Positions 1 through 64,000 of a stretch of 64,000 nucleotides of DNA are shown here, piece after piece. Source of the DNA: Pseudidiomarina terrestris (lineage in GTDB: Bacteria > Pseudomonadota > Gammaproteobacteria > Enterobacterales > Alteromonadaceae); NCBI RefSeq assembly GCF_030466405.1, contig NZ_JAGGJF010000001.1, positions 372,001-436,000 of the forward strand. Direction: 5' to 3'. The position numbers and the translations under genes are program-made. The first letter of the stretch is position 1, and each line of letters begins with the position of its first letter. Under the pieces are notes generated by a model. The model ran no database searches and was not told the DNA's origin. It saw only the letters and a list, made by a program, of their open reading frames with translations.

Positions 1-393
1 GGCGGTGGCAGTAACCATCGCGTCGGTCTCTATGACGCCTATTTGATCAAAGAAAATCACATCATGGCCTGTGGGTCGATTGACGCAGCGATTAAGGAAG
101 CCCGCCGTTTAAACCCCGATAAAATCGTTGAGATCGAGGTCGAAAGCCTGGAAGAGTATCAGACTGCGATGGCTGCAGGTGCGGATATTATCATGTTAGA
201 CAACTTCAGTTATGAGGATATTCGTAGCGCTGTTAAGCTGAGGTCAAAAAATGTTCGTATTGAAGTGTCGGGAAATATCGTCCGAGATCAGCTAGAGACC
301 TTAGTAAGTACCGGAATTGATTACATTTCTTCGGGCGCGCTTACCAAGCACATAAAAGCGGTCGATCTTTCTCTGCGCATTTCAGATGTCTAA
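1..393 (+). CDS. nadC: Nicotinate-nucleotide pyrophosphorylase, 3' part
   Basis: The reading frame is open from the first base, so the 5' part lies outside the window; 130 codons are visible. NadC is a cytosolic enzyme of de novo NAD synthesis, converting quinolinate and PRPP to nicotinate mononucleotide, CO2 and pyrophosphate. The visible part begins with the family signature GGGSNHRVGLYDAYLIKENH. It continues through the C-terminal barrel segments VEIEVESLEE, DIIMLDNF and IEVSGNI, which carry acidic and phosphate-contacting residues. The C-terminus ISSGALTKHIKAVDLSLRI is complete. The pilA promoter starts four bases after the stop codon. In related bacteria nadC lies next to the pil genes, as here. 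Certain apart from the missing start. Confidence 0.97.
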   Translation, partial: GGGSNHRVGLYDAYLIKENHIMACGSIDAAIKEARRLNPDKIVEIEVESLEEYQTAMAAGADIIMLDNFSYEDIRSAVKLRSKNVRIEVSGNIVRDQLETLVSTGIDYISSGALTKHIKAVDLSLRISDV

Positions 394-396
394 CTA

Positions 397-424
397 TTGA
401 CGAAACCCTTACATCTGCTATGTT
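397..424 (+). promoter_or_regulatory. Predicted sigma-70 promoter of pilA leader
   Basis: A -35 element TTGACG (397-402) and a -10 element TATGTT (419-424) are separated by 16 bases. The -10 is preceded by TG one base upstream, as in extended -10 promoters. Transcription would begin near 431, giving a leader of about 325 bases before the pilA start at 757. I found no convincing sigma-54 -24/-12 pair in 394-756, although many pilA genes use one. Prediction only. Confidence 0.55.
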
Positions 425-474
425 TACTAAGCAGTGCGCAATCCGCAGGTTTAGTCTGTGGAATGCCAGGCAAT

Positions 475-592
475 TGCTTTAAAAGGCAAAACCGTTGTGA
501 GGCGGTGACGCAAAACCTCCGGTCCCTACCGGTGCCTTTTCTGACCTTTTAACGTAAAGGTACTGGCGGATAGCGGGGCTGCAGGCTAAAGT
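475..592 (+). promoter_or_regulatory. c-di-GMP-I (GEMM-I) riboswitch in the pilA leader
   Basis: The stretch matches the GEMM-I aptamer layout. It shows GGCAAAACC (485-493), a hairpin with stem ACCGTT/GGCGGT closed by the GNRA tetraloop GTGA (497-500), then the signature GACGCAAA (507-514) and CCTCCGG (516-522). A second arm follows, with TCC 523-525 pairing GGA 568-570, CCGGT 529-533 pairing ACTGG 562-566, and ACCTTT 544-549 pairing AAAGGT 556-561. The arm ends in TAGCGGGG (571-578). A short closing stem CTTTA/TAAAG (477-481/587-591) is possible. Known GEMM-I RNAs bind cyclic di-GMP with these conserved A, G and C positions. Downstream are two mutually exclusive stems (672-679/687-694 and 677-682/703-708) that could form the expression platform. 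This accounts for most of the 363 bases between nadC and pilA. The cGAMP-preferring variant cannot be excluded by eye. Confidence 0.85.
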
Positions 593-756
593 CTGGTGGA
601 TGGAGTGGCTATTTCGGCTTTCACGGTCGCAAAGCGCAACCACAGTCTTTCGGCTGATGCAGAGTTTGTTGTTGTTGGTGTGTTAGACCAACAAGGGAAT
701 GCCACACCGTACAACAATTATAATTGAATACTATCGTACCTTTCGGGAGATTTGAC

Positions 757-1242
757 ATGAAAGCGCAAGTACAAAAAGGTTTTACCTTAATCGAATTGAT
801 GATTGTAGTAGCAATCATCGGTATTTTGGCGGCCGTCGCCATTCCACTTTATTCTGACTATACGCAGCGTGCGAAGGCTAGTACGGGTATGTCTGCTTTG
901 TCTTCATACAAGACAGCAATTGCTCTGTGCTATCAGAAACAAGGATCGTTTGCTAGTTGTTCCACGGCCGGGACTAACGGCATCCCTGATGGAGTAACAG
1001 CCCCAGCGTCAGCTACCGCAGATGCCCCAGTAGCAGGCCTTCGTGAGGTTACAATCGGAGCAGACGGCGTTATAAACGCTACTTTAGATGCAGTTCCTGC
1101 AACTGGAACAGGTTTTATCGATGTCACCTTAACTCCTGCAGCGGCAGCGGGCAGCGCAAATATGTCTTGGACGATTGCATGTTCCGATTTTGCTGCAGAA
1201 GACGGCAGCCGTGTAGATGGTTGTACGGTAGGGACAGCCTAA
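757..1242 (+). CDS. pilA: Major type IV pilin PilA
   Basis: This 161-residue prepilin is the subunit of the type IVa pilus. It has a short positively charged leader ending KG, cleavage before Phe9, and the mature N-terminus [22 protein letters not shown] with Glu5, the residue needed for assembly. PilD in the same cluster would cleave and N-methylate it. The globular domain is Ala/Thr/Gly-rich and ends with a cysteine pair (TIACSD and DGCTV) that could form the C-terminal disulfide loop; two further cysteines lie at ALCYQ and FASCS. The ATG at 757 is chosen because GGGAGA lies six bases upstream and it gives a normal leader; an upstream TTG at 724 would add 11 unlikely residues. The gene sits behind a c-di-GMP riboswitch and ahead of a strong terminator, so it is probably its own transcript. 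Confidence 0.96.
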
Positions 1243-1318
1243 CAAAAGTTGGGCATAGCTCGAAAAGTGTTGCGTAATAACGAACCGCCTGAAAGTGGTT
1301 CCTTAGTACATTTATATG

Positions 1319-1350
1319 ATGGGCTGGGTGTTCCCAGCCCACTTTTTTTG
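1319..1350 (+). terminator. Rho-independent terminator of pilA
   Basis: An eight-base perfect stem GGGCTGGG (1321-1328)/CCCAGCCC (1333-1340) with a TGTT loop is followed by AC and seven T residues (1343-1349). It separates the pilin transcript from pilBCD; the pilB ribosome binding site AGAAAGGG follows directly. Confidence 0.9.
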
Positions 1351-1361
1351 AGAAAGGGATT

Positions 1362-3059
1362 ATGCTGCATCACTCACTAGCGGCTCTTCTGCTTCGCGAC
1401 AGACGGATTCCCGAAGCGCAACTGAAAAGTTGTAGCGAGTATGCATGGGAAACCAAGTTACCTTTCACCAGTGTTTTATTAGAGCGTAAACTGATTCAGC
1501 CGGACGAACTGGCGGCTTTTTGCTACCAGGAATCCAATTGTCCCTGGCTTGACCTGGACGCTTTTAATTCCGAACTTATCCCGCCACAATTTATCAATGA
1601 GCGTTTGATCCGCAAGAACCATGCTGTGCCTTTGTATCAGCGCGGTAATGTCCTTTACATCGCAGTGTCCGATCCCACCCGAATTGAAACTCTGGACGAG
1701 TTTCAGTTTCGCACTCGTTTACAATCGGAAGCGGTGCTGGTTCAGGAAGACAAGTTACAAAGGCTTATTGATAAGTTGTTGGAGAATGAAAGTACCATGC
1801 TGGGTGTTACCGCTCAGGATGAGCAGGAACTGCGCGAAATTGACGCTGAAGGTGAAATTCGCGAGGAGCACGGCGCGGTTTCCGTCGACGGCAAAAATGA
1901 TGCTCCTATTGTTATTTATATTAACAAAATGCTGCTCGACGCCATCAAACGCGGCGCTTCGGATTTGCACTTTGAGCCTTATGAAGGCGAGTACCGGATT
2001 CGTTTTCGTATTGATGGCGTTTTGCATGAAATCGCCAGACCTCCTTTTGCGTTGTCAGCACGGATAGCTGCGCGCCTAAAGGTAATGTCACAGCTCGATA
2101 TCGCTGAACGCCGGCTACCACAGGATGGCCGCATCAAGCTGCGTCTATCGAAAAACAAGGCCATCGATTTCCGGGTGAGCTCTTTGCCTACTATGTACGG
2201 TGAGAAACTGGTGCTGCGGATTCTGGATTCAGCGTCCGCCATGATGGGCATTGAATCCCTAGGCTATGCGCCGGATCAAAAGAGGCTCTACGAAGAAGCG
2301 CTGGCAAGACCACAGGGTATGATTTTGGTCACTGGACCAACCGGTTCAGGAAAAACAGTTTCTTTGTACACTGGCTTGAATATCCTGAACACCCCCGAAG
2401 TGAATATTTCGACCGCGGAAGACCCAGTTGAGATTAACCTTTATGGTATCAACCAGGTGCAAATTAATGTGAAGGCTGGCCTGACCTTTGCCGATGCCCT
2501 GCGCTCTTTCCTGCGTCAGGATCCCGATGTGGTCATGGTGGGTGAGATCCGCGACCTCGAGACCGCCGAAATTGCCATAAAGGCCGCACAAACGGGTCAC
2601 TTAGTGATGTCGACCCTGCACACCAACTCTGCGGCGGAAACCCTGACCCGCTTAATGAACATGGGCGTACCCTCCTACAATATCGCTGGCTCTGTTTCGC
2701 TTATTATCGCGCAGCGCCTGGCCCGACGACTTTGTAGTGAGTGCAAAGAACCAGAAGAAATTCCCAACGAAGAGCTTCTGCGTCAGGGCTTTACGGAAGA
2801 GCAAATTCCTAATCTGACCATCCATAAACCCGTGGGTTGTGACCGTTGCACCAACGGTTACAAAGGTCGTACAGGGATTTATGAAGTCATGCCAGTGACG
2901 GAAGCCATCCAGGAGCTTATTATGTCCAGTGCGGGTTCCATTCAAATTGCCCGGCAAGCACGAAAAGAAGGCTATAATTCATTACGACAGTCCGCATTAG
3001 AAAGAGTCGCTGACGGCACCATCAGCCTGGCGGAGGCAAATCGCGTCAGCAGCAACTAA
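1362..3059 (+). CDS. pilB: Type IV pilus extension ATPase PilB
   Basis: PilB is a hexameric cytoplasmic ATPase of the GspE/PilB family (565 residues, normal length) that powers pilus polymerisation. The N-terminal GspE-type domain spans about residues 1-150. The catalytic part has Walker A GPTGSGKT (about 325-332), the Asp-box around EDPVE, Walker [13 protein letters not shown] (about 387-398) and the His-box [12 protein letters not shown] (from about 411). A zinc-binding element formed by CSEC and CDRC lies near the C-terminus, as in PilB/GspE and unlike PilT. The ATG follows AGAAAGGG at a good distance. It starts the pilBCD-coaE-zapD operon. No pilT is in the window. Confidence 0.96.
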
Positions 3060-3068
3060 GGGTTGGCT

Positions 3069-4304
3069 ATGGCAACTGCAGCTAAAAAAAGTAAAAAAAT
3101 AGAAGACTTCAGCGAATTCCAATGGCAGGGACTTAACCGCAGAGGCCAGAAAGTAAAAGGCCTGATGCGGGGCGATAGTGAAAAAGAAATTCGCTCTCGA
3201 TTACGTGACCAAGGCATCAATCCGCGCTCAGTCAAAAAGAAAGCCAAGCCGCTCTTTGGCCATAAGAAAATTAAAGGTGCAGACATTGCACTTTTTACGC
3301 GTCAGATTGCCACCATGCTGGAAGCCGGCGTGCCTTTGCTGCAAGGGCTGGAGATGGTGGCCAAGGGTACGGATCATGTCAAAGTCCGTAATCTGATGCT
3401 GACCCTTGCTGATGATGTTGGTTCAGGCTCACCCTTAGCCAGCTCTTTGCGCAAACATCCAGAAGTTTTTGACCCTTTGTACTGTGATTTAGTGGAATCC
3501 GGAGAAGAGTCCGGCTCTCTCGAAGCTATATACGATCGTATAGCCACCTACCGGGAAAAGTCTGAAGCATTAAAAGCCAAAATCAAGAAAGCCTTGGTTT
3601 ACCCCTCGGCGGTTATTGTGGTGGCTATTGCAGTCACTATGATTTTGCTGGTTTATGTCGTGCCTCAGTTCGAAAGTGTTTTTAGAGACTTTGGCGCTGA
3701 ACTACCCGCTATGACTCAATTTGTAGTGGAACTTTCAGAGCTTATGCAAGCCTACGCTGTGTATGTTATTGCCGGATTTATCGCCGCTGGCTGGCTGTTT
3801 GGCCGGGCCATGGTCAAAAGTGAGAAATTCCGTGACAAAGTCCAGGCGATTTCCTTAAAAATTCCCGTAGTCGGCATGATTCTTGACAAAGCGGCCGTCG
3901 CCCGCTTTGCCCGCACCCTCTCCACGACCTTTGCAGCGGGTGTGCCGCTTATCAGTGCACTGGAGTCCGCCGCTGGCGCCTCGGGTAACTCTGTTTACCG
4001 CGACGCCATTTACCGCATTCAAAGCGATGTGACCTCAGGCATGCAAATGAACACCGCCATGGTCAACGCCGACATTTTCCCGACCATGGCCACGCAAATG
4101 GTCTATATCGGCGAAGAATCCGGCTCTCTGGACGACATGCTGGCAAAGGTCGCGGATGTGTACGAACGTGAGGTCGACGACCTGGTCGATAACCTGACCG
4201 CGCTGCTGGAACCTATGATCATGGTCGTGATCGGCGTCCTGGTCGGTGGCCTGATTATTGCCATGTACCTGCCCATCTTCAACCTTGGTGCGGTGGTCGG
4301 TTAA
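3069..4304 (+). CDS. pilC: Type IV pilus inner membrane platform protein PilC
   Basis: PilC is a polytopic inner membrane protein of the GspF/PilC family that joins the PilB motor to the growing pilus. The 411 residues contain two T2SSF repeats, each with the cytoplasmic signature FTRQIATMLEAGVPL or FARTLSTTFAAGVPL. Membrane segments lie near VYPSAVIVVAIAVTMILLVYVV, YAVYVIAGFIAAGWLF and the C-terminal LLEPMIMVVIGVLVGGLIIAMYLPIF. The ATG at 3069 is preferred over an in-frame TTG at 3063; AAGGG from the end of pilB provides the ribosome binding site. It overlaps pilD by one base (TAATG), which suggests translational coupling. Confidence 0.96.
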   Translation: MATAAKKSKKIEDFSEFQWQGLNRRGQKVKGLMRGDSEKEIRSRLRDQGINPRSVKKKAKPLFGHKKIKGADIALFTRQIATMLEAGVPLLQGLEMVAKGTDHVKVRNLMLTLADDVGSGSPLASSLRKHPEVFDPLYCDLVESGEESGSLEAIYDRIATYREKSEALKAKIKKALVYPSAVIVVAIAVTMILLVYVVPQFESVFRDFGAELPAMTQFVVELSELMQAYAVYVIAGFIAAGWLFGRAMVKSEKFRDKVQAISLKIPVVGMILDKAAVARFARTLSTTFAAGVPLISALESAAGASGNSVYRDAIYRIQSDVTSGMQMNTAMVNADIFPTMATQMVYIGEESGSLDDMLAKVADVYEREVDDLVDNLTALLEPMIMVVIGVLVGGLIIAMYLPIFNLGAVVG

Positions 4305-5200
4305 TGCTAGAACAACTTAATGATGTCTACCCGTCGTACAGCCATCTGACGCTGCTGTTAGGACTGGTGTTGGGGCTGGTGGTCGGCAGCTTTCTCAACG
4401 TGGTCATTGGCCGCTTACCGGTGATGATGCAACGTCAATGGCAGCGCGATTGTGCTCTGGTCTTGGAAACAGCGACGCCAGAAACAACGCCGAACCCAGC
4501 AGCTGAGCCCTCCACCTTTAATATTTCAACGCCCGGCTCACACTGTCCCAAGTGCAAGCACCCGATTAAATGGTACGACAATATTCCGGTGTTGAGCTGG
4601 TTGCTGCTGAAAGGCAAATGTCGCAACTGTAAGGCCCGCATTTCACTGCGTTACCCGGCAATAGAGATTCTGACCGGTGTGGTGTTTGCCAGTATCGCAT
4701 GGTTTTATGGGGCCGGCTGGCCTGCTCTCTACTACATGATTTTCGCAGCTTTGCTGATCGCGATGTTTTTCATCGACTATGATCACATGCTGCTGCCCGA
4801 CCAACTCACGTACTTTACTCTTTGGCTAGGTCTGTTTGTGGCTTGGGCCGGTGGCCCGGTAAGCCTGCCCGACGCCGTCATGGGTGCCATTGCCGGCTAT
4901 TTATTCCTTTGGTCCGTGTACTGGGCCTTTAAGCTACTTACCGGTAAAGAAGGTATGGGCTACGGCGACTTTAAACTGCTGGCAGCTTTTGGCGCCTGGG
5001 CAGGCTTTCAGCTGCTGCCCGTTATTGTGCTGGCAGCGGCCTTTAGTGGCGCCGTTATCGGTATCACCCTTCAGCTCATCCAGCGCGATAAACGCGGGCA
5101 ACCGATTCCCTTTGGACCTTTTCTTATTCTCGGCGGCGTAATTGCCTTAATCTGGGGTGAGCCCTTGCTCCATTGGTACTGGGGGCTGGTGCGTATCTGA
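4304..5200 (+). CDS. pilD: Prepilin peptidase/N-methyltransferase PilD
   Basis: PilD is a bifunctional inner membrane aspartic protease that cleaves prepilins (such as PilA here) after Gly and methylates the new N-terminal Phe. The 298-residue protein shows an N-terminal membrane segment ending GSFLNVVIGRLP. A cytoplasmic domain follows with two CxxC pairs (CPKC and CRNC) around WYDNIPVLSWL. The catalytic Asp residues lie in FIDYDHMLLPDQ and GYGDFKLLAAFGAW. Six or more hydrophobic segments make up the rest. The start overlaps the pilC stop and the stop overlaps the coaE start (TGATG). Confidence 0.96.
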   Translation: MLEQLNDVYPSYSHLTLLLGLVLGLVVGSFLNVVIGRLPVMMQRQWQRDCALVLETATPETTPNPAAEPSTFNISTPGSHCPKCKHPIKWYDNIPVLSWLLLKGKCRNCKARISLRYPAIEILTGVVFASIAWFYGAGWPALYYMIFAALLIAMFFIDYDHMLLPDQLTYFTLWLGLFVAWAGGPVSLPDAVMGAIAGYLFLWSVYWAFKLLTGKEGMGYGDFKLLAAFGAWAGFQLLPVIVLAAAFSGAVIGITLQLIQRDKRGQPIPFGPFLILGGVIALIWGEPLLHWYWGLVRI

Positions 5201-5844
5201 TGTGGGTGCTCGGCTTAACAGGAGGGATCGGCTCAGGCAAGACCACTGTCTCGGATCTGTTTTCCAGTCACGGCATCACTGTTGTTGACGCCGATGTGAT
5301 TGCCCGTCATATCCTGGATCAAGGTACACCCGCACTCGCGGCTGTAACAGAGCGTTATGGCAAGCAGGCGTTAACCGATGACGGTTCGCTTAACCGGGGC
5401 TGGTTGCGAGAAAAAATCTTTGCCGAGCCGGCAGAAAAAGACTGGCTTAATCAGCTGACGCACCCGCTCATCCGCAGCCAGCTGCTGGAAGAGCTGGAAG
5501 CTGCAGCCTCACCCTACGTGATTCTCTCTGCGCCCTTGTTGGTTGAAAATAACCTGACCCGACTCTGTGACCGCGTGCTGGTGGTCGATGTCAGCGAAGA
5601 AACCCAACGCCAACGAACCTTGGCGCGCGATAAGGTCAGCAACGATCAGATCGAGCAAATTCTTGCCGCTCAAGCTTCCCGCAACGAGCGCTTAGCGGCA
5701 GCAGATGATGTCATTAACAACGAAGGCACGCTCAGCGAACTGGCGCCGCAGGTCAAAGCGTTGCATCAGGATTATCTGGGACGAGCGCACCTGAAACGCG
5801 CCCGTGAGAAGGCGCTGCAAACCGACCAGGGACAGGAGGACTGA
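5200..5844 (+). CDS. coaE: Dephospho-CoA kinase
   Basis: CoaE catalyses the last step of coenzyme A synthesis, ATP-dependent phosphorylation of the 3'-hydroxyl of dephospho-CoA, in the cytosol. The 214 residues begin with the P-loop GGIGSGKT at residues 8-15. DADVIARHI, LTHPLIR and LSAPLLVENNL, typical of the family, follow. The ATG overlaps the pilD stop (TGATG) and is preferred to an in-frame GTG 27 bases upstream because it places the P-loop at the usual distance. coaE next to pilD is a common gammaproteobacterial arrangement. Confidence 0.96.
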   Translation: MWVLGLTGGIGSGKTTVSDLFSSHGITVVDADVIARHILDQGTPALAAVTERYGKQALTDDGSLNRGWLREKIFAEPAEKDWLNQLTHPLIRSQLLEELEAAASPYVILSAPLLVENNLTRLCDRVLVVDVSEETQRQRTLARDKVSNDQIEQILAAQASRNERLAAADDVINNEGTLSELAPQVKALHQDYLGRAHLKRAREKALQTDQGQED

Positions 5845-5845
5845 G

Positions 5846-6676
5846 ATGAGTTACCAGTCAGACTTGTTTCAAAGCGTTGCAACGGCCGAAGAAGCGGTTA
5901 TCATAGAGCCAATGACTGAAAAAACTGAATATGCAGCAATCAATTACGAATATCCGCTCCATGAGCGGGTACGTACTTACCTGCGCCTGGAACATCTTAA
6001 GCAGTTACTCAAACCTGAGCAAACTGTCGACGCAACCAACTACTCGCGCTACTTCGACGCGTTGTTCGCCATACTGGAGCTCTGTGAGCGCAGCGATGTG
6101 CGCACGGATGTGCAAAAAGACCTGGACCGCCGCAAGGCACAATTACTGGTCTGGGCGCAGCATCCCGACGTCAACCAGCAGCAAGTGCAGGCCCTTAACA
6201 CGCGCGTACAAGAGGCCAGTAAAGCGATTCATTCACTGACCCGTATCGGTAGCCACCTGAAGCAGGATCGCTTGCTGAGCGTCACCCGGCAACGCTTCGG
6301 TATGCCTGGCGGTACCTGTAATTTTGACGTACCACAACTGCATTTCTGGTTGCATCAGGCACAGCAAAAACGCGACGACGATTGTCAGCGCTGGTGGCAC
6401 GAGTTTGAGGTGTTATTTAACGGGCTTGAACTTGAGCTGGAGCTGCTGCGTGGCCAGGCCCATTTTCAGTGGGTGGTCGCCGAAGGCGGGCTGTTACAGG
6501 AAAGTACCGAGCCCTTGAGCCTGTTACGCCTGAGAGTTCCTGCTAAGGTGCCGGCCTATCCGGTGATCAGCGGCCATAAGCAACGTTTCAGTGTCCGCTT
6601 CCTCAGCTGTGCCCCACAACAAGGTAAAGCATCGTTTGAAAATAACGTTGAATTCGAACTGGCGCTCTGCCCCTAA
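5846..6676 (+). CDS. zapD: Cell division protein ZapD (FtsZ-associated)
   Basis: ZapD (DUF1342 family) crosslinks FtsZ filaments by binding the FtsZ C-terminal tail at midcell. The conserved core starts with INYEYPLHERVRTYLRLEHL and ends with RFLSCAPQQGKA. The strong ribosome binding site ACAGGAGGA (5832-5840), just before the ATG at 5846, supports a 276-residue product with about 30 residues ahead of the usual family start. An alternative ATG at 5911 would give the more standard length. The extension starts MSYQSDLFQ, which contains a pentapeptide (QSDLF) like sliding-clamp binding motifs; see findings. It is last in the pil-coaE operon. yacG, often the next gene, is absent. Confidence 0.93.
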   Translation: MSYQSDLFQSVATAEEAVIIEPMTEKTEYAAINYEYPLHERVRTYLRLEHLKQLLKPEQTVDATNYSRYFDALFAILELCERSDVRTDVQKDLDRRKAQLLVWAQHPDVNQQQVQALNTRVQEASKAIHSLTRIGSHLKQDRLLSVTRQRFGMPGGTCNFDVPQLHFWLHQAQQKRDDDCQRWWHEFEVLFNGLELELELLRGQAHFQWVVAEGGLLQESTEPLSLLRLRVPAKVPAYPVISGHKQRFSVRFLSCAPQQGKASFENNVEFELALCP

Positions 6677-6690
6677 TACCCTAATGAAAG

Positions 6691-7698
6691 CTACTCTGAT
6701 GATGGCACATCAATTAAATCGGAATGTCTTTCGTCTTCATCAACTTTCCTCCCGCTAAAAATTTCTTTTCGCCTTCTGTTTTCATGAACTTTGAAATTTA
6801 GATATTTTGACTCGTCAAAACTCGCGATGGAAACTACGCGTTGGTATGAAATCGTAATTTTGTGGCTCTCAAGCACCGCGACCGCTTTTTTCCGGTCAAC
6901 TTCCGAAAGAGCCCTGTACTCATCCGGAGTGCGTGACAGTTCAATTAATACGTCTTCATAAACCGTCGTTAACTCGAGACACATATCCTTATCATCACGA
7001 TATCCAGAACAGAGTGGAATGATTGATAGTTCCTGGTCTTCCTGGTGGTCTAGGGGTGTTTTTACCTCGTTTGGGTAACATACGTAACAGCGTCTGGTAT
7101 CAAGGGTTAATAGCAGCGGGCTTGGGGAAAGGAACGTATCGATTACATGAGTTATGTATCCGTTGTCAGTACACTTTTTGTATACAATTAAGTCTAAAAG
7201 ATAATCGCTACGTTTCTTTAGTAACGGCCGTTTAGGTTTTCCGCGGCGATCGTTAGTTAGTGCTGGATCTGTTTCAGATGCTTGCTGATTAATCGTTAAT
7301 GAATGACTCGTGGATCCGTAGGTAGCATCATTTTTACTATCTGAATAAAGAATATAAAACGATCTGAAAATGACACGGTTTAACAGCCGTGCAAACATAT
7401 CTGCGCCAATTATACCCAGTAGTAAAATTGAGTATAAATTAAACTGCGACTGCGTCATTTCTGGGAATGCTCGAGCTAGAAATTCGAAAGCCAACGAACT
7501 TTGACTGGTAAAAGGCCAGGTTAGTGCGAACAGAGCCGCTGATAAGCCGAAAACAACTAACCCTATTCCTAGACACTTATAAAGCAGATGGTGCCCTTGA
7601 TATTTCGATAAACGATATTTTGAAAAGATAAAGCGGGAACTAAAAAGATAGCCCGAGAGCGCCATGCCTAATAGGGCTAGAACAGTCACAGAAATCAT
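6691..7698 (-). CDS. Hypothetical membrane protein with cytoplasmic C-terminal domain
   Basis: I do not recognise this 335-residue protein. It has three predicted membrane segments (about residues 2-22, 42-65 and 87-108). A polar, likely cytoplasmic part of about 220 residues follows. Within it, the stretch LLLTLDTRRCYVCYP through IIPLCSGYR to ELTTVYEDV is predicted beta-rich. It is followed by a helical linker and ITISYQRVVSIASFDESKYLNFK. The C-terminus is highly charged. The gene is AT-richer than its neighbours: a 60-base sample at 7381 has 21 G/C against 32 in secA at 9001. It lies 39 bases downstream of a small gene on the same strand, and the pair looks like a transferred two-gene insert. 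Confidence 0.8.
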   Translation of the reverse strand: MISVTVLALLGMALSGYLFSSRFIFSKYRLSKYQGHHLLYKCLGIGLVVFGLSAALFALTWPFTSQSSLAFEFLARAFPEMTQSQFNLYSILLLGIIGADMFARLLNRVIFRSFYILYSDSKNDATYGSTSHSLTINQQASETDPALTNDRRGKPKRPLLKKRSDYLLDLIVYKKCTDNGYITHVIDTFLSPSPLLLTLDTRRCYVCYPNEVKTPLDHQEDQELSIIPLCSGYRDDKDMCLELTTVYEDVLIELSRTPDEYRALSEVDRKKAVAVLESHKITISYQRVVSIASFDESKYLNFKVHENRRRKEIFSGRKVDEDERHSDLIDVPSSE

Positions 7699-7737
7699 TT
7701 TCGTCTTCCTTAACGACAGACCTCTTCCGGCAAAGAA

Positions 7738-7986
7738 TTATTGACAGTCAGCCTTCAATCTACGGGCTTGACGAGTTACTTCGTCATTGCTGAGAAGCGA
7801 TTCGACGTCCAATGAAACTTTCGATGCATTCACGTTTACCTTGAGCGCGTTGGCGTAGGTCTTTGCAGCAGACACGTCACTCGACAACAGAGCGAATAGC
7901 CGTTCCAATAGTGAGGCCAAACGAGACCCTTCCGTGTAACGCTTTCCTTGATGCGTTGCCTCAATCATATCTTTGACACTGGACAT
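7738..7986 (-). CDS. Hypothetical small helical protein
   Basis: This 82-residue open frame is preceded on its strand by a good ribosome binding site (AAGGAG about seven bases before the ATG), which supports translation. No signal peptide or membrane segment is visible. The composition suggests an all-helical soluble protein, with segments around LASLLERLFALLSSDVSAAK and VESLLSNDEVTRQARRLKA, and one C-terminal cysteine. It precedes the 335-residue membrane protein by 39 bases and is probably cotranscribed with it. No family recognised. Confidence 0.7.
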   Translation of the reverse strand: MSSVKDMIEATHQGKRYTEGSRLASLLERLFALLSSDVSAAKTYANALKVNVNASKVSLDVESLLSNDEVTRQARRLKADCQ

Positions 7987-8071
7987 AATGATGCTCCTTC
8001 ATGAGATTATCTATTAACCTACCTCAATAACCAGAAAAATTCCAGAATGTACCTGAAAATAGGAAATGTCT

Positions 8072-8467
8072 TCAATCAGTGAGTAACTCAATAATGGCTT
8101 CATTGGCTTCTGGGAATTGATAAGCTCCCAGCGCGTACACCGGCACCCAGAGCCACTCCTGACCGTCACACTGACTCACCTCGCCAGTAAAGGTGGTAAT
8201 CCGCCAGACGTCCAACACGACGCGTTTATCGTTATAAGCATGATTGATCACCGTCAGCGGCGACGCTGACTCTACGCTAATATTGCACTCTTCCCGCAAC
8301 TCACGCACTAAGGCGTCATAAACCGTTTCCCCGACCTCAACTTTACCGCCGGGGAACTCCCATTTATCGCCTTGATGTAAATCTTTATGTCGTTTACTGA
8401 TAAACACGTCACCATCGGTGTTTTCTATCACACCAACGGCGACGTGAATGGGATCAGAGTTTGCCAT
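8072..8467 (-). CDS. mutT: 8-oxo-dGTP diphosphatase MutT
   Basis: MutT is a Nudix hydrolase that removes 8-oxo-dGTP from the nucleotide pool to prevent A:T to C:G transversions. The 131 residues open with [20 protein letters not shown] and carry the Nudix box [20 protein letters not shown] followed by ECNI. The last glycine of the consensus (GX5EX7REUXEEXGU) is Asn here, while the metal-binding glutamates are intact. WEFPGG precedes the box as in MutT. The ATG at 8467 overlaps the secA stop by 14 bases; a longer frame up to 8689 runs antisense-like through secA and is not credible. It is last in the M23-secA-mutT operon, and the mutT-secA pairing is typical of gammaproteobacteria. Confidence 0.93.
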
Positions 8468-11177
8468 GACAATGCTTGTACTTTTTACCTGAGCCACATG
8501 GACAAGGTTCATTACGTCCCACCCGCGGTCCGGCCTGGGCCGGTGCTGGCGGTGCCGCTTGTGGTGCTGGCTGGCTATCTGCTGGTGCAGTAGCGCTGGC
8601 ACTTTCGTGTTTGAACTCCTGCTGCTGACGCGCGGCGGCTTCGCGACGCTTCTGCTCAACCGCTTCCACATCTTCTTCGGCGCGCACACGAACCTTGCTG
8701 AGTATCGTCACAACATCAAGTTTCAGTGCTTCCAGCATATCTGTGAACAGCTCGAACGCTTCGCGTTTGTATTCCTGCTTAGGATTTTTCTGCGCATAGC
8801 TGCGCAGGTTGATGCCCTGACGTAAATGGTCCATCGCCGCCAGATGCTCTTTCCAGTGCGAGTCGAGGCTCTGTAACATAATAGCTTTTTCAAACTGACG
8901 CAGAACCTCTTTACCGACCTGCTCTTCTTTCGCAGCATAGGCTTTTTCAAGTTCTTCAGCGATCTTCTCACGCAGTTTTTCTTCATGCAGATTATCGTCT
9001 TCATCTAACCACTGCTGAATCGGCAGCGGTAAATCGAAGTCTGAGCGCAGCCGTTCTTCCAGGCCTTGCACATTCCACATTTCTTCAAGTGATTGCGGCG
9101 GAATGTACTCATTGACCACCTGCTCAATCACGTCCGCGCGGATCACCTGCACGGTTTCGGAAATATCGCCTTCATCCAGCAGTTCGTTACGCTGTTCGTA
9201 AACGACTTTACGCTGGTCGTTGGCGACATCATCAAACTCAAGCAATGCCTTACGAATATCGAAGTTGCGACCTTCAACTTTACGTTGTGCATTTTCAATC
9301 GCTCGCGTCACCCATGGGTGCTCAATTGCCTCGCCACGTTTCATGCCCAGGCGCTTCATCAGACCAGCCATGCGATCCGAAGCGAAGATACGCATCAGAC
9401 TATCTTCCAGTGACAAGTAGAAACGTGATGAACCCGGGTCACCCTGACGACCGGAGCGGCCACGCAACTGGTTATCGATACGACGTGATTCGTGACGTTC
9501 GGTACCAATGATATGTAAACCACCAGCAGCCACCACGGCGTCATGGCGCTTCTGCCATTCGGCTTTCACTTTATCGATTTGTTCCTGACTGGGGTCTTCG
9601 AGTTGTTCGATCTCCACCTGCAGGTTACCACCAAGCACGATATCCGTACCCCGGCCGGCCATATTGGTCGCGATGGTAATCGCGCCTGGCATACCTGCCT
9701 GAGCGACAATTTCCGCTTCTTTGGCGTGGAACTTGGCGTTCAGTACTTCATGAGGAATCTTTTTCTTTCTTAAGAAGTTCGATAACAGCTCAGAGCTTTC
9801 AATCGAAATGGTACCCACCAATGCGGGCTGCATTTTTTCGCGGCACTCTTCGATGTCGGCAACAATGGCTTCAAACTTCTCTTCGGCAGTGATAAAAATC
9901 AAATCGGGACGGTCATCGCGAACCATCGGCCGGTTGGTTGGGATCACCACGGTTTCCAGGCCGTAAATCGACTGGAACTCAAACGCTTCAGTGTCAGCGG
10001 TACCTGTCATACCCGCGAGCTTGTTGTACAGCCGGAAATAGTTCTGGAAGGTGATCGATGCCATGGTCTGGTTTTCGTTCTGGATCTTCACGCCTTCTTT
10101 GGCTTCCATGGCCTGATGCAAGCCTTCCGACCAACGCCGGCCTTCCATAGTACGACCCGTGTGCTCATCGACAATGACGATCTGGTCATCTTTAACGATG
10201 TAATCGACATCTTTCTGGAACAGGTGATGGGCACGCAATGCAGCATTAACGTGATGCAGCAAGGTGATATTGGTTGCCGAGTACAGGGACTCGTCCTCGT
10301 CCAGCATGCCACGCTCTTTCAGGATGGCTTCGACGTTTTCCTGACCATTCTCGGTCAGATGCAGCTGTTTTGCTTTTTCATCAATAGTGAAATCGCCTTC
10401 GCCGCGCTTCTCTTCCGTGTCCTCTTCGTCAGCACGGGTCAGCAGCGGCACAATTTCATTCATTTTGATGTACAGCTCAGAGCTGTCTTCGGCAGCACCA
10501 GAGATAATCAAAGGCGTGCGTGCTTCATCGATCAGGATCGAGTCGACCTCATCGACAATGGCGTAGTTAAGTTTGCGCTGCACCCGCTCTTTTGGCGAAA
10601 ACGCCATGTTATCGCGTAGGTAGTCAAAGCCAAATTCGTTGTTGGTACCGTAAGTAATGTCGGCCAGATAGGCTTGCTGCTTTTCCTGGTGCGGCATGCC
10701 GGGTACGTTAAAGGCCACGGTCATGTCGAGGTATTCAAACAATGGGCGGTTGGTTTCGGCATCACGACGCGCAAGGTAGTCATTCACGGTCACGATGTGA
10801 ACGCCATCGCCAGATAAGGCATTCAGGTAGGCGGAAAGTGTCGCAGTAAGGGTTTTACCCTCACCGGTACGCATTTCAGCAATGCGGTTGTCGTTGAGGA
10901 TCATACCGCCGACCAGCTGCACATCGAAGTGCCGCATATTGAACACCCGTTTACTTGCTTCACGAACCGTCGCAAAAGCTTCAATCAGCAGGTCATCAAG
11001 GGTTTCACCGTTGCCCAGGCGTTGTTTGAATTCAGCGGTTTTTTGTTTGAGTTCGCTATCGCTGAGTGCTTCAAATTCTGGCTCTAAGGCATTAATCGCA
11101 GCAACCTGTTTTTGCAATCCTTTGAGGATGCGGTCATTGCGACTTCCAAATACTTTGCGGAAAAGACTACCAAACAT
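8454..11177 (-). CDS. secA: Preprotein translocase ATPase SecA
   Basis: SecA is the ATPase that drives unfolded secretory proteins through SecYEG. The 907-residue length is normal. Visible are Walker [10 protein letters not shown] (about residue 102 on), the DEAD-type [33 protein letters not shown] and the motif VI region [12 protein letters not shown]. After an Ala/Pro/Gln-rich linker, the C-terminal zinc-binding SecB site [14 protein letters not shown] follows. The ribosome binding site is weak (AGGA about 12 bases upstream). The secM arrest gene of enterobacteria is not present; an M23 peptidase gene sits upstream instead. Confidence 0.98.
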
Positions 11178-11209
11178 GTGATTATTTAATCCTGTATTTA
11201 AATGACAAT

Positions 11210-11227
11210 GATGCTCTAGCGAGCATC
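11210..11227 (-). other. Hairpin between the M23 peptidase gene and secA
   Basis: GATGCTC (11210-11216) and GAGCATC (11221-11227) form a seven-base stem with a TAGC loop. It spans the stop codon of the M23 gene and lies about 30 bases before the secA start. There is no T-run, so it is not a clear terminator. It could protect or process the mRNA or modulate secA translation. Confidence 0.4.
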
Positions 11228-12151
11228 ACGATAAACATACTTGCTGGGATCAATCTGGCGTTCGTTGCGCAACACCTCATAGTGTACATGAGGCCCCGTA
11301 GAGCGCCCTGTACTGCCCAGTTTCGCGATTTGTTGGCCACGGGTTACTACGTCGCCCTCTTTTACTAAGAGTTCGGCACAATGGCCGTAGCGCGTTTTTA
11401 ATCCGCCACCGTGGTCAATCTCAACCAGTTTTCCGTAACCGTACCGCTCACCCGACCAGGTCACGACACCTGCACCTGTAGCAAAAACACCGGCATCTTC
11501 CGCTAAATTCGCGAAATCAATACCGCTGTGCATGGTTGGCGTACCGTTAAACGGGTCTTTGCGTACGCCATAATGTGAACTGAGCCAACCGTCGTCAACT
11601 GGACGTCCGGCCACGTAGCTCTCTGCAGAGATATGATGACTCATTAACACAGATTCAAGTAGCGCCAGCTGTTTTTGTTTATCTTCCAACTGCGCCAGCA
11701 CCGATTCCAGATCACTGATGACATCGCCCGAGGCCAGTTTCGGCGCATCGAGAATGGAGGTCTCAGGACCGCCCATTGCCAGCACCTCCTGCTCGCGGCT
11801 TTCGAGTTCACTGGCATCAATTTCAGCGGCATCCGCCAAGCGGCCACCCAGATGCTCTAAACGACGCAGTTTGGCGCGCATTTCACCCAGCGAAATCGTT
11901 AACGCGGTCAATTTCTTCTCCGCGTCGGCTTTGATTTCCTGAATAGCTGCTGATTGCGCCGCCAGCTGGATCTGCTCGGCGGTTATTTTACTGCGGACAG
12001 CATCTGCGCTGACGCCGCCAGACGCGCTCCAGGGCTTGCTAAAAGCCAGCCCGGCAAGCACGACAACGCCAAGCAACGACGCTAAGCGACGGCGACTCAA
12101 ACGCAAACCAAATTTAACTTTGGAGCCTCTATAGAAGACTGATAGACTCAT
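11216..12151 (-). CDS. M23 family metallopeptidase (LytM domain), membrane-anchored
   Basis: This 311-residue protein is likely a periplasmic murein endopeptidase or a LytM-domain amidase activator. A basic N-terminus and one membrane segment (about residues 24-40, [12 protein letters not shown]) precede a long coiled-coil-like region (about 50-180). The LytM/M23 domain has [15 protein letters not shown], the zinc ligands in MHSGIDFA and the HVHYEV motif; RYGHC lies between them. The H, HxxxD and HxH zinc residues appear present, which suggests catalytic activity rather than an EnvC/NlpD-type activator. It is the first gene before secA and divergent from dciA by 44 bases. An M23 gene before secA is common in Alteromonadales. 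Confidence 0.9.
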
Positions 12152-12162
12152 GCAACCTCTCG

Positions 12163-12191
12163 TTGCTAAAACATTAACTGGGCTATTATCG
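12163..12191. promoter_or_regulatory. Overlapping divergent promoter elements, dciA and M23/secA operon
   Basis: In the 44-base gap, the plus strand has TATTAT (12184-12189) with TTGCTA (12163-12168) 15 bases upstream. The minus strand reads GATAAT (12190-12185) as a candidate -10 with only a poor -35. The plus -10 would place the start of transcription at about the dciA ATG (12196), and no ribosome binding site is visible there. Prediction only. Confidence 0.35.
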
Positions 12192-12195
12192 GGTT

Positions 12196-12660
12196 ATGCC
12201 ACGCCGCCGACCGAAAAAACTGGATCAACTGCTAGGTAGCCAGCGATTACAACAGTTTGCTGACTTTACCGAGCAACATCAACGCTGGCAACAGCTATTA
12301 CGCGACTGTTTCGAGAAACACTCGCTGCAGCAACTCTTACCCCAGTGTGAAGTCATTGCGGTAGGCGCTTCTGCCCTGATCCTACAGGTTTCCTCGGCAC
12401 CGATCGCGCAGCGCCTAAAAACCGACCAAGCGGGCATTATAACGTATTTTCAAACTCATGCTACGCCTGCGGTGACATCCCTTGAGATCCGCATTCGACC
12501 AGGCCGTCATGTGAAGTCTACAGAAACACCGCCAGCACCAGTAAAAGTTGAAGTAAAAGAGTCAGATACCGTGCGCAAGCTACGTGAGCAGGCGGAGTTA
12601 TGTGAGGAGCCGCTGCGTTCGCAGCTATTGGCGTTAGCCGATAAATACAGTAGCCCGTAG
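12196..12660 (+). CDS. dciA: DnaB helicase-associated protein DciA (DUF721)
   Basis: DciA is the ancestral bacterial partner of the replicative helicase DnaB and aids its loading at the origin in bacteria lacking DnaC. The 154 residues show the DUF721 KH-like core, with the helical segment LQQFADFTEQHQRWQQLLRD and strands around EVIAVGASALILQVSSAPIAQRL to EIRIRPG. A charged linker and a C-terminal helix (SDTVRKLREQAELCEEPLRS) follow. No Shine-Dalgarno sequence precedes the ATG; the upstream bases are TTATCGGGTT. The gene is monocistronic between two minus-strand operons. Confidence 0.85.
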   Translation: MPRRRPKKLDQLLGSQRLQQFADFTEQHQRWQQLLRDCFEKHSLQQLLPQCEVIAVGASALILQVSSAPIAQRLKTDQAGIITYFQTHATPAVTSLEIRIRPGRHVKSTETPPAPVKVEVKESDTVRKLREQAELCEEPLRSQLLALADKYSSP

Positions 12661-12674
12661 GTTTGCTACGGGCT
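12652..12674. terminator. Hairpin between convergent dciA and lpxC
   Basis: AGCCCGTAG (12652-12660) and CTACGGGCT (12666-12674) form a nine-base perfect stem with a GTTTG loop. It includes the dciA stop codon and lies 10 bases before the lpxC stop on the other strand. There is no T-run on either strand, so termination is plausible but not certain. Confidence 0.5.
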
Positions 12675-12683
12675 GCCGTTAGC

Positions 12684-13595
12684 TTAAGCGGTGACCGGGT
12701 TGCCGAAGGTGATTGGAGCTTCGACGGTTTCGTCTTCGAAGGTAACGAATTCCCAGGCTTCCTGGTGTTGCAGAACTTCCCGCAACAACTGATTATTCAG
12801 CGCGTGGCCTGATTTAAACGCCCGCAAATGACCCAGAATCGCGTGGCCACCCATGTACAGGTCACCCACAGCGTCAAGGATCTTATGCTTGACGAACTCA
12901 TCGTCGTAACGCAGACCATCACTATTAAGTATGCGGAATTCGTCCAACACCACAGCGTTGTCAAAACTACCGCCCAGCGCCAGGTTGTTCTCACGTAAGA
13001 ACTCGATGTCCTTCATGAAGCCAAACGTACGCGCCCGGCTGATGTCTTTCATAAAGCTGGACGTACTGAAGTCCATACTGACAACCTGATTGGTATCAGC
13101 AATCGCCGGATGGTCGAAGTCGATGGCAAAATCGATGCGGAAGCCATTGTGGGGTAGTAGTTCCGCCCATTTGTCACCTTCTTCAACCCGAACCGGTTGC
13201 TTGATCCGGATAAACTTTTTCGCTGCGCCCTGTGTTTCGATGCCCGCGCTTTGCAGCAGGTAAATGAAAGGATGCGAGCTACCGTCCATGATTGGAATTT
13301 CATGGCTGTCGACTTCAATAATGAGATTGTCGATCCCCATCGCAGCAACTGCCGCGAGCAAATGTTCAACCGTAGAGACACGTACGTTGTCATCGTTAAT
13401 TAAACAGGTACACATGCGGGTATCACGCACCAACTCGGCATCGGCACGAATATCCACTGCGGGTTTTAAATCGACACGACGAAACACCAGACCGGTATTC
13501 GCCGGTGCCGGACGCAGGGTCAATTGAACCTTGTTGCCTTTGTGCAAACCCACACCTGTGGTTGCAATAGACTGTTTAATTGTGCGTTGTTTCAT
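12684..13595 (-). CDS. lpxC: UDP-3-O-acyl-N-acetylglucosamine deacetylase LpxC
   Basis: LpxC is a zinc amidase catalysing the committed step of lipid A synthesis. The 303-residue length is normal. The zinc and catalytic motifs are [17 protein letters not shown], with the first His, and [16 protein letters not shown], with the His/Asp pair; [17 protein letters not shown] carries the catalytic His region. The C-terminus ends in small residues (FGNPVTA), which could be a degradation tail as in E. coli LpxC; that is an inference. It is last in the dcw cluster and has its own predicted promoter after ftsZ. Confidence 0.97.
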
Positions 13596-13643
13596 CGTTC
13601 GCTCTCATTCTCACTATGTCGTCTGACCAGTAAAAGGCGCAAT

Positions 13644-13675
13644 AGTTTACCCATAAATTGCGTTTTTCGCAATTT
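13644..13675 (-). promoter_or_regulatory. Predicted lpxC promoter with overlapping hairpin
   Basis: On the minus strand, TTGCGA (13672-13667) and TAAACT (13649-13644) are 17 bases apart, a good sigma-70 arrangement. The same DNA holds the stem AAATTGCG/CGCAATTT (13655-13662 and 13668-13675) with a five-base loop. This could act as a weak attenuator for readthrough from ftsZ. Both are predictions. Confidence 0.5.
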
Positions 13676-13707
13676 TCTAAACCGCTTTACCTAATCTTTA
13701 CGCTGTT

Positions 13708-14925
13708 TTAGTCTACTTGACGACGTAAAAACGCTGGGATATCAAGATAATCCATATCTTTGTTGCCCTGCGCCTGTGGTTTCGCTGTTGGCTTTTCAAC
13801 CTGAACTTCGTAATCTTCCTGTTCCAGCTCTTCCGTATCTTCGTCAAGCACTCGTGCGGTCGCGGCACCGCTGCCCTGGTAGCCGGCAGAACGTCCATAA
13901 GCTGCATCACGCGGCTTGTCACGGCCAGGGTTATTCACCAGTGAAATATCTGGCTTGCGCTCGGCACCAATGCCGGTGGCGACCACGGTAACGCGCATCT
14001 CTTCCGACATTTCCGGATCGATGACCGTACCCACAATCACTGTGGCATTTTCTGAAGCGAAGGCTTTTACCGTGTTACCCACGATTTCAAACTCTTCAAT
14101 GCTCATGTCCATGCCGGCAGTAATATTGACCAGCACGCCACGGGCACCTGACAAGTCGATGTCTTCCAACAGCGGACTGTTGATCGCCATTTCAGCAGCT
14201 TCTTGTGCACGTTCTTCACCGCGCGCAATGCCGGTACCCATCATGGCAGTACCCATCTCACGCATAACAGCTCTTACGTCAGCAAAGTCGACATTGATCA
14301 AACCGGTACGGGTAATCAAGTCGGCAATACCTTGTACCGCACCCAACAAGACGTTGTTTGCTTCACTGAAGGCAGACAACAAGCTGGTGCCTTTGCCTAA
14401 TACTTTCAGCAGCTTCTCGTTCGGGATAGTGATCAAGGAATCGACGTTACGCGCCAACTGCGCGATACCTTCGTCGGCAATCGCCATCCGCTTGCGACCT
14501 TCGAACGGGAAGGGTTTGGTGACCACAGCTACGGTCAGAATCCCCAGCTCGCGCGCGACTTCTGCAACCACTGGCGCAGCACCTGTACCTGTGCCACCAC
14601 CCATGCCTGCAGCAATAAAGATCATGTCCGCACCCTGCAGATTTTTCTTGATCTCTTCACGCGACTCTTCAGCCGCCTGCCGGCCAACTTCAGGGTTGGC
14701 ACCGGCACCCAGTCCTTTGGTAATGTCATCACCCAGTTGAATGGTCACGTGGGCACCGTGGTTACGCAAAGACTGCGCATCAGTGTTAGCAGCAATAAAC
14801 TGCACACCTTCGATGGATTCTGTGATCATGTGTTTGACGGCATTACCACCACCGCCACCTACACCTATCACTTTTATGACGGCATCGCTGTCAAAGTTGT
14901 CGACTACTTCGAATACTTCAGACAT
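13708..14925 (-). CDS. ftsZ: Cell division GTPase FtsZ
   Basis: FtsZ is a tubulin-like GTPase forming the midcell Z-ring. The 405 residues contain the nucleotide-binding IKVIGVGGGGGNAV, the tubulin signature GGGTGTGAAPVVAE and the T7-loop region NVDFADVRAVMREMG. After a variable linker (about residues 320-385), the conserved C-terminal peptide DYLDIPAFLRRQVD binds FtsA, ZipA, ZapD and others. It follows ftsA by 64 bases in the dcw operon. Confidence 0.99.
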   Translation of the reverse strand: MSEVFEVVDNFDSDAVIKVIGVGGGGGNAVKHMITESIEGVQFIAANTDAQSLRNHGAHVTIQLGDDITKGLGAGANPEVGRQAAEESREEIKKNLQGADMIFIAAGMGGGTGTGAAPVVAEVARELGILTVAVVTKPFPFEGRKRMAIADEGIAQLARNVDSLITIPNEKLLKVLGKGTSLLSAFSEANNVLLGAVQGIADLITRTGLINVDFADVRAVMREMGTAMMGTGIARGEERAQEAAEMAINSPLLEDIDLSGARGVLVNITAGMDMSIEEFEIVGNTVKAFASENATVIVGTVIDPEMSEEMRVTVVATGIGAERKPDISLVNNPGRDKPRDAAYGRSAGYQGSGAATARVLDEDTEELEQEDYEVQVEKPTAKPQAQGNKDMDYLDIPAFLRRQVD

Positions 14926-14989
14926 GTTGTTTCTCCTTTTACCTGCTTAGTGTACTACCCCAAAAATAATTTCCAAAGTGTTGTTTTTA

Positions 14990-16222
14990 TTAAAATTCAC
15001 CTTTAAACCAACCGTGTACGCGTTTCCACAAACCGATCACGTTATTATCACGCGCTTCGTCCTGGCGCGCTTGCAGATCTTCCTGGCCGTAACGGAGTAA
15101 ACCGACGGCCGTGGCGTAGGTTGGGTCCTGCACATAATCACTTAAGCCCTGCATTCCCAACGGTTCGCCTAAGCGCACGGGCATCTGAAATATCTCTTCG
15201 GCAAATTCAATGGCGCCTTCCATGCGACCACAGCCACCGGTTAACACGATGCCTGCAGCAATTTGCTCATCCAACCCGCTTTGTTTTATCTCGTCCCGGA
15301 TCAATTCAAACAGTTCCTGGTAGCGCGGTTCAACCACCTCAGCCAAAATATGTCGTTGCATCACCCGCGATGGCCGACCACCGACCGACGGCACTTCGAT
15401 GTTGTCGTCTTTACTGACCAGCTGACAGAGCGCACAGGCGTATTTGGTCTTAATTTCTTCAGCGTGATTCAGTGGCGTGCGGAAAATCTTCGCAATATCA
15501 CTGGTCACCTGATTACCGGCTGCTGGAATCACGGCGGTATGACGCAGCACACCACCGGTGTAGATGCAGATGTCGATGGTGCCTGCGCCCATATCAACCA
15601 GGGCTACACCTAAATCTTTTTCATCGTCAGTCAGCACCGAGTAACTCGACGCCAGGGCCGAGAAAATCAAACGGTCGACGCGAAAGCCACAACGTTCAAC
15701 AGCTTTTTCAATGTTCTTCGCCATGTCGTTGGCACAGGTGACGATATGAACCTTTGACTCCATGCGCACCCCGGACATGCCAATCGGGCTCTTGATGCTC
15801 TCCTGTGAGTCAATCACGAACTCCTGCGGCAACACGTGCAAAATGCGGCGTTCCTGAGCAATAGGTACCGATTTGGCAGCATGAATAACGCTATCAACGT
15901 CGTCCTGGGTGACCTCTGCCTCGTTAATAGGGACCATGCCACTCTCGTTCTGGCAGGAGATATGGCGTCCGGAAATATTCAGGTACACCGAAGCGATGCG
16001 ACTGTCCGCCATCAGTTCCGCTTCTTCAACGGCACGTTGGATCGACTGCACCACCAGGTTCAGGTCATTCACACCGCCTTTATCCATGCCCCGGGCCGGC
16101 GCCGCGCCGACGCCAATGACACTGATTTCACCATCAGGCATGACTTCGCCAATCAACGTCACAATTTTACTTGTGCCGATATCTAAGCCAACGACCATGT
16201 TCCGTTCTGTTGCTTTTGACAT
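14990..16222 (-). CDS. ftsA: Cell division protein FtsA
   Basis: FtsA is an actin-like ATPase that tethers FtsZ to the inner membrane. In the 410-residue protein the phosphate-1 motif VGLDIGTSKIVTLIGEV is near the N-terminus. The 1C domain and the phosphate-2 segment VALVDMGAGTIDICIYTGG follow, with the adenosine motif at AAGIVLTGGCGRMEG. The C-terminus (WKRVHGWFKGEF) is the amphipathic membrane-targeting helix. It lies five bases after ftsQ. Confidence 0.98.
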   Translation of the reverse strand: MSKATERNMVVGLDIGTSKIVTLIGEVMPDGEISVIGVGAAPARGMDKGGVNDLNLVVQSIQRAVEEAELMADSRIASVYLNISGRHISCQNESGMVPINEAEVTQDDVDSVIHAAKSVPIAQERRILHVLPQEFVIDSQESIKSPIGMSGVRMESKVHIVTCANDMAKNIEKAVERCGFRVDRLIFSALASSYSVLTDDEKDLGVALVDMGAGTIDICIYTGGVLRHTAVIPAAGNQVTSDIAKIFRTPLNHAEEIKTKYACALCQLVSKDDNIEVPSVGGRPSRVMQRHILAEVVEPRYQELFELIRDEIKQSGLDEQIAAGIVLTGGCGRMEGAIEFAEEIFQMPVRLGEPLGMQGLSDYVQDPTYATAVGLLRYGQEDLQARQDEARDNNVIGLWKRVHGWFKGEF

Positions 16223-16227
16223 GCCTA

Positions 16228-16986
16228 TTAACTCTCTCGTTGTTGTTCTTCTGGGTCGCGCCAGCGTACAGCGACACCCGTGTCATAACGTAAATCCACC
16301 GAATCCAGTGGCGCATCCTGATGCTTGCGCAGTTGCGGCTGCAAATCGATAAACCGCTGTACCCGCTCCAGCAAGGCCTCGCGGCCAAGTCGTAAACTGG
16401 TGCCATCATTAAGCAGCAGCTCCAACGCAAATCGCTTACTCAAGTCCAGCTGGCTGACCTGAAAGCCGTTTAAACCCAGCAGTTCACTGGTATTGCGATA
16501 GTGCTTTACCACCTCAGCGACCGCATGTTCCGGGCCGGAAAGATAGGGCAGAGCTTTCCTCAGCACCGACTTATCTGCGTAAAACACTGTCCCTTCCTGA
16601 TTGACCAGCGCATCATCACGCTGATTTGCATTCCAATGCGCAAGTGGTTGCTGTTCAACCACAAATACTTTCAAAATATCCGGCCATTCTTTGCGTACGG
16701 AAGCTCTTGCCACCCAGGGCATCGCTTCAACGCGCGTGCGAATCTGATCCACATCTGCTGAGAAGAAACTCCCCAGCGGCTCACCCAATAAGGTGTCGCG
16801 CACATCGGCTGGAGTCAGATAGGCCAATTCGCCTTGCACCACCAGTCGTTTTAACGGCACTTCCTGAGCATCCATGGCGGTGTAGTACAACCAGCCGATA
16901 CCGGTAAAGGTGCTGGCAACCACCACCAAAAAGAACGCAAGACCTGACCAGAAGTGCCAGTTAACATTACGTTCCGCCGCGGCCAT
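16228..16986 (-). CDS. ftsQ: Cell division protein FtsQ
   Basis: FtsQ is a bitopic divisome protein that recruits FtsL/FtsB and later proteins. The 252 residues have a short cytoplasmic N-terminus, one membrane segment (about residues 12-36) and a POTRA domain beginning LKRLVVQGELAYLTPADVRDTLL. The FtsQ/DivIB beta domain then continues to the C-terminus. It is located between ddl (two bases upstream) and ftsA (five bases downstream). Confidence 0.96.
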   Translation of the reverse strand: MAAAERNVNWHFWSGLAFFLVVVASTFTGIGWLYYTAMDAQEVPLKRLVVQGELAYLTPADVRDTLLGEPLGSFFSADVDQIRTRVEAMPWVARASVRKEWPDILKVFVVEQQPLAHWNANQRDDALVNQEGTVFYADKSVLRKALPYLSGPEHAVAEVVKHYRNTSELLGLNGFQVSQLDLSKRFALELLLNDGTSLRLGREALLERVQRFIDLQPQLRKHQDAPLDSVDLRYDTGVAVRWRDPEEQQRES

Positions 16987-16988
16987 TT

Positions 16989-17903
16989 TCAGCCCTCTCC
17001 GTGGCGTAAAATCGCCACCACCAGTTGCTCGAAACTCATGCCGGCGGCCTTCGCTGCCATCGGCACCAGACTCTTCTCTGTCATCCCCGGCACCATATTG
17101 GCTTCCAGTAACCGGAAATGGCCATATTTGTCACACATCACATCAACGCGGCCCCAGCCAGCGCCATCAAGACTGCGAAACGCCGCTTCAGCCAGTTGCC
17201 GCAAAGCGAGCTCTTCGACCTCGCTTAAGTCCGCCGGGCAGTGATATTGCGTATCGTTGGCCTGATACTTCGCATCGTAATCGTAAAATTCGTGGCTGGT
17301 TTCTAACCTGATGGCCGGCAAAGCTTTATTGTTCAGCAATGCCACCGTGAACTCCGGCCCACTCAGCCAGCTTTCGACCAGCACTTCATCATCAAACTTC
17401 CAGGCTAAAGCCACCGCAGCTTCAAGTTGTGCAGCAGTGGCTGCAGAACTCATACCAATGCTGGAACCTTCCTGGGCCGGCTTGACCATCACCTTGCCAC
17501 CCAATTCGCCCAGTAACCTGGCATAGTCCAGCGTCTCGCCCTGACTCACGACCACGCTTGGCGCGACAGGTAAACCCGAGGCTTGCCAGATCTGTTTGGT
17601 TTTGACCTTGTCCATTGCCAGCGCACACGCCAGCACACCACTGCCGGTGTAAGGGATGCCTAAATAATGCAATGCCCCCTGAATAGTGCCATCTTCGCCA
17701 CCCCGGCCATGCAACACGTTAAACGCCCGGGTGAAGCCTTGTTCTTTCAGTTCTGCCAGTGGGTTATGGGCTGGATCAAAGGCATGCGCGTCAACCCCCG
17801 CGTTACGCAAGGCCTGAACCACAGCCTGTCCCGAACGCAGCGAGACTTCCCGCTCGGCCGAGTCGCCACCCAGCAGCACCGCAACTTTGCCAAACTCGCT
17901 CAT
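16989..17903 (-). CDS. ddl: D-alanine--D-alanine ligase
   Basis: Ddl joins two D-Ala using ATP to supply the dipeptide for MurF. The 304-residue ATP-grasp enzyme begins [20 protein letters not shown] and contains [22 protein letters not shown] and the metal-binding C-terminal segment [26 protein letters not shown]. It overlaps murC by four bases (ATGA). DdlB type by position in the dcw cluster. Confidence 0.97.
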
Positions 17904-19390
17904 GCCTGCTCCTCCGTGTAAGCTGCACCCGCCCGGCGCAAGGCATCGGGCTGTAATTCGGTGGCCGCTAAGTCTTTTGCGATGGCCCCAATATTGCCAG
18001 CGCCTTGCGCCAACAACATATCCTTGGGTTGCAAAATGTCAGCCAGAACTTTCATAAGTTCGCCCCGGTCACCGACATAAATCGGCTCAACTTTTCCGCG
18101 CAGTCGCAGCGATTTCGCCAGCGAACGACTATCTGCGCCCTGCACCGCTGCCTCGCCGGCACTATAGACATCGAGCAGCAACAGCACATCGACCTCTGCC
18201 AACACCGAGACAAACTCATCGTATAAATCCCGGGTGCGTGAGTAACGATGCGGCTGAAATGCCATGACCAGGCGATGTTCAGGCCAACCGGCCCGGGCCG
18301 CGGCTATGGTCGCGGCAACTTCAGTCGGATGATGACCATAATCATCGATGAGCATGACCTCGCCCTGTTGGTTATCCCGCTCACTTGGATACTGGCCGAG
18401 TAACTGAAAGCGGCGACCGATACCACTGAAATCTTTCAATGCCTGTTGAATGGCCGCGTCGTCGATACCTTCATCGGTGGCGACTGCGATCGCGGCCAGC
18501 GCGTTGAGTACATTGTGCCGGCCAGGCAAGTTGACCGTCACGTCCAGCGGCGCTTTCGCTTTACGATGAACCTTAAAGTGACTCTGTCCGCTCTGCTGCT
18601 GGTAATCGGACCCACGCACATCAGCATCGTCGCTAAAGCCATAGGTCGTCATTTGCCGGCCAATCCGCGGCATTAACTCGCGAATCACCGGATCATCGAC
18701 ACAAATCACAGCCAGGCCGTAAAACGGCAGGTTGTGCAGGAAGTCGATATAGGTATCCAGCAAACGGTTGAAGTCACCACCGTAAGTGTCCATATGATCG
18801 GCTTCGACATTAGTGACCACTGCGACCATAGGTTGTAAGTGCAGAAACGACGCATCCGACTCATCGGCTTCGGCAATCAAATATTTACTCGAACCCAAGC
18901 GGGCATTACTACCAGCACTGTTGAGCAAGCCACCAATAACAAAGGTTGGATCCAGTTCCGCCTCGGCAAAAATACTGGCCAGCAACGAGGTTGTGGTCGT
19001 TTTGCCATGGGTGCCAGCCACCGCAATCCCATGCCGGAAGCGCATCAGCTCCGCCAGCATCTCAGCGCGGCGAACCTGTGGAATAAACGCGGCCTGAGCG
19101 GCTTGTAACTCGCTGTTGTCCGGCTGTATTGCCGAGCTCACCACGATGACATCAGCGCCGGCAACATTGCTCTCGTCATGCCCCATGTAAATCGTAGCGC
19201 CTAACTCAGCCAGACGTTTGGTGTTAGCGTTTTCAGCCAGGTCTGAACCGGTAATGGTGTAGCCCTGATTCAACAATACTTCGGCGATACCGCCCATTCC
19301 GGCACCACCGATTCCGACAAAGTGGATTCGGCGGACACGGCGCATTTCCGGTACGCTGACAGCGGTGAATGGGGTTGACGTCATAGCCAT
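17900..19390 (-). CDS. murC: UDP-N-acetylmuramate--L-alanine ligase
   Basis: MurC adds L-Ala to UDP-MurNAc, the first step of stem peptide synthesis in the cytosol. The 496 residues contain the N-terminal nucleotide-binding motif [18 protein letters not shown], the Mur ligase ATP loop [11 protein letters not shown] and the central [13 protein letters not shown]. The start overlaps murG by about 10 bases. An ATG two codons downstream is equally possible. Confidence 0.97.
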
Positions 19391-20448
19391 TGCTCACACC
19401 TCTCAACCACGACTTCGGTGGCATCGGGACGCGCCGCCGCCTGGGCCCGCGTCCGCATTTGTTCTAATTGTTCAGGATGCGCAAGCCAGTCTTCCAGGAT
19501 GTCGACCAACGGCTGAATTTTCTCCAGCTGGGCTTGCGGCAACAATGCGCCGGCTCCGGCGCTTACCAATTCTTTCGCATTAGCGGTTTGATGGTCATCG
19601 ACCGCGTGCGGCAAAGGCACAAAGAGTGCCGGTGTCGCGACCACTGCCAGTTCACTCACGGTCAGTGCGCCAGCCCGGCAGATCACGACATCAGCCTGCG
19701 CATAGGCGCTGTGCATGGCCTCGATAAATTCCACCACTTCAACAGCGGCGATGCCTTGCTGCTGATACGCCTGCTCAACCTCGGCGACGCGGCCCTGACC
19801 GCACTGATGTACGACCTGCAGTCGCTGCAGTGCGCTCAGTTGGCCCACTGCTTGCGGCACTGCCAGATTGAGCGCCTGAGCACCAAGACTGCCACCGACC
19901 ACCAGCAAGCGTAGTTTGTCATCTGTTGATTTTTGCGGCTGTGCACCCATCCAGTCGGCGCGCAACGGGTTACCCGTAACTTCCGCGCCGGGCAGCTGCT
20001 GCTGTGCAGCGGCGAAGCCGACCATCACGTGCTGGGCGAAGCGCGCCAGCATTTTGTTCGTTAATCCGGCCACCGCGTTCTGTTCATGTACCAATAACGG
20101 AATCCCTGCCGCTTTTGCGGCGAGTCCGGCAGGCCCGCAGACATAGCCGCCGAAACTCAGCACCACCTGCGTGCGATGCTGACGATAAAGTTTACGGCAC
20201 TGACCGATGGCTTTCAGCATCCGCAGGGGCATCATCAATTTGCGTAACACGCCATGACCGCGCAGCCCTTGCATGGAGATCTGCTCCAACTGGAAACCAG
20301 CGGCGGGCACGACGCGTGCCTCTAAGCGTTGCTCCGTAGTGCCAAGCCAGACCACGGTGTGGCCGCGCTCGCGCAATTTTTCGGCAACGGCCAGGGCAGG
20401 AAATACGTGGCCACCGGTACCAGCAGCAGCAATCATAATCTGGCTCAT
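19381..20448 (-). CDS. murG: Lipid II synthase MurG
   Basis: MurG is a peripheral membrane GT-B glycosyltransferase that transfers GlcNAc from UDP-GlcNAc to lipid I, making lipid II. Glycine-rich loops GTGGH (residues 10-14) and [10 protein letters not shown], and the donor-binding segment [15 protein letters not shown], are present. The 355-residue length is normal. It overlaps ftsW by four bases. Confidence 0.97.
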
Positions 20449-21725
20449 GCTGAAGCCCTCCGTCGCCGTAGCCCGGTCCGTGGAGTGACCTTCACACTTG
20501 CCACCCGTATTTCGTAGTCAATGCGTAATAACACTCCCAGTGCGACACAGCTTACCAACAGGCTGGTGCCACCATAAGAAATCAGTGGCAGGGTCAGACC
20601 TTTGGTGGGCAGCATACCGGCCGCAGCGCCTATGTTGACCAGTGCCTGAAAGGCAAACCAGATGCCGATGCCATAGGCGACAAAGGCGCTGAAGCGCGCG
20701 TCCATCTGCAGCCCCCGGCGGCCAATCAAAAGTGCCCGCACAACAATGGCAAAGACCGCCAGCAACACCGCTACGATGCCCAGAAAGCCAAGCTCTTCCC
20801 CAACTACGGCCATGATAAAATCCGTATGTGCTTCAGGTAAGTACTGTAATTTCTGAATGCTGTTCCCCAGGCCTTGGCCCAGCCAGTCACCCCGGCCAAA
20901 TGCCATCAGCGACTGGGTCAGCTGATAGCCGCTGCCAAACGGGTCCTGCCAGGGATCAAGGAAAGAGGTCACGCGCTGCATACGGTACGGCTCTTTAATG
21001 ATTAACAGGGTCACCACCACAGCGAGGGTGATAATGATGCCGAAGAACTGCCACAACCGCGCGCCAGCCAAAAACAGCATGCCCACAGCAATGCTGACCA
21101 TCACCGCCATTGAACCGAAATCCGGTTGCATCAGCAGCAACACCGCAAAACAGGCCAGCACGCATAGCGGTTTAAAGAATTCTTTCAGGTTTTCCTGCAC
21201 CAGATTGATACGCCGCGCCAGGTAGCTACTCAGGTAAATGACGAAAAAGAATTTAGCCAGTTCCGCCACCTGCAACGTAATAGGTCCGAATTTGAGCCAG
21301 CGCTGAGCGCCATTGACTTCATGGCCGATGAGCAGCACTACAATCAGTAACGCCAGGCCCAGTAACAGCAATCCGCTGCTACCTTTGAACCACCAGTCGG
21401 ACGGTACCTGTACCACGGTCGCCAGCAACGCCAACCCAAGGGTCAGGTACATGCAGTGACGAATGACAAAATGAAACGGATTATTGGTTAAACGCTCGGC
21501 GACCGGAAACGACGCTGAACTGACCATTACCAGACCAAACGCCAGCAGGCCCAGGGCCAGCCATAACAGCACGCGGTCATAAAGAATGCTCTGCTCTGGC
21601 AACCACCAGTCGCGAATCCGCGTCCACGGCGACTGCCCGGCAGCAACTTCCTGAATGCTGAGTTCAAGTTGCTGCTCTTTACTCTCTTTCAGCTGCTTGG
21701 CGCGAAGTGCTGCGGTATCAGTCAT
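20445..21725 (-). CDS. ftsW: SEDS peptidoglycan glycosyltransferase FtsW
   Basis: FtsW is the septal peptidoglycan polymerase that works with FtsI. The 426 residues have a cytoplasmic N-terminus of about 60 residues, then about ten membrane segments. The SEDS signatures are VMVSSASF near the first segment, YQLTQSLMAFGRGDWLGQGLG, YLPEAHTDFIMAVVGEELGFLG and LPLISYGGTSLLVS. The ATG at 21725 gives a natural N-terminus and overlaps murD by eight bases; upstream extension of the frame is antisense to murD coding and unlikely. Confidence 0.96.
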   Translation of the reverse strand: MTDTAALRAKQLKESKEQQLELSIQEVAAGQSPWTRIRDWWLPEQSILYDRVLLWLALGLLAFGLVMVSSASFPVAERLTNNPFHFVIRHCMYLTLGLALLATVVQVPSDWWFKGSSGLLLLGLALLIVVLLIGHEVNGAQRWLKFGPITLQVAELAKFFFVIYLSSYLARRINLVQENLKEFFKPLCVLACFAVLLLMQPDFGSMAVMVSIAVGMLFLAGARLWQFFGIIITLAVVVTLLIIKEPYRMQRVTSFLDPWQDPFGSGYQLTQSLMAFGRGDWLGQGLGNSIQKLQYLPEAHTDFIMAVVGEELGFLGIVAVLLAVFAIVVRALLIGRRGLQMDARFSAFVAYGIGIWFAFQALVNIGAAAGMLPTKGLTLPLISYGGTSLLVSCVALGVLLRIDYEIRVASVKVTPRTGLRRRRASA

Positions 21726-23103
21726 GCGGCACCTCCTGCGCTTGGTTCTCTTGCAGTTGCTCCAGCACCGCGGTTTTAAACTGCTCACCGCGGTCCTGAT
21801 AATTTTTAAACATGTCCAGGCTGGCGCAGGCTGGTGCCAGTAACACCGCACTGTTGCGGGTAGCCAGTTTGTCCGCAACCCGAACCGCTTCCGTTAAATC
21901 CTGTACCTGAGTCACCTGATCGTGATGCTGAGCAATACGATCCGCATCACGGCCAAGCACGATGAGTTCATCAACCAATTGCAGCGCGCTTCTGAACGTG
22001 ACGAAGTCAGCGCCTTTACCATCGCCGCCGGCGATCAGGATAAGTTTACCGGTGACCAGCGGACGCAAGCCCTCAATGGCCGCTTCCGCGGCGCCAATAT
22101 TGGTTGCTTTTGAGTCGTTTATCCAGCGCACACCGTCGCTATCGGCCACCAGTTCACAGCGGTGGGGCAGCCCTTTAAATGCCCGTAATGCCGGTAGCAC
22201 TTTGGTTAACTCAATTCCCATGCTCAGCACTAACGCCAGGGCAGCCTGCACGTTCAGCAGATTATGCACGCCGGCAAGCTGCAACTCCGATGCGGCGATT
22301 AACGGCTCATCCGCGACGCAGATAAACAGCTCATCATCACCCTGGCACAGGCCCAACAAGCCCGGCACTTCGTTATCAGGGGCGTCACGACCGAAGCTAA
22401 GCTGCTGCGCGAGGGGGATGGTCTGCGGCGCGGTGACACGCTGATCACGATTCCAGATGCCGAGCTCGGCATTGCTATAGATACGATGTTTAGAGGCAGT
22501 ATAAGCCTGCCGGTCAGCATAGCGATCTAAATGGTCATCGCTGATGTTGAGCAGCGCCGCGGCGTGCAGCTTAAGGTCGTGCATGCTATCCAGCTGAAAG
22601 CTCGACAGCTCAAGTACGTAAACCTCCACCTCCGGAGCCAGTACGTCCAGCATCGGCACGCCGATATTGCCACCCACCGCTACATTCTTACCGGCGGCGC
22701 GCAACAGTTCACCGGTCAACTGAGTAACCGTGGACTTGCCGTTCGAGCCAGTGATCGCCAGCACCGGTGCCTGCGCATAGTGCGCGAAGATATCCGCATC
22801 CCCAACCAGGCAAATGCCGGCGTCCTGGGCCATTTGCAATGCCGGCAGGCGCAAATCCAATCCCGGACTGACCACCAGCAGGTCGCAGGCGGCGAGTTCG
22901 CCAATATCAAGTTCACCGGTAAAGAGTTCCAGCGAGCCATCTAATTGCTGTAACTCGTCCGCCAGAGGCGGCTGCGCACGCGTATCAAACACTAACGGTC
23001 GAATCCCCTGCTGCAACAGAAAGCGCACACACGAAAGTCCCGACTGGCCGAGTCCGACCACGCCGATGACATCGTATTTGTGCAGTGCTGCAAGGTAACT
23101 CAA
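21718..23103 (-). CDS. murD: UDP-N-acetylmuramoylalanine--D-glutamate ligase
   Basis: MurD adds D-Glu to UDP-MurNAc-L-Ala. The 461-residue protein has an N-terminal Rossmann-like VVGLGQSGLSCVRFLLQQG, the ATP loop GSNGKSTVTQLTGELL, HRCELVADSDGVRWINDSKATN (substrate binding) and LIAGGDGKGADF. Located between mraY and ftsW in the operon. Confidence 0.97.
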   Translation of the reverse strand: MSYLAALHKYDVIGVVGLGQSGLSCVRFLLQQGIRPLVFDTRAQPPLADELQQLDGSLELFTGELDIGELAACDLLVVSPGLDLRLPALQMAQDAGICLVGDADIFAHYAQAPVLAITGSNGKSTVTQLTGELLRAAGKNVAVGGNIGVPMLDVLAPEVEVYVLELSSFQLDSMHDLKLHAAALLNISDDHLDRYADRQAYTASKHRIYSNAELGIWNRDQRVTAPQTIPLAQQLSFGRDAPDNEVPGLLGLCQGDDELFICVADEPLIAASELQLAGVHNLLNVQAALALVLSMGIELTKVLPALRAFKGLPHRCELVADSDGVRWINDSKATNIGAAEAAIEGLRPLVTGKLILIAGGDGKGADFVTFRSALQLVDELIVLGRDADRIAQHHDQVTQVQDLTEAVRVADKLATRNSAVLLAPACASLDMFKNYQDRGEQFKTAVLEQLQENQAQEVPHD

Positions 23104-23112
23104 GACCGCTCC

Positions 23113-24195
23113 TTAACGTAGCTTCAAGGTCGCCAGACCTATCAGGACAAAGACCAGTGACAAAATCCAGAACCGCACGATAACCCGTGGCTCTGGCCAA
23201 CCTTTCAATTCGTAGTGGTGATGAATGGGTGCCATTCTGAACACGCGCTTGCCGCGCAGTTTGAACGAGCCCACCTGGAGCATCACGGATACAGTTTCCA
23301 TCACAAACACACCGCCCATGATGAATAAAATCAATTCCTGCCGGACCATGACCGCAATGATTCCCAGCGCCGCACCAAGGGTCAGCGAGCCGACATCGCC
23401 CATAAAGACCTGCGCCGGATAGGTGTTGAACCAAAGGAAGCCCAGCCCGGCGCCGCAGATGGCGGTACAGACCACCAGCAGCTCGCCGGATAATGGCAAG
23501 TGCGGGATGTTCAGGTACGCGGCAAAATTGATGTTGCCTGAAACATAGGCAAAAATGCCTAAGGCGCCAGCCACCATGATGACGGGCACAATGGCCAGGC
23601 CATCCAGACCATCCGTCAGATTCACAGCGTTACTGGTGCCGACCACCACAAAGTAGGCAAGCAGGATGTACAGCATGCCAAGCTGTGGCATCAAATCTTT
23701 GAAGAAGGGCACCAGCAACTGAGTTTCAGCGCCAACGGTGGCGTTGGCATAAAGCACAACAGCTGCTGCGGTGGCAATCACCGATTGCCAGAAGTATTTC
23801 CATTTGGCCGGCAAGCCCCGCGAATTCTTTTGTACCACTTTGCGATAATCGTCGATAAAGCCGACCAGCCCAAAGCCAATCACCACCCCCAACACCACTT
23901 GCACGTAGCGATTGGAAAGGTCAGCCCAAAGCACGGTGGAAAGTACGATGGCGGCAATAATCAGCAGGCCGCCCATGGTCGGGGTACCGGCTTTACTCAA
24001 ATGCGACTGTGGCCCGTCATCACGAACCGCCTGGCCGATCTGCAAGCGCTGCAGATAGCGAATCAACCGTGGTCCCATCCACAGCGCGATCAGCAGCGCC
24101 GTCAGCACACTTAAAATAGCGCGCATGGTCAGGTAGGAGACGACGTTAAAGCCGCTTGCAAACTGGGTTAAATAGTCAGCTAGCCAAACTAGCAT
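23113..24195 (-). CDS. mraY: Phospho-MurNAc-pentapeptide transferase MraY
   Basis: MraY is an integral membrane enzyme that transfers phospho-MurNAc-pentapeptide to undecaprenyl phosphate, forming lipid I. The 360-residue protein has about ten membrane segments. Family motifs seen are [23 protein letters not shown] (Asp pair), [14 protein letters not shown] and [12 protein letters not shown]. The C-terminal [16 protein letters not shown] is the conserved HHH loop. The start overlaps murF by seven bases. Confidence 0.98.
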
Positions 24196-25625
24196 GCGTG
24201 TTTTCCTTCTTGGCCTAAGCTTGGGTGTAATTCGCTTGCGCGTGCTTGCAGGGCTGCGATAACACGTTCCATATGGGCACTACGTGAGCCTTTCACCAAA
24301 ATGGTAATAGGCGTTGAAGCCTGTTGCGCAGCTGCAATAATGGCATTCACCAAAGCGTCCTGGTCGGAAAAATGTCTGCCACCACGGCCATTGAACACTT
24401 CACTGGCGCTCTGGCTCAGCACTCCCAAGGTATAAAGATTGTCGATATTAGCTTGAATCGCGTAGGCGCCGATCTCTTCATGATAATGGCGGGCGTCCTC
24501 ACCAAGCTCTCCCATATCGCCGAGCACCATCATGCGCCAGCCCGGGTAAACTGCAAGCATGTCCAGCGCGGCTTTCACCGAGCCAACATTAGCGTTGTAA
24601 CTGTCATCAATGAGTTTGATATGGTCACTTAAAGGCACCACCTGCATGCGTCCGGGAACTGGCTTTAAAGCCGCCAGGGCAGCCTGTGCATCAGCGAGCG
24701 GACAACCTACCTCAACGGCAGCAGCTATGGCTACCAGTGCATTGTCAACGTTGTGTAAACCTGGCAGGTTAAGCGTGATTCGTGCTGATTCCGCGGTGCC
24801 GCTCAATGCTTTGTCCAGATCCACAGTAAAGCTGGCACAGCCCTGCTCGTCGATCGCAACATCGGTTGCGCGAATCGCAGCGCCGGTGTCCTGACCAAAG
24901 GTCAAATGGCGGCAATGGGTAATCTGTTTTTGCCAGGATGGCGCAAACTCTGAGCGAATCGGGGTCAGCGCTAAGCCATCGGCATTCAAGCCTTTAAAAA
25001 TTTCGGACTTGGCGCGAAATACACCATGCACGCTACCAAACCCTTCCACATGCGCCGGTGCGACATTATTGATAATGGCGACATCCGGTTGTGTTAAGCG
25101 GGTGGTATAAGCAATTTCACCCAAATGATTTGCCCCCAGCTCGATAATCGCCAGGTCATGGCTTGGCTCTAAGCGCAATAAGGTTAAGGGCACGCCGATG
25201 TCATTATTAAAGTTGCCCGCTGTGGCCAGCACATTGCCCTGGGTTTGCAAAATCGCCGCCAGCATCTCTTTGACGGTGGTCTTGCCACTGCTGCCAGTGA
25301 TAGCAATAGTTTTTGGTTGCACACTGGCTTTTACCGCGGCGCCGAGCTGACCCAGTGCATGACGGGTATCAGCGACCACAATTTGCGGTACCTGCTGCGC
25401 GTCTGGCAGGTCCACATGACGTTCGACCATGAGTGCTTTCGCACCTTTACTCACGGCATCGGCCGCAAACTCATGGGCATCAAAATTAGGCCCCTGCAGA
25501 GCAATGAATAAGCAGCCCTCGGGCAGCTCACGTGTATCGGTACTGACCGACTCAATACTGCAGTTATCGCCAAATAACTGACCGTCGACGGCACGACTAA
25601 TCCACTGCATATCTGTTTTGATCAT
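24189..25625 (-). CDS. murF: UDP-MurNAc-tripeptide--D-alanyl-D-alanine ligase
   Basis: MurF adds D-Ala-D-Ala to complete the pentapeptide. The 478-residue protein has the N-terminal domain with [20 protein letters not shown], the ATP loop [26 protein letters not shown] [15 protein letters not shown], and [20 protein letters not shown]. It overlaps murE by four bases. Confidence 0.97.
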
Positions 25626-27109
25626 GACTGCCCCCCGCTCACCTGTTGTCTCACTAACAACTCAGCAACCAGCGCGCGCTCATCATAGGCAATGCGCTGC
25701 TGGCCAATTACCTGATAATCTTCATGGCCTTTACCGGCCAGCACCACAACGTCTTTCGGCTGGGCTTTGGCAATAGTTTCAGTAACGGCGCGCTCGCGTC
25801 CGGCAATAACCTCAACCTTGTCCTGCTGAGGGATCCCGGTCAAAATATCGCGCACAATCTGCTCCGGCTCTTCCGTACGGGGATTGTCGTCGGTCACCAC
25901 CACGCGGTCGGCGAATTGAGCGGCGACGGCGCCCATTTGCGGGCGTTTGCCACGGTCGCGGTCACCACCGCAGCCGAATAAGCACCACAGCTCGCCGTGA
26001 CAATGCCGGCGCAGGGCAGTTAACACCTGCTGCAAGGCATCCGGCGTATGCGCGTAGTCAACAATAACCAGCGCCTGGCCCGGTTGCGTAAAGGCTTCCA
26101 TGCGTCCGGGCACAGGATGCAATCCACGCACCGCCTGACAAATTGCGGCCCAGTCGAAATCCAGCCGGGCAACGGCAACCATCGCCGCCAGCAAATTGTA
26201 AATATTGAACTCGCCCAACAGCGGAGAAGCGACCGGGTACTCAAGGCGCCCGCTCTCGGCGGGGACGTTGAGCGTGAAATCTGTACCGGCATCACCAAAA
26301 TGCACTGCACTCGCATACACGCCGTGCTCATGCTGCTGCGGATGTAAACTAAAACGCCACGCATCGGGACGGTCCGGCAGCCAGGCGCTTAATGCCGCAT
26401 CATCACTGTTCAATACAGCGTTTGCGGAGCTAAGCTCGGTAAACAGACGCCGTTTGGCACCGGCGTAATTGCTCATCGTGCCGTGGTAATCCAGGTGATC
26501 GCGGCTGATATTGGTCGCCACTGCGACAGCAAAAGGAATAGCTTCCACGCGTCGTTGCACCAGGGCATGCGAGGAAACTTCCATTGCCACCACGGTCGCA
26601 CCCTCGGCACGCAGGGCGGCCAGGCGTTGCTGCACCGCAATCGGATCCGGGGTGGTGTGGGTTTCCGGAAGTAAAGCGCCAGGGAAACCGCTGCCTGTGG
26701 TACCAATCACACCCGCTTTCACACCCAGTCCATCCAGCAACTGGGCTATCAAATAGGTTACGGAGGTTTTGCCATTGGTGCCGGTAACCCCGATCACCTG
26801 CAGATGTTTGCCGGGTTCGCCGTAGAATCGTGCCGCAATGCGCGACAACTGCTCTTTCAACTGGGGAACCTCAACCACTACCGTGTTGCCATGCTGCTCG
26901 ACATCGACGCCATCGGCTTCACAAAGCACCACGCTTGCGCCCGCAGCGATGGCCGCATCAATGTAATCGCGGCCGTCGACCTGATAGCCCGGCACCGCTA
27001 CAAAAGCATCGCCTGGTGCCACTTGCCGACTGTCCAGTTTCAGGCCACCAATGGCGACCTCCGGCAGGGGCAAAGGGTAGACAGGTAAAAGCTGTGGCAA
27101 CTGCATCAT
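25622..27109 (-). CDS. murE: UDP-MurNAc-tripeptide synthetase MurE (meso-DAP adding)
   Basis: MurE adds the third stem-peptide residue. The 495-residue protein has LDSRQVAPGDAFVAVPG, the ATP loop GTNGKTSVTYLIAQLL and the C-terminal motif DDNPRTEEP. In characterised enzymes the DNPR motif marks the meso-diaminopimelate-specific type, as expected for a Gram-negative bacterium. It overlaps ftsI by four bases. Confidence 0.97.
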   Translation of the reverse strand: MMQLPQLLPVYPLPLPEVAIGGLKLDSRQVAPGDAFVAVPGYQVDGRDYIDAAIAAGASVVLCEADGVDVEQHGNTVVVEVPQLKEQLSRIAARFYGEPGKHLQVIGVTGTNGKTSVTYLIAQLLDGLGVKAGVIGTTGSGFPGALLPETHTTPDPIAVQQRLAALRAEGATVVAMEVSSHALVQRRVEAIPFAVAVATNISRDHLDYHGTMSNYAGAKRRLFTELSSANAVLNSDDAALSAWLPDRPDAWRFSLHPQQHEHGVYASAVHFGDAGTDFTLNVPAESGRLEYPVASPLLGEFNIYNLLAAMVAVARLDFDWAAICQAVRGLHPVPGRMEAFTQPGQALVIVDYAHTPDALQQVLTALRRHCHGELWCLFGCGGDRDRGKRPQMGAVAAQFADRVVVTDDNPRTEEPEQIVRDILTGIPQQDKVEVIAGRERAVTETIAKAQPKDVVVLAGKGHEDYQVIGQQRIAYDERALVAELLVRQQVSGGQS

Positions 27110-28854
27110 TGTCCACCTCCAAAGCCTGCGACCCGCAGTTGCGTGTCTTCCAGATGGTCAGGGGCAACATTCATTGCCCGCAGTGCGTCACCGACGATTT
27201 CCGCGAAAATAGGTGCGGAAACGGTACTGCCATAATAATCATCACCGCTTGGTTCATTGATCGTTACCACTACCGCGATGCGGGGGTCGCTCACCGGCGC
27301 CACGCCGGCGAACAAGGTCACGTATTCATCACCGTAGCCACCGGCAATTGCTTTTCGTGCCGTGCCGGTTTTGCCCGCCACCCGATAGCCTGGCACCCGC
27401 GCGTTTTTGGCGCTGCCATCTGCGACCACCTGCTCTAACATCAGCAGTACCGCTTCAGCATTCTCACGCGATACCACTTGGCGGCCGGGCGGCAATTCAC
27501 CCTCTGCGCGACGCTGAATGGTTAACGGACGGTGCACACCGCCACTGGCGATGACCGAGTAGGCCTGGGCCAACTGCAGTGTCGTTGCCGTCAGGCCATA
27601 ACCAAAGGATAGCGTTGCCACCTCAAAATCTGACCAGCGTGTGCGATGTTGCAGCACGCCATAACTTTCTCCAATCATGCCAATACCTGTGTCATTGCCG
27701 AGGCCGACCGCAGCATAGGTTGCCAGTAGCTGCTCGACACCTGTGAGTAAGGCAATCTTGGACGAGCCCATATTGCTGGAGTTCTGTAAAACTTCGGTAA
27801 TGCTCTGCTCGCCGCGGTTGATCGGATCGCTGACCCGGCGACCGCCGAGGCGCATCCAGCCAGGATTGGTATCGATAATGGTATCTTTCTCAATTGCGCC
27901 AGCTTCCAGTCCGGCTAAAACCACCAATGGTTTCATCGTTGAGCCAGGCTCGTAGGCATCGGTAATGACCCGGTTACGCATGCGATGCGGTTGCAAATCG
28001 GTGCGATTATTCGGGTTAAAGGACGGGCTGTTGACCATCGCCAATACTTCGCCAGTGTCAACATCGACAATCACTGCTGAACCCGAGGTTGCCTGATGAT
28101 AGCGCACGGCTTTTTTCAACTCGGCATAGGCCAGTGATTGCAAACGTTGATCAATACTTAGCGTTAATTGTTTTGGTTGTTTGGCGGCGGTAGTACTTAT
28201 TTCTTCAACAACCCGTCCTTGTGCATCCTTGCGATACAGCCGTTCACCCGGCGTCCCTGTTAGAACCTCGTTATAAGCGGCTTCAAGCCCCTCAATGCCC
28301 ATACCATCGATATCGGTAAAACCCACCAGATGCGCGGTGATTTCACCGACCGGATAGAACCGGCGTGATTCAGTTTTTAAATAGATGCCAGGAATTCCCA
28401 ACTGGCGCACGTAATCTGCGACCGCTGGCGTGACCTTGCGCTCCAGATACACAAACCGGCGCTTCGGATCGGCGACCCGGGCCATTAAGGTGTCCACATC
28501 AGTACGGAAAACCTCAGCCAGCGCCAGCCAACGCTCGCGATTCGCTAAGCCCTGGCCCTCGTGTACGCGCTGCGGATCTGCCCATACGGTTTGCACGGGC
28601 ACACTTACCGCGAGCTCGCGGCCGTGACGATCGACGATGGTACCGCGCTGTACCAGGGTTGGATCCATCCGTAGCGAGCGGCGATCACCTTCGTAAATCA
28701 GTTGCTCAGGCTCAATCACCTGGATGAAAGCGGCGCGCCCAACCAGACTTGCAAACACTGCAAATACGACAAACAGAGCAAAGTAAAAACGTCCCTGCCC
28801 TAAATGCGGCTGTATGCCCTTTTTCTGATTGCGCTTCCGAGGTGTTACTGCCAT
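27106..28854 (-). CDS. ftsI: Septal peptidoglycan transpeptidase FtsI (PBP3)
   Basis: FtsI is the class B penicillin-binding protein that crosslinks septal peptidoglycan with FtsW. The 582 residues have a basic cytoplasmic N-terminus and one membrane segment (FYFALFVVFAVFASLVGRAAF). A pedestal domain (RGTIVDRHGRELAVSVPV) and the transpeptidase domain follow, with STMK (in EPGSTMKPLV), SSN (in LQNSSNMGSSK) and KTGTA. The ATG at 28854 overlaps ftsL by 10 bases and gives a standard N-terminus; upstream extension of the frame was rejected. Confidence 0.97.
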   Translation of the reverse strand: MAVTPRKRNQKKGIQPHLGQGRFYFALFVVFAVFASLVGRAAFIQVIEPEQLIYEGDRRSLRMDPTLVQRGTIVDRHGRELAVSVPVQTVWADPQRVHEGQGLANRERWLALAEVFRTDVDTLMARVADPKRRFVYLERKVTPAVADYVRQLGIPGIYLKTESRRFYPVGEITAHLVGFTDIDGMGIEGLEAAYNEVLTGTPGERLYRKDAQGRVVEEISTTAAKQPKQLTLSIDQRLQSLAYAELKKAVRYHQATSGSAVIVDVDTGEVLAMVNSPSFNPNNRTDLQPHRMRNRVITDAYEPGSTMKPLVVLAGLEAGAIEKDTIIDTNPGWMRLGGRRVSDPINRGEQSITEVLQNSSNMGSSKIALLTGVEQLLATYAAVGLGNDTGIGMIGESYGVLQHRTRWSDFEVATLSFGYGLTATTLQLAQAYSVIASGGVHRPLTIQRRAEGELPPGRQVVSRENAEAVLLMLEQVVADGSAKNARVPGYRVAGKTGTARKAIAGGYGDEYVTLFAGVAPVSDPRIAVVVTINEPSGDDYYGSTVSAPIFAEIVGDALRAMNVAPDHLEDTQLRVAGFGGGQ

Positions 28855-29162
28855 GGCACCAGCACCTCCTGTTTTCCTTCCGGACGAACCATGCCTAGCC
28901 GCTGACTGGCAATCCGCTCTACCCGACTGTGCTCGGTCAACGCCGTTTGCTCGATTTGCAAGTGGCGCCACTCGATGTCAATTTGATCACGCTGCGATAA
29001 CAGATCATCGCGTTCTATGGTCAACAAACGATTCGCATGCGCGATATAGATGACTGCCAGTGCGCTGGCCAGGATGCAGGCAAATAACAAAATCACCAGC
29101 TTCTGCTGGCGTAAGTCATTAAACAACACAGATAACAAAGTCGGCACGCGGCTATTGGTCAT
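28845..29162 (-). CDS. ftsL: Cell division protein FtsL
   Basis: FtsL is a small bitopic divisome protein forming a coiled coil with FtsB and binding FtsQ, and it activates FtsWI. The 105 residues contain a cytoplasmic head, a membrane segment (about residues 22-42, [20 protein letters not shown]), then a heptad-like periplasmic helix ([23 protein letters not shown]). The conserved [13 protein letters not shown] follows. The ATG at 29162 overlaps rsmH by 11 bases and is preferred over the longer frame to 29252, which lies inside rsmH. Confidence 0.93.
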
Positions 29163-30099
29163 AAGGTAACCTCTCTGCCACACGCAACACAGAACTGCGC
29201 GCACGAGGGTTGTCGCGCGTTTCTGCAGCACTGGGCTTGTTCGCTTTGCCAATCAGTTTCACGGTTTCACCGCGATCGATTTGATCATCACGCAGTGGTA
29301 ACCCCGCCGGAATGGCTTTTCCTTTGCTTTGTGCCCGAAGGAAGCGTTTCACCAACCGGTCTTCCAGGCTATGAAAACTAATTACCGCCAGTCGTCCATT
29401 GGGTTTCAGACCAGTGATTGCGGCTTTCAGCGCCTGTTCAATTTCATCCAGCTCGCCGTTGATGTGGATACGAATACCCTGAAAACTACGGGTGGCGGGA
29501 TGCTTATGCTTATCTTTGAAGGGCACGGCCTTATCTATTAAGTCAGCCAGCTGCTTAGTGGTGGTCAGTGGTTGCTCGTCACGATGTTGCACGATGGCCT
29601 GCGCAATACGCCAGGCAAACCGCTCTTCGCCATACTCGCGCAACACGAAGGCAATTTCATCGGCAGTTGCCGTCATTAAAAATTCCGCTGCTGTCATGCC
29701 GCTGCTGGTGTCCATACGCATGTCCAGGGGACCTTCACGCATGAAACTAAAGCCGCGCTCAGCATCATCAAGTTGTGGGGATGAGACGCCAAGATCAAAT
29801 AAGATACCGTCAAGCTTGCCACGCAGTTGCTGCGTTTCCAGCACGTCATCAAGACGTGAGAAGGGAGTGTGGATGATGGTAAAGCGTGGGTCGTCACGCA
29901 GAGCTTCAGCGGCTTCAATCGCGGTGGGGTCGCGGTCGAGCGCTATCAGTCGGCCCTGGTCATTGAGTTGTGACAATATGGCGCGTGAATGCCCCCCTCT
30001 TCCAAAGGTGGCATCGAGATAAGTTCCGTCCGGTCTGATGGCAAGAGCCTCGATTGACTCCTGTAACAGCACCGAGACATGTTGCGGCGCTTTTGTCAT
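29152..30099 (-). CDS. rsmH: 16S rRNA (cytosine-1402-N4) methyltransferase RsmH
   Basis: RsmH (formerly MraW) methylates N4 of C1402 in the ribosomal P site. The 315 residues begin [13 protein letters not shown] and have the SAM-binding [33 protein letters not shown] with GPLDMRMD, and the C-terminal [14 protein letters not shown]. It overlaps mraZ by one base (TAATG). RsmI in this window modifies the same nucleotide (2'-O). Confidence 0.97.
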
Positions 30100-30557
30100 T
30101 ATAATGAGAAGTCTTGTAGTCGATCACTGAGTGCCAAATCGTCCTGTTGTTCTGCTGCCATATCAGCAGCAACCTGTTCTTGCCATGCCGCGTCTGACCA
30201 GAGTTCGAACTTATTGAGCTGACCGATAATCATGATCTTTTTATCCAGATCTGCGTGTTGACGCAGGGTTGGAGCAATCAGGATACGGCCATTTTTGTCC
30301 ATCTGGCAGTCTTCGGCGTGACCCAACAGTAAACGTTGAAGACGACGCTCTGCGGGGTTCATACTGGATAAGGTGGTAAGTTTTTGTTCGATGATTTGCC
30401 ATTCCGGCAAAGGATATAACAACAAGCAAGGCTGCTTGATATCTATGGTACAGACCATCTGGCCTTCACAGTCAAGCATAAGGCTCTTCCGATACTTTGC
30501 TGGTATCGCAAGACGGCCTTTGTCATCTAGACTTAATGCTGCTGCACCACGAAACAT
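30099..30557 (-). CDS. mraZ: Transcriptional regulator MraZ
   Basis: MraZ is a ring-shaped AbrB-fold DNA-binding protein that represses the dcw operon, including itself, in E. coli. The 152 residues contain two repeats with the DXXXR signature: [14 protein letters not shown] near the N-terminus and [14 protein letters not shown] in the middle. It is the first gene of the cluster, with MraZ boxes and a strong promoter directly upstream. Confidence 0.97.
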
Positions 30558-30566
30558 AAAATTGAT

Positions 30567-30590
30567 CCACTATTACCCACAAATCCCCAC
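30567..30590 (-). promoter_or_regulatory. MraZ boxes upstream of mraZ
   Basis: On the minus strand three GTGG elements (GTGGGG ending 30585, GTGGGT ending 30575, GTGGAT ending 30565) start at 30590, 30580 and 30570, exactly 10 bases apart. They lie 10-33 bases before the mraZ ATG. This matches the spaced TGGGN repeats bound by MraZ in E. coli. The third repeat deviates (GTGGAT). Confidence 0.7.
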
Positions 30591-30598
30591 AATGTGAC

Positions 30599-30628
30599 AG
30601 TCTAGGTGCCGATCTTTCCCACTGTCAA
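30599..30628 (-). promoter_or_regulatory. Predicted sigma-70 promoter of the dcw cluster
   Basis: On the minus strand a consensus -35 TTGACA (30628-30623) and TAGACT (30604-30599) are 18 bases apart. Transcription would start near 30592, just before the MraZ boxes, so MraZ would bind the early transcribed region. A further GTGGG lies within the spacer. Confidence 0.7.
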
Positions 30629-30753
30629 GAAAAAAAGGGGACTTTGCGACATGCGACAGGGCTTGACGCACTGATAAATGTGCTAGAAGATGCTATTGCG
30701 AATCATTATTACAATAATAAGCCGAAACATTGCGTAAACTTATCAGTGACTTA

Positions 30754-32940
30754 ATGAGAAAACCGACGCACTACACGCCAGCGCAGGCGAAGTGGCGTAT
30801 GGTGCGCGATTTTTTTGGCTTATTTTTTATCGCCGCCGCCCTGCTCTTCGCTGTTTATTCTATTGTCGAGACTGAACGTGTGCAGCAGCGCGAGATCGAA
30901 AAACGTCGTGCTCTGGAGCATCTGAGTTCGATGCGTTCAAGTATCGAACATCGTATTCAGGCTAATGTGCTGGTCCTGCGCGCGCTGAAACCCGAAATTC
31001 TCTGGCAAGACACCCCCGACCGCAGTCGTCTGCAAAAGATTCTGGATGAGTTTTTGACGACTGAGCTCGATATCAGTCACCTGGCCCTGGCTCCCGATCT
31101 ACGTATCAGCTTTATCTACCCGCGTGCCGGTAACGAACAGCTGCTCGGCACCGATTACCGTAACGTGCGTGAGCAATACCATGAAATCCTGCGCGCCATT
31201 GGCGGTCAGGACATTATCCTGAGCAGCCCGGTGAATTTGCTGCAAGGGGGCACGGCGTTCATTGCCCGACTTCCTATTTTCCAGGCCGACGGCAGCTTCT
31301 GGGGGATTGCCTCACTGGTCATTGATCATGAGCACCTGTTCCATGAGGTCGGCTTCTACGATCACCCTGAATACCAGTTTGTTGTCTATCGCCAATCACT
31401 CAACAATGGAGCTGACATTATCAACGGCGACGCCGCAGTGCTCGAGCTTGACCCCATAAAGACGGATGTTCAGGTGCCTGGCGACCAATGGCAGCTGGCG
31501 GTGTCACCACGCCGCGGCAGTTGGCTTGATACCGAGCAGGGTTACTATGTGCACTGGTTAACAGGTTTAGCAGTTACCGCACTTATTGTTGCCGCTTTCG
31601 CGGTGCTGATCCTGACTCAGCGGCGCTTGCGCTTTGCGCTGCATACCATCAGTTTTCAGGCCCGTTTTGATCCGCTGACCGGCCTTGCCAACCGCAATTA
31701 TTTCCAACAACAGCTCGAGCAGCGCATTGCCGATGCGCAGAGCCACAACAAAGGCTTTGCGCTGTTAATGCTGGACCTTGACCATCTGCGCGACATTAAT
31801 GACGCGCTGGGCCAGGATATCGGTGATGGCTTGCTCAAGCATGTTGCCGAGCAACTCGGTCGCAGTATACGTCCACAAGACATGGTCGCACGCGTTGGCG
31901 GTGACGAATTTATGCTGGCGCTGGCCGATGTCGACACGGCAGCTCACGCTGAGCAACGCGGCAAAGCGATAATCAATGATTTGCTGAATACTGCCGACAT
32001 TCAGCAAAACCACATCAATATTACCGCCAGCCTGGGGATTGCCCTCTACCCCGATGACGCTACGCACGCCCAGCAACTAGTGAAATGTGCTGAACTGGCG
32101 ATGTACGCAGCGAAAGCCATGGGCTCGCTCTCGGTAGCGTGCTACGACCGGACCTTGCGTCAGAATACTGAACAGCATATCGCGCTCCATCATCAGATGA
32201 TTCATGCTCTGGAGAACAACCAGTTTCATGTCGAATACCAGCCGGTGATTGATACAGTCAGTGGCTTATTAACCCGCTGTGAAGCGTTGATCCGCTGGGA
32301 TCATCCTGAGCATGGCAATATCCCACCCGGTGATTTTATCCCCATCGCCGAGAAGACGGGTGCCATCGTCTGGCTGGGTGACTTTGTTTTGCGGCAGGTG
32401 ATGACTGACTGGCAGATTATGCGCGCTGCCGGGCTGGACCTAACCGTCGCCGTCAACCGGTCGCCTCGTGAGTTCCATGACAAAGATGTCGCCAGTGAGT
32501 GGTTGGAAGCCCTGCAGGAAGCCAATATGCCCCCCAACCGGCTGATGCTGGAAATTACCGAATCCATGCTGATGCGCAATCAGGAACGTCAGTTGATGAG
32601 TTTACGCCGTCTGCGCAGCGCCGGTGTGCACCTGGCCATCGATGACTTTGGTACCGGCTATTCGAGTCTCAACTACTTACGCTTTTACCCCATTGATGTG
32701 ATTAAAATTGATCGGGAGTTTATGAAGGGGGTGCCGGCGAATCGGCAACAAACGGCTTTAGTTGACGTACTCATCCGAATTGCACATACATTGGATCTGA
32801 TGGTCGTCGCTGAAGGTGTCGAAACCCGCGCTCAAGTCGAGTTTTTGCAAAGCAAAAACTGTCACTTCCAGCAGGGCTTTTATTATGGCCAAAGCTTGCG
32901 CCTGGACACCTTCATCGACTACACCAAACGTTTTAATCAG

Positions 32941-32955
<15 letters not shown>
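30754..32955 (+). CDS. CHASE-GGDEF-EAL membrane protein, c-di-GMP enzyme
   Basis: This 733-residue protein is predicted to make and/or degrade cyclic di-GMP. A membrane segment (about 18-38) and a second (about 270-290) flank a periplasmic CHASE-like sensor of about 230 residues. The GGDEF domain has an intact GGDEF (382-386) and an intact RxxD inhibitory site (RPQD, 373-376). The EAL domain is also intact by motif: EALIRW (EAL 510-512), LEITESMLM, IDDFGTGYSSL, IDREFM and VAEGVET. Both activities are therefore possible. Neither this ATG nor an in-frame TTG at 30730 (adding eight residues) has a good ribosome binding site, so the start is uncertain. A TTGACG (30663-30668) with poor -10 partners lies upstream. 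The last five codons overlap the 3' end of rnpB on the other strand. Confidence 0.93.
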
Positions 32956-33303
<348 letters not shown>

Positions 33304-33309
33304 CGGCGC

Positions 33310-33315
33310 ATTCTA
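33310..33315 (-). promoter_or_regulatory. Candidate rnpB -10 element overlapping the rsmI stop
   Basis: On the minus strand TAGAAT (33315-33310) lies seven bases before the rnpB 5' end and is followed by a GC-rich discriminator (GCGCCGC). The first three bases are the rsmI stop codon TAG. No good -35 hexamer is seen 16-18 bases upstream. Confidence 0.45.
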
Positions 33316-34167
33316 CGTGTTATCTGCGTCTAACGCTAGCTGGTACAGATGGTTTTTGCGTACGCCGTGGATTTCAGCTGCGCAGCCCGCCGCTTTTTTC
33401 AGTGGCAGGTGCTCACGTAGAAGTTGCACCGTCCGCAATGCTGCCAGATCGTCCGCCGCGGACTCCTCCTGCACTGGCGCTCCTGCTAACATCAACACGA
33501 ACTCGCCACGCTGCTGATTACTATCCGCCGCAACCTGATCCAGCACCTCAGCGATGCTGCCACTGAGATAAGTTTCAAATTGCTTGGTCAGTTCCCGGGC
33601 CAGCACCATTGTGCGCTCAGCTCCCATCACGTCGTGCAGATCGTTGAGGGTGTGCAAGATTCGATGGGGCGACTCATAAAAGACCATGGTACGTGGCTCG
33701 TCGAGCAAAGCGCTGAGTGTCTTTCGACGCTGCTGCGGTTTGGCTGGCAGAAAGCCCTCGAAAGTAAAGCGATCCGTAGGCAGCCCCGCTCCTGATAGCG
33801 CTGTGGTAATCGCACAGGGCCCCGGTAATGCCACCACTTTAATACCAGCGGCGCGGCATTGTTGCACCAGCACATAGCCAGGGTCACTGATGAGCGGCGT
33901 ACCCGCATCACTGATCAGAGCAATTGAGTCGCCATTGGTCAGGCGCTCAATCACTTTGCCCGCTCGCTCACGCTCATTGTGCTCATGTAGCGCAAAGACG
34001 TCATTCTGAATAGCGAACTGCTGCAAGAGCTGTCGGCTATGACGGGTATCTTCTGCTGCAATCGCTGCAACATCACTGAGAACTTGCTGCGCCCGGGTCG
34101 AGAAATCGCCAAGATTACCGATGGGTGTGGGTACAATATAGAGTATGCCTGATGTGGTCTGCGGCAT
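33313..34167 (-). CDS. rsmI: 16S rRNA (cytidine-1402-2'-O) methyltransferase RsmI
   Basis: RsmI adds the 2'-O-methyl group to C1402 of 16S rRNA, complementing RsmH. The 284-residue tetrapyrrole-methylase-fold protein starts LYIVPTPIGNLGDFSTRAQ and contains AAEDTRHSRQLL, ISDAGTPLISDPGY, LPGPCAITTALSGAGLPTD and FYESPHRI. It is divergent from lpoA and followed 10 bases later by rnpB. Confidence 0.97.
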   Translation of the reverse strand: MPQTTSGILYIVPTPIGNLGDFSTRAQQVLSDVAAIAAEDTRHSRQLLQQFAIQNDVFALHEHNERERAGKVIERLTNGDSIALISDAGTPLISDPGYVLVQQCRAAGIKVVALPGPCAITTALSGAGLPTDRFTFEGFLPAKPQQRRKTLSALLDEPRTMVFYESPHRILHTLNDLHDVMGAERTMVLARELTKQFETYLSGSIAEVLDQVAADSNQQRGEFVLMLAGAPVQEESAADDLAALRTVQLLREHLPLKKAAGCAAEIHGVRKNHLYQLALDADNT

Positions 34168-34198
34168 GTTAACCCCTTGTAAGATTCACTTCGTTGCG

Positions 34199-34227
34199 TT
34201 GTGTCGCTGCACGGCTAGGTTTATAGT
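34199..34227 (+). promoter_or_regulatory. Predicted lpoA operon promoter
   Basis: TTGTGT (34199-34204) and TATAGT (34222-34227) are 17 bases apart, giving a predicted start near 34234 and a short leader before the GTG at 34262. Confidence 0.5.
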
Positions 34228-34261
34228 ATGCCCATGAGCCACCGTTAGAGTCGAACCCAGC

Positions 34262-36118
34262 GTGAGTGTGAAATTGGTGAATCTTGCTATTGTGCCAAAG
34301 AAGTTGGTCTTGTGCATCGTTGTTTGCAGTCTGGCGGCTTGTGCAACACCGTCACGACCAACAGACGAAACGGCACAATCTGAACCCCGAGAGCCGAGTT
34401 TGGGTGAGCAGACAGCTGCGGCTACTGCCCAAAGCCTGGACGAGATCCTCACGGCGCTGCAACAGCAACCTAATCAACAAGCGCAGTGGCGGTACCTGCT
34501 CGCGCAGACCGAGCGTCTGCAGAATGAGCAGCAGTGGCAAGCCAGCGCGGTCCTGCTTAGTGAACTCGAACGTGTCGCTGAGCAGTTGTCGGCTTCCCAA
34601 CAACAGCAATTGCAACTGGCGCGATTACAGTGGCTGGCCAGTCAGGGGCGGCCACGCGACGCAAACGACCAGTTAACGCAATTGCTGAACGCTACCGAGC
34701 AGACGGCGACCAGCCAACAAGCCCGGATTTTACGTTTCGCCCGGGATCTCGCAGCGCAGCTGCAACACTCGCAGCAAGCAGCGCAATATCAACTTGAGTT
34801 GCTGGCCCTTGGTCAGGCCGATACCTCTGCCCAGCAAAGCTGGCAGTATTTAAGTGCGGCCACAGCACCGACACAGTTAACCACCAGAGGCGAGGTCGCA
34901 CGCTCCTGGCTGGCGCTGCTGATGGCTGCACATCAACAAGCGGACGCAATTGACAGCAGCGCTATCCAGGGCTGGCAGCTGCGCCATCCAGAACATCCGG
35001 CGGCGCCAGTCGCGGAGCGTCTGCGTAAACAATTACAGCAAGCCGCTGAGAAACATCACGCGCTGGTATTACTGCCACTAAGCGGTCCTTTTGCAGAGCA
35101 AGGGCAAGCCGTACTTGATGGCATGATTATGGCGCTGGAAGATCAACCGGCTTTCTCTATCACCGTCCGCGATAGCAACAACTTCGATTACGCCACTCTG
35201 ACCGAGGAGTTGCAGAAAGAGCAGGCCGATACCCTTATTGGTCCGCTATTGAAAGATGCGATCAGTGCCATTGATGATGCCCCCCTTGCTGCCATGGGCG
35301 TACGCTGGGTGGCATTAAACAACGTCACTGAACTGAAGGCGGTACAACCTGACCTTTGGTACGCCTTAGCCCCAGAGATGGAAATCCGCCAGGTTGCCGA
35401 AACCCTGGTTGAGCGTGGCGTGAAACATCCATTAATACTGGCGGCGGACAGTAACCGGGGCAAAGAGGCGGTGCAGGTATTCGAAGACTATTTTCTCGCT
35501 CAACAGCCCAATGCCACCGTCGAGAGCGGTCTCTACCGTACCACTGATGACATGAAAGCTATTGTTCAGCAAAAATTGGGGGTCACCGCCAGCGAAGCGC
35601 GTATCTGGCAAGTCAAAATTACCGCGGGTAAGATCCTGGTGGACGCTGAAGCTCGCAGTCGCGCTGATATTGACGCGATCTTTTTACCCGGAACCATAGA
35701 GCAGACGCGATTATTAAAGCCATTTATTGACGTTAATATCGCACCCTTTATGGAGCCTATCCCGGTTTTTGCCACCTCCGCCAGTCATATTCGCGGCGAT
35801 CAGCTTAGTGAAAATGACCTCGACAACGTGCGCTTCACCGAGATCCCCTGGTTACTACCGAACCATCCGCACTATCCGAGATTAGGACAATTACTGCAGC
35901 TGCGCCGGCACTGGAACTATAACCTGGCTAGACTGGCGGCATTTGGCCACGATGCCATGATGCTGACGCAACGCATGGACGTCATGGCAGCATTGCCAGG
36001 CTATCAGGTGTCCGGCCTGACCGGCGAGCTAACGCGTCAACCTGCAGGTATCGACCGGGCACTTGCCTGGGCACGCTATGACGGCCATCAGATTAAACCA
36101 GCCACGGCGACTGACTGA
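34262..36118 (+). CDS. lpoA: Outer membrane lipoprotein LpoA, activator of PBP1A
   Basis: LpoA (LppC/YraM family) is an outer membrane lipoprotein that spans the periplasm and stimulates the synthase PBP1A. The 618-residue product has a lipobox LAAC with the acylated Cys at about residue 27. A TPR-like helical N-domain rich in Gln/Ala (about 50-260) precedes a periplasmic-binding-protein-like C-domain (from ALVLLPLSGPFAEQGQAVLDG onward). The start is a GTG with no clear Shine-Dalgarno; GTG codons at 34268, 34277 and 34295 are alternatives. It starts the lpoA-yraN-diaA-dolP cluster, the same order as yraMNOP in E. coli. Confidence 0.93.
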   Translation: MSVKLVNLAIVPKKLVLCIVVCSLAACATPSRPTDETAQSEPREPSLGEQTAAATAQSLDEILTALQQQPNQQAQWRYLLAQTERLQNEQQWQASAVLLSELERVAEQLSASQQQQLQLARLQWLASQGRPRDANDQLTQLLNATEQTATSQQARILRFARDLAAQLQHSQQAAQYQLELLALGQADTSAQQSWQYLSAATAPTQLTTRGEVARSWLALLMAAHQQADAIDSSAIQGWQLRHPEHPAAPVAERLRKQLQQAAEKHHALVLLPLSGPFAEQGQAVLDGMIMALEDQPAFSITVRDSNNFDYATLTEELQKEQADTLIGPLLKDAISAIDDAPLAAMGVRWVALNNVTELKAVQPDLWYALAPEMEIRQVAETLVERGVKHPLILAADSNRGKEAVQVFEDYFLAQQPNATVESGLYRTTDDMKAIVQQKLGVTASEARIWQVKITAGKILVDAEARSRADIDAIFLPGTIEQTRLLKPFIDVNIAPFMEPIPVFATSASHIRGDQLSENDLDNVRFTEIPWLLPNHPHYPRLGQLLQLRRHWNYNLARLAAFGHDAMMLTQRMDVMAALPGYQVSGLTGELTRQPAGIDRALAWARYDGHQIKPATATD

Positions 36119-36121
36119 CAC

Positions 36122-36472
36122 ATGCTGGCAAAGGAACAGGGCAACGCCGGCGAGGAGCTGGCGGTAACACACCTCTGTCAGCAGGGACTGGAGCTCGTGG
36201 AACGTAATTTTCGCTGCGACATAGGTGAAATTGATATTGTCATGCGGGATGGCGAGCACTGGGTCTTCGTCGAGGTCAAGTCTCGCGCCAATGAAGATTT
36301 TGCCAGGGTGGTTGAACAAATTACCCCCGCCCAGTGTCAACGTGTTCGACGCAGTGCGCAATTTTATTTACTATCGAAAAAACTTGATGAACATCAGACG
36401 TTCATGCGTTTTGATGTCGTTGCTATTTGTCAGCAGCCGGAGCAACTCCACTGGTTGCAAGATGCTTTTTAA
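36122..36472 (+). CDS. yraN: UPF0102 family protein YraN
   Basis: This 116-residue protein of the UPF0102 family has a predicted restriction-endonuclease-like fold. The motifs EQGNAGEELAVTHL, RNFRCDIGEIDIVMRDGEHWVFVEVKSR and ARVVEQITPAQCQRVRRSAQFYL carry the family's conserved Glu, Asp and ExK residues. The biological role is not established. It follows lpoA by three bases and precedes diaA by nine. Confidence 0.92.
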   Translation: MLAKEQGNAGEELAVTHLCQQGLELVERNFRCDIGEIDIVMRDGEHWVFVEVKSRANEDFARVVEQITPAQCQRVRRSAQFYLLSKKLDEHQTFMRFDVVAICQQPEQLHWLQDAF

Positions 36473-36481
36473 CGAGGACTT

Positions 36482-37054
36482 ATGCAAGAGCCAGTAAAAG
36501 CCATATTTACAGAGTGCATTCAGACCCAAATCGCTGCAGCGGATCAACTGCAAGACCCGTTGATGCGGGCGGCTGAATTACTGGTCGACTCCCTGCTTCG
36601 GGGACAAAAGATCTACTGCTGCGGTGAGAGTATGGCGCACGCCAGCGCCCGGCACTTTTCTCATATCATGCTCACTGGCCTGCAGTTCGAGCGACCGCCC
36701 TTCCCAGTCAATGCATTGCATGCTGATTTTGGTGACAATGAACATCAAAGTATCTTTGCGCAACAAATCTTAGCCGTCGGTCAACCCAGTGATTTATTAC
36801 TGGTGTTAAGCGCAGGCAGTAACGCTCCGCGCGTCAGTCGCGCCATGGAAGCCGCATTGAGTCGCGATATGTTGATTATTGCCCTGACCAACGACGCCGA
36901 TTTAGACGTCGCCGGACTCCTCGGTCCCGATGATGTAGAAATCCGTATTCCGTCGCGTAATGCGGCCCGGGTGAGCGAACACCTGCTGCAATTGGTGAAT
37001 ATGTTATGCAGTCTGGCTGAACAACAGATATTTCCACAGGAGGATGACTCGTGA
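36482..37054 (+). CDS. diaA: DnaA initiator-associating protein DiaA (SIS domain)
   Basis: DiaA is a tetrameric SIS-domain protein that binds DnaA and promotes initiation complex assembly at oriC in E. coli. The 190 residues resemble phosphoheptose isomerase GmhA but lie at the yraO/diaA locus between yraN and dolP. The SIS core is seen at GQKIYCCGESMAHASARHFSHIML and LLLVLSAGSNAPRVSRAMEAAL. The ribosome binding site is AACGAGGA. The name rests on synteny, since GmhA-like activity cannot be excluded from sequence alone. Confidence 0.88.
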   Translation: MQEPVKAIFTECIQTQIAAADQLQDPLMRAAELLVDSLLRGQKIYCCGESMAHASARHFSHIMLTGLQFERPPFPVNALHADFGDNEHQSIFAQQILAVGQPSDLLLVLSAGSNAPRVSRAMEAALSRDMLIIALTNDADLDVAGLLGPDDVEIRIPSRNAARVSEHLLQLVNMLCSLAEQQIFPQEDDS

Positions 37055-37623
37055 AACAGCGTTTAGGTTTACCGGCGCTCGCCCTGATTGCGATGGTTGG
37101 GCTATCGGGCTGCGCTGCAGCTCTGGTTGGCGCTACCGCAATTGGTATTTCATCAGCGACAGATTCGCGCACCGTCGGCACCCAGGTGGATGATCAGGCC
37201 ATTGAAATTAAGGTTATCGCCAAACTAAAAAGCGAAGAAAGGCTTTCAGACACCCGCATTCAGGTCGTATCGTTCAATCGCGCAGTATTGTTACTTGGCC
37301 AGGTCCCTCATTCCGGCCTGGCGGAGTTAGCTGCAGGATTGGCCCGCGACGTTGAAGGTGTACAACGCGTGCATAATGAATTGCGCACCGGTCCGGTGAT
37401 CAGTTTTAAAACCATCAGTAATGACAGCTGGCTGACGAGTAAAATTAAAGCCAAATTTGTCACCGATGAAACCGTTGAAGCCAATAAAATCAAGGTTGTC
37501 ACCGAGAACGGTGAAGTGTTCTTAATGGGGTTGGTTAGCCGTGAAATGGCGCGTGCGGCGATCGATATCGCGCGCAACACCAACGGTGTTGAGCGCGTCA
37601 TTGATGCTTTCGAAATTAGCTAA
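37051..37623 (+). CDS. dolP: Outer membrane lipoprotein DolP (BON domains)
   Basis: DolP (YraP) is a dual-BON lipoprotein of the outer membrane that supports envelope integrity, BamA function and regulation of septal amidases. The 190 residues have a signal peptide with lipobox LSGC (Cys21) and two BON domains, about 45-115 and 120-190. Their signatures are SDTRIQVVSFNRAVLLLGQV and ANKIKVVTENGEVFLMGLV. The start is a GTG overlapping the diaA stop by four bases. It is last in its operon and converges on sspB 16 bases away. Confidence 0.93.
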   Translation: MKQRLGLPALALIAMVGLSGCAAALVGATAIGISSATDSRTVGTQVDDQAIEIKVIAKLKSEERLSDTRIQVVSFNRAVLLLGQVPHSGLAELAAGLARDVEGVQRVHNELRTGPVISFKTISNDSWLTSKIKAKFVTDETVEANKIKVVTENGEVFLMGLVSREMARAAIDIARNTNGVERVIDAFEIS

Positions 37624-37639
37624 AAACCGAGAAGACGTT

Positions 37640-38053
37640 TTATTTTACGACTTTAAGGCTGGGCCGCTTCTTGCCACCCGGGGTGGGCGGTTCAGGAGGT
37701 GGCTCAGGCGACGTATTTTCGAGCTGTGGTTCTTCCTCGAAAATGGTGCCGGCACCGTTTTCACGTGCATAAAGTGCGTTGATCGCAATCATCGGCACCT
37801 GCACATGCTCAGGTTTACCTGAAAAGCGGGCATTGAACTCGATACGATCATTGAGCAGTTGCAGGTTGCCCACGGCGCCGGGGGCAATATTCAGAACGAT
37901 TTGTCCATCCTGCACAAACTGACGCGGCACCTGGCACCCGGGCTGGTCAGCATCCACCACCAGATGCGGTGTCAACTGATTATCTACCAACCATTCGTAC
38001 ACCGCCCGTAACATATACGGGCGCCGTGCCGTCATTGCCGTCAACTCACTCAC
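37640..38053 (-). CDS. sspB: ClpXP adaptor SspB
   Basis: SspB binds ssrA-tagged proteins and delivers them to ClpXP. The 137 residues contain the dimeric substrate-binding domain (RPYMLRAVYEWLVDNQLTPHLVVD and IEFNARFSGKPEHVQVPMIAINALYA). After a Pro/Glu linker, the C-terminal ClpX-binding tail RPSLKVVK nearly matches the E. coli motif. It overlaps sspA by four bases. Confidence 0.96.
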   Translation of the reverse strand: MSELTAMTARRPYMLRAVYEWLVDNQLTPHLVVDADQPGCQVPRQFVQDGQIVLNIAPGAVGNLQLLNDRIEFNARFSGKPEHVQVPMIAINALYARENGAGTIFEEEPQLENTSPEPPPEPPTPGGKKRPSLKVVK

Positions 38054-38679
38054 CGTCCCAGATCTCGCTCGATGTCGGTGAGTGATTCCTGGAATGAATC
38101 GCGCTCAAATACACGCAGCATATAAGCTTTCACTGCCTTCGCTGCAGCGCCCTCTAACTGGATGCCATAACTTGGCAAACGCCAAAGCAACGGCGCCAGG
38201 TAGCAGTCCACCAAGGTGAACTCTTCACTCATGAAGTAAGGGGTATCGGCAAAAATCGGCGCCAGGGCAAGAATGCCTTCACGCAATTCCTGACGTGCTG
38301 CTTCGATGCCCTTGCCGCCTTTGACAATCGCATCAGCGAGCGCGTACCAGTCACGCTCGATACGATACATCATCAAGCGGCTGGTGCCGCGAGCAACCGG
38401 ATACACCGGCATCAATGGCGGATGCGGGAAACGTTCATCGAGGTATTCCATGATGATATGCGCGTTGTAGAGAACCAGCTCACGATCGACCAAAGTTGGC
38501 AACGCATCCGGATACGGATTCAACTGCAACAGGTCTTCTGGAATTTGATCGTTCTCGACGTAGGTGATTTCCACACCTACGCCCTTTTCTGCTAATACGA
38601 TTCGAGCTTGATGACTACGTAAGTCATTACGTCCCGAATACAACGTCATCACTGACCGTTTATTTGCCGCAACCGACAT
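38050..38679 (-). CDS. sspA: Stringent starvation protein A (SspA)
   Basis: SspA is a glutathione-transferase-fold protein that binds RNA polymerase and alters transcription in stationary phase and acid stress. The 209 residues begin MSVAANKRSVMTLYSG, almost as in E. coli, and include the conserved surface loop FPHPPLMPVYPVARG. The ATG at 38679 has GGAG six bases upstream; a second ATG at 38694, overlapping the petC stop, would add five residues. It follows petABC and precedes sspB. Confidence 0.95.
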   Translation of the reverse strand: MSVAANKRSVMTLYSGRNDLRSHQARIVLAEKGVGVEITYVENDQIPEDLLQLNPYPDALPTLVDRELVLYNAHIIMEYLDERFPHPPLMPVYPVARGTSRLMMYRIERDWYALADAIVKGGKGIEAARQELREGILALAPIFADTPYFMSEEFTLVDCYLAPLLWRLPSYGIQLEGAAAKAVKAYMLRVFERDSFQESLTDIERDLGR

Positions 38680-38693
38680 GTCTTTCTCCATCA

Positions 38694-39443
38694 TTACTTC
38701 ACGTCTTTAAAGAATTCGCGCTTGAGTAGCCACGCGAAAATTGTAAAGACTAATAAGAACCCGAAGACATACCAACCCATACGACGCTGCTGTAGCAACA
38801 TCGGTTCGCCGGTATATACCAGGAAGTTGGTTAAATCGAGCATAGCTTGGTCGTACTCTGACGGGGTTAACATACCGCTGCCGTCGGTTTTAATACCCAC
38901 GTAGCGTTCTGTCATTTCGCCATCGACCATGTGTTCTTCGGTAGTCTTACGAGGCACACCTTGTAACTCTTGCAGTACATGAGGCATCCCAACGTTAGGG
39001 AACACCGCATTGTTCACACCAAACGGACGAGACTCGTCGACGTAGAATGTACGCAAATAGGTGTAAATCCAGTCGGCACCACGCACCCGTGAAACCAGGG
39101 TCAAATCCGGTGCGGCAGTACCAAACCAGTTACCCGCGGCTTCTGTTGGCATAGCATTGGTGATCAGATCACCCACCTTCTCGCCGGTAAACTGCAGGTT
39201 GGCCATTCCGATATCGTCAGGAATCCCTAAGTCTTCGAAGGTACGGCCGTAGCGTTGATACTGCATTGAGTGACAACCCAGGCAATAGTTCATGAACAAT
39301 TGCGCACCACGCTGTAGCGAGGCTTTGTCATGCAAATCAATTTTTGCTTCATCAAGTGGCACCGTTGGGTCAGCTGCAAAGCTTGCAACTGACCATAAAG
39401 ATGCGGCTACCAGTAGAGTGGTTTTAAGAAACTGTTTCATCAC
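38694..39443 (-). CDS. petC: Cytochrome c1 of the bc1 complex
   Basis: This is the haem c subunit of ubiquinol-cytochrome c reductase, which passes electrons from the Rieske centre to cytochrome c. The 249 residues have a signal peptide (cleavage after SFAAD-like AVASFA), the haem site CLGCH (about residues 54-58), the Met ligand region and a C-terminal anchor (MGWYVFGFLLVFTIFAWLL). It overlaps petB by four bases. Confidence 0.96.
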   Translation of the reverse strand: MMKQFLKTTLLVAASLWSVASFAADPTVPLDEAKIDLHDKASLQRGAQLFMNYCLGCHSMQYQRYGRTFEDLGIPDDIGMANLQFTGEKVGDLITNAMPTEAAGNWFGTAAPDLTLVSRVRGADWIYTYLRTFYVDESRPFGVNNAVFPNVGMPHVLQELQGVPRKTTEEHMVDGEMTERYVGIKTDGSGMLTPSEYDQAMLDLTNFLVYTGEPMLLQQRRMGWYVFGFLLVFTIFAWLLKREFFKDVK

Positions 39444-40705
39444 TTAGTAATCCTCTCTGGAACTGGCTTCGTGTTCTCGTTTTTACTGTAAAAGAACAGT
39501 AATACGAAAAACGCGAAGTACAAGAAGGTGAAGATCCGCGCGAACAAGGTGTATACCTCGGTCGCAGGTTTCAGACCCAGGTAGCCAAGTGCGACAAAGC
39601 TGACCACAAAGACAGCCAGGTTGACCTTGTGGAAGCCGCTACGGTAGCGAATTGAGCGCACCTTGCCGCGGTCCAGCCATGGCAGGACGAATAGCGCTGC
39701 AATGGAGCCAAACATCAGAATGACACCCAGAAGCTTGTCCGGAACAGCCCGCAAAATCGCATAGAACGGCGTAAAGTACCAAACTGGTGCAATATGATCT
39801 GGCGTTTTCAGCGGGTTTGCCGCTTCAAAGTTTGGTGGCTCAAGGAACAAGCCGCCCATCGCCGGCGCAAAGAAGATCACGTAACAGAACAGGAATAAGA
39901 AAATTCCGATACCTACCAGATCCTTCACCACGTAATAAGGGAAGAACGGGAAAGCATCGACAATGTCGTATTTCTTAGTGAAACGCTCGTGGAACTTGAA
40001 CTTCGGCTTCTCTTCCTCAGGAATCGAGCCCTTCGGCTTCTTAATGTTGATCCCTTCAGGGTTATTCGAGCCAACTTCGTGTAAAGCGACAATGTGTAAG
40101 AAGACCAAGATCACCAGTACCAATGGCAGCGCGATTACATGCAGTGCAAAGAAGCGGTTCAACGTCGCTCCTGAGATAACGTAATCACCACGGATCCAAA
40201 GGGTTAAATCATCGCCGATGACCGGGATGGCGCCAAACAGCGAGATGATAACCTGAGCGCCCCAATAGGACATTTGTCCCCATGGCAACAGGTAGCCCAT
40301 GAAAGCTTCTGCCATTAACACCAGGAAGATCAACATACCGAACACCCACAGCAATTCGCGGGGTTTCTGATAGGACCCGTACATCATGCCGCGAAGCATG
40401 TGCAGATAGACCACCACGAAGAAAGCAGATGCTCCCGTCGAGTGCATATAGCGCAGCAACCAACCGTAGTCGATGTCGCGCATGATGTATTCGACCGATG
40501 CAAAGGCACCTTCAGCAGAAGGCACGTAGTTCATTGTCAACCAGATACCGGTCAGGATCTGATTCACCAATACCAACATCGCCAGCACCCCAAACAGGTA
40601 CCAGAAATTAAAGTTTTTTGGTGCTGGGTACTGAGCCAGGTGGATGTTCCACGTTTTGGTCATCGGAATGCGTTCGTCAATCCATGCAACTAGTCTTTTC
40701 ATCAC
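39440..40705 (-). CDS. petB: Cytochrome b of the bc1 complex
   Basis: This is the polytopic diheme subunit of complex III, with the quinol oxidation and reduction sites. The 421-residue protein has eight or nine membrane segments, haem-ligand histidines in YMHSTGASAFFVVVYLHMLRG and FALHVIALPLVLVILVFLHIVALHEVGSNN, and the Qo motif PDHIAPVWYF (PEWY-type, here PVWY). It overlaps petA by four bases. Confidence 0.97.
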   Translation of the reverse strand: MMKRLVAWIDERIPMTKTWNIHLAQYPAPKNFNFWYLFGVLAMLVLVNQILTGIWLTMNYVPSAEGAFASVEYIMRDIDYGWLLRYMHSTGASAFFVVVYLHMLRGMMYGSYQKPRELLWVFGMLIFLVLMAEAFMGYLLPWGQMSYWGAQVIISLFGAIPVIGDDLTLWIRGDYVISGATLNRFFALHVIALPLVLVILVFLHIVALHEVGSNNPEGINIKKPKGSIPEEEKPKFKFHERFTKKYDIVDAFPFFPYYVVKDLVGIGIFLFLFCYVIFFAPAMGGLFLEPPNFEAANPLKTPDHIAPVWYFTPFYAILRAVPDKLLGVILMFGSIAALFVLPWLDRGKVRSIRYRSGFHKVNLAVFVVSFVALGYLGLKPATEVYTLFARIFTFLYFAFFVLLFFYSKNENTKPVPERITK

Positions 40706-41292
40706 GCTTGCTCCCCGTCTTGACCCACTAAAATCGTGTTGTCGTCAATGTAGTAATGCGGTGGCACTACCAAATTGTAAGGTGCAGGTACGCCCGCAAA
40801 GACGCGACCAGCGATGTCAAACTTCGAACCGTGACATGGACAGAAGAAGCCTGCTTTGACGCCCTCGACTTGTTCGCCGAAGTCCTCTGGCAGGTACTGA
40901 GGGGAACAGCCCAGGTGCGTACAAATACCGACCGCCACGAAAAACTCTTCTTTTCGTGAGCGATAGAGATTTGCTGCGTATTCTGGCTGTTGAGGCTCTT
41001 CTGAATTAGGGTCGCGTAGTTGGTCTGCTAAGCCTTCAAGGCTTGCCAACATCTCCGGAGTACGACGTACCACCCAAACAGGCTGGCCTCGCCATTCCAC
41101 ACGAATCATTTGACCCGGTTCAGCTTTTCCGATGTTCACTTCCACAGGGGCACCCGCGTTTTTAGCTCTCGCACTCGGGTTCCACGATGCAATGAAAGGA
41201 ACAGCAACACCCACCGCGCCTGCTGCACCAACCACAGAGGTTGCGACAGTCAGAAAACGACGGCGGCCTTTATCTACAGGCGCATTGCTCAT
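40702..41292 (-). CDS. petA: Rieske iron-sulfur protein of the bc1 complex
   Basis: This is the 2Fe-2S subunit that oxidises quinol and reduces cytochrome c1. The 196 residues have a twin-arginine-like N-terminus (GRRRFLTVATS), a membrane anchor and the cluster-binding motifs CTHLGC and CPCHG. The ATG at 41292 is chosen because the Tat-like signal then starts near the N-terminus and GGAG lies nine bases upstream; the frame extends to 41376, and starting there would give an unusual 28-residue addition. Confidence 0.95.
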   Translation of the reverse strand: MSNAPVDKGRRRFLTVATSVVGAAGAVGVAVPFIASWNPSARAKNAGAPVEVNIGKAEPGQMIRVEWRGQPVWVVRRTPEMLASLEGLADQLRDPNSEEPQQPEYAANLYRSRKEEFFVAVGICTHLGCSPQYLPEDFGEQVEGVKAGFFCPCHGSKFDIAGRVFAGVPAPYNLVVPPHYYIDDNTILVGQDGEQA

Positions 41293-41410
41293 CCACTTAC
41301 TCTCCAGTTTGGACGCTTCACGGGACATTGCCATGAAGTCAGTAATTAGCTGCTGCGTTAGGTCCACCTCTACCAACCGGCACAGGCGAACGGCAAAAAA
41401 ATGCTTTCAG

Positions 41411-41439
41411 ATGATAAAGAAATACCCTGATTTTTACAA
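41411..41439 (-). promoter_or_regulatory. Predicted petABC promoter
   Basis: On the minus strand TTGTAA (41439-41434) and TATCAT (41416-41411) are separated by 17 bases. They lie just beyond the rpsI terminator and about 120 bases before the petA start, consistent with an independent petABC-sspAB transcript. Confidence 0.5.
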
Positions 41440-41451
41440 GGACAAACGCAA

Positions 41452-41482
41452 AAAACCCGGCACAAAGGCCGGGTTTTGTTTT
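41452..41482 (-). terminator. Rho-independent terminator of rplM-rpsI
   Basis: AAAACCCGGC (41452-41461) and GCCGGGTTTT (41468-41477) form a 10-base stem. On the minus strand the stem is followed by a T-rich tract (TTTTTTGCGTTTG), and the plus strand also has T residues, so it may work in both directions. Confidence 0.88.
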
Positions 41483-41512
41483 TGCTGAAACGTACAGCTT
41501 CGTAAGCGGAAA

Positions 41513-41905
41513 TTAACGCTTCGAGAACTGTGGACGTTTACGTGCTTTGTGCAAGCCGACTTTCTTACGTTCAACTTGACGCGCGTCACGAGTTACATAA
41601 CCCGCACGACGTAGGTCGCCACGTAGAGCTTCGTCATATTGCATCAGTGCACGAGTGATACCGTGACGCACTGCGCCAGCCTGACCACTAGAGCCACCAC
41701 CAGCAACGGTGATGTATAAGTCGAATTTCTCAACCATGTCGACCAGCTCAAGCGGTTGACGAACAACCATTTGTGCGGTTTCACGGCCAAAGTATTCTTC
41801 TAAGGTGCGGTTGTTGATGCTGATGTTGCCGCTGCCCGGACGCAAGAAAACGCGTGCAGTTGAGCTTTTGCGACGACCAGTACCGTAGTATTGATTCTCT
41901 GCCAT
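41513..41905 (-). CDS. rpsI: 30S ribosomal protein S9
   Basis: S9 is a small-subunit protein whose C-terminal tail reaches the P-site tRNA. The 130 residues begin [21 protein letters not shown] and end in the conserved basic tail [17 protein letters not shown]. It follows rplM by 17 bases in the usual two-gene operon. Confidence 0.99.
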
Positions 41906-41922
41906 TGTCTTAGTGCTCCGTC

Positions 41923-42351
41923 TTAAATTTCAAGTTGTTTAGGCTGTTGAGCAACATGGTTGTGCTCAGTGCCTGCATATACTTTCAGTTTACGGAACAT
42001 GGCACGACCAAGTGGACCACGAGGTAACATACCCTTCACCGCTTTCTGAATGACCATTTCCGGTGCCTTGGCGATCAACTTCTCGAAGTTGATTTCCTTG
42101 ATACCACCTGGATACCCAGAGTGTGAATAATAGATTTTGTTCTGTGCCTTACGGCCAGTAACCGCCACTTTCTCAGCGTTGACGATGATGATGTAATCAC
42201 CAGTATCGACGTGAGGAGTGTACTCAGGCTTATGCTTACCGCGTAAACGGCGGGCGACTTCAGTCGCCAAACGACCTAAAGTTTTACCTTCGGCGTCAAT
42301 AACATACCAGTCACGTTGTACAGTTTCTGGCTTTGCAACAAATGTACTCAT
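41923..42351 (-). CDS. rplM: 50S ribosomal protein L13
   Basis: L13 is an early-assembling large-subunit protein. The 142 residues have the family segments [39 protein letters not shown] and [21 protein letters not shown]. In E. coli L13 represses its own operon through the mRNA leader; here a structured leader and a strong promoter precede the gene. Confidence 0.99.
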
Positions 42352-42405
42352 TGAAACATACTCTTTATTAAAGGTTCACGACAGTAGTTCCGGGCTTCCC
42401 CGCGA

Positions 42406-42434
42406 ACCACAACAACCGTTGTGGTTTCACCACA
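42406..42434 (-). promoter_or_regulatory. rplM leader with two mutually exclusive hairpins
   Basis: On the minus strand ACCACAAC/GTTGTGGT (42425-42418 and 42413-42406) form an eight-base stem with a GGTT loop. The upstream TGTGGT (42434-42429) can instead pair with ACCACA (42425-42420) around a GAA loop. The two stems share the same bases, so only one can form. Possible L13 autoregulatory site; inference. Confidence 0.4.
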
Positions 42435-42470
42435 CACTGGTTAGTTGTACCTGTAACGTGGGCTGCGCGG

Positions 42471-42499
42471 ATTATAGGGAAAACCGCTGCAAAGATCAA
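42471..42499 (-). promoter_or_regulatory. Predicted rplM-rpsI promoter
   Basis: On the minus strand TTGATC (42499-42494) and a perfect TATAAT (42476-42471) are 17 bases apart, followed by a GC-rich discriminator (CCGCGC) typical of promoters under stringent control. The predicted leader is about 110 bases. Confidence 0.7.
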
Positions 42500-42511
42500 C
42501 GGCTATATCGC

Positions 42512-43654
42512 TTAAGGTTTGTGCGCCTGCGCCAGATACTCGTGGCTTTGCATTTCCTGTAAGCGCGAGATACAGCGGCGGTATTCAAACTCCAGCTTGC
42601 CACCGGCGTAGATATCCTCCAGCGGCACCGCGGCCGACAGAATGAGCTTCACCCGGCGTTCGTAAAATTCGTCTACCAATGCCAGGAATCGGCGTGCGGC
42701 GTCATCCTTGTTTGCGCCCAGCTGAGGTACATTACTAATCAACACGGCGTGGTAGAGCTGGGCCAGCTCAATATAATCATTTTGCGAGCGCGGGCCGCCA
42801 CAAATCGCTTCGAATTCGAACAGTACGACATCGTCGCACTCAAGCCGGACAGCAATATCGCGGCCGTTAATGCGAATACTGCCATCCGTGTTTCGGCTGC
42901 AATGATCCGGCGCCAGCTCGGTAAAATAACGTTGCAGGTTTTCATCAGCTTCCGCATCGAGCGGCGAGTGATAAATTTCTGCTTTGCTGAGTGTGCGCAG
43001 ACGATAGTCAATGCCGTTATCGACGTTGATGACGTCGCAATGCTTTTTGATAAGCTCAATCGCCGGCAGAAAGCGTTGTCGCTGCAAGCCGTTGCGATAC
43101 AAGTCGTCGGGTACGATATTGGAGGTGGCCACCAACACCACACCGCGACTGAACAGTTCCTGCATCAAGGTTCCCAGAATCATCGCATCGGTAATATCCT
43201 GTACAAAAAACTCGTCGAAACAAATGACCTGCGCTTCGTCTGCAAGCTTATCCGCAATGATCGGCAAGGGGTCACTCTTGCCCTTGAGTTCTTTAAGCTC
43301 CTTATGAACCCGATGCATAAACCGGTGAAAGTGAACGCGCAATTTCTGTTCAAAAGGCAAGGTATCGTAAAACGTATCGACCAGGTAGGTTTTACCGCGG
43401 CCAACGCCCCCCCAGAAGTACAGCCCCTGCGGCGCCTGAGGTGTTGCTCCAAACAGCTGTTTGAGCTTATTGACCAAGCCGCCACGTTGTTGGGCACGAT
43501 ACTTCATCAGATCATCGTAAAGCCTTTGCAGTGCTTCAACCGCGCGCCGTTGCGCCGCGTCAGGACTGAACCCGCCGCTGGCTAGATCCTCTTCGTATTT
43601 ACTTAATGGGGTGATGTTTTGCGTTGTCACTACCACTTCGACCCTATTCTGCAT
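42512..43654 (-). CDS. zapE: Cell division AAA ATPase ZapE (AFG1/YhcM family)
   Basis: ZapE is an AFG1-like ATPase that associates with the Z-ring in E. coli under low oxygen and heat. The 380 residues have Walker A WGGVGRGKTYLVD, Walker B VICFDEFFVQDITDAMIL and sensor region VLVATSNIVPDDLYRNGLQR. The position next to rplM-rpsI and divergent from zapG matches gammaproteobacterial synteny (yhcM, yhcB, degQ). Confidence 0.94.
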   Translation of the reverse strand: MQNRVEVVVTTQNITPLSKYEEDLASGGFSPDAAQRRAVEALQRLYDDLMKYRAQQRGGLVNKLKQLFGATPQAPQGLYFWGGVGRGKTYLVDTFYDTLPFEQKLRVHFHRFMHRVHKELKELKGKSDPLPIIADKLADEAQVICFDEFFVQDITDAMILGTLMQELFSRGVVLVATSNIVPDDLYRNGLQRQRFLPAIELIKKHCDVINVDNGIDYRLRTLSKAEIYHSPLDAEADENLQRYFTELAPDHCSRNTDGSIRINGRDIAVRLECDDVVLFEFEAICGGPRSQNDYIELAQLYHAVLISNVPQLGANKDDAARRFLALVDEFYERRVKLILSAAVPLEDIYAGGKLEFEYRRCISRLQEMQSHEYLAQAHKP

Positions 43655-43706
43655 TATGCTATGGGGAACTAGTTTATCATGCGAATCGTGTTTTTAAGGA
43701 GTTTTT

Positions 43707-44144
43707 ATGGATGCAATCATTGGCATTCTGTTAGTACTGGCAGGAGCAGTTTTGGGTTTCTTTGTAGCGCGCTACTGGCTGAAAGAACACTCTGACGAGG
43801 CGCGATTAAACCAGGAAGTACAACAGAGTCGCGAACAGCTCGCCGCCTATCAGCAAGAGGTGGCCGAACATTTTGCCACGGCCAGTGCGCTGGTCGAGCA
43901 GCTGGAAGAAACCCAGGATAAGCTCAAGGCGTACCTGCAACACAGTTCTGAGCTATTGCAGCAAGAGCAGACGCAACCGAGCTTGCCGTTCTTTGCTGAG
44001 GACACCATGCGCCAGCTGCGCATGGCCAGCCAGCTGCAAAAAGACAGTAGTCAGGCGCAGAAAGAAACCGCTGAGCAAATGCCTCGCGATTATTCGGATA
44101 AAAAAAGTGGACTTTTTTCATCTTCGAAACAAAAAACATCTTGA
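43707..44144 (+). CDS. zapG: ZapG/YhcB family membrane protein (DUF1043)
   Basis: This is an inner membrane protein of the YhcB family, linked in E. coli and Vibrio to divisome/elongasome balance. The 145 residues have one N-terminal membrane segment (about residues 3-22), then a long coiled coil (about 30-90) and a polar tail with FFAEDTMRQLRMASQLQ. The ribosome binding site AAGGAG precedes the ATG. An AT-rich inverted repeat AAAAAAGT/ACTTTTTT (44101-44118) lies in the last codons and may weakly terminate. Confidence 0.9.
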   Translation: MDAIIGILLVLAGAVLGFFVARYWLKEHSDEARLNQEVQQSREQLAAYQQEVAEHFATASALVEQLEETQDKLKAYLQHSSELLQQEQTQPSLPFFAEDTMRQLRMASQLQKDSSQAQKETAEQMPRDYSDKKSGLFSSSKQKTS

Positions 44145-44158
44145 AACATCTCTGAGCT

Positions 44159-44185
44159 GAACTTATTTCCATAGGGTCGGTCTTT
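44159..44185 (+). promoter_or_regulatory. Possible sigma-E type promoter before degQ
   Basis: GAACTT (44159-44164) and TCTTT (44181-44185) are 16 bases apart, resembling the RpoE consensus GGAACTT-N16-TCnnA in the -35 but only partly in the -10. The position, about 40 bases before the degQ start, is suitable. Confidence 0.3.
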
Positions 44186-44227
44186 ATTTGCACGCGACAT
44201 CGTGTTGTTTAAAGGAGTCTGTACCCT

Positions 44228-45583
44228 ATGAGAATGAAATTCTTTGCCCTACTCACCCTAATTACCTTAACCAGCGTACCGGCGTTCAGCCCGGCGCAGG
44301 CCAATATTCCTTTCTTCAGCGATAAAGACGAAACGCCTACGTTGGCGCCGATGCTCGAAGAAGTTACCCCCGCCGTAGTGAACATCTCAGTGAAAGGCAG
44401 CCGCGAAGTACGCCAGCGCGTGCCAGATATGTTTCGCTTTTTCTTTGGTCCGAATAGCCCACAGGAACAAGTTCAGGAACGGCCTTTCCGCGGCCTGGGT
44501 TCAGGCGTCATTATCGATGCTGAACAAGGTTATGTGGTCACCAATAATCATGTCATCGATGGTGCGTCAGAAATCCTGGTCACCTTGAAAGACGGCACTC
44601 AATTTGATGCCGAAGTCATAGGTACAGATGCAAACTCTGACATCGCGCTGCTGAAAATTCAGGATGGTGAAGGCTTGACTGAAATTGAAGTGGGCCGTTC
44701 AGCGGATCTTCGTGTCGGCGACTTCGTGGTCGCCATTGGCAACCCATTTGGCCTGGGTCAGACCGTCACCTCTGGGATCGTCAGTGCGCTGGGCCGCAGT
44801 GGCCTGGGTATCGAAGAAATCGAAAACTTCATTCAGACCGACGCGGCCATTAACAGCGGCAACTCGGGTGGCGCCTTAGTGACCCTCAACGGCGAACTCA
44901 TTGGCATCAATACAGCCATTCTTGGGCCGAACGGTGGCAACATCGGTATCGGTTTTGCCATTCCCTCTGACATGATGCAGGCGCTCGTACAGCAGTTAAT
45001 CGAGTTCGGTGAAGTGCGTCGCGGCGTGCTGGGTGTTCGCGGTAACGATTTGACCGCCGATATCGCCGAAGCGTTAAACCTGCAAGCCAAACAAGGCGCA
45101 TTTATTGCCGAGGTTTTACCGGACAGCGCTGCTGATGAAGCAGGCCTGAAATCAGGAGACGTCATCATCGCCGTCAACGGTGAGCAAGTGAAAAGCTTCT
45201 CTGACCTGAGCGCCCGCGTGAAAACCATGGGCGTTGGCAAACCAGTGCAGTTAACCGTATTGAGAGATGGCGACGAGCGTCAGTTCTCCGTCACGCTTAG
45301 CGTCGAAGAAACTGCCGTGGAAGCTGCCAATCTGCACCCTGCCCTGGAAGGCGCGACTTTAGCGGCTAACGACGGTGGTGGCGTGCTGATTACCGAATTG
45401 GTGGAAGGCTCAATCGCCGCCCGCTACGGACTCCGTAAAGACGACATTATTATGGCCGTTAACCGTCAGCCCGTCAGTTCGGTCAGCGAGCTGCGCACTG
45501 CGCTCGATACCGCACGTGGTGTGATCGCATTGAACATTCAACGCGGTAATTCATCACTCTACCTTGTATTACGAGGTGGTTAA
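44228..45583 (+). CDS. degQ: Periplasmic serine protease DegQ (Do family)
   Basis: DegQ is an HtrA-type periplasmic protease and chaperone for misfolded envelope proteins. The 451 residues have a signal peptide ending near AQA-N and the trypsin-like domain with His (VTNNHVID), Asp (NSDIALLKI) and Ser (NSGNSGGAL). Two PDZ domains follow (about 260-350 and 360-451). The loop between the first strands is shorter than in DegP, which favours DegQ. AAAGGAG precedes the start; a second ATG two codons on is also possible. A strong terminator separates it from degS. Confidence 0.95.
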   Translation: MRMKFFALLTLITLTSVPAFSPAQANIPFFSDKDETPTLAPMLEEVTPAVVNISVKGSREVRQRVPDMFRFFFGPNSPQEQVQERPFRGLGSGVIIDAEQGYVVTNNHVIDGASEILVTLKDGTQFDAEVIGTDANSDIALLKIQDGEGLTEIEVGRSADLRVGDFVVAIGNPFGLGQTVTSGIVSALGRSGLGIEEIENFIQTDAAINSGNSGGALVTLNGELIGINTAILGPNGGNIGIGFAIPSDMMQALVQQLIEFGEVRRGVLGVRGNDLTADIAEALNLQAKQGAFIAEVLPDSAADEAGLKSGDVIIAVNGEQVKSFSDLSARVKTMGVGKPVQLTVLRDGDERQFSVTLSVEETAVEAANLHPALEGATLAANDGGGVLITELVEGSIAARYGLRKDDIIMAVNRQPVSSVSELRTALDTARGVIALNIQRGNSSLYLVLRGG

Positions 45584-45628
45584 CCCCATCTCTGTTATGC
45601 ACTAAATGATTCACACAGCGCAACTTTT

Positions 45629-45661
45629 GAAGGCAGCTCAACAAAGCTGCCTTCTTTTTTT
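45629..45661 (+). terminator. Rho-independent terminator of degQ
   Basis: GAAGGCAGC (45629-45637) and GCTGCCTTC (45646-45654) form a nine-base stem with an eight-base loop, followed by seven T residues. Confidence 0.92.
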
Positions 45662-45736
45662 CAGAAGTGATATGCTTTAACTGGCTTTTTCATTTACATA
45701 ACGGTTTCACTTGGCTCAACAGGTAATGGAAGACAA

Positions 45737-48057
<2,321 letters not shown>

Positions 48058-48066
48058 CTACTCGCT

Positions 48067-48324
48067 TTAACTCAGCATTGCGAGCTTTTTCTCGCGTTGC
48101 CATTCAGTTGGGGTATAGGTTTTGATCGAAACAGCATGCAATTCACCACTGGCAATAAGCTCTTTTAGCGGTGCATACACCAACTGCTGCTTTTTCACGC
48201 GGCTTAAGTCAGCAAACTGCTCACTCACCGCCGTAATTGAAGCGTGGCTGCCGTCAACTTTCACAATGAGTTCGTCTAACTCGAGCGCTGCCTGTATAAG
48301 TTCTTTAATCGTATCAATTGTCAT
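48067..48324 (-). CDS. ibaG: BolA family protein IbaG
   Basis: IbaG is a BolA-like protein that in E. coli binds 2Fe-2S clusters with monothiol glutaredoxin and contributes to acid tolerance. The 85 residues show the BolA fold pattern with VKVDGSHASITAVSEQFADLSRVKKQQLVYAPL and the Cys/His ligand region ELHAVSIKTYTP. It sits between mlaB and murA, the usual place of ibaG (yrbA). Confidence 0.94.
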   Translation of the reverse strand: MTIDTIKELIQAALELDELIVKVDGSHASITAVSEQFADLSRVKKQQLVYAPLKELIASGELHAVSIKTYTPTEWQREKKLAMLS

Positions 48325-48366
48325 TAGACTAAGTTCTTGTTGGGTTGCGTTCTAATTTACTCGCAT

Positions 48367-48669
48367 TTAAACATGCTTGAGTAATGAAGAGCCACCGCTA
48401 ACTTCAACGATGGCATCAAACTGTTGACTCGGATTAGTGATCGCAAGTTCACATTTTCGTTGCATTAAATACTTTTTTAACTGCAACAGCATCGCCACAC
48501 CGGCCGAATCAACATGCTCAACGGACTCGAGGTCAACAGTTAAGCGCTCTTGTCCGTCGGCGTACCAATCTTTTCGCTGGCCCCATGCACGCGCAACTGT
48601 TGCGCGAGTCAGTTCACCTTTAAAGGTCAGGGTCTCATCCTCTTGCTGCCAACTCAATTGCGCTGTCAT
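48367..48669 (-). CDS. mlaB: STAS-domain protein MlaB of the Mla transporter
   Basis: MlaB is the small cytoplasmic subunit of the MlaFEDB ABC complex that maintains outer membrane lipid asymmetry. The 100 residues form a STAS domain with LTVDLESVEHVDSAGVAMLLQLKKYL, where the Ser/Asp pair matches the conserved STAS loop. The ATG at 48669 starts three bases after mlaC and is preferred; the longer frame to 48759 lies inside mlaC. Confidence 0.92.
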   Translation of the reverse strand: MTAQLSWQQEDETLTFKGELTRATVARAWGQRKDWYADGQERLTVDLESVEHVDSAGVAMLLQLKKYLMQRKCELAITNPSQQFDAIVEVSGGSSLLKHV

Positions 48670-48673
48670 AATC

Positions 48674-49333
48674 TTAACTATTACCCTGGTCGTAAGGCTG
48701 GATAGGCTCCTGGCCTTTCTCACGTAACAATTCGATGGTGCCATCGATGCCACGATCACGTATCACTGAGGAAATCTCTGCGGCTTTGCTGTTCAGCAGG
48801 CTCACGCCTTCAACCACGAGATCGTAGGCCTTCCAGACTTTTTCATCGTCGTCGTAGCGCAGTTTAAAGTCGAGGCGAACCGGTGGCCGTCCGTCTTTTT
48901 CAATAAGACGAGTTTTCACCTCAACCATGCGGTCGTCAGGGGCAATATCGCGAGCCCGCTCGAACTGAAATTCGTGTTTTTCTTCATCGTACTGGGTAAA
49001 GGCGCGACCGTAAGTTGCAATCAGGTACTCACGAAAAACAGAATAAAACTCCTGCCGTTGTTGTTCCGTCGTATCCTTAAGATTCCGACCGAGCACACGC
49101 TTTGCAGCGTAAGTCGCATCGACATACGGCATCAACTCTTCGCGGATGATCACCCGCAGGTAATCAAGATCTTCATTAATTTTAGCGCGTTCTTCACTGA
49201 TGCGCTTGGCGGTCTTATTGGCGACCCGTTCCAGCAAAACATAAGGGCTTTCGGCGTCCTGCTTGGTGTTGGCCACGGCAGTTCCAGTGACCACCAACAG
49301 CGCTGCCATCAAGAATGCATACCAGATTTTCAT
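48674..49333 (-). CDS. mlaC: Periplasmic phospholipid-binding protein MlaC
   Basis: MlaC shuttles phospholipids across the periplasm between MlaA and MlaFEDB. The 219 residues have a signal peptide (about 1-21, ending TAVA) and the MlaC/Ttg2D domain with VIIREELMPYVDATYAAKRVLG, FREYLIATYGRAF and YDLVVEGVSLLNS. It follows mlaD by nine bases. Confidence 0.96.
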   Translation of the reverse strand: MKIWYAFLMAALLVVTGTAVANTKQDAESPYVLLERVANKTAKRISEERAKINEDLDYLRVIIREELMPYVDATYAAKRVLGRNLKDTTEQQRQEFYSVFREYLIATYGRAFTQYDEEKHEFQFERARDIAPDDRMVEVKTRLIEKDGRPPVRLDFKLRYDDDEKVWKAYDLVVEGVSLLNSKAAEISSVIRDRGIDGTIELLREKGQEPIQPYDQGNS

Positions 49334-49342
49334 TTTTGCTCC

Positions 49343-49810
49343 TTAATCGTTGCCTTGGCTGAACAGGAACTGACCGATCAGATCCTCAAGCACCAGTGCA
49401 GATTTTGTATCTTGGATATAGTCGCCGTCTTCTAACATTTCCACGGTGTCATCGATGAAACCTGGGCTTAATCCCACATATTGCTCACCTAGTAAGCCCG
49501 ACGTTAAGATTGAGACCGATGAAGTGTTAGAAAATTCATCATATTGTTTGTTGATGGTCATTTCGACCAGCGGCTCATAGTAATCGCCGTCCAGCGTAAT
49601 GCGGGTGACACGACCGACCACCACCCCACCAACTTTCACTGGTGACCGCTCTTTTAAGCCACCAATGTTGTCGAATTTTGCGTACAATTTATAGGTTTCA
49701 TTACTGCTTCCGACGTTGGTATCAGCTGCGCGAAGGCCCAGAAATATGAGTGCGAGCACACCAAAAATAACGAAAAATCCGACAGCTAACTGTGTATTTC
49801 TTGATTCCAT
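49343..49810 (-). CDS. mlaD: MCE-domain substrate-binding protein MlaD
   Basis: MlaD is a hexameric membrane-anchored periplasmic subunit that forms a lipid channel on top of MlaFEB. The 155 residues have one N-terminal membrane segment (about 8-26) and an MCE domain with YKLYAKFDNIGGLKERSPVKVGGVVVGRV, then LTSGLLGEQYVGLSPG. Between mlaE and mlaC as in E. coli. Confidence 0.97.
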   Translation of the reverse strand: MESRNTQLAVGFFVIFGVLALIFLGLRAADTNVGSSNETYKLYAKFDNIGGLKERSPVKVGGVVVGRVTRITLDGDYYEPLVEMTINKQYDEFSNTSSVSILTSGLLGEQYVGLSPGFIDDTVEMLEDGDYIQDTKSALVLEDLIGQFLFSQGND

Positions 49811-49816
49811 AATCTG

Positions 49817-50593
49817 TTACCCAAACATCAGTGCGGTGAGAACAAAATCTAACCCCAACACAGCGAGTGAAGCTGTCACCACAGTCGATGTCGTTGCCCG
49901 ACTAATACCGACCGAGGTTGGAGTACAATGAAAGCCTTTATGCAGTGCGATCCAGGTCACCACAAAGGCAAAAACTAAACTTTTAATAATACCGTTGAGG
50001 ATATCTTGTCCCCATTCGACATTCGACTGCATCACTGACCAGAACGCGCCCTCGTCGACGCCAAGCCAGCGCACGCCGACTAAATAGCCACCGTAGATAC
50101 CAACCGCGGAGAAGATAATCGCCAATATTGGCATACTGTAAAAACCGGCCCAGAAGCGCGGCGAGATGACGCGTCTTAGCGGGTCGACGGCCATCATCTC
50201 AAGACTTGAGAGCTGTTCCGTCGCTTTCATCAAACCAATTTCTGCCGTCAGTGCAGAGCCGGCGCGCCCGGCAAATAATAATGCTGTGACAACAGGTCCA
50301 AGCTCACGCAACAGTGAGAGTGCGACCATAGGCCCCAGGCTTTGCTCGGCGCCGAAGTCGACTAAAATCGTATAGCCCTGCAGACCAATGACCATGCCAA
50401 TAAACAGGCCACTGACGATGATAATGACGAGCGATAACACGCCTACGGAGTACATTTGCTGCATCAGCAAAGGCCAGGACTTGCGAATTTGTGGTTTGCC
50501 TACCAGGGCTCGCAGTAACATCACCATAGCTTGGCCGGCACCGGCAATATTATCTAAAACTGCCTTCCCCAGCGCTGCAACTCGATCAAGCAT
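49817..50593 (-). CDS. mlaE: Mla ABC transporter permease MlaE
   Basis: MlaE is the inner membrane permease of the phospholipid transporter. The 258-residue protein has about five membrane segments and the MlaE/Ttg2B signatures [57 protein letters not shown] and [16 protein letters not shown] [12 protein letters not shown]. The ATG at 50593 overlaps mlaF by eight bases; a longer frame to 50662 lies inside mlaF. Confidence 0.96.
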
Positions 50594-51452
50594 TGTCTCG
50601 CTCCTTGCGCTGCTCGGCATCAGAGTCAGCATCCGCTTCTTCGCCCAAGATATCTTTGGCAAAACTTTCCGCTTTATAATGGAACGGTACAGGACCGTCC
50701 GCGTCGCCCGACAAGAATTGTTGCACTAAGTCATCATCAGAGGCTTTGAGCTCCTCTGGTGTGCCTTCCGCCACGACTTTTTTGTCGGCAATAATGAACA
50801 CTTTATCGGCGATGGTTAAGACTTCAGCAACATCATGGGTGACCACGACACTGGTCAGCCCCAGTGAGTTGTTTAATGACTTAATCAACTTAACGATGAC
50901 CCCCATTGAAATCGGGTCCTGCCCCGCAAAAGGCTCATCGTACATGATAAGTTCCGGATCCAGTGCTATCGCCCGTGCCAAAGCTGCGCGCCGCGCCATA
51001 CCACCGGAAAGCTCACCTGGCATCAGATCGCGAGCACCACGCAGTCCCACCGCTTCCAGCTTCATCAGCACGATAGTCTCAATAATTTCGTCCGGTAAGT
51101 CGCTGTGCTCACGAATCGGGAACGCTATGTTGTCAAACACCGTCATATCGGTGAATAAAGCGCCACTTTGGAAGAGCATGCTCATGCGCTTACGCTGCTC
51201 GTACAAAGCGCTGCGTGATAGTTGCGGAATATCATGCCCGGCAAACTTAATGCTGCCACTTTGTGGCTTCAGTTGCCCACCGATCAGCCGTAACAGGGTG
51301 GTTTTACCGATACCACTTGGTCCCATCACCGCAGTGATTTTGCCGCGCGGGATCCGCATTTCCAGACCTTTATAGACCTGATGCGCACCGTAGCCATGGG
51401 CAAAATCCAGATTTTCAATAACGACGAGGTCGTCGGCGTCAGCGCTTGTCAT
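50586..51452 (-). CDS. mlaF: Mla ABC transporter ATPase MlaF
   Basis: MlaF is the ATPase of the MlaFEDB complex. The 288 residues have Walker [13 protein letters not shown] (about 45-55), the signature [21 protein letters not shown], Walker [13 protein letters not shown] and the H-loop [10 protein letters not shown]. The C-terminus is extended and acidic ([14 protein letters not shown]), longer than in E. coli. First gene of the mla-ibaG-murA operon and divergent from kdsD. Confidence 0.97.
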
Positions 51453-51631
51453 AACTGGCTCTTCCCTTTTTTCAAGACCGCCTAGTTTACCTGAAATTGG
51501 GACTTTTCCCTAGCGTGCGGTGGTAAATTTTGTGACAAATCATGTGTCAAAGCGCTATTACGTCTGCATTTACAGAATCGATCGGTTATGATTGCAACAT
51601 TCCTCATTTTTTCGGCAATGAAAGGTTTGCT

Positions 51632-52612
51632 ATGACTGCTGCCAAAACCGACTCTTTTATCTCTTTAGCCGCCAGCGTGCTGGATATTGAAGCGCAATCG
51701 GTCAGTGACCTGAAGCGTTTTCTTGACGCAAATTTCACTCAGGCATGTGAGTACTTACTCGCCTGCAAGGGCAGAGTAATCGTGATTGGTATGGGCAAGT
51801 CTGGTCACATCGGCGGCAAGATTGCCGCGACCTTTGCCTCCACCGGTACGCCGGCGTTCTTTGTTCATCCGGGCGAAGCCAGTCACGGCGACTTAGGGAT
51901 GATCACTGCAGCGGATGTGGTGCTGGCCCTGTCGAACTCAGGTGAAACCGCTGAAGTGTTGAGTATAGCGCCGCTAATTAAACGTCGCGGAGCACACTTG
52001 ATCAGTATGACCGGAAACCCGCACTCGACGCTTGCCGAGTTGGCCGATGTCCACGTCTGTATTGCTGTTAAACAAGAGGCCTGCCCGCTAGGTCTGGCGC
52101 CGACCTCGTCAACCACCGCGACCCTGGCGATGGGTGATGCACTAGCGGTAGCCTTATTGCATGCCCGTGGCTTCACCGCTGATGACTTCGCCATGTCACA
52201 CCCAGGCGGCAGTCTCGGCCGACGCCTGCTGCTGCATATTCACGATGTCATGCACAGCGCAGAACGTATGCCGTTGGTCGCAGAGTCCGCATCCTTAAGT
52301 GATGCGTTACTGGAGATGTCCCGCAAAGGTCTGGGGATGACTGGAGTGACTGACACCCAAGGCAAATTGATTGGGGTCTTTACGGACGGCGACCTGCGTC
52401 GCATCCTTGACCAAAAAGTCGATGTCCATCAGGCTCGTATTGCTGACGTCATGACAGCAAAGCCAATAACGATCCGCGCGGATGTGCTTGCCGCAGAAGG
52501 CCTGAAACTCATGGAAGACCGCAAGATTAACGGTTTATTCGCGGTTGATTCTAACGGCCAGCCGCTCGGGGCTCTGAACATGCACGACTTACTGAAAGCG
52601 GGAGTTATGTGA
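51632..52612 (+). CDS. kdsD: D-arabinose 5-phosphate isomerase KdsD
   Basis: KdsD converts ribulose 5-phosphate to arabinose 5-phosphate, the first KDO precursor. The 326 residues have a SIS domain (VIVIGMGKSGHIGGKIAATFASTGTPAFFVHPGEASHGDLGM) and two CBS domains from about residue 205 (HDVMHSAERMPLV and IADVMTAKPITI). The ATG at 51632 follows AAAGG and gives the conserved length; the frame extends to 51542 without a better start. The upstream gap 51453-51631 has no clear promoter beyond a possible -10 TATGAT. Confidence 0.95.
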   Translation: MTAAKTDSFISLAASVLDIEAQSVSDLKRFLDANFTQACEYLLACKGRVIVIGMGKSGHIGGKIAATFASTGTPAFFVHPGEASHGDLGMITAADVVLALSNSGETAEVLSIAPLIKRRGAHLISMTGNPHSTLAELADVHVCIAVKQEACPLGLAPTSSTTATLAMGDALAVALLHARGFTADDFAMSHPGGSLGRRLLLHIHDVMHSAERMPLVAESASLSDALLEMSRKGLGMTGVTDTQGKLIGVFTDGDLRRILDQKVDVHQARIADVMTAKPITIRADVLAAEGLKLMEDRKINGLFAVDSNGQPLGALNMHDLLKAGVM

Positions 52613-53172
52613 TGAATTTGACCACCATCAGCACCTGGTATGGAGATATCAGTGAATCTCTGTTTAACCGTCTCAGCGCGATTCAACTGGTCGTCTGTGA
52701 CATCGATGGTGTATTTTCTGACGGCCGGATTTATCTGGGGAACAACGGTGAAGAGCTGAAAGCTTTTCACACCCGCGACGGCCTCGGCGTAAAAGCACTG
52801 CTCAACAGTGGTATCCGCGTTGCTGTGGTGACGGGCCGGCAATCAAAAATTGTGGATCAGCGGATGCAGGCGCTCGGCGTTACAGATATCTATCAAGGTA
52901 CCACCGAAAAGCTCAAGGTCTATTCTGAATTGGCCGAGCGTTACCAGCTCGAAGATCAGCACATTGCCAGCATTGGCGATGATATCCCCGATGTGGTGAT
53001 GCTGCAGCGTGCCGGGGTCGGGGTTGCGCCGCAGGATGCTCACCCCTGGGTGCAGCAGCAGGCGGATTATGTCACCAGCATGCGCGGCGGGTTTGGCGCC
53101 GTCCGTGAGTTGAGCGATCTCATCCTGCTCAGTCAGGGACGCTTGCAGTTGCACGGTGGGGTCAGTGTATGA
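52612..53172 (+). CDS. kdsC: KDO-8-phosphate phosphatase KdsC
   Basis: KdsC is a C0-type HAD phosphatase that releases KDO from KDO 8-phosphate. The 186 residues contain the nucleophile motif VCDIDGVFSDGRIYLG, VAVVTGRQSKIVDQRM, a Lys in GTTEKLKVY and the metal-binding IGDDIPDVVMLQRAGVGVAPQDAHP. The ATG overlaps the kdsD stop (TGATG); it overlaps lptC by four bases. Confidence 0.96.
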   Translation: MNLTTISTWYGDISESLFNRLSAIQLVVCDIDGVFSDGRIYLGNNGEELKAFHTRDGLGVKALLNSGIRVAVVTGRQSKIVDQRMQALGVTDIYQGTTEKLKVYSELAERYQLEDQHIASIGDDIPDVVMLQRAGVGVAPQDAHPWVQQQADYVTSMRGGFGAVRELSDLILLSQGRLQLHGGVSV

Positions 53173-53732
53173 ACCGTCAGCTGAGCTGGATTCTGGCCAT
53201 TTTGTTTTTCTTGGGCGCCTTGTTGATTTGGCGGCCATTCTCCAGCGACGAGATTATTGCAACTGACCCTCAGTTTCGGGAAATTCCACCGGACTTTATT
53301 GCTGAAGGGCTGGCCACTCGAGTGTACAATAGCAGTGGACAGCTTGAGCATCGGATTAATGCAACCAAAATGACGCATTACAGTCCAATTGGATTGACGG
53401 AGCTAGATAACCCAGTGTATCAGGTTCGCCCCGATGGCCAGCAGGAAACCTGGCAAGTGGTGGCTGAACAGGGCTCTTTTTATGATGATAAAACCCTGGT
53501 GCTGGAACGGAACATCGTGGTGACGCACCTCGCCGCAGACGATTATCTGGAACGAGTTGAGACGAGTTATTTAACTATCGACACCTTGGCTGAGACCATG
53601 ATCACCGACCAGCCTGTGACGATTTTTGGTAAAAATTTTATAGTGCGCGGCAACGGCATGATTGCTGACCTCCGCGCCGAGACCTTGGAATTGAATGAGC
53701 ATGTACAAACTACCTACAGTCGCAATCGCTAA
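53169..53732 (+). CDS. lptC: LPS export protein LptC
   Basis: LptC is a bitopic inner membrane protein that accepts LPS from LptB2FG and passes it to LptA. The 187 residues have one N-terminal membrane segment (about 5-22) and a beta-jellyroll domain with VYNSSGQLEHRINATKMTHY and IMITDQPV-like METMITDQPVTIFGKNFIVRGNGMIAD. The 3' end overlaps lptA by 38 bases. Confidence 0.93.
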   Translation: MNRQLSWILAILFFLGALLIWRPFSSDEIIATDPQFREIPPDFIAEGLATRVYNSSGQLEHRINATKMTHYSPIGLTELDNPVYQVRPDGQQETWQVVAEQGSFYDDKTLVLERNIVVTHLAADDYLERVETSYLTIDTLAETMITDQPVTIFGKNFIVRGNGMIADLRAETLELNEHVQTTYSRNR

Positions 53733-54255
53733 ACAGTTTTTCAGTGCCGCCCTGGTGCTGCTCGCTGCGGCCCTTTTCAGCCCGACGGTTGCAGCTCAGG
53801 GAAAAGCGGACTTTGAACAAGACATCAAGGTTGACTCCGAACGCGAATGGTTCGACATTCAAAACAAAATTGCCGTATTCGAAGACAATGCAGTGATCAC
53901 CCAGGGAACCTTGCGTATTACCGCCGACCATCTTGAGGTTTCACAACAGGGTGAAAACGGCGTGCGTACCTTTACCGCCGAAGGCGCACCCGCGACCTAC
54001 CAGCAGGAGCTGGAGGACGGTAACTTGATTCGTGCTGAGGCGGAAATCATTCGCTACGACGAGAACGCTGAGACGCTGACTTTGCTTGGTAATGTCAAAG
54101 TCACCCAGGCGAACAGCGAGATTCAAGGTAACGAGATCGTTTACGACTTCGCAAATCAGCAGCTCCGCGCTCGCCGTGGCGACGACGAAAGTGACCGAGT
54201 CACTACCATTTTCAAGCCTAAAAATAAGAACGATAATGAGCCAATTAATCGCTGA
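53695..54255 (+). CDS. lptA: Periplasmic LPS bridge protein LptA
   Basis: LptA polymerises into the periplasmic LPS bridge between LptC and LptD. The 186 residues have a signal peptide (about 1-33, ending VAAQG) and the OstA domain with [29 protein letters not shown] and [27 protein letters not shown]. Two in-frame ATGs (53695, 53701) are possible. It overlaps lptC by 38 bases and lptB by 20. Confidence 0.94.
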
Positions 54256-54961
54256 GCACCTCGCTAAATCCTACAAGAAACGTGAGGTCGTTAAAGACGT
54301 CAGCCTGACCGTTGAATCGGGTAAGGTCATTGGACTACTTGGCCCCAACGGCGCCGGCAAAACCACGACCTTTTATATGATTGTCGGACTCGTGGGTCAT
54401 GACAAAGGACGTATCCTGCTCGATGATCAGGATATCTCCCTGCTGCCGATGCATGAGCGGGCGCGCAAAGGTATTGGCTACCTGCCACAGGAGTCGTCGA
54501 TCTTTCGTAAGCTGACCGTGCGCGACAATATCATGGCGATTCTGGAAACCCGCAAAGAGCTGGATGCTAATGCGCGCGAAGAAAAAGTCGATGCGTTACT
54601 GGAAGAGTTCCATGTTGGCCACATTGCGAACAGTCTTGGCATGAGCCTCTCTGGAGGCGAACGCCGCCGGGTTGAAATTGCCCGGGCCTTAGCGGCCGAA
54701 CCCGCTTTTATTTTGCTCGATGAGCCTTTTGCCGGTGTTGATCCTATTTCAGTTATCGACATTAAAAAGATTATTGAGCATTTGCGTAAACGCGGCATCG
54801 GCGTGCTGATCACTGACCATAACGTCCGTGAAACCTTATCCGTATGTGAGCATGCGTATATAGTTAGCCATGGGGAGTTGATTGCCGAAGGTGACGCCCA
54901 TACTATTTTAAGTAACCAACAGGTAAAAGACGTTTACCTAGGCGATCAATTTACGCTGTAG
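54236..54961 (+). CDS. lptB: LPS export ABC transporter ATPase LptB
   Basis: LptB is the ATPase that powers LPS extraction with LptFG. The 241-residue protein has Walker [17 protein letters not shown], the Q-loop [14 protein letters not shown], the signature [15 protein letters not shown], Walker [14 protein letters not shown] and the H-loop [11 protein letters not shown]. The ATG at 54236 matches the family start ([15 protein letters not shown]) and lies inside lptA; the longer frame upstream is out-of-frame lptA sequence. Confidence 0.97.
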
Positions 54962-54992
54962 ACGATCAACCGCAACTTTCGGTGGTTACCCT

Positions 54993-56381
54993 ATGAAGCA
55001 AGGCTTGCAACTTAAATTTAGCCAGCAACTGTCGATGACTCCTCAGTTGCAGCAGGCTATCCGCTTGCTTCAGCTTTCCAGCTTCGAATTGCAGCAAGAA
55101 GTTCAGCAGGCCCTCGAAGAAAACCCTTTGCTGGAGCAGGATGAGATCGAGGAGCCGCTGCGCGACCACGATGAAGAAGCCCTCAGCGATGACAATCACG
55201 AGTGGGACCAGAATTATACCGCGGAATTGATGGGCGCAGTCGGCCAAAACGATGCGGACTATGACGCCATGGTGTTTGGCTGTGGTAAGGAAACCCTGCA
55301 TGACCACCTGCGCTGGCAGTTACAACTCTCTCACTTCTCTCCCGTAGATGAACAGATCGGCCTGGCTATTATCGACGCCATCAACGCAGCAGGATATCTG
55401 ACCCAATCCGTCGACGAGCTGACCCAAGGGCTCAACTCCCAGTTGCAAGAACCTGTTGAAGACGACGAAGTCGCCGTGGTGCTCAAACGCATTCAGCAAT
55501 TTGATCCGGTTGGCGTTGGCGCCCGTGATGTCAGTGAATGCCTGTTGCTGCAACTGCAACAATTTCCAGAACAGATGCCGTATTTAAGCCAGGCACGCAA
55601 AGCTGTTGCTAACTACGTGGAATTGCTAGGACAGCGGGATTACCGATCGCTGTGCAAATATCTGAAATTGAACGAAACTCAGTTAACTGAGGTGCTTGCT
55701 ATTGTTCAGCAGCTGCAACCCCATCCCGGCGACCGCTTTGAGCAAAACGATGATGCGTACGTGATACCCGATGTGGTCGTGCACAAAAAAAATAGTCGCT
55801 GGATAGTTGAGCTAAATCCGCAAAGTTTGCCTAAACTAAAAGTAAATAGCAGTTACGCAGCACTAATACAGGATGCCAAACAAAGCGACGATATGAGCTA
55901 CATTCGCCAGCACTTACAGGAAGCAAAATGGTTTATTCGCAGTATCGAAAGCCGCAATGAAACCCTGTTAAAAGTCGCGACTTCGATTGTGCAACGCCAA
56001 CAGGCCTTTTTTGAGCTTGGTGAAGAGGCGATGAAACCTATGGTGCTCGCGGACATCGCCGCTGCCATCGAAATGCATGAATCCACCGTATCCAGAGTAA
56101 CTTCCCAAAAGTATATGCATACGCCTCGCGGTGTGTTTGAATTGAAGTACTTTTTCTCGAGCCAACTCAGCACTGATGGTGGTGAGGACTGTTCTTCAAC
56201 CGCTATCCGGGCGTTGCTGAAAAAGCTAGTCGCCGCCGAAAACCCGAAGAAGCCGCTAAGCGACAGTAAACTGACTGAGCTGATGTCGGACCAAGGGATT
56301 CAGGTTGCTAGAAGGACGATTGCCAAATATCGGGAGGCGCTCCAAATACCGCCCTCGAACCAGCGCAAGCGTCTTATTTAA
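54993..56381 (+). CDS. rpoN: RNA polymerase sigma-54 factor RpoN
   Basis: RpoN directs transcription from -24/-12 promoters with enhancer-binding activators. The 462 residues have the Gln-rich region I (QLKFSQQLSMTPQLQQAIRLLQLS), an acidic region II, and region III ending in the RpoN box (VARRTIAKYREALQIP), with the helix-turn-helix segment ESTVSRVTSQKYMHTPRG before it. It follows lptB by 31 bases, the usual position. Confidence 0.98.
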   Translation: MKQGLQLKFSQQLSMTPQLQQAIRLLQLSSFELQQEVQQALEENPLLEQDEIEEPLRDHDEEALSDDNHEWDQNYTAELMGAVGQNDADYDAMVFGCGKETLHDHLRWQLQLSHFSPVDEQIGLAIIDAINAAGYLTQSVDELTQGLNSQLQEPVEDDEVAVVLKRIQQFDPVGVGARDVSECLLLQLQQFPEQMPYLSQARKAVANYVELLGQRDYRSLCKYLKLNETQLTEVLAIVQQLQPHPGDRFEQNDDAYVIPDVVVHKKNSRWIVELNPQSLPKLKVNSSYAALIQDAKQSDDMSYIRQHLQEAKWFIRSIESRNETLLKVATSIVQRQQAFFELGEEAMKPMVLADIAAAIEMHESTVSRVTSQKYMHTPRGVFELKYFFSSQLSTDGGEDCSSTAIRALLKKLVAAENPKKPLSDSKLTELMSDQGIQVARRTIAKYREALQIPPSNQRKRLI

Positions 56382-56407
56382 ATCTTGGACAATAGAAGGA
56401 AGATGTT

Positions 56408-56695
56408 ATGCAAATTAATCTGACTGGTCATCATATTGAGATTACTGACGCGTTGAGAGATTACGTCAATACCAAGTTTGCGAAGCTAGAGCGTCATTTT
56501 GACCACATTAGTAATGTCCATGTGATTTTAAATGTTGAAAAGTTAACCCAAAAAGCGGAAGCTACGCTGCATGTCAGTGGTGGCGAAATTTACGCCGATT
56601 CAGAACATGAAGATATGTACGCGGCGATCGATGGCTTAATTAATAAGCTCGACCGTCAAGTGATTAAACACAAAGAAAAGATGAAACGTCACTAA
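56408..56695 (+). CDS. hpf: Ribosome hibernation promoting factor HPF
   Basis: HPF is a short (95-residue) factor that binds the 30S subunit and promotes 100S dimers together with RMF. The S30AE domain shows MQINLTGHHIEITDALRDYVNTKFAKLERHFD and ATLHVSGGEIYADSEHEDMYAAIDGLINKLDRQ. The ribosome binding site is AAGGAAG. Short form, as in other gammaproteobacteria. Confidence 0.97.
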   Translation: MQINLTGHHIEITDALRDYVNTKFAKLERHFDHISNVHVILNVEKLTQKAEATLHVSGGEIYADSEHEDMYAAIDGLINKLDRQVIKHKEKMKRH

Positions 56696-56698
56696 ATC

Positions 56699-57157
56699 AT
56701 GGATTTATCCTCACTGTTAAGCCCGGACTGCACCCGTTGTGCAGTCGCGGGCACAAGTAAAAAGAAAGTTCTCGAACTCATCGGTCAGCTGGCCGCGCCG
56801 CGTTTATCCGGAACCACAAGTTTTGATGTTTTCGAGAGCTTGCTCAATCGCGAACGCCTTGGTAGCACCGGTATCGGGCTAGGCGTCGCCATTCCCCATG
56901 GGCGTTTAGGCACGGCCAACAAACCCGTCGCGGTATTGATGACCCTTGCTGATGGAATCGATTTCGACGCCATTGACAACCAGCCCGTTGATATCGTTTT
57001 TGCATTGCTGGTTCCTGAAGAAGAGCATGAGCAACATTTACAGACTCTTGCGGCTGTGGCGCAGCGTCTGAACGACAAGTCCTGCACCCGCGCACTGCGT
57101 GAGGCGAGCAGCGATAAGGAATTGTTCGATTTATTTACCGACAACGGTAGTGGCTAA
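56699..57157 (+). CDS. ptsN: Nitrogen PTS enzyme IIA (PtsN)
   Basis: PtsN (EIIANtr) is phosphorylated by NPr and regulates potassium and nitrogen responses. The 152 residues have the EIIA type-2 fold with ERLGSTGIGLGVAIPHGRL, where His is the phosphorylation site. It starts three bases after hpf and ends three bases before rapZ. Confidence 0.96.
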   Translation: MDLSSLLSPDCTRCAVAGTSKKKVLELIGQLAAPRLSGTTSFDVFESLLNRERLGSTGIGLGVAIPHGRLGTANKPVAVLMTLADGIDFDAIDNQPVDIVFALLVPEEEHEQHLQTLAAVAQRLNDKSCTRALREASSDKELFDLFTDNGSG

Positions 57158-57160
57158 GTT

Positions 57161-58012
57161 ATGCAGCTGATTATCGTTACCGGCCGTTCGGGATCAGGGA
57201 AGACCATTGCGTTAAGGGTTTTAGAAGATCTCGGCTACTACTGTGTCGATAACTTACCTATTATGCTATTGCCCACCCTGGTGCATGCTATCCAGGAGCA
57301 ATATGCGAACGTCGCGGTCAGTGTCGACGTCAGAAACTTACCCGGCTCACATGACGACCTGAGTGATGCTCTCGATTTTCTTCCTGACAACATCAAGCCA
57401 GAAATTCTGTACCTCGACTCCAATGACCAGGTGTTACTGCGTCGATTCGGTGAAACACGCCGGTTGCACCCCCTGTCGCGCAATGAAATGCCCTTAAGTG
57501 AGGCGCTTCAGACCGAATCAAAGTTACTCGAACCGCTCGCTGAGCGTGCCACCTGGCGTATCGAAAGCAGCGACCTCAGTGTTCATCAGCTGAGTGAGCA
57601 GGTCAGCGAGCGCGTACTCGGTCGCGCAGCATCACGACTCATTGTGGTCTTCCAGTCCTTTGGTTTTAAATATGGTTTACCGCCGGATCTGGACTATGCA
57701 TTTGACACCCGTATTCTGCCTAATCCGCATTGGGAGCCAGAATTAAAACCGCTGACGGGCAACGACCCAGCGGTACAGCATTTCTTTGCCCAACAGCCTC
57801 TGGTGACCAAGTTTGTGCATCAGGTGGAAACCTTTCTAGCTACCTGGTTACCTTATTTCCAGCGGAGTAACCGCAGCTACCTGACCATTGGTATTGGCTG
57901 CACTGGCGGTCAGCACCGTTCCGTGTATATCGCTGAACAGCTGGCAGAACGCTTTGCCGACCATGAATTCAAAGTTCAGGTTCGCCATCGTGAAGGATTC
58001 CGCCGCCAATGA
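57161..58012 (+). CDS. rapZ: RNase adapter protein RapZ
   Basis: RapZ binds glucosamine 6-phosphate and, in enterobacteria, guides RNase E to the sRNA GlmZ to control GlmS. The 283 residues have the N-terminal Walker A GRSGSGKTIALRVLEDLGYYCVDNLP and the conserved C-terminal GIGCTGGQHRSVYIAEQL. No GlmZ/GlmY homologue can be seen in this window. It overlaps ptsO by four bases. Confidence 0.97.
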   Translation: MQLIIVTGRSGSGKTIALRVLEDLGYYCVDNLPIMLLPTLVHAIQEQYANVAVSVDVRNLPGSHDDLSDALDFLPDNIKPEILYLDSNDQVLLRRFGETRRLHPLSRNEMPLSEALQTESKLLEPLAERATWRIESSDLSVHQLSEQVSERVLGRAASRLIVVFQSFGFKYGLPPDLDYAFDTRILPNPHWEPELKPLTGNDPAVQHFFAQQPLVTKFVHQVETFLATWLPYFQRSNRSYLTIGIGCTGGQHRSVYIAEQLAERFADHEFKVQVRHREGFRRQ

Positions 58013-58287
58013 CCACTGAAGCCCGTAAATCTGTCATCATCAAAAACAAGTTAGGCCTGCACGCCCGTGCTGCCACCAAACTAGCCAAACTCACACAACA
58101 GTTCGACGCGAAAGTCGCCATTGTGCAAGACGGTAAAGAGGTCGATGCCTCCAGCGTTTTGTGCCTGCTACTGCTTGCCAGCGGTCAAGGCAAAGAGATC
58201 GAGGTCATCGCCCGTGGCAGTGAAGCTCAGACTGCCGTTGACGCGGTCGCCAGTCTCATCGAAGCCCGTTTTGAAGAAGACAGCTAG
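58009..58287 (+). CDS. ptsO: Nitrogen PTS phosphocarrier NPr
   Basis: NPr (HPr-like) passes phosphate from EINtr to PtsN. The 92 residues have the active-site motif KLGLHARAATKLAKL with phospho-accepting His, and the regulatory region DASSVLCLLLLASGQGKEI. The start ATG overlaps the rapZ stop. A hairpin that could terminate the operon follows at 58322. Confidence 0.95.
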   Translation: MTTEARKSVIIKNKLGLHARAATKLAKLTQQFDAKVAIVQDGKEVDASSVLCLLLLASGQGKEIEVIARGSEAQTAVDAVASLIEARFEEDS

Positions 58288-58321
58288 CGAAGAAGGCATG
58301 ACGAAATTCCTTTAATGCGAT

Positions 58322-58347
58322 AAACTCCTCATATTCATAGGAGTTTT
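58322..58347 (+). terminator. Hairpin after ptsO that also covers the mgtE ribosome binding site
   Basis: AAACTCCT (58322-58329) and AGGAGTTT (58339-58346) form an eight-base stem with a nine-base AT-rich loop and are followed by one further T. The AGGAG of the right arm is the ribosome binding site of mgtE (ATG at 58352). The element may end the rpoN-ptsO transcript, control mgtE translation, or both. Confidence 0.55.
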
Positions 58348-58351
58348 CATC

Positions 58352-59713
58352 ATGCTTCCAGAAGTCGCTGAAAAAGAATTTGCCGAACAACGGCTACAAG
58401 ACGTGACCGAAGCACTTGCGCGTGGCATGTACGTGCAAGCCCGTCGGCAATTGCATAACCTGCCGGCCTGGGATGTCGCGCTCCTGCTCGAATCCTCACC
58501 GCCAAAAGCCCGTGCCATCATCTGGCAGCTGGTCGATGCCGACGAGCACGGTGATATCCTCGAAGAACTCTCTGAAGAAGTTCAAAAATCCGTTATTCGC
58601 CAGATGGCGCCGGAAAAACTGGCCGCCGCTACCGAAGGCATGGATACGGATGACCTGGCCTATGTACTTCGTGGCCTGCCCGAGCAGGTTTATCAGGAAG
58701 TTCTGAAGTCGATGGACGAACAAGACCGGCATCGCGCAGAAAAAGCGCTCTCTTACGAGGACGAAACTGCCGGTTCAATGATGAACACGGATACCATCAC
58801 GCTGCGCCCTGACGTCACTATCGACGTCGTTTTACGCTACCTGAGATTAAAGGGTGAGTTGCCCGAGGCAACGGACAAGCTGTATGTCGTCAGTCGCGAT
58901 GACCAGTTCATTGGAGAGATCTCCATTTCCCGTCTGGTCACGGTCGACCCAGCCAAGCTGGTGAGTGACGTGATGGAATCTGACGTGCAGGGGATTGCGG
59001 TCGATATGGATGAAACCGAGGTCGCCAAGCTGTTTGAGCGCCAGGACTGGATATCCGCCCCCGTCGTTGATACCGAAAACCACCTGCTCGGCCGTATTAC
59101 CATCGATGACGTGGTCGATATTATCCGTGAAGATGCACAGCACTCGATGCTGAGTATGGCGGGTCTTGATGATGATGAGGATACCTTCGCACCGGTCCTG
59201 AAAAGTACTCGCCGGCGCTCGGTCTGGTTAGGTGTCAACTTAATTACTGCGCTGCTGGCGGCAGCAGTCAGTTCAATGTTTGAAGATATTCTTGCGCAAA
59301 TGGCCATACTGGCGATTTTAAACACCATAGTTCCAAGTATGGGCGGTATTGCCGGGTCGCAGACTCTGACCCTGGTGATACGCGGTATGGCCCTTGGCCA
59401 TGTCGGCGCCAGTAACCAACGCTGGTTGATCGGTAAAGAACTCGCAATTGGTGCGTTAAACGGTGTGATCTGGGCGCTCTTGATTGCAGCAGTGGTTGCC
59501 ATCTGGAAGCAGGATCTGGTCATAGGTGGCATTATCGCCTTCGCGATGATGGCGAACCTGCTGGCCGCAGGCCTGGCGGGGGTCACGGTACCGCTGATAT
59601 TGAAAAAATACAATATCGACCCAGCCCTGGCCGGCGGGGTCATACTGACCACCGTGACCGATGTTGTGGGTATTTTTGCCTTCCTTGGCACTGCAACTCT
59701 GTTACTTAGTTAA
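58352..59713 (+). CDS. mgtE: Magnesium transporter MgtE
   Basis: MgtE is a dimeric Mg2+ channel gated by cytoplasmic Mg2+. The 453 residues have an N-domain (about 1-135, with LEELSEEVQKSVIRQMAPEKL), two CBS domains (about 140-260, MNTDTITLRPDVTI and VMESDVQGIAVDMDETEVAKLF) and a five-helix membrane domain. The pore segment is PSMGGIAGSQTLTLVIRGMALG. The AGGAG ribosome binding site lies in a hairpin arm. Confidence 0.95.
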   Translation: MLPEVAEKEFAEQRLQDVTEALARGMYVQARRQLHNLPAWDVALLLESSPPKARAIIWQLVDADEHGDILEELSEEVQKSVIRQMAPEKLAAATEGMDTDDLAYVLRGLPEQVYQEVLKSMDEQDRHRAEKALSYEDETAGSMMNTDTITLRPDVTIDVVLRYLRLKGELPEATDKLYVVSRDDQFIGEISISRLVTVDPAKLVSDVMESDVQGIAVDMDETEVAKLFERQDWISAPVVDTENHLLGRITIDDVVDIIREDAQHSMLSMAGLDDDEDTFAPVLKSTRRRSVWLGVNLITALLAAAVSSMFEDILAQMAILAILNTIVPSMGGIAGSQTLTLVIRGMALGHVGASNQRWLIGKELAIGALNGVIWALLIAAVVAIWKQDLVIGGIIAFAMMANLLAAGLAGVTVPLILKKYNIDPALAGGVILTTVTDVVGIFAFLGTATLLLS

Positions 59714-59743
59714 CGAAAGTTTAGTTGAAGACAGTGCGGGCGC

Positions 59744-61102
59744 TTAGTTACCCGCGACGCGCATGCTTTCTAACAGCACCGACCCGGTCCGTACGCCGTG
59801 ACGCCGGTCGGTGTCATTGCCAATGGCCACAATGTTACGCAGCATATCGCGCAGATTACCCGCGATGGTGATTTCTTCGACCGGATACTGAATTTCGCCG
59901 TTTTCAACCCAGAAACCTGCCGCGCCGCGCGAGTAATCGCCGTTCACCAGGTTTACGCCCTGCCCCATCAACTCCGTCACCAACAGCCCTGTGCCCATGG
60001 TTTTGCAAAGCTCTGCCAGGCTCTGATCCTGCTGGGTCAGCTGCCAGGTGTGAATGCCACCTGCGTGCCCGGTAGGCGTCATTTTCATTTTGCGGGCTGC
60101 GTAGCTGGTTAATAAGTAGCTCTGCAGTACCCCATTTTCAACGATCACGCGGTCTTGGGTCGCCACGCCCTCATGATCAAATGGCGAACTCGCCAGTGCA
60201 CCTTGCAGGTGAGGCTTTTCCTCGATGGTCAGCCATTCCGGCAACACAGGTTTACCCAGCTGATCGAGCAAAAAACTGGACTTACGGTAAAGATTACCGC
60301 CGCTAATCGCACCGACAAAGTGACCGAATAAACTATTGGCAATATCCGCACGGAAAATCACCGGCACTTTGGCCGTATCAATCTTGCGGGCTTCCAGACG
60401 CGCCACAGTTTCATGGACGGCATCTTCGGCGACCTGCTCCGGAGACTGCAGATCAGAAGTTTTACGTGCCACAGTGTAAGCATAGTCGCGTTGCATGGCG
60501 TCACCATGCTTGGCGATCAGCGCACAGCTAATCGCGTGCCGTGATTGCAGGTACCCATCCAGAAAGCCATGACTGTTACCGTACACCCGATAGCCAATGT
60601 GGCTGCTGTAACTGGCACCGTCAGAGTTAACGATACGCTTATCCAGAGCGAGCGCGTGCCGCTCGCATTGCAATGCTTGCTCAAGCGCATAATCCGCCGA
60701 CTGATCGCCCGGATGACACAGATCAAGATCCGGAGCGTCATAAGCCATCAGTTCCTGCGGGGCCAGACCCGCATCTGGATCGGGTGAGGTAAAGCGGGCA
60801 ATATCGAAAGCTTTTTCAACACTGGCGCGAATCGCCTGCGGCGACAAATCAGTGGTCGAGGCAGAACCTTTTTGCTGGCCCTGATACAAGGTAATACCCA
60901 AGGCTCCGTCCTGGTTGAACTCCACGGTCTCAACTTCGCCCAAACGGGTCTCTACGCTAATTCCGCGGCTGCGCGTTAGCGCGCACTCCATCGCAGTGGA
61001 ACCCAGGCTTTTGCCATAATCCAGGGCTTCGGCGACCGCTTGTTTCACATCAACAAGCTCGGCCTGTAATTCATTTAGATCTGGTTTCAAAGTAAACTCC
61101 AT
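59744..61102 (-). CDS. pmbA: Metalloprotease PmbA/TldE
   Basis: PmbA (TldE) is the non-metal-binding partner of TldD in a heterodimeric protease that degrades unfolded peptides, matures microcin B17 and destroys CcdA in E. coli. The 452-residue protein has ALTRSRGISVETRLGEVETVEFNQDGALGITLY, the central ISGGNLYRKSSFLLDQLGKPVLPEWL and the C-terminal GAAGFWVENGEIQYPVEEITIAGNLRDML. The start ATG at 61102 is used; the frame extends to 61183 without signals. It converges with mgtE and is divergent from darP. Confidence 0.95.
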   Translation of the reverse strand: MEFTLKPDLNELQAELVDVKQAVAEALDYGKSLGSTAMECALTRSRGISVETRLGEVETVEFNQDGALGITLYQGQQKGSASTTDLSPQAIRASVEKAFDIARFTSPDPDAGLAPQELMAYDAPDLDLCHPGDQSADYALEQALQCERHALALDKRIVNSDGASYSSHIGYRVYGNSHGFLDGYLQSRHAISCALIAKHGDAMQRDYAYTVARKTSDLQSPEQVAEDAVHETVARLEARKIDTAKVPVIFRADIANSLFGHFVGAISGGNLYRKSSFLLDQLGKPVLPEWLTIEEKPHLQGALASSPFDHEGVATQDRVIVENGVLQSYLLTSYAARKMKMTPTGHAGGIHTWQLTQQDQSLAELCKTMGTGLLVTELMGQGVNLVNGDYSRGAAGFWVENGEIQYPVEEITIAGNLRDMLRNIVAIGNDTDRRHGVRTGSVLLESMRVAGN

Positions 61103-61156
61103 TGGTTGCTTGCTCACTAGCCTGTTAAAATGCTGCCATTGCACAGAGGAAAAACC

Positions 61157-61669
61157 ATGCACGATAGCAAAGACTACGACCAAGACGACGATTTCGTCAG
61201 TAAATCACAACTCAAACGTGAAGCAGAAGCGCAGCAAGAACTCGGTCGGCAGCTTGTCGACCTGTCCGCCGGCAAGCTCGATAAAATGCCACTCGACGCG
61301 GAATTACTTGATGCAATTCAGCTGGCTCAGCGCATTCGTAATAAACGCGAAGGCTTCCGTCGACAACTGCAACACATTGGTAAAATGATGCGCCATCGCG
61401 ATACGGCGCCGATTGAGCAGGCGCTTGACGAACTCGAACATGCGCATCACGAGCAAAATGCATTATTTCATCAGCTGGAAAAGTACCGTGATGAGATACT
61501 TGCTGATGGGGATAGCGCGATTCAGGAATTCCTGACCGACTACCCTCTTGCTGACCGGCAAAAGCTACGCCAGCTTTACCGGCAAGCGCAAAAACAACAG
61601 CAACAGGGCAAACCGCCAGCGGCGGCGCGCGAGCTGTTTAAGTATTTGCGCGAGGTGGCCACCGCTTAA
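61157..61669 (+). CDS. darP: Ribosome biogenesis factor DarP (YjgA, DUF615)
   Basis: DarP associates with late 50S precursors and promotes formation of the peptidyl transferase centre in E. coli. The 170 residues form two helical bundles, with [42 protein letters not shown] and [18 protein letters not shown]. The ATG at 61157 follows AGAGGA; an upstream start at 61130 is less likely. The stop shares TTAA with the stop of convergent tldD. Found between pmbA and tldD. Confidence 0.94.
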
Positions 61670-63120
61670 TCGGTGCCACCTACGGTAAGGGCGTCCAGCT
61701 TCAGTGTGGGCTGCCCTACCCCTACGGGTAAGCTTTGCCCATCCTTGCCACAAACGCCCACGCCGGTATCCAGTGTCAGGTCGTTACCGACCATGGAGAC
61801 CTGGCGCATGGCATCAGGGCCATTACCAATTAAAGTCGCCCCTTTCAGCGGCGCGGTAATTTTACCGTCTTCAATCAAGTACGCTTCCGAAGCTGAAAAC
61901 ACGAATTTGCCGGAAGTAATATCCACTTGTCCGCCGGCAAACTGCGGTGCATAAATGCCACGTTTGACGCTGGCAATAATATCCGCAGGATTTGCTTCGC
62001 CGCCAAGCATGTAAGTGTTGGTCATGCGTGGCATAGGCAAATGAGCATAGGACTCTCGGCGACCATTACCGGTTGCTGCAACACCCATTAGCCGGGCATT
62101 CATTTTGTCCTGCATGTAGCCCACCAGACGGCCTTTTTCGATGAGAACGTTGTAGCCACCAGGAGTGCCTTCATCGTCAATACTTAACGAGCCGCGGCGA
62201 TTGGCCAGGGTACCGTCATCAACAATGGTGCAAAGTTCGGACGCAACGCTTTCACCGATTTTGCCAGAGTAAGCTGAAGCCCCCTTGCGGTTGAAGTCGC
62301 CCTCTAAGCCGTGGCCGACCGCTTCATGCAATAGCACCCCGGGCCAACCTGCACCAAGCACCACTGGCATGGTGCCAGCTGGAGCCGGACGCGCGTCAAG
62401 ATTGACGATGGCCTGACGTACAGCCTCTTTGGCATAACTCTGCCAGCGCGGCAAGGTTTCCTGGTCCTCGGCATTGAAAAAGTACTGATAATCCACTCGG
62501 GCACCGCCGCCTGCACTGCCGCGCTCGCGCCGGCCATCTTGCTCTGCCAGTACGGTACAATTGACGCGTACCAAAGGGCGTACGTCAGTGGCTAAGGTGC
62601 CGTCGGTTGCGATTACTAAAACCTCATCATAGCTACCGCTGACACTGGCGATGACCTCAACCACGCGCTTATCCAGAGCGCGCGCGTAAGCGTCAATTTC
62701 GCGCAGCAGGTCGATCTTGGCTGCTTCGTTTAAGCTTGCCAATGGATTGCTCGGCTGATAACGCGCTGTGGCCGTGACGGCCGCAGGAACCTGCACAGTT
62801 TTGGCTTGCCCGGCAGTGGCAATTCCCCGTGCCGCGCTGGCAGCTTGCGTGAGTGCGGCAGCGGTGATTTCATCCGCATAAGCAAAGCCGGTTTTCTCTT
62901 CGTGTAAGGCGCGCACGCCTAGCCCGCTTTCAATATGAAAGCTGCCCGACTTAACGATGCCGTCTTCCAGCACCCAGGACTCGTTAGTGCTGTGCTGTAA
63001 ATAGATATCTGCGTAGTCAATCGAGCCTGTGTAGAGACTCCCTAAGCGTTGCTGCAGCGCAGCAACGTCGAGATCGTTCGCTGTCAGTAAATGTTCAATG
63101 ACCTGATTGTGATGACTCAT
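61666..63120 (-). CDS. tldD: Metalloprotease TldD
   Basis: TldD is the zinc-binding partner of TldE/PmbA. The 484 residues contain the HExxxH-type motif [17 protein letters not shown] and the C-terminal Cys/Gly-rich segment [23 protein letters not shown]. The start overlaps the upstream amidase gene by 26 bases. Confidence 0.96.
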
Positions 63121-63967
63121 GGATTACCTTCTTACTACTGGCAAAGTGTTTTGCCACAGGAATATTTTTACGAATGTCGCCGAGCTGACTCAGGTCAACG
63201 CTGGCGCTGCTTAGGCACGGGCTTTGTTGTCCGTCACAAGCGCTTAAAACTTTGCCCCAGCCATCAATCACCAGAGCGTGTCCATAGGTTTCGCGACCGT
63301 TGGCATGAGTGCCGACCTGAGCGCCTGCGACCAATGCGCACTGTTGTTCGATGGCTCGGGCTCGGGTTAACACTTCCCAATGCGCCGCGCCGGTCACTTT
63401 TGTGAAAGCTGATGGTAAGGCAATCACCTCGGCACCAGCCGCGCGCAACGCACGAAACAATTCCGGAAAGCGCACATCATAACATACCGCTAAACCCAAC
63501 ACGCCGAATTCAGTGGCGACGGTCACGATCTCCTGGCCCGGATGAGTCCAGGCGGATTCGCGATACTCTTTGGTTGAATCGGCAACATCGACATCAAATA
63601 AATGGATTTTGTTGTAACGCGCCAGGCAGCCACCGTCCGGGCCATAGAGCAACGAAGCGGCGCTAAACTTGTCATCGCTCTGACCATCGATAATAGGGAC
63701 GGTTCCCGCCAACAAATAAATGCTGTGTTGCCGGGCCAGTTTTGCCAGCCGTTCTTGCAACTCCCCGCTACCAAAAACTTCCGCCCGCTCCCGCTGACGT
63801 TTGTCACCAGCGCCAAAGCACAAGCAAGCCTCCGGCAGAACTACGAGTTGCGGACGCGCGGGGGGGAGTTGCGTCAGCACCTGCTCAATGATTTTGAGGT
63901 TGTCCTGAGGATCCGGCTGACTGGTCATTTGTACTGCTGTCAGCTGCACTATTTTGGTTGCTGTCAT
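63095..63967 (-). CDS. Carbon-nitrogen hydrolase (nitrilase superfamily amidase)
   Basis: This 290-residue cytosolic hydrolase has the full catalytic triad plus Glu: Glu in [11 protein letters not shown], Lys in [14 protein letters not shown], Cys in [15 protein letters not shown], and a second Glu in [13 protein letters not shown]. The sequence is of the Nit/NIT1-like type. Nit1 homologues hydrolyse deaminated glutathione, so that repair role is likely but not proven. The ATG at 63967 has GGAGG six bases upstream; a start at 63991 is less likely. Gene order nit-tldD is widely conserved. Confidence 0.93.
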
Positions 63968-64000
63968 TGCCTTCCTCCTGCGGTAGTTCATCTACGGGAA
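63885..64000 (-). CDS. Possible C-terminal tail of an upstream gene (yhdP-like)
   Basis: On the minus strand a frame is open from the window edge to a TGA at 63887-63885 (37 codons). It encodes a hydrophilic tail rich in Asn, Gln, Ser and Asp ([20 protein letters not shown]). In related genomes the gene before the amidase encodes a large YhdP/AsmA-like protein. If genuine it would overlap the amidase gene by 83 bases. The evidence is only openness, composition and synteny. Confidence 0.3.
   Translation of the reverse strand, partial: PVDELPQEEGNDSNQNSAADSSTNDQSAGSSGQPQNH

Follow-up and report, generated by a model that had tools for sequence, protein, structure and literature searches.

The pilA locus and its promoter

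Near the start of the 64,000-nucleotide stretch of Pseudidiomarina terrestris DNA that we analyzed (the window, from a genome of 2,632,670 bases in 14 contigs), a riboswitch occupies the gap that separates a nadC-like gene (recognized by eye; stop codon at 391-393) from pilA, the gene for the major type IV pilin. As an earlier reading made from the letters alone (the sequence-only reading) had it, the regulated gene encodes a type IV pilin. It lies directly upstream of pilB, and the gene order continues, by eye, with pilC, pilD, and coaE. The features of the locus, apart from those between the aptamer and pilA, are as follows.

397..424, + strand: sigma-70-type promoter (TTGACG, 16-nt spacer, extended -10 TGC, TATGTT)
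465-471 and 476-479, + strand: 5' strands of aptamer helix P1 (GCCAGGC and GCUU), with partners at 591-597 and 583-586
475..586, + strand: c-di-GMP-I (GEMM-I) riboswitch aptamer (RF01051, 51.3 bits, full model; helix P2 covaries)
757..1242, + strand: pilA, major type IV pilin of 161 aa (Pfam N_methyl and Pilin and TIGR02532, all over cut-off)
1320..1341, + strand: terminator-like hairpin in the pilA-pilB gap (9-pair stem with 7 GC, then a T run)

Taken alone, the promoter motif is weak (one was found, against 1.4 expected on shuffling). The sigma-70-like promoter that the earlier reading saw ending at 424 nevertheless recurs, as TTGAC(G/C), a 16-nt spacer, and TG(C/T)-TAT(G/T)TT, in all 21 riboswitch leaders of the genus, with TTGACG or TTGACC as the -35 element, TATTTT as the -10 element in genome G020, and slight differences in G013 and G020. 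The pattern is also present in two of the four pilA leaders that have no riboswitch. Transcription would start near 431.

A consensus scan of 520 nt upstream of pilA in 25 leaders found no sigma-54 site, in agreement with the sequence-only reading. Of the genome's five strong sigma-54 activator genes, the three that we scanned with profiles resemble NtrC, PspF, and an unassigned response regulator beside a histidine kinase, and the other two look by eye like NorR and TyrR. The name PilR was absent from the best 25 NCBIfam matches of each of the three scanned activators, and nothing here supports PilSR control of pilA. The contrast that had been drawn with the PilSR/sigma-54 logic was examined in two respects, the sigma-54 sites of 25 leaders and the names matched by three activators, and is a tentative one. 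Farther along the window lie a bacterial RNase P class A RNA (32937-33302, - strand, 319 bits) and a GGDEF domain (31663-32124) within a 744-codon open frame, ~31 kb from pilA.

The aptamer, its ligand, and its distribution

A covariance-model search with RF01051 gave a match at 475-586 that spans the whole model (1-87 of 87) and scores 51.3 bits against a gathering score of 35; over the 64-kb window this corresponds to E = 4.3e-7, far better than chance. This search was the check proposed together with the original assignment, and its result lies above the family threshold rather than below it. The GEMM-I hallmarks are all present: the GNRA tetraloop (GUGA), GACGCAAA at 507-514, CCTCCGG at 516-522, and TAGCGGGG at 571-578. 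The riboswitch had been placed in 394-756 as a whole, and it does lie within those limits, but the aptamer occupies only 475-586, with P1 strands in 465-479 and 583-597; 587-756 is a second conserved part beyond the aptamer, which the earlier reading left uninterpreted. In the long second arm, for which three stems had been proposed, the test covered the outer nine P3 pairs (99.4% of cells paired); farther in, both the length and the sequence of the arm are variable.

For comparisons we used an alignment (A1) of 20 leaders, which excludes that of G020 (judged too divergent) and the four riboswitch-less leaders. The tested helices P1, P2, and P3 are paired in 97.5 to 100% of the cells of these 20 leaders, and five of the six P2 pairs show changes on both sides. 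P1 is paired in 99.3% (465-471/591-597) and 97.5% (476-479/583-586) of cells; covariation is silent there because the P1 strands are mostly invariant. All 21 riboswitch leaders retain the GNRA tetraloop. We are nearly certain that the pilA leader carries a real c-di-GMP-I riboswitch. A decayed or chance aptamer that has no function could be argued from the moderate score, the long and variable P3 arm, and the T at position 92 in G001, but this is hardly credible in the face of the P2 covariation, the universal tetraloop, the presence of the aptamer in 21 of 26 genomes, and the conserved platform described below.

In placing the ligand-contacting bases in the Rfam columns we relied on an assumed correspondence, which agrees with the GGC model. 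With this placing, G20, A47, and C92 (Vc2 numbering) all occur in the window aptamer, G20 and A47 in 21 of 21 leaders and C92 in 20 of 21. Riboswitches that bind cGAMP (GEMM-Ib, those of Geobacter included) have A at position 20, whereas all 21 leaders here have G. These sequences fit, as expected, a predicted c-di-GMP binder and not a cGAMP or GGC variant, the three bases being described as ligand contacts in PMC4744006. Another cyclic dinucleotide as ligand (cGAMP, or whatever the GGC variant prefers) could be proposed from the score with the GGC variant family RF03167, which at 51.2 bits almost equals that with RF01051, and from the relative G008, which passes the RF03167 threshold (61.5 versus 59). 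The window itself stays below that gathering threshold of 59, it has A47 where the GGC consensus has G (GACGCAAA against GACGCGAA), and G008, although over the threshold, likewise has GACGCAAA. Together with the conservation of the contact bases, this makes a ligand other than c-di-GMP very improbable. The genome holds 39 GGDEF matches, so c-di-GMP is very likely made.

The sole T at position 92 among the 21 leaders belongs to locus L054 (G001:C27:6358-6458; genome 77% complete), which is also the sole one of the 20 aligned leaders to lack the long-range helix described below; perhaps this aptamer is decaying or has changed in ligand.

RF01051 found the aptamer in 21 of the 26 genomes of the genus, one copy each just upstream of the pilA orthologue (in G001, the contig holds only the first 29 PilA residues), and one extra match elsewhere in each of G000, G001, and G003. 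Four of the genomes lacking a match (G009, G015, G021, and G025) have pilA with a short leader, and G023 (88% complete) gave neither an RF01051 match nor a full-length pilA match. These five genomes are small (1.9 to 2.2 Mb); the carriers, except the incomplete G001, have about 2.4 to 2.9 Mb. In a NadC tree, much of which is poorly supported, the carrier G020 is the first branch in the genus (93/92 for the rest), although both G020 and G025 sit on long branches, which makes their placement unsure. The four riboswitch-less leaders fall in three places in the tree as drawn, and in at least two by supported branches; riboswitch-less G015 lies inside a 99/96 clade with two carriers. The simplest reading is that the riboswitch was present early and was then lost repeatedly. 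In G025 the promoter and the pilA start survive together with a remnant of P1 (GCCAGGC), whereas the aptamer and the downstream helices P4 and P5 are gone and the Shine-Dalgarno (SD) sequence is CGGGAAA. At six outgroup pilA loci (L103-L108) RF01051 scored below threshold, and among the matches listed from outside the genus we saw, by eye, no pilA within 10 kb of an RF01051 match.

Two exclusive helices and a conserved anti-Shine-Dalgarno sequence

The ~170 nt from the aptamer to pilA form a conserved expression platform with the following features.

579..597, + strand: shared switching strand CUGCAGGCUAAAGUCUGGU, the 3' side of P1 or the 5' side of P4, in the same A1 columns
605..609, + strand: 5' side (GUGGC) of a long-range helix with GCCAC at 701-705, found in the RNAalifold consensus
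646..652, + strand: anti-SD sequence UCUUUCG, within the P4 3' strand (646-662) and complementary to the SD sequence
668..718, + strand: P5 hairpin, GUUGUUGU (668-675) with ACAACAAU (711-718) and, inside it, GGUGUG (677-682) with CACACC (703-708)
744..750, + strand: SD sequence CGGGAGA, 6 nt before the AUG

P1 and P4 are mutually exclusive helices, both of which use the strand at 579-597. P4 joins 579-591 to 647-662 through 13 pairs, and 98.8% of its cells are paired in the 20 leaders; six of the 13 pairs are invariant, six vary on one side, and one shows a change on both sides (in G004). For the P1 state and the P4 state alike, the cells paired, the both-side changes, and the covariation score exceeded those of all 500 shuffles, figures that cover the whole structure, including the strongly covarying P2, and that related sequences can reach without structure. 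The number of further pair types lay within the shuffles, 408 of 500 reaching it for the P1 state and 215 of 500 for the P4 state. No second Rfam family was found in the platform when 400-800 was searched with E values up to 10.

The 3' strand of P4 contains a complement of the ribosome-binding site that is conserved along with it. In the 20 leaders, 139 of 140 anti-SD:SD cells are paired, although the leaders are related, so that such counts are not independent, and the two sequences are nearly invariant, so that there is no covariation between them. CGGGAGA is the SD sequence of 20 of the 21 riboswitch leaders and of none of the four riboswitch-less ones. In 16 of the 21, no other uninterrupted complement of the SD region matches the anti-SD sequence in length; another one ties with it in two (G020 and G022), and a longer one exists in three (G012, G008, and G024). 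G020, the most divergent riboswitch leader, has the same layout in other letters: its SD sequence is UGGAGAA, and UUCUCUG, a 7-base complement, is entirely contained in a P4 whose sequence differs, although another 7-mer there is equally long against a sequence overlapping the SD.

The anti-SD sequence is thus held in a helix (P4) that excludes P1 of the aptamer, which is an arrangement expected of a translational OFF switch. At low c-di-GMP, 579-591 would pair downstream as P4, hiding the anti-SD at 646-652 and leaving the SD open, so that PilA would be made. Upon c-di-GMP binding, P1 (465-471/591-597 and 476-479/583-586) would capture the switching strand and P4 could not form; the freed UCUUUCG would then pair with CGGGAGA at 744-750 and block pilA translation. 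The aptamer, the two exclusive helices, and the conserved complementarity to the SD are computed directly, and on their strength we lean toward an OFF switch that works through this anti-SD; which ligand binds, and in which direction and how strongly pilA responds, are predictions. The proposal that the pilin is controlled at the RNA level is itself strengthened by the conserved two-way platform.

We consider it probable that the riboswitch acts through ribosome access. Were it to act through mRNA decay or transcription termination instead, one could point to 701-718, where C is abundant and G scarce, a composition common among Rho sites; to the title of a 2019 article by Pursley, according to which Vc2 reportedly controls RNA stability; and to a terminator-like hairpin (CCGGT..ACCGG, then T-rich sequence) at 519-532, which lies within aptamer helix P3 and would compete with it. 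The strands of that hairpin recur in four of 21 leaders (the window's own and those of G004, G003, and G002) but are missing from the other 17, no terminator-like site lies between the aptamer and the ATG, and the complementarity directed at the SD would be left unexplained, so this explanation appears unlikely. An intrinsic terminator as the platform was rejected: the four terminator-like sites in 300-1400 lie upstream of the aptamer match (454-471), in P3 (519-532), in pilA (1093-1109), and after pilA (1320-1341).

The sequence of the switching strand was also used to search GTDB r220 (84,980 species). The motif occurred in 18 stretches, 17 from Idiomarina/Pseudidiomarina and 1 from a gammaproteobacterial MAG, with a pattern too strict to catch forms that differ as much as the G020 one does. 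The expression platform has so far been seen in this genus only.

Direction of the switch and comparison with known riboswitches

We then compared the two states in a nested folding model, whose scope leaves ligand and pseudoknots outside. Over the 20 leaders, the mean openness of the SD was 0.46 with P4 forced and 0.21 with P1 forced; the SD was more open with P4 than with P1 in 15 leaders, less open in 3, and within 0.02 in 2, the window included. In the window's own RNA the SD openness was 0.29 in both states, and the anti-SD:SD probability was 0.00 with P1 forced. Only 6 of the 20 leaders gave a probability above 0.5 for this helix with P1 forced; its value of 0.00 with P4 forced follows from the constraint itself. 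By duplex energy, other segments of the leader out-bind the P4 strand for the SD region in 18 of 21 leaders, and in 3 of 21 none is better. The region 475-770 is not unusually stable compared with shuffles (z = -0.56). The difference in SD openness across the leaders favors the OFF switch; the neutral result for the window's own RNA, the energy ranking, and the ordinary stability count against it.

The long-range helix offers a different partner for the P1 state. It is kept in 19 of the 20 leaders, as GUGGC:GCCAC in 12, GUGGC:GUCAC in 1, and GUAGC:GCUAC in 6, and is lost in 1. It crosses both P4 and the anti-SD:SD pairing and must therefore be a pseudoknot or part of another state. It also shares ground with P5, whose outer stem has 8 pairs in the window and, in 12 of 21 leaders, strands that match TTGTTGT..ACAACAA strictly. 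On this basis the riboswitch might turn pilA ON: with P1 formed, 605-609/701-705 would open P5 and free the A/C-rich 711-724 together with the SD, and without ligand, P4 and P5 would hide 711-724. The RNAalifold consensus of the 20 leaders does combine P1 with the long-range helix; the helix has been kept through a change from GUGGC:GCCAC to GUAGC:GCUAC; among 19 leaders folded with P1 forced, 5, including that of the window, favor it over anti-SD:SD; and there are ON precedents in Vibrio Vc1 and C. difficile pilA1, the latter of class II (PMC4744006). However, anti-SD:SD is the better partner in 13 of the 19 (in 1 the two are within 0.3 kcal/mol), the base change may be a single event, since the six GUAGC:GCUAC leaders form one group of the NadC tree (support 87/94), and both the frozen SD/anti-SD pair and its re-pairing in G020 would go unexplained. 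We accordingly regard an ON switch as a minority possibility and retain the OFF switch as the preferred reading.

A strict pattern finds AAN repeats (e.g., AACAATAATAAT) that start 37 to 52 nt ahead of the pilA AUG in 17 of the 21 riboswitch leaders; the window's 713-724 (AACAATTATAAT) does not fit this pattern. The repeats might serve as a motif for Hfq or as a standby site. Rather speculatively, the leader may have more than two states, with the 605-609/701-705 pseudoknot and the AAN stretch serving as a second input (perhaps through Hfq or a standby site); the pilin mRNA would then integrate c-di-GMP with another signal.

c-di-GMP-I switches are described as acting in either direction, and the two of Vibrio cholerae as working without termination (PMC6366702). 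The nearest relative of the OFF switch proposed here is Vc2 of V. cholerae tfoY, likewise a class I aptamer in a gammaproteobacterium and a translational OFF switch, for which translation is reported to be restricted when c-di-GMP is bound (PMC7371385); its target differs, being tfoY and not a pilin gene. Vc1, upstream of gbpA, shares the class I aptamer and, by its authors' account, the lack of an apparent terminator, but it is an ON switch for which they report finding no anti-SD (PMC4744006). With respect to the target, the closest case is Cdi-2-4 upstream of Clostridioides difficile pilA1, where c-di-GMP likewise controls the gene of a major type IV pilin through a riboswitch, which differs in its unrelated class II aptamer, its ON direction, and its use of transcription termination (PMC6366702). 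Geobacter GEMM-Ib riboswitches are likewise GEMM-I and stand upstream of pilus assembly genes, among others, but are cGAMP specific (PMC6456294). For Aeromonas hydrophila, another gammaproteobacterium with a fimbrial target, a review (PMC6366702) lists putative c-di-GMP riboswitches ahead of fimbrial genes and chitinase genes and specifies, as far as its relevant passage goes, neither the type of fimbriae nor the mechanism. In the papers listed, the C. difficile class II ON switch alone is described as a c-di-GMP riboswitch that controls a major pilin gene, and literature on Idiomarina and riboswitches mentioned no pilin riboswitch in its titles or the opening lines of its abstracts.

If the OFF switch is real, then in most of a marine genus a second messenger sets the amount of the major pilin directly on the mRNA, in a direction probably opposite to that of the C. 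difficile pilin riboswitch. The genus would also provide a compact natural series, made up of 20 similar leaders, one that has been rewritten, and at least one loss, in which to study the way a class I switch acts on a ribosome-binding site far from it.

The second RF01051 match of the genome (C6:194705-194797, i.e., L001 1501-1593 of G000; 69 bits) lies upstream of genes for a protein with a Spore Coat U (SCPU) domain and for a chaperone of the PapD type, which resemble a chaperone-usher system, so that pili of both types may answer to c-di-GMP. In G003, the first gene after the extra RF01051 match is, by eye, similar.
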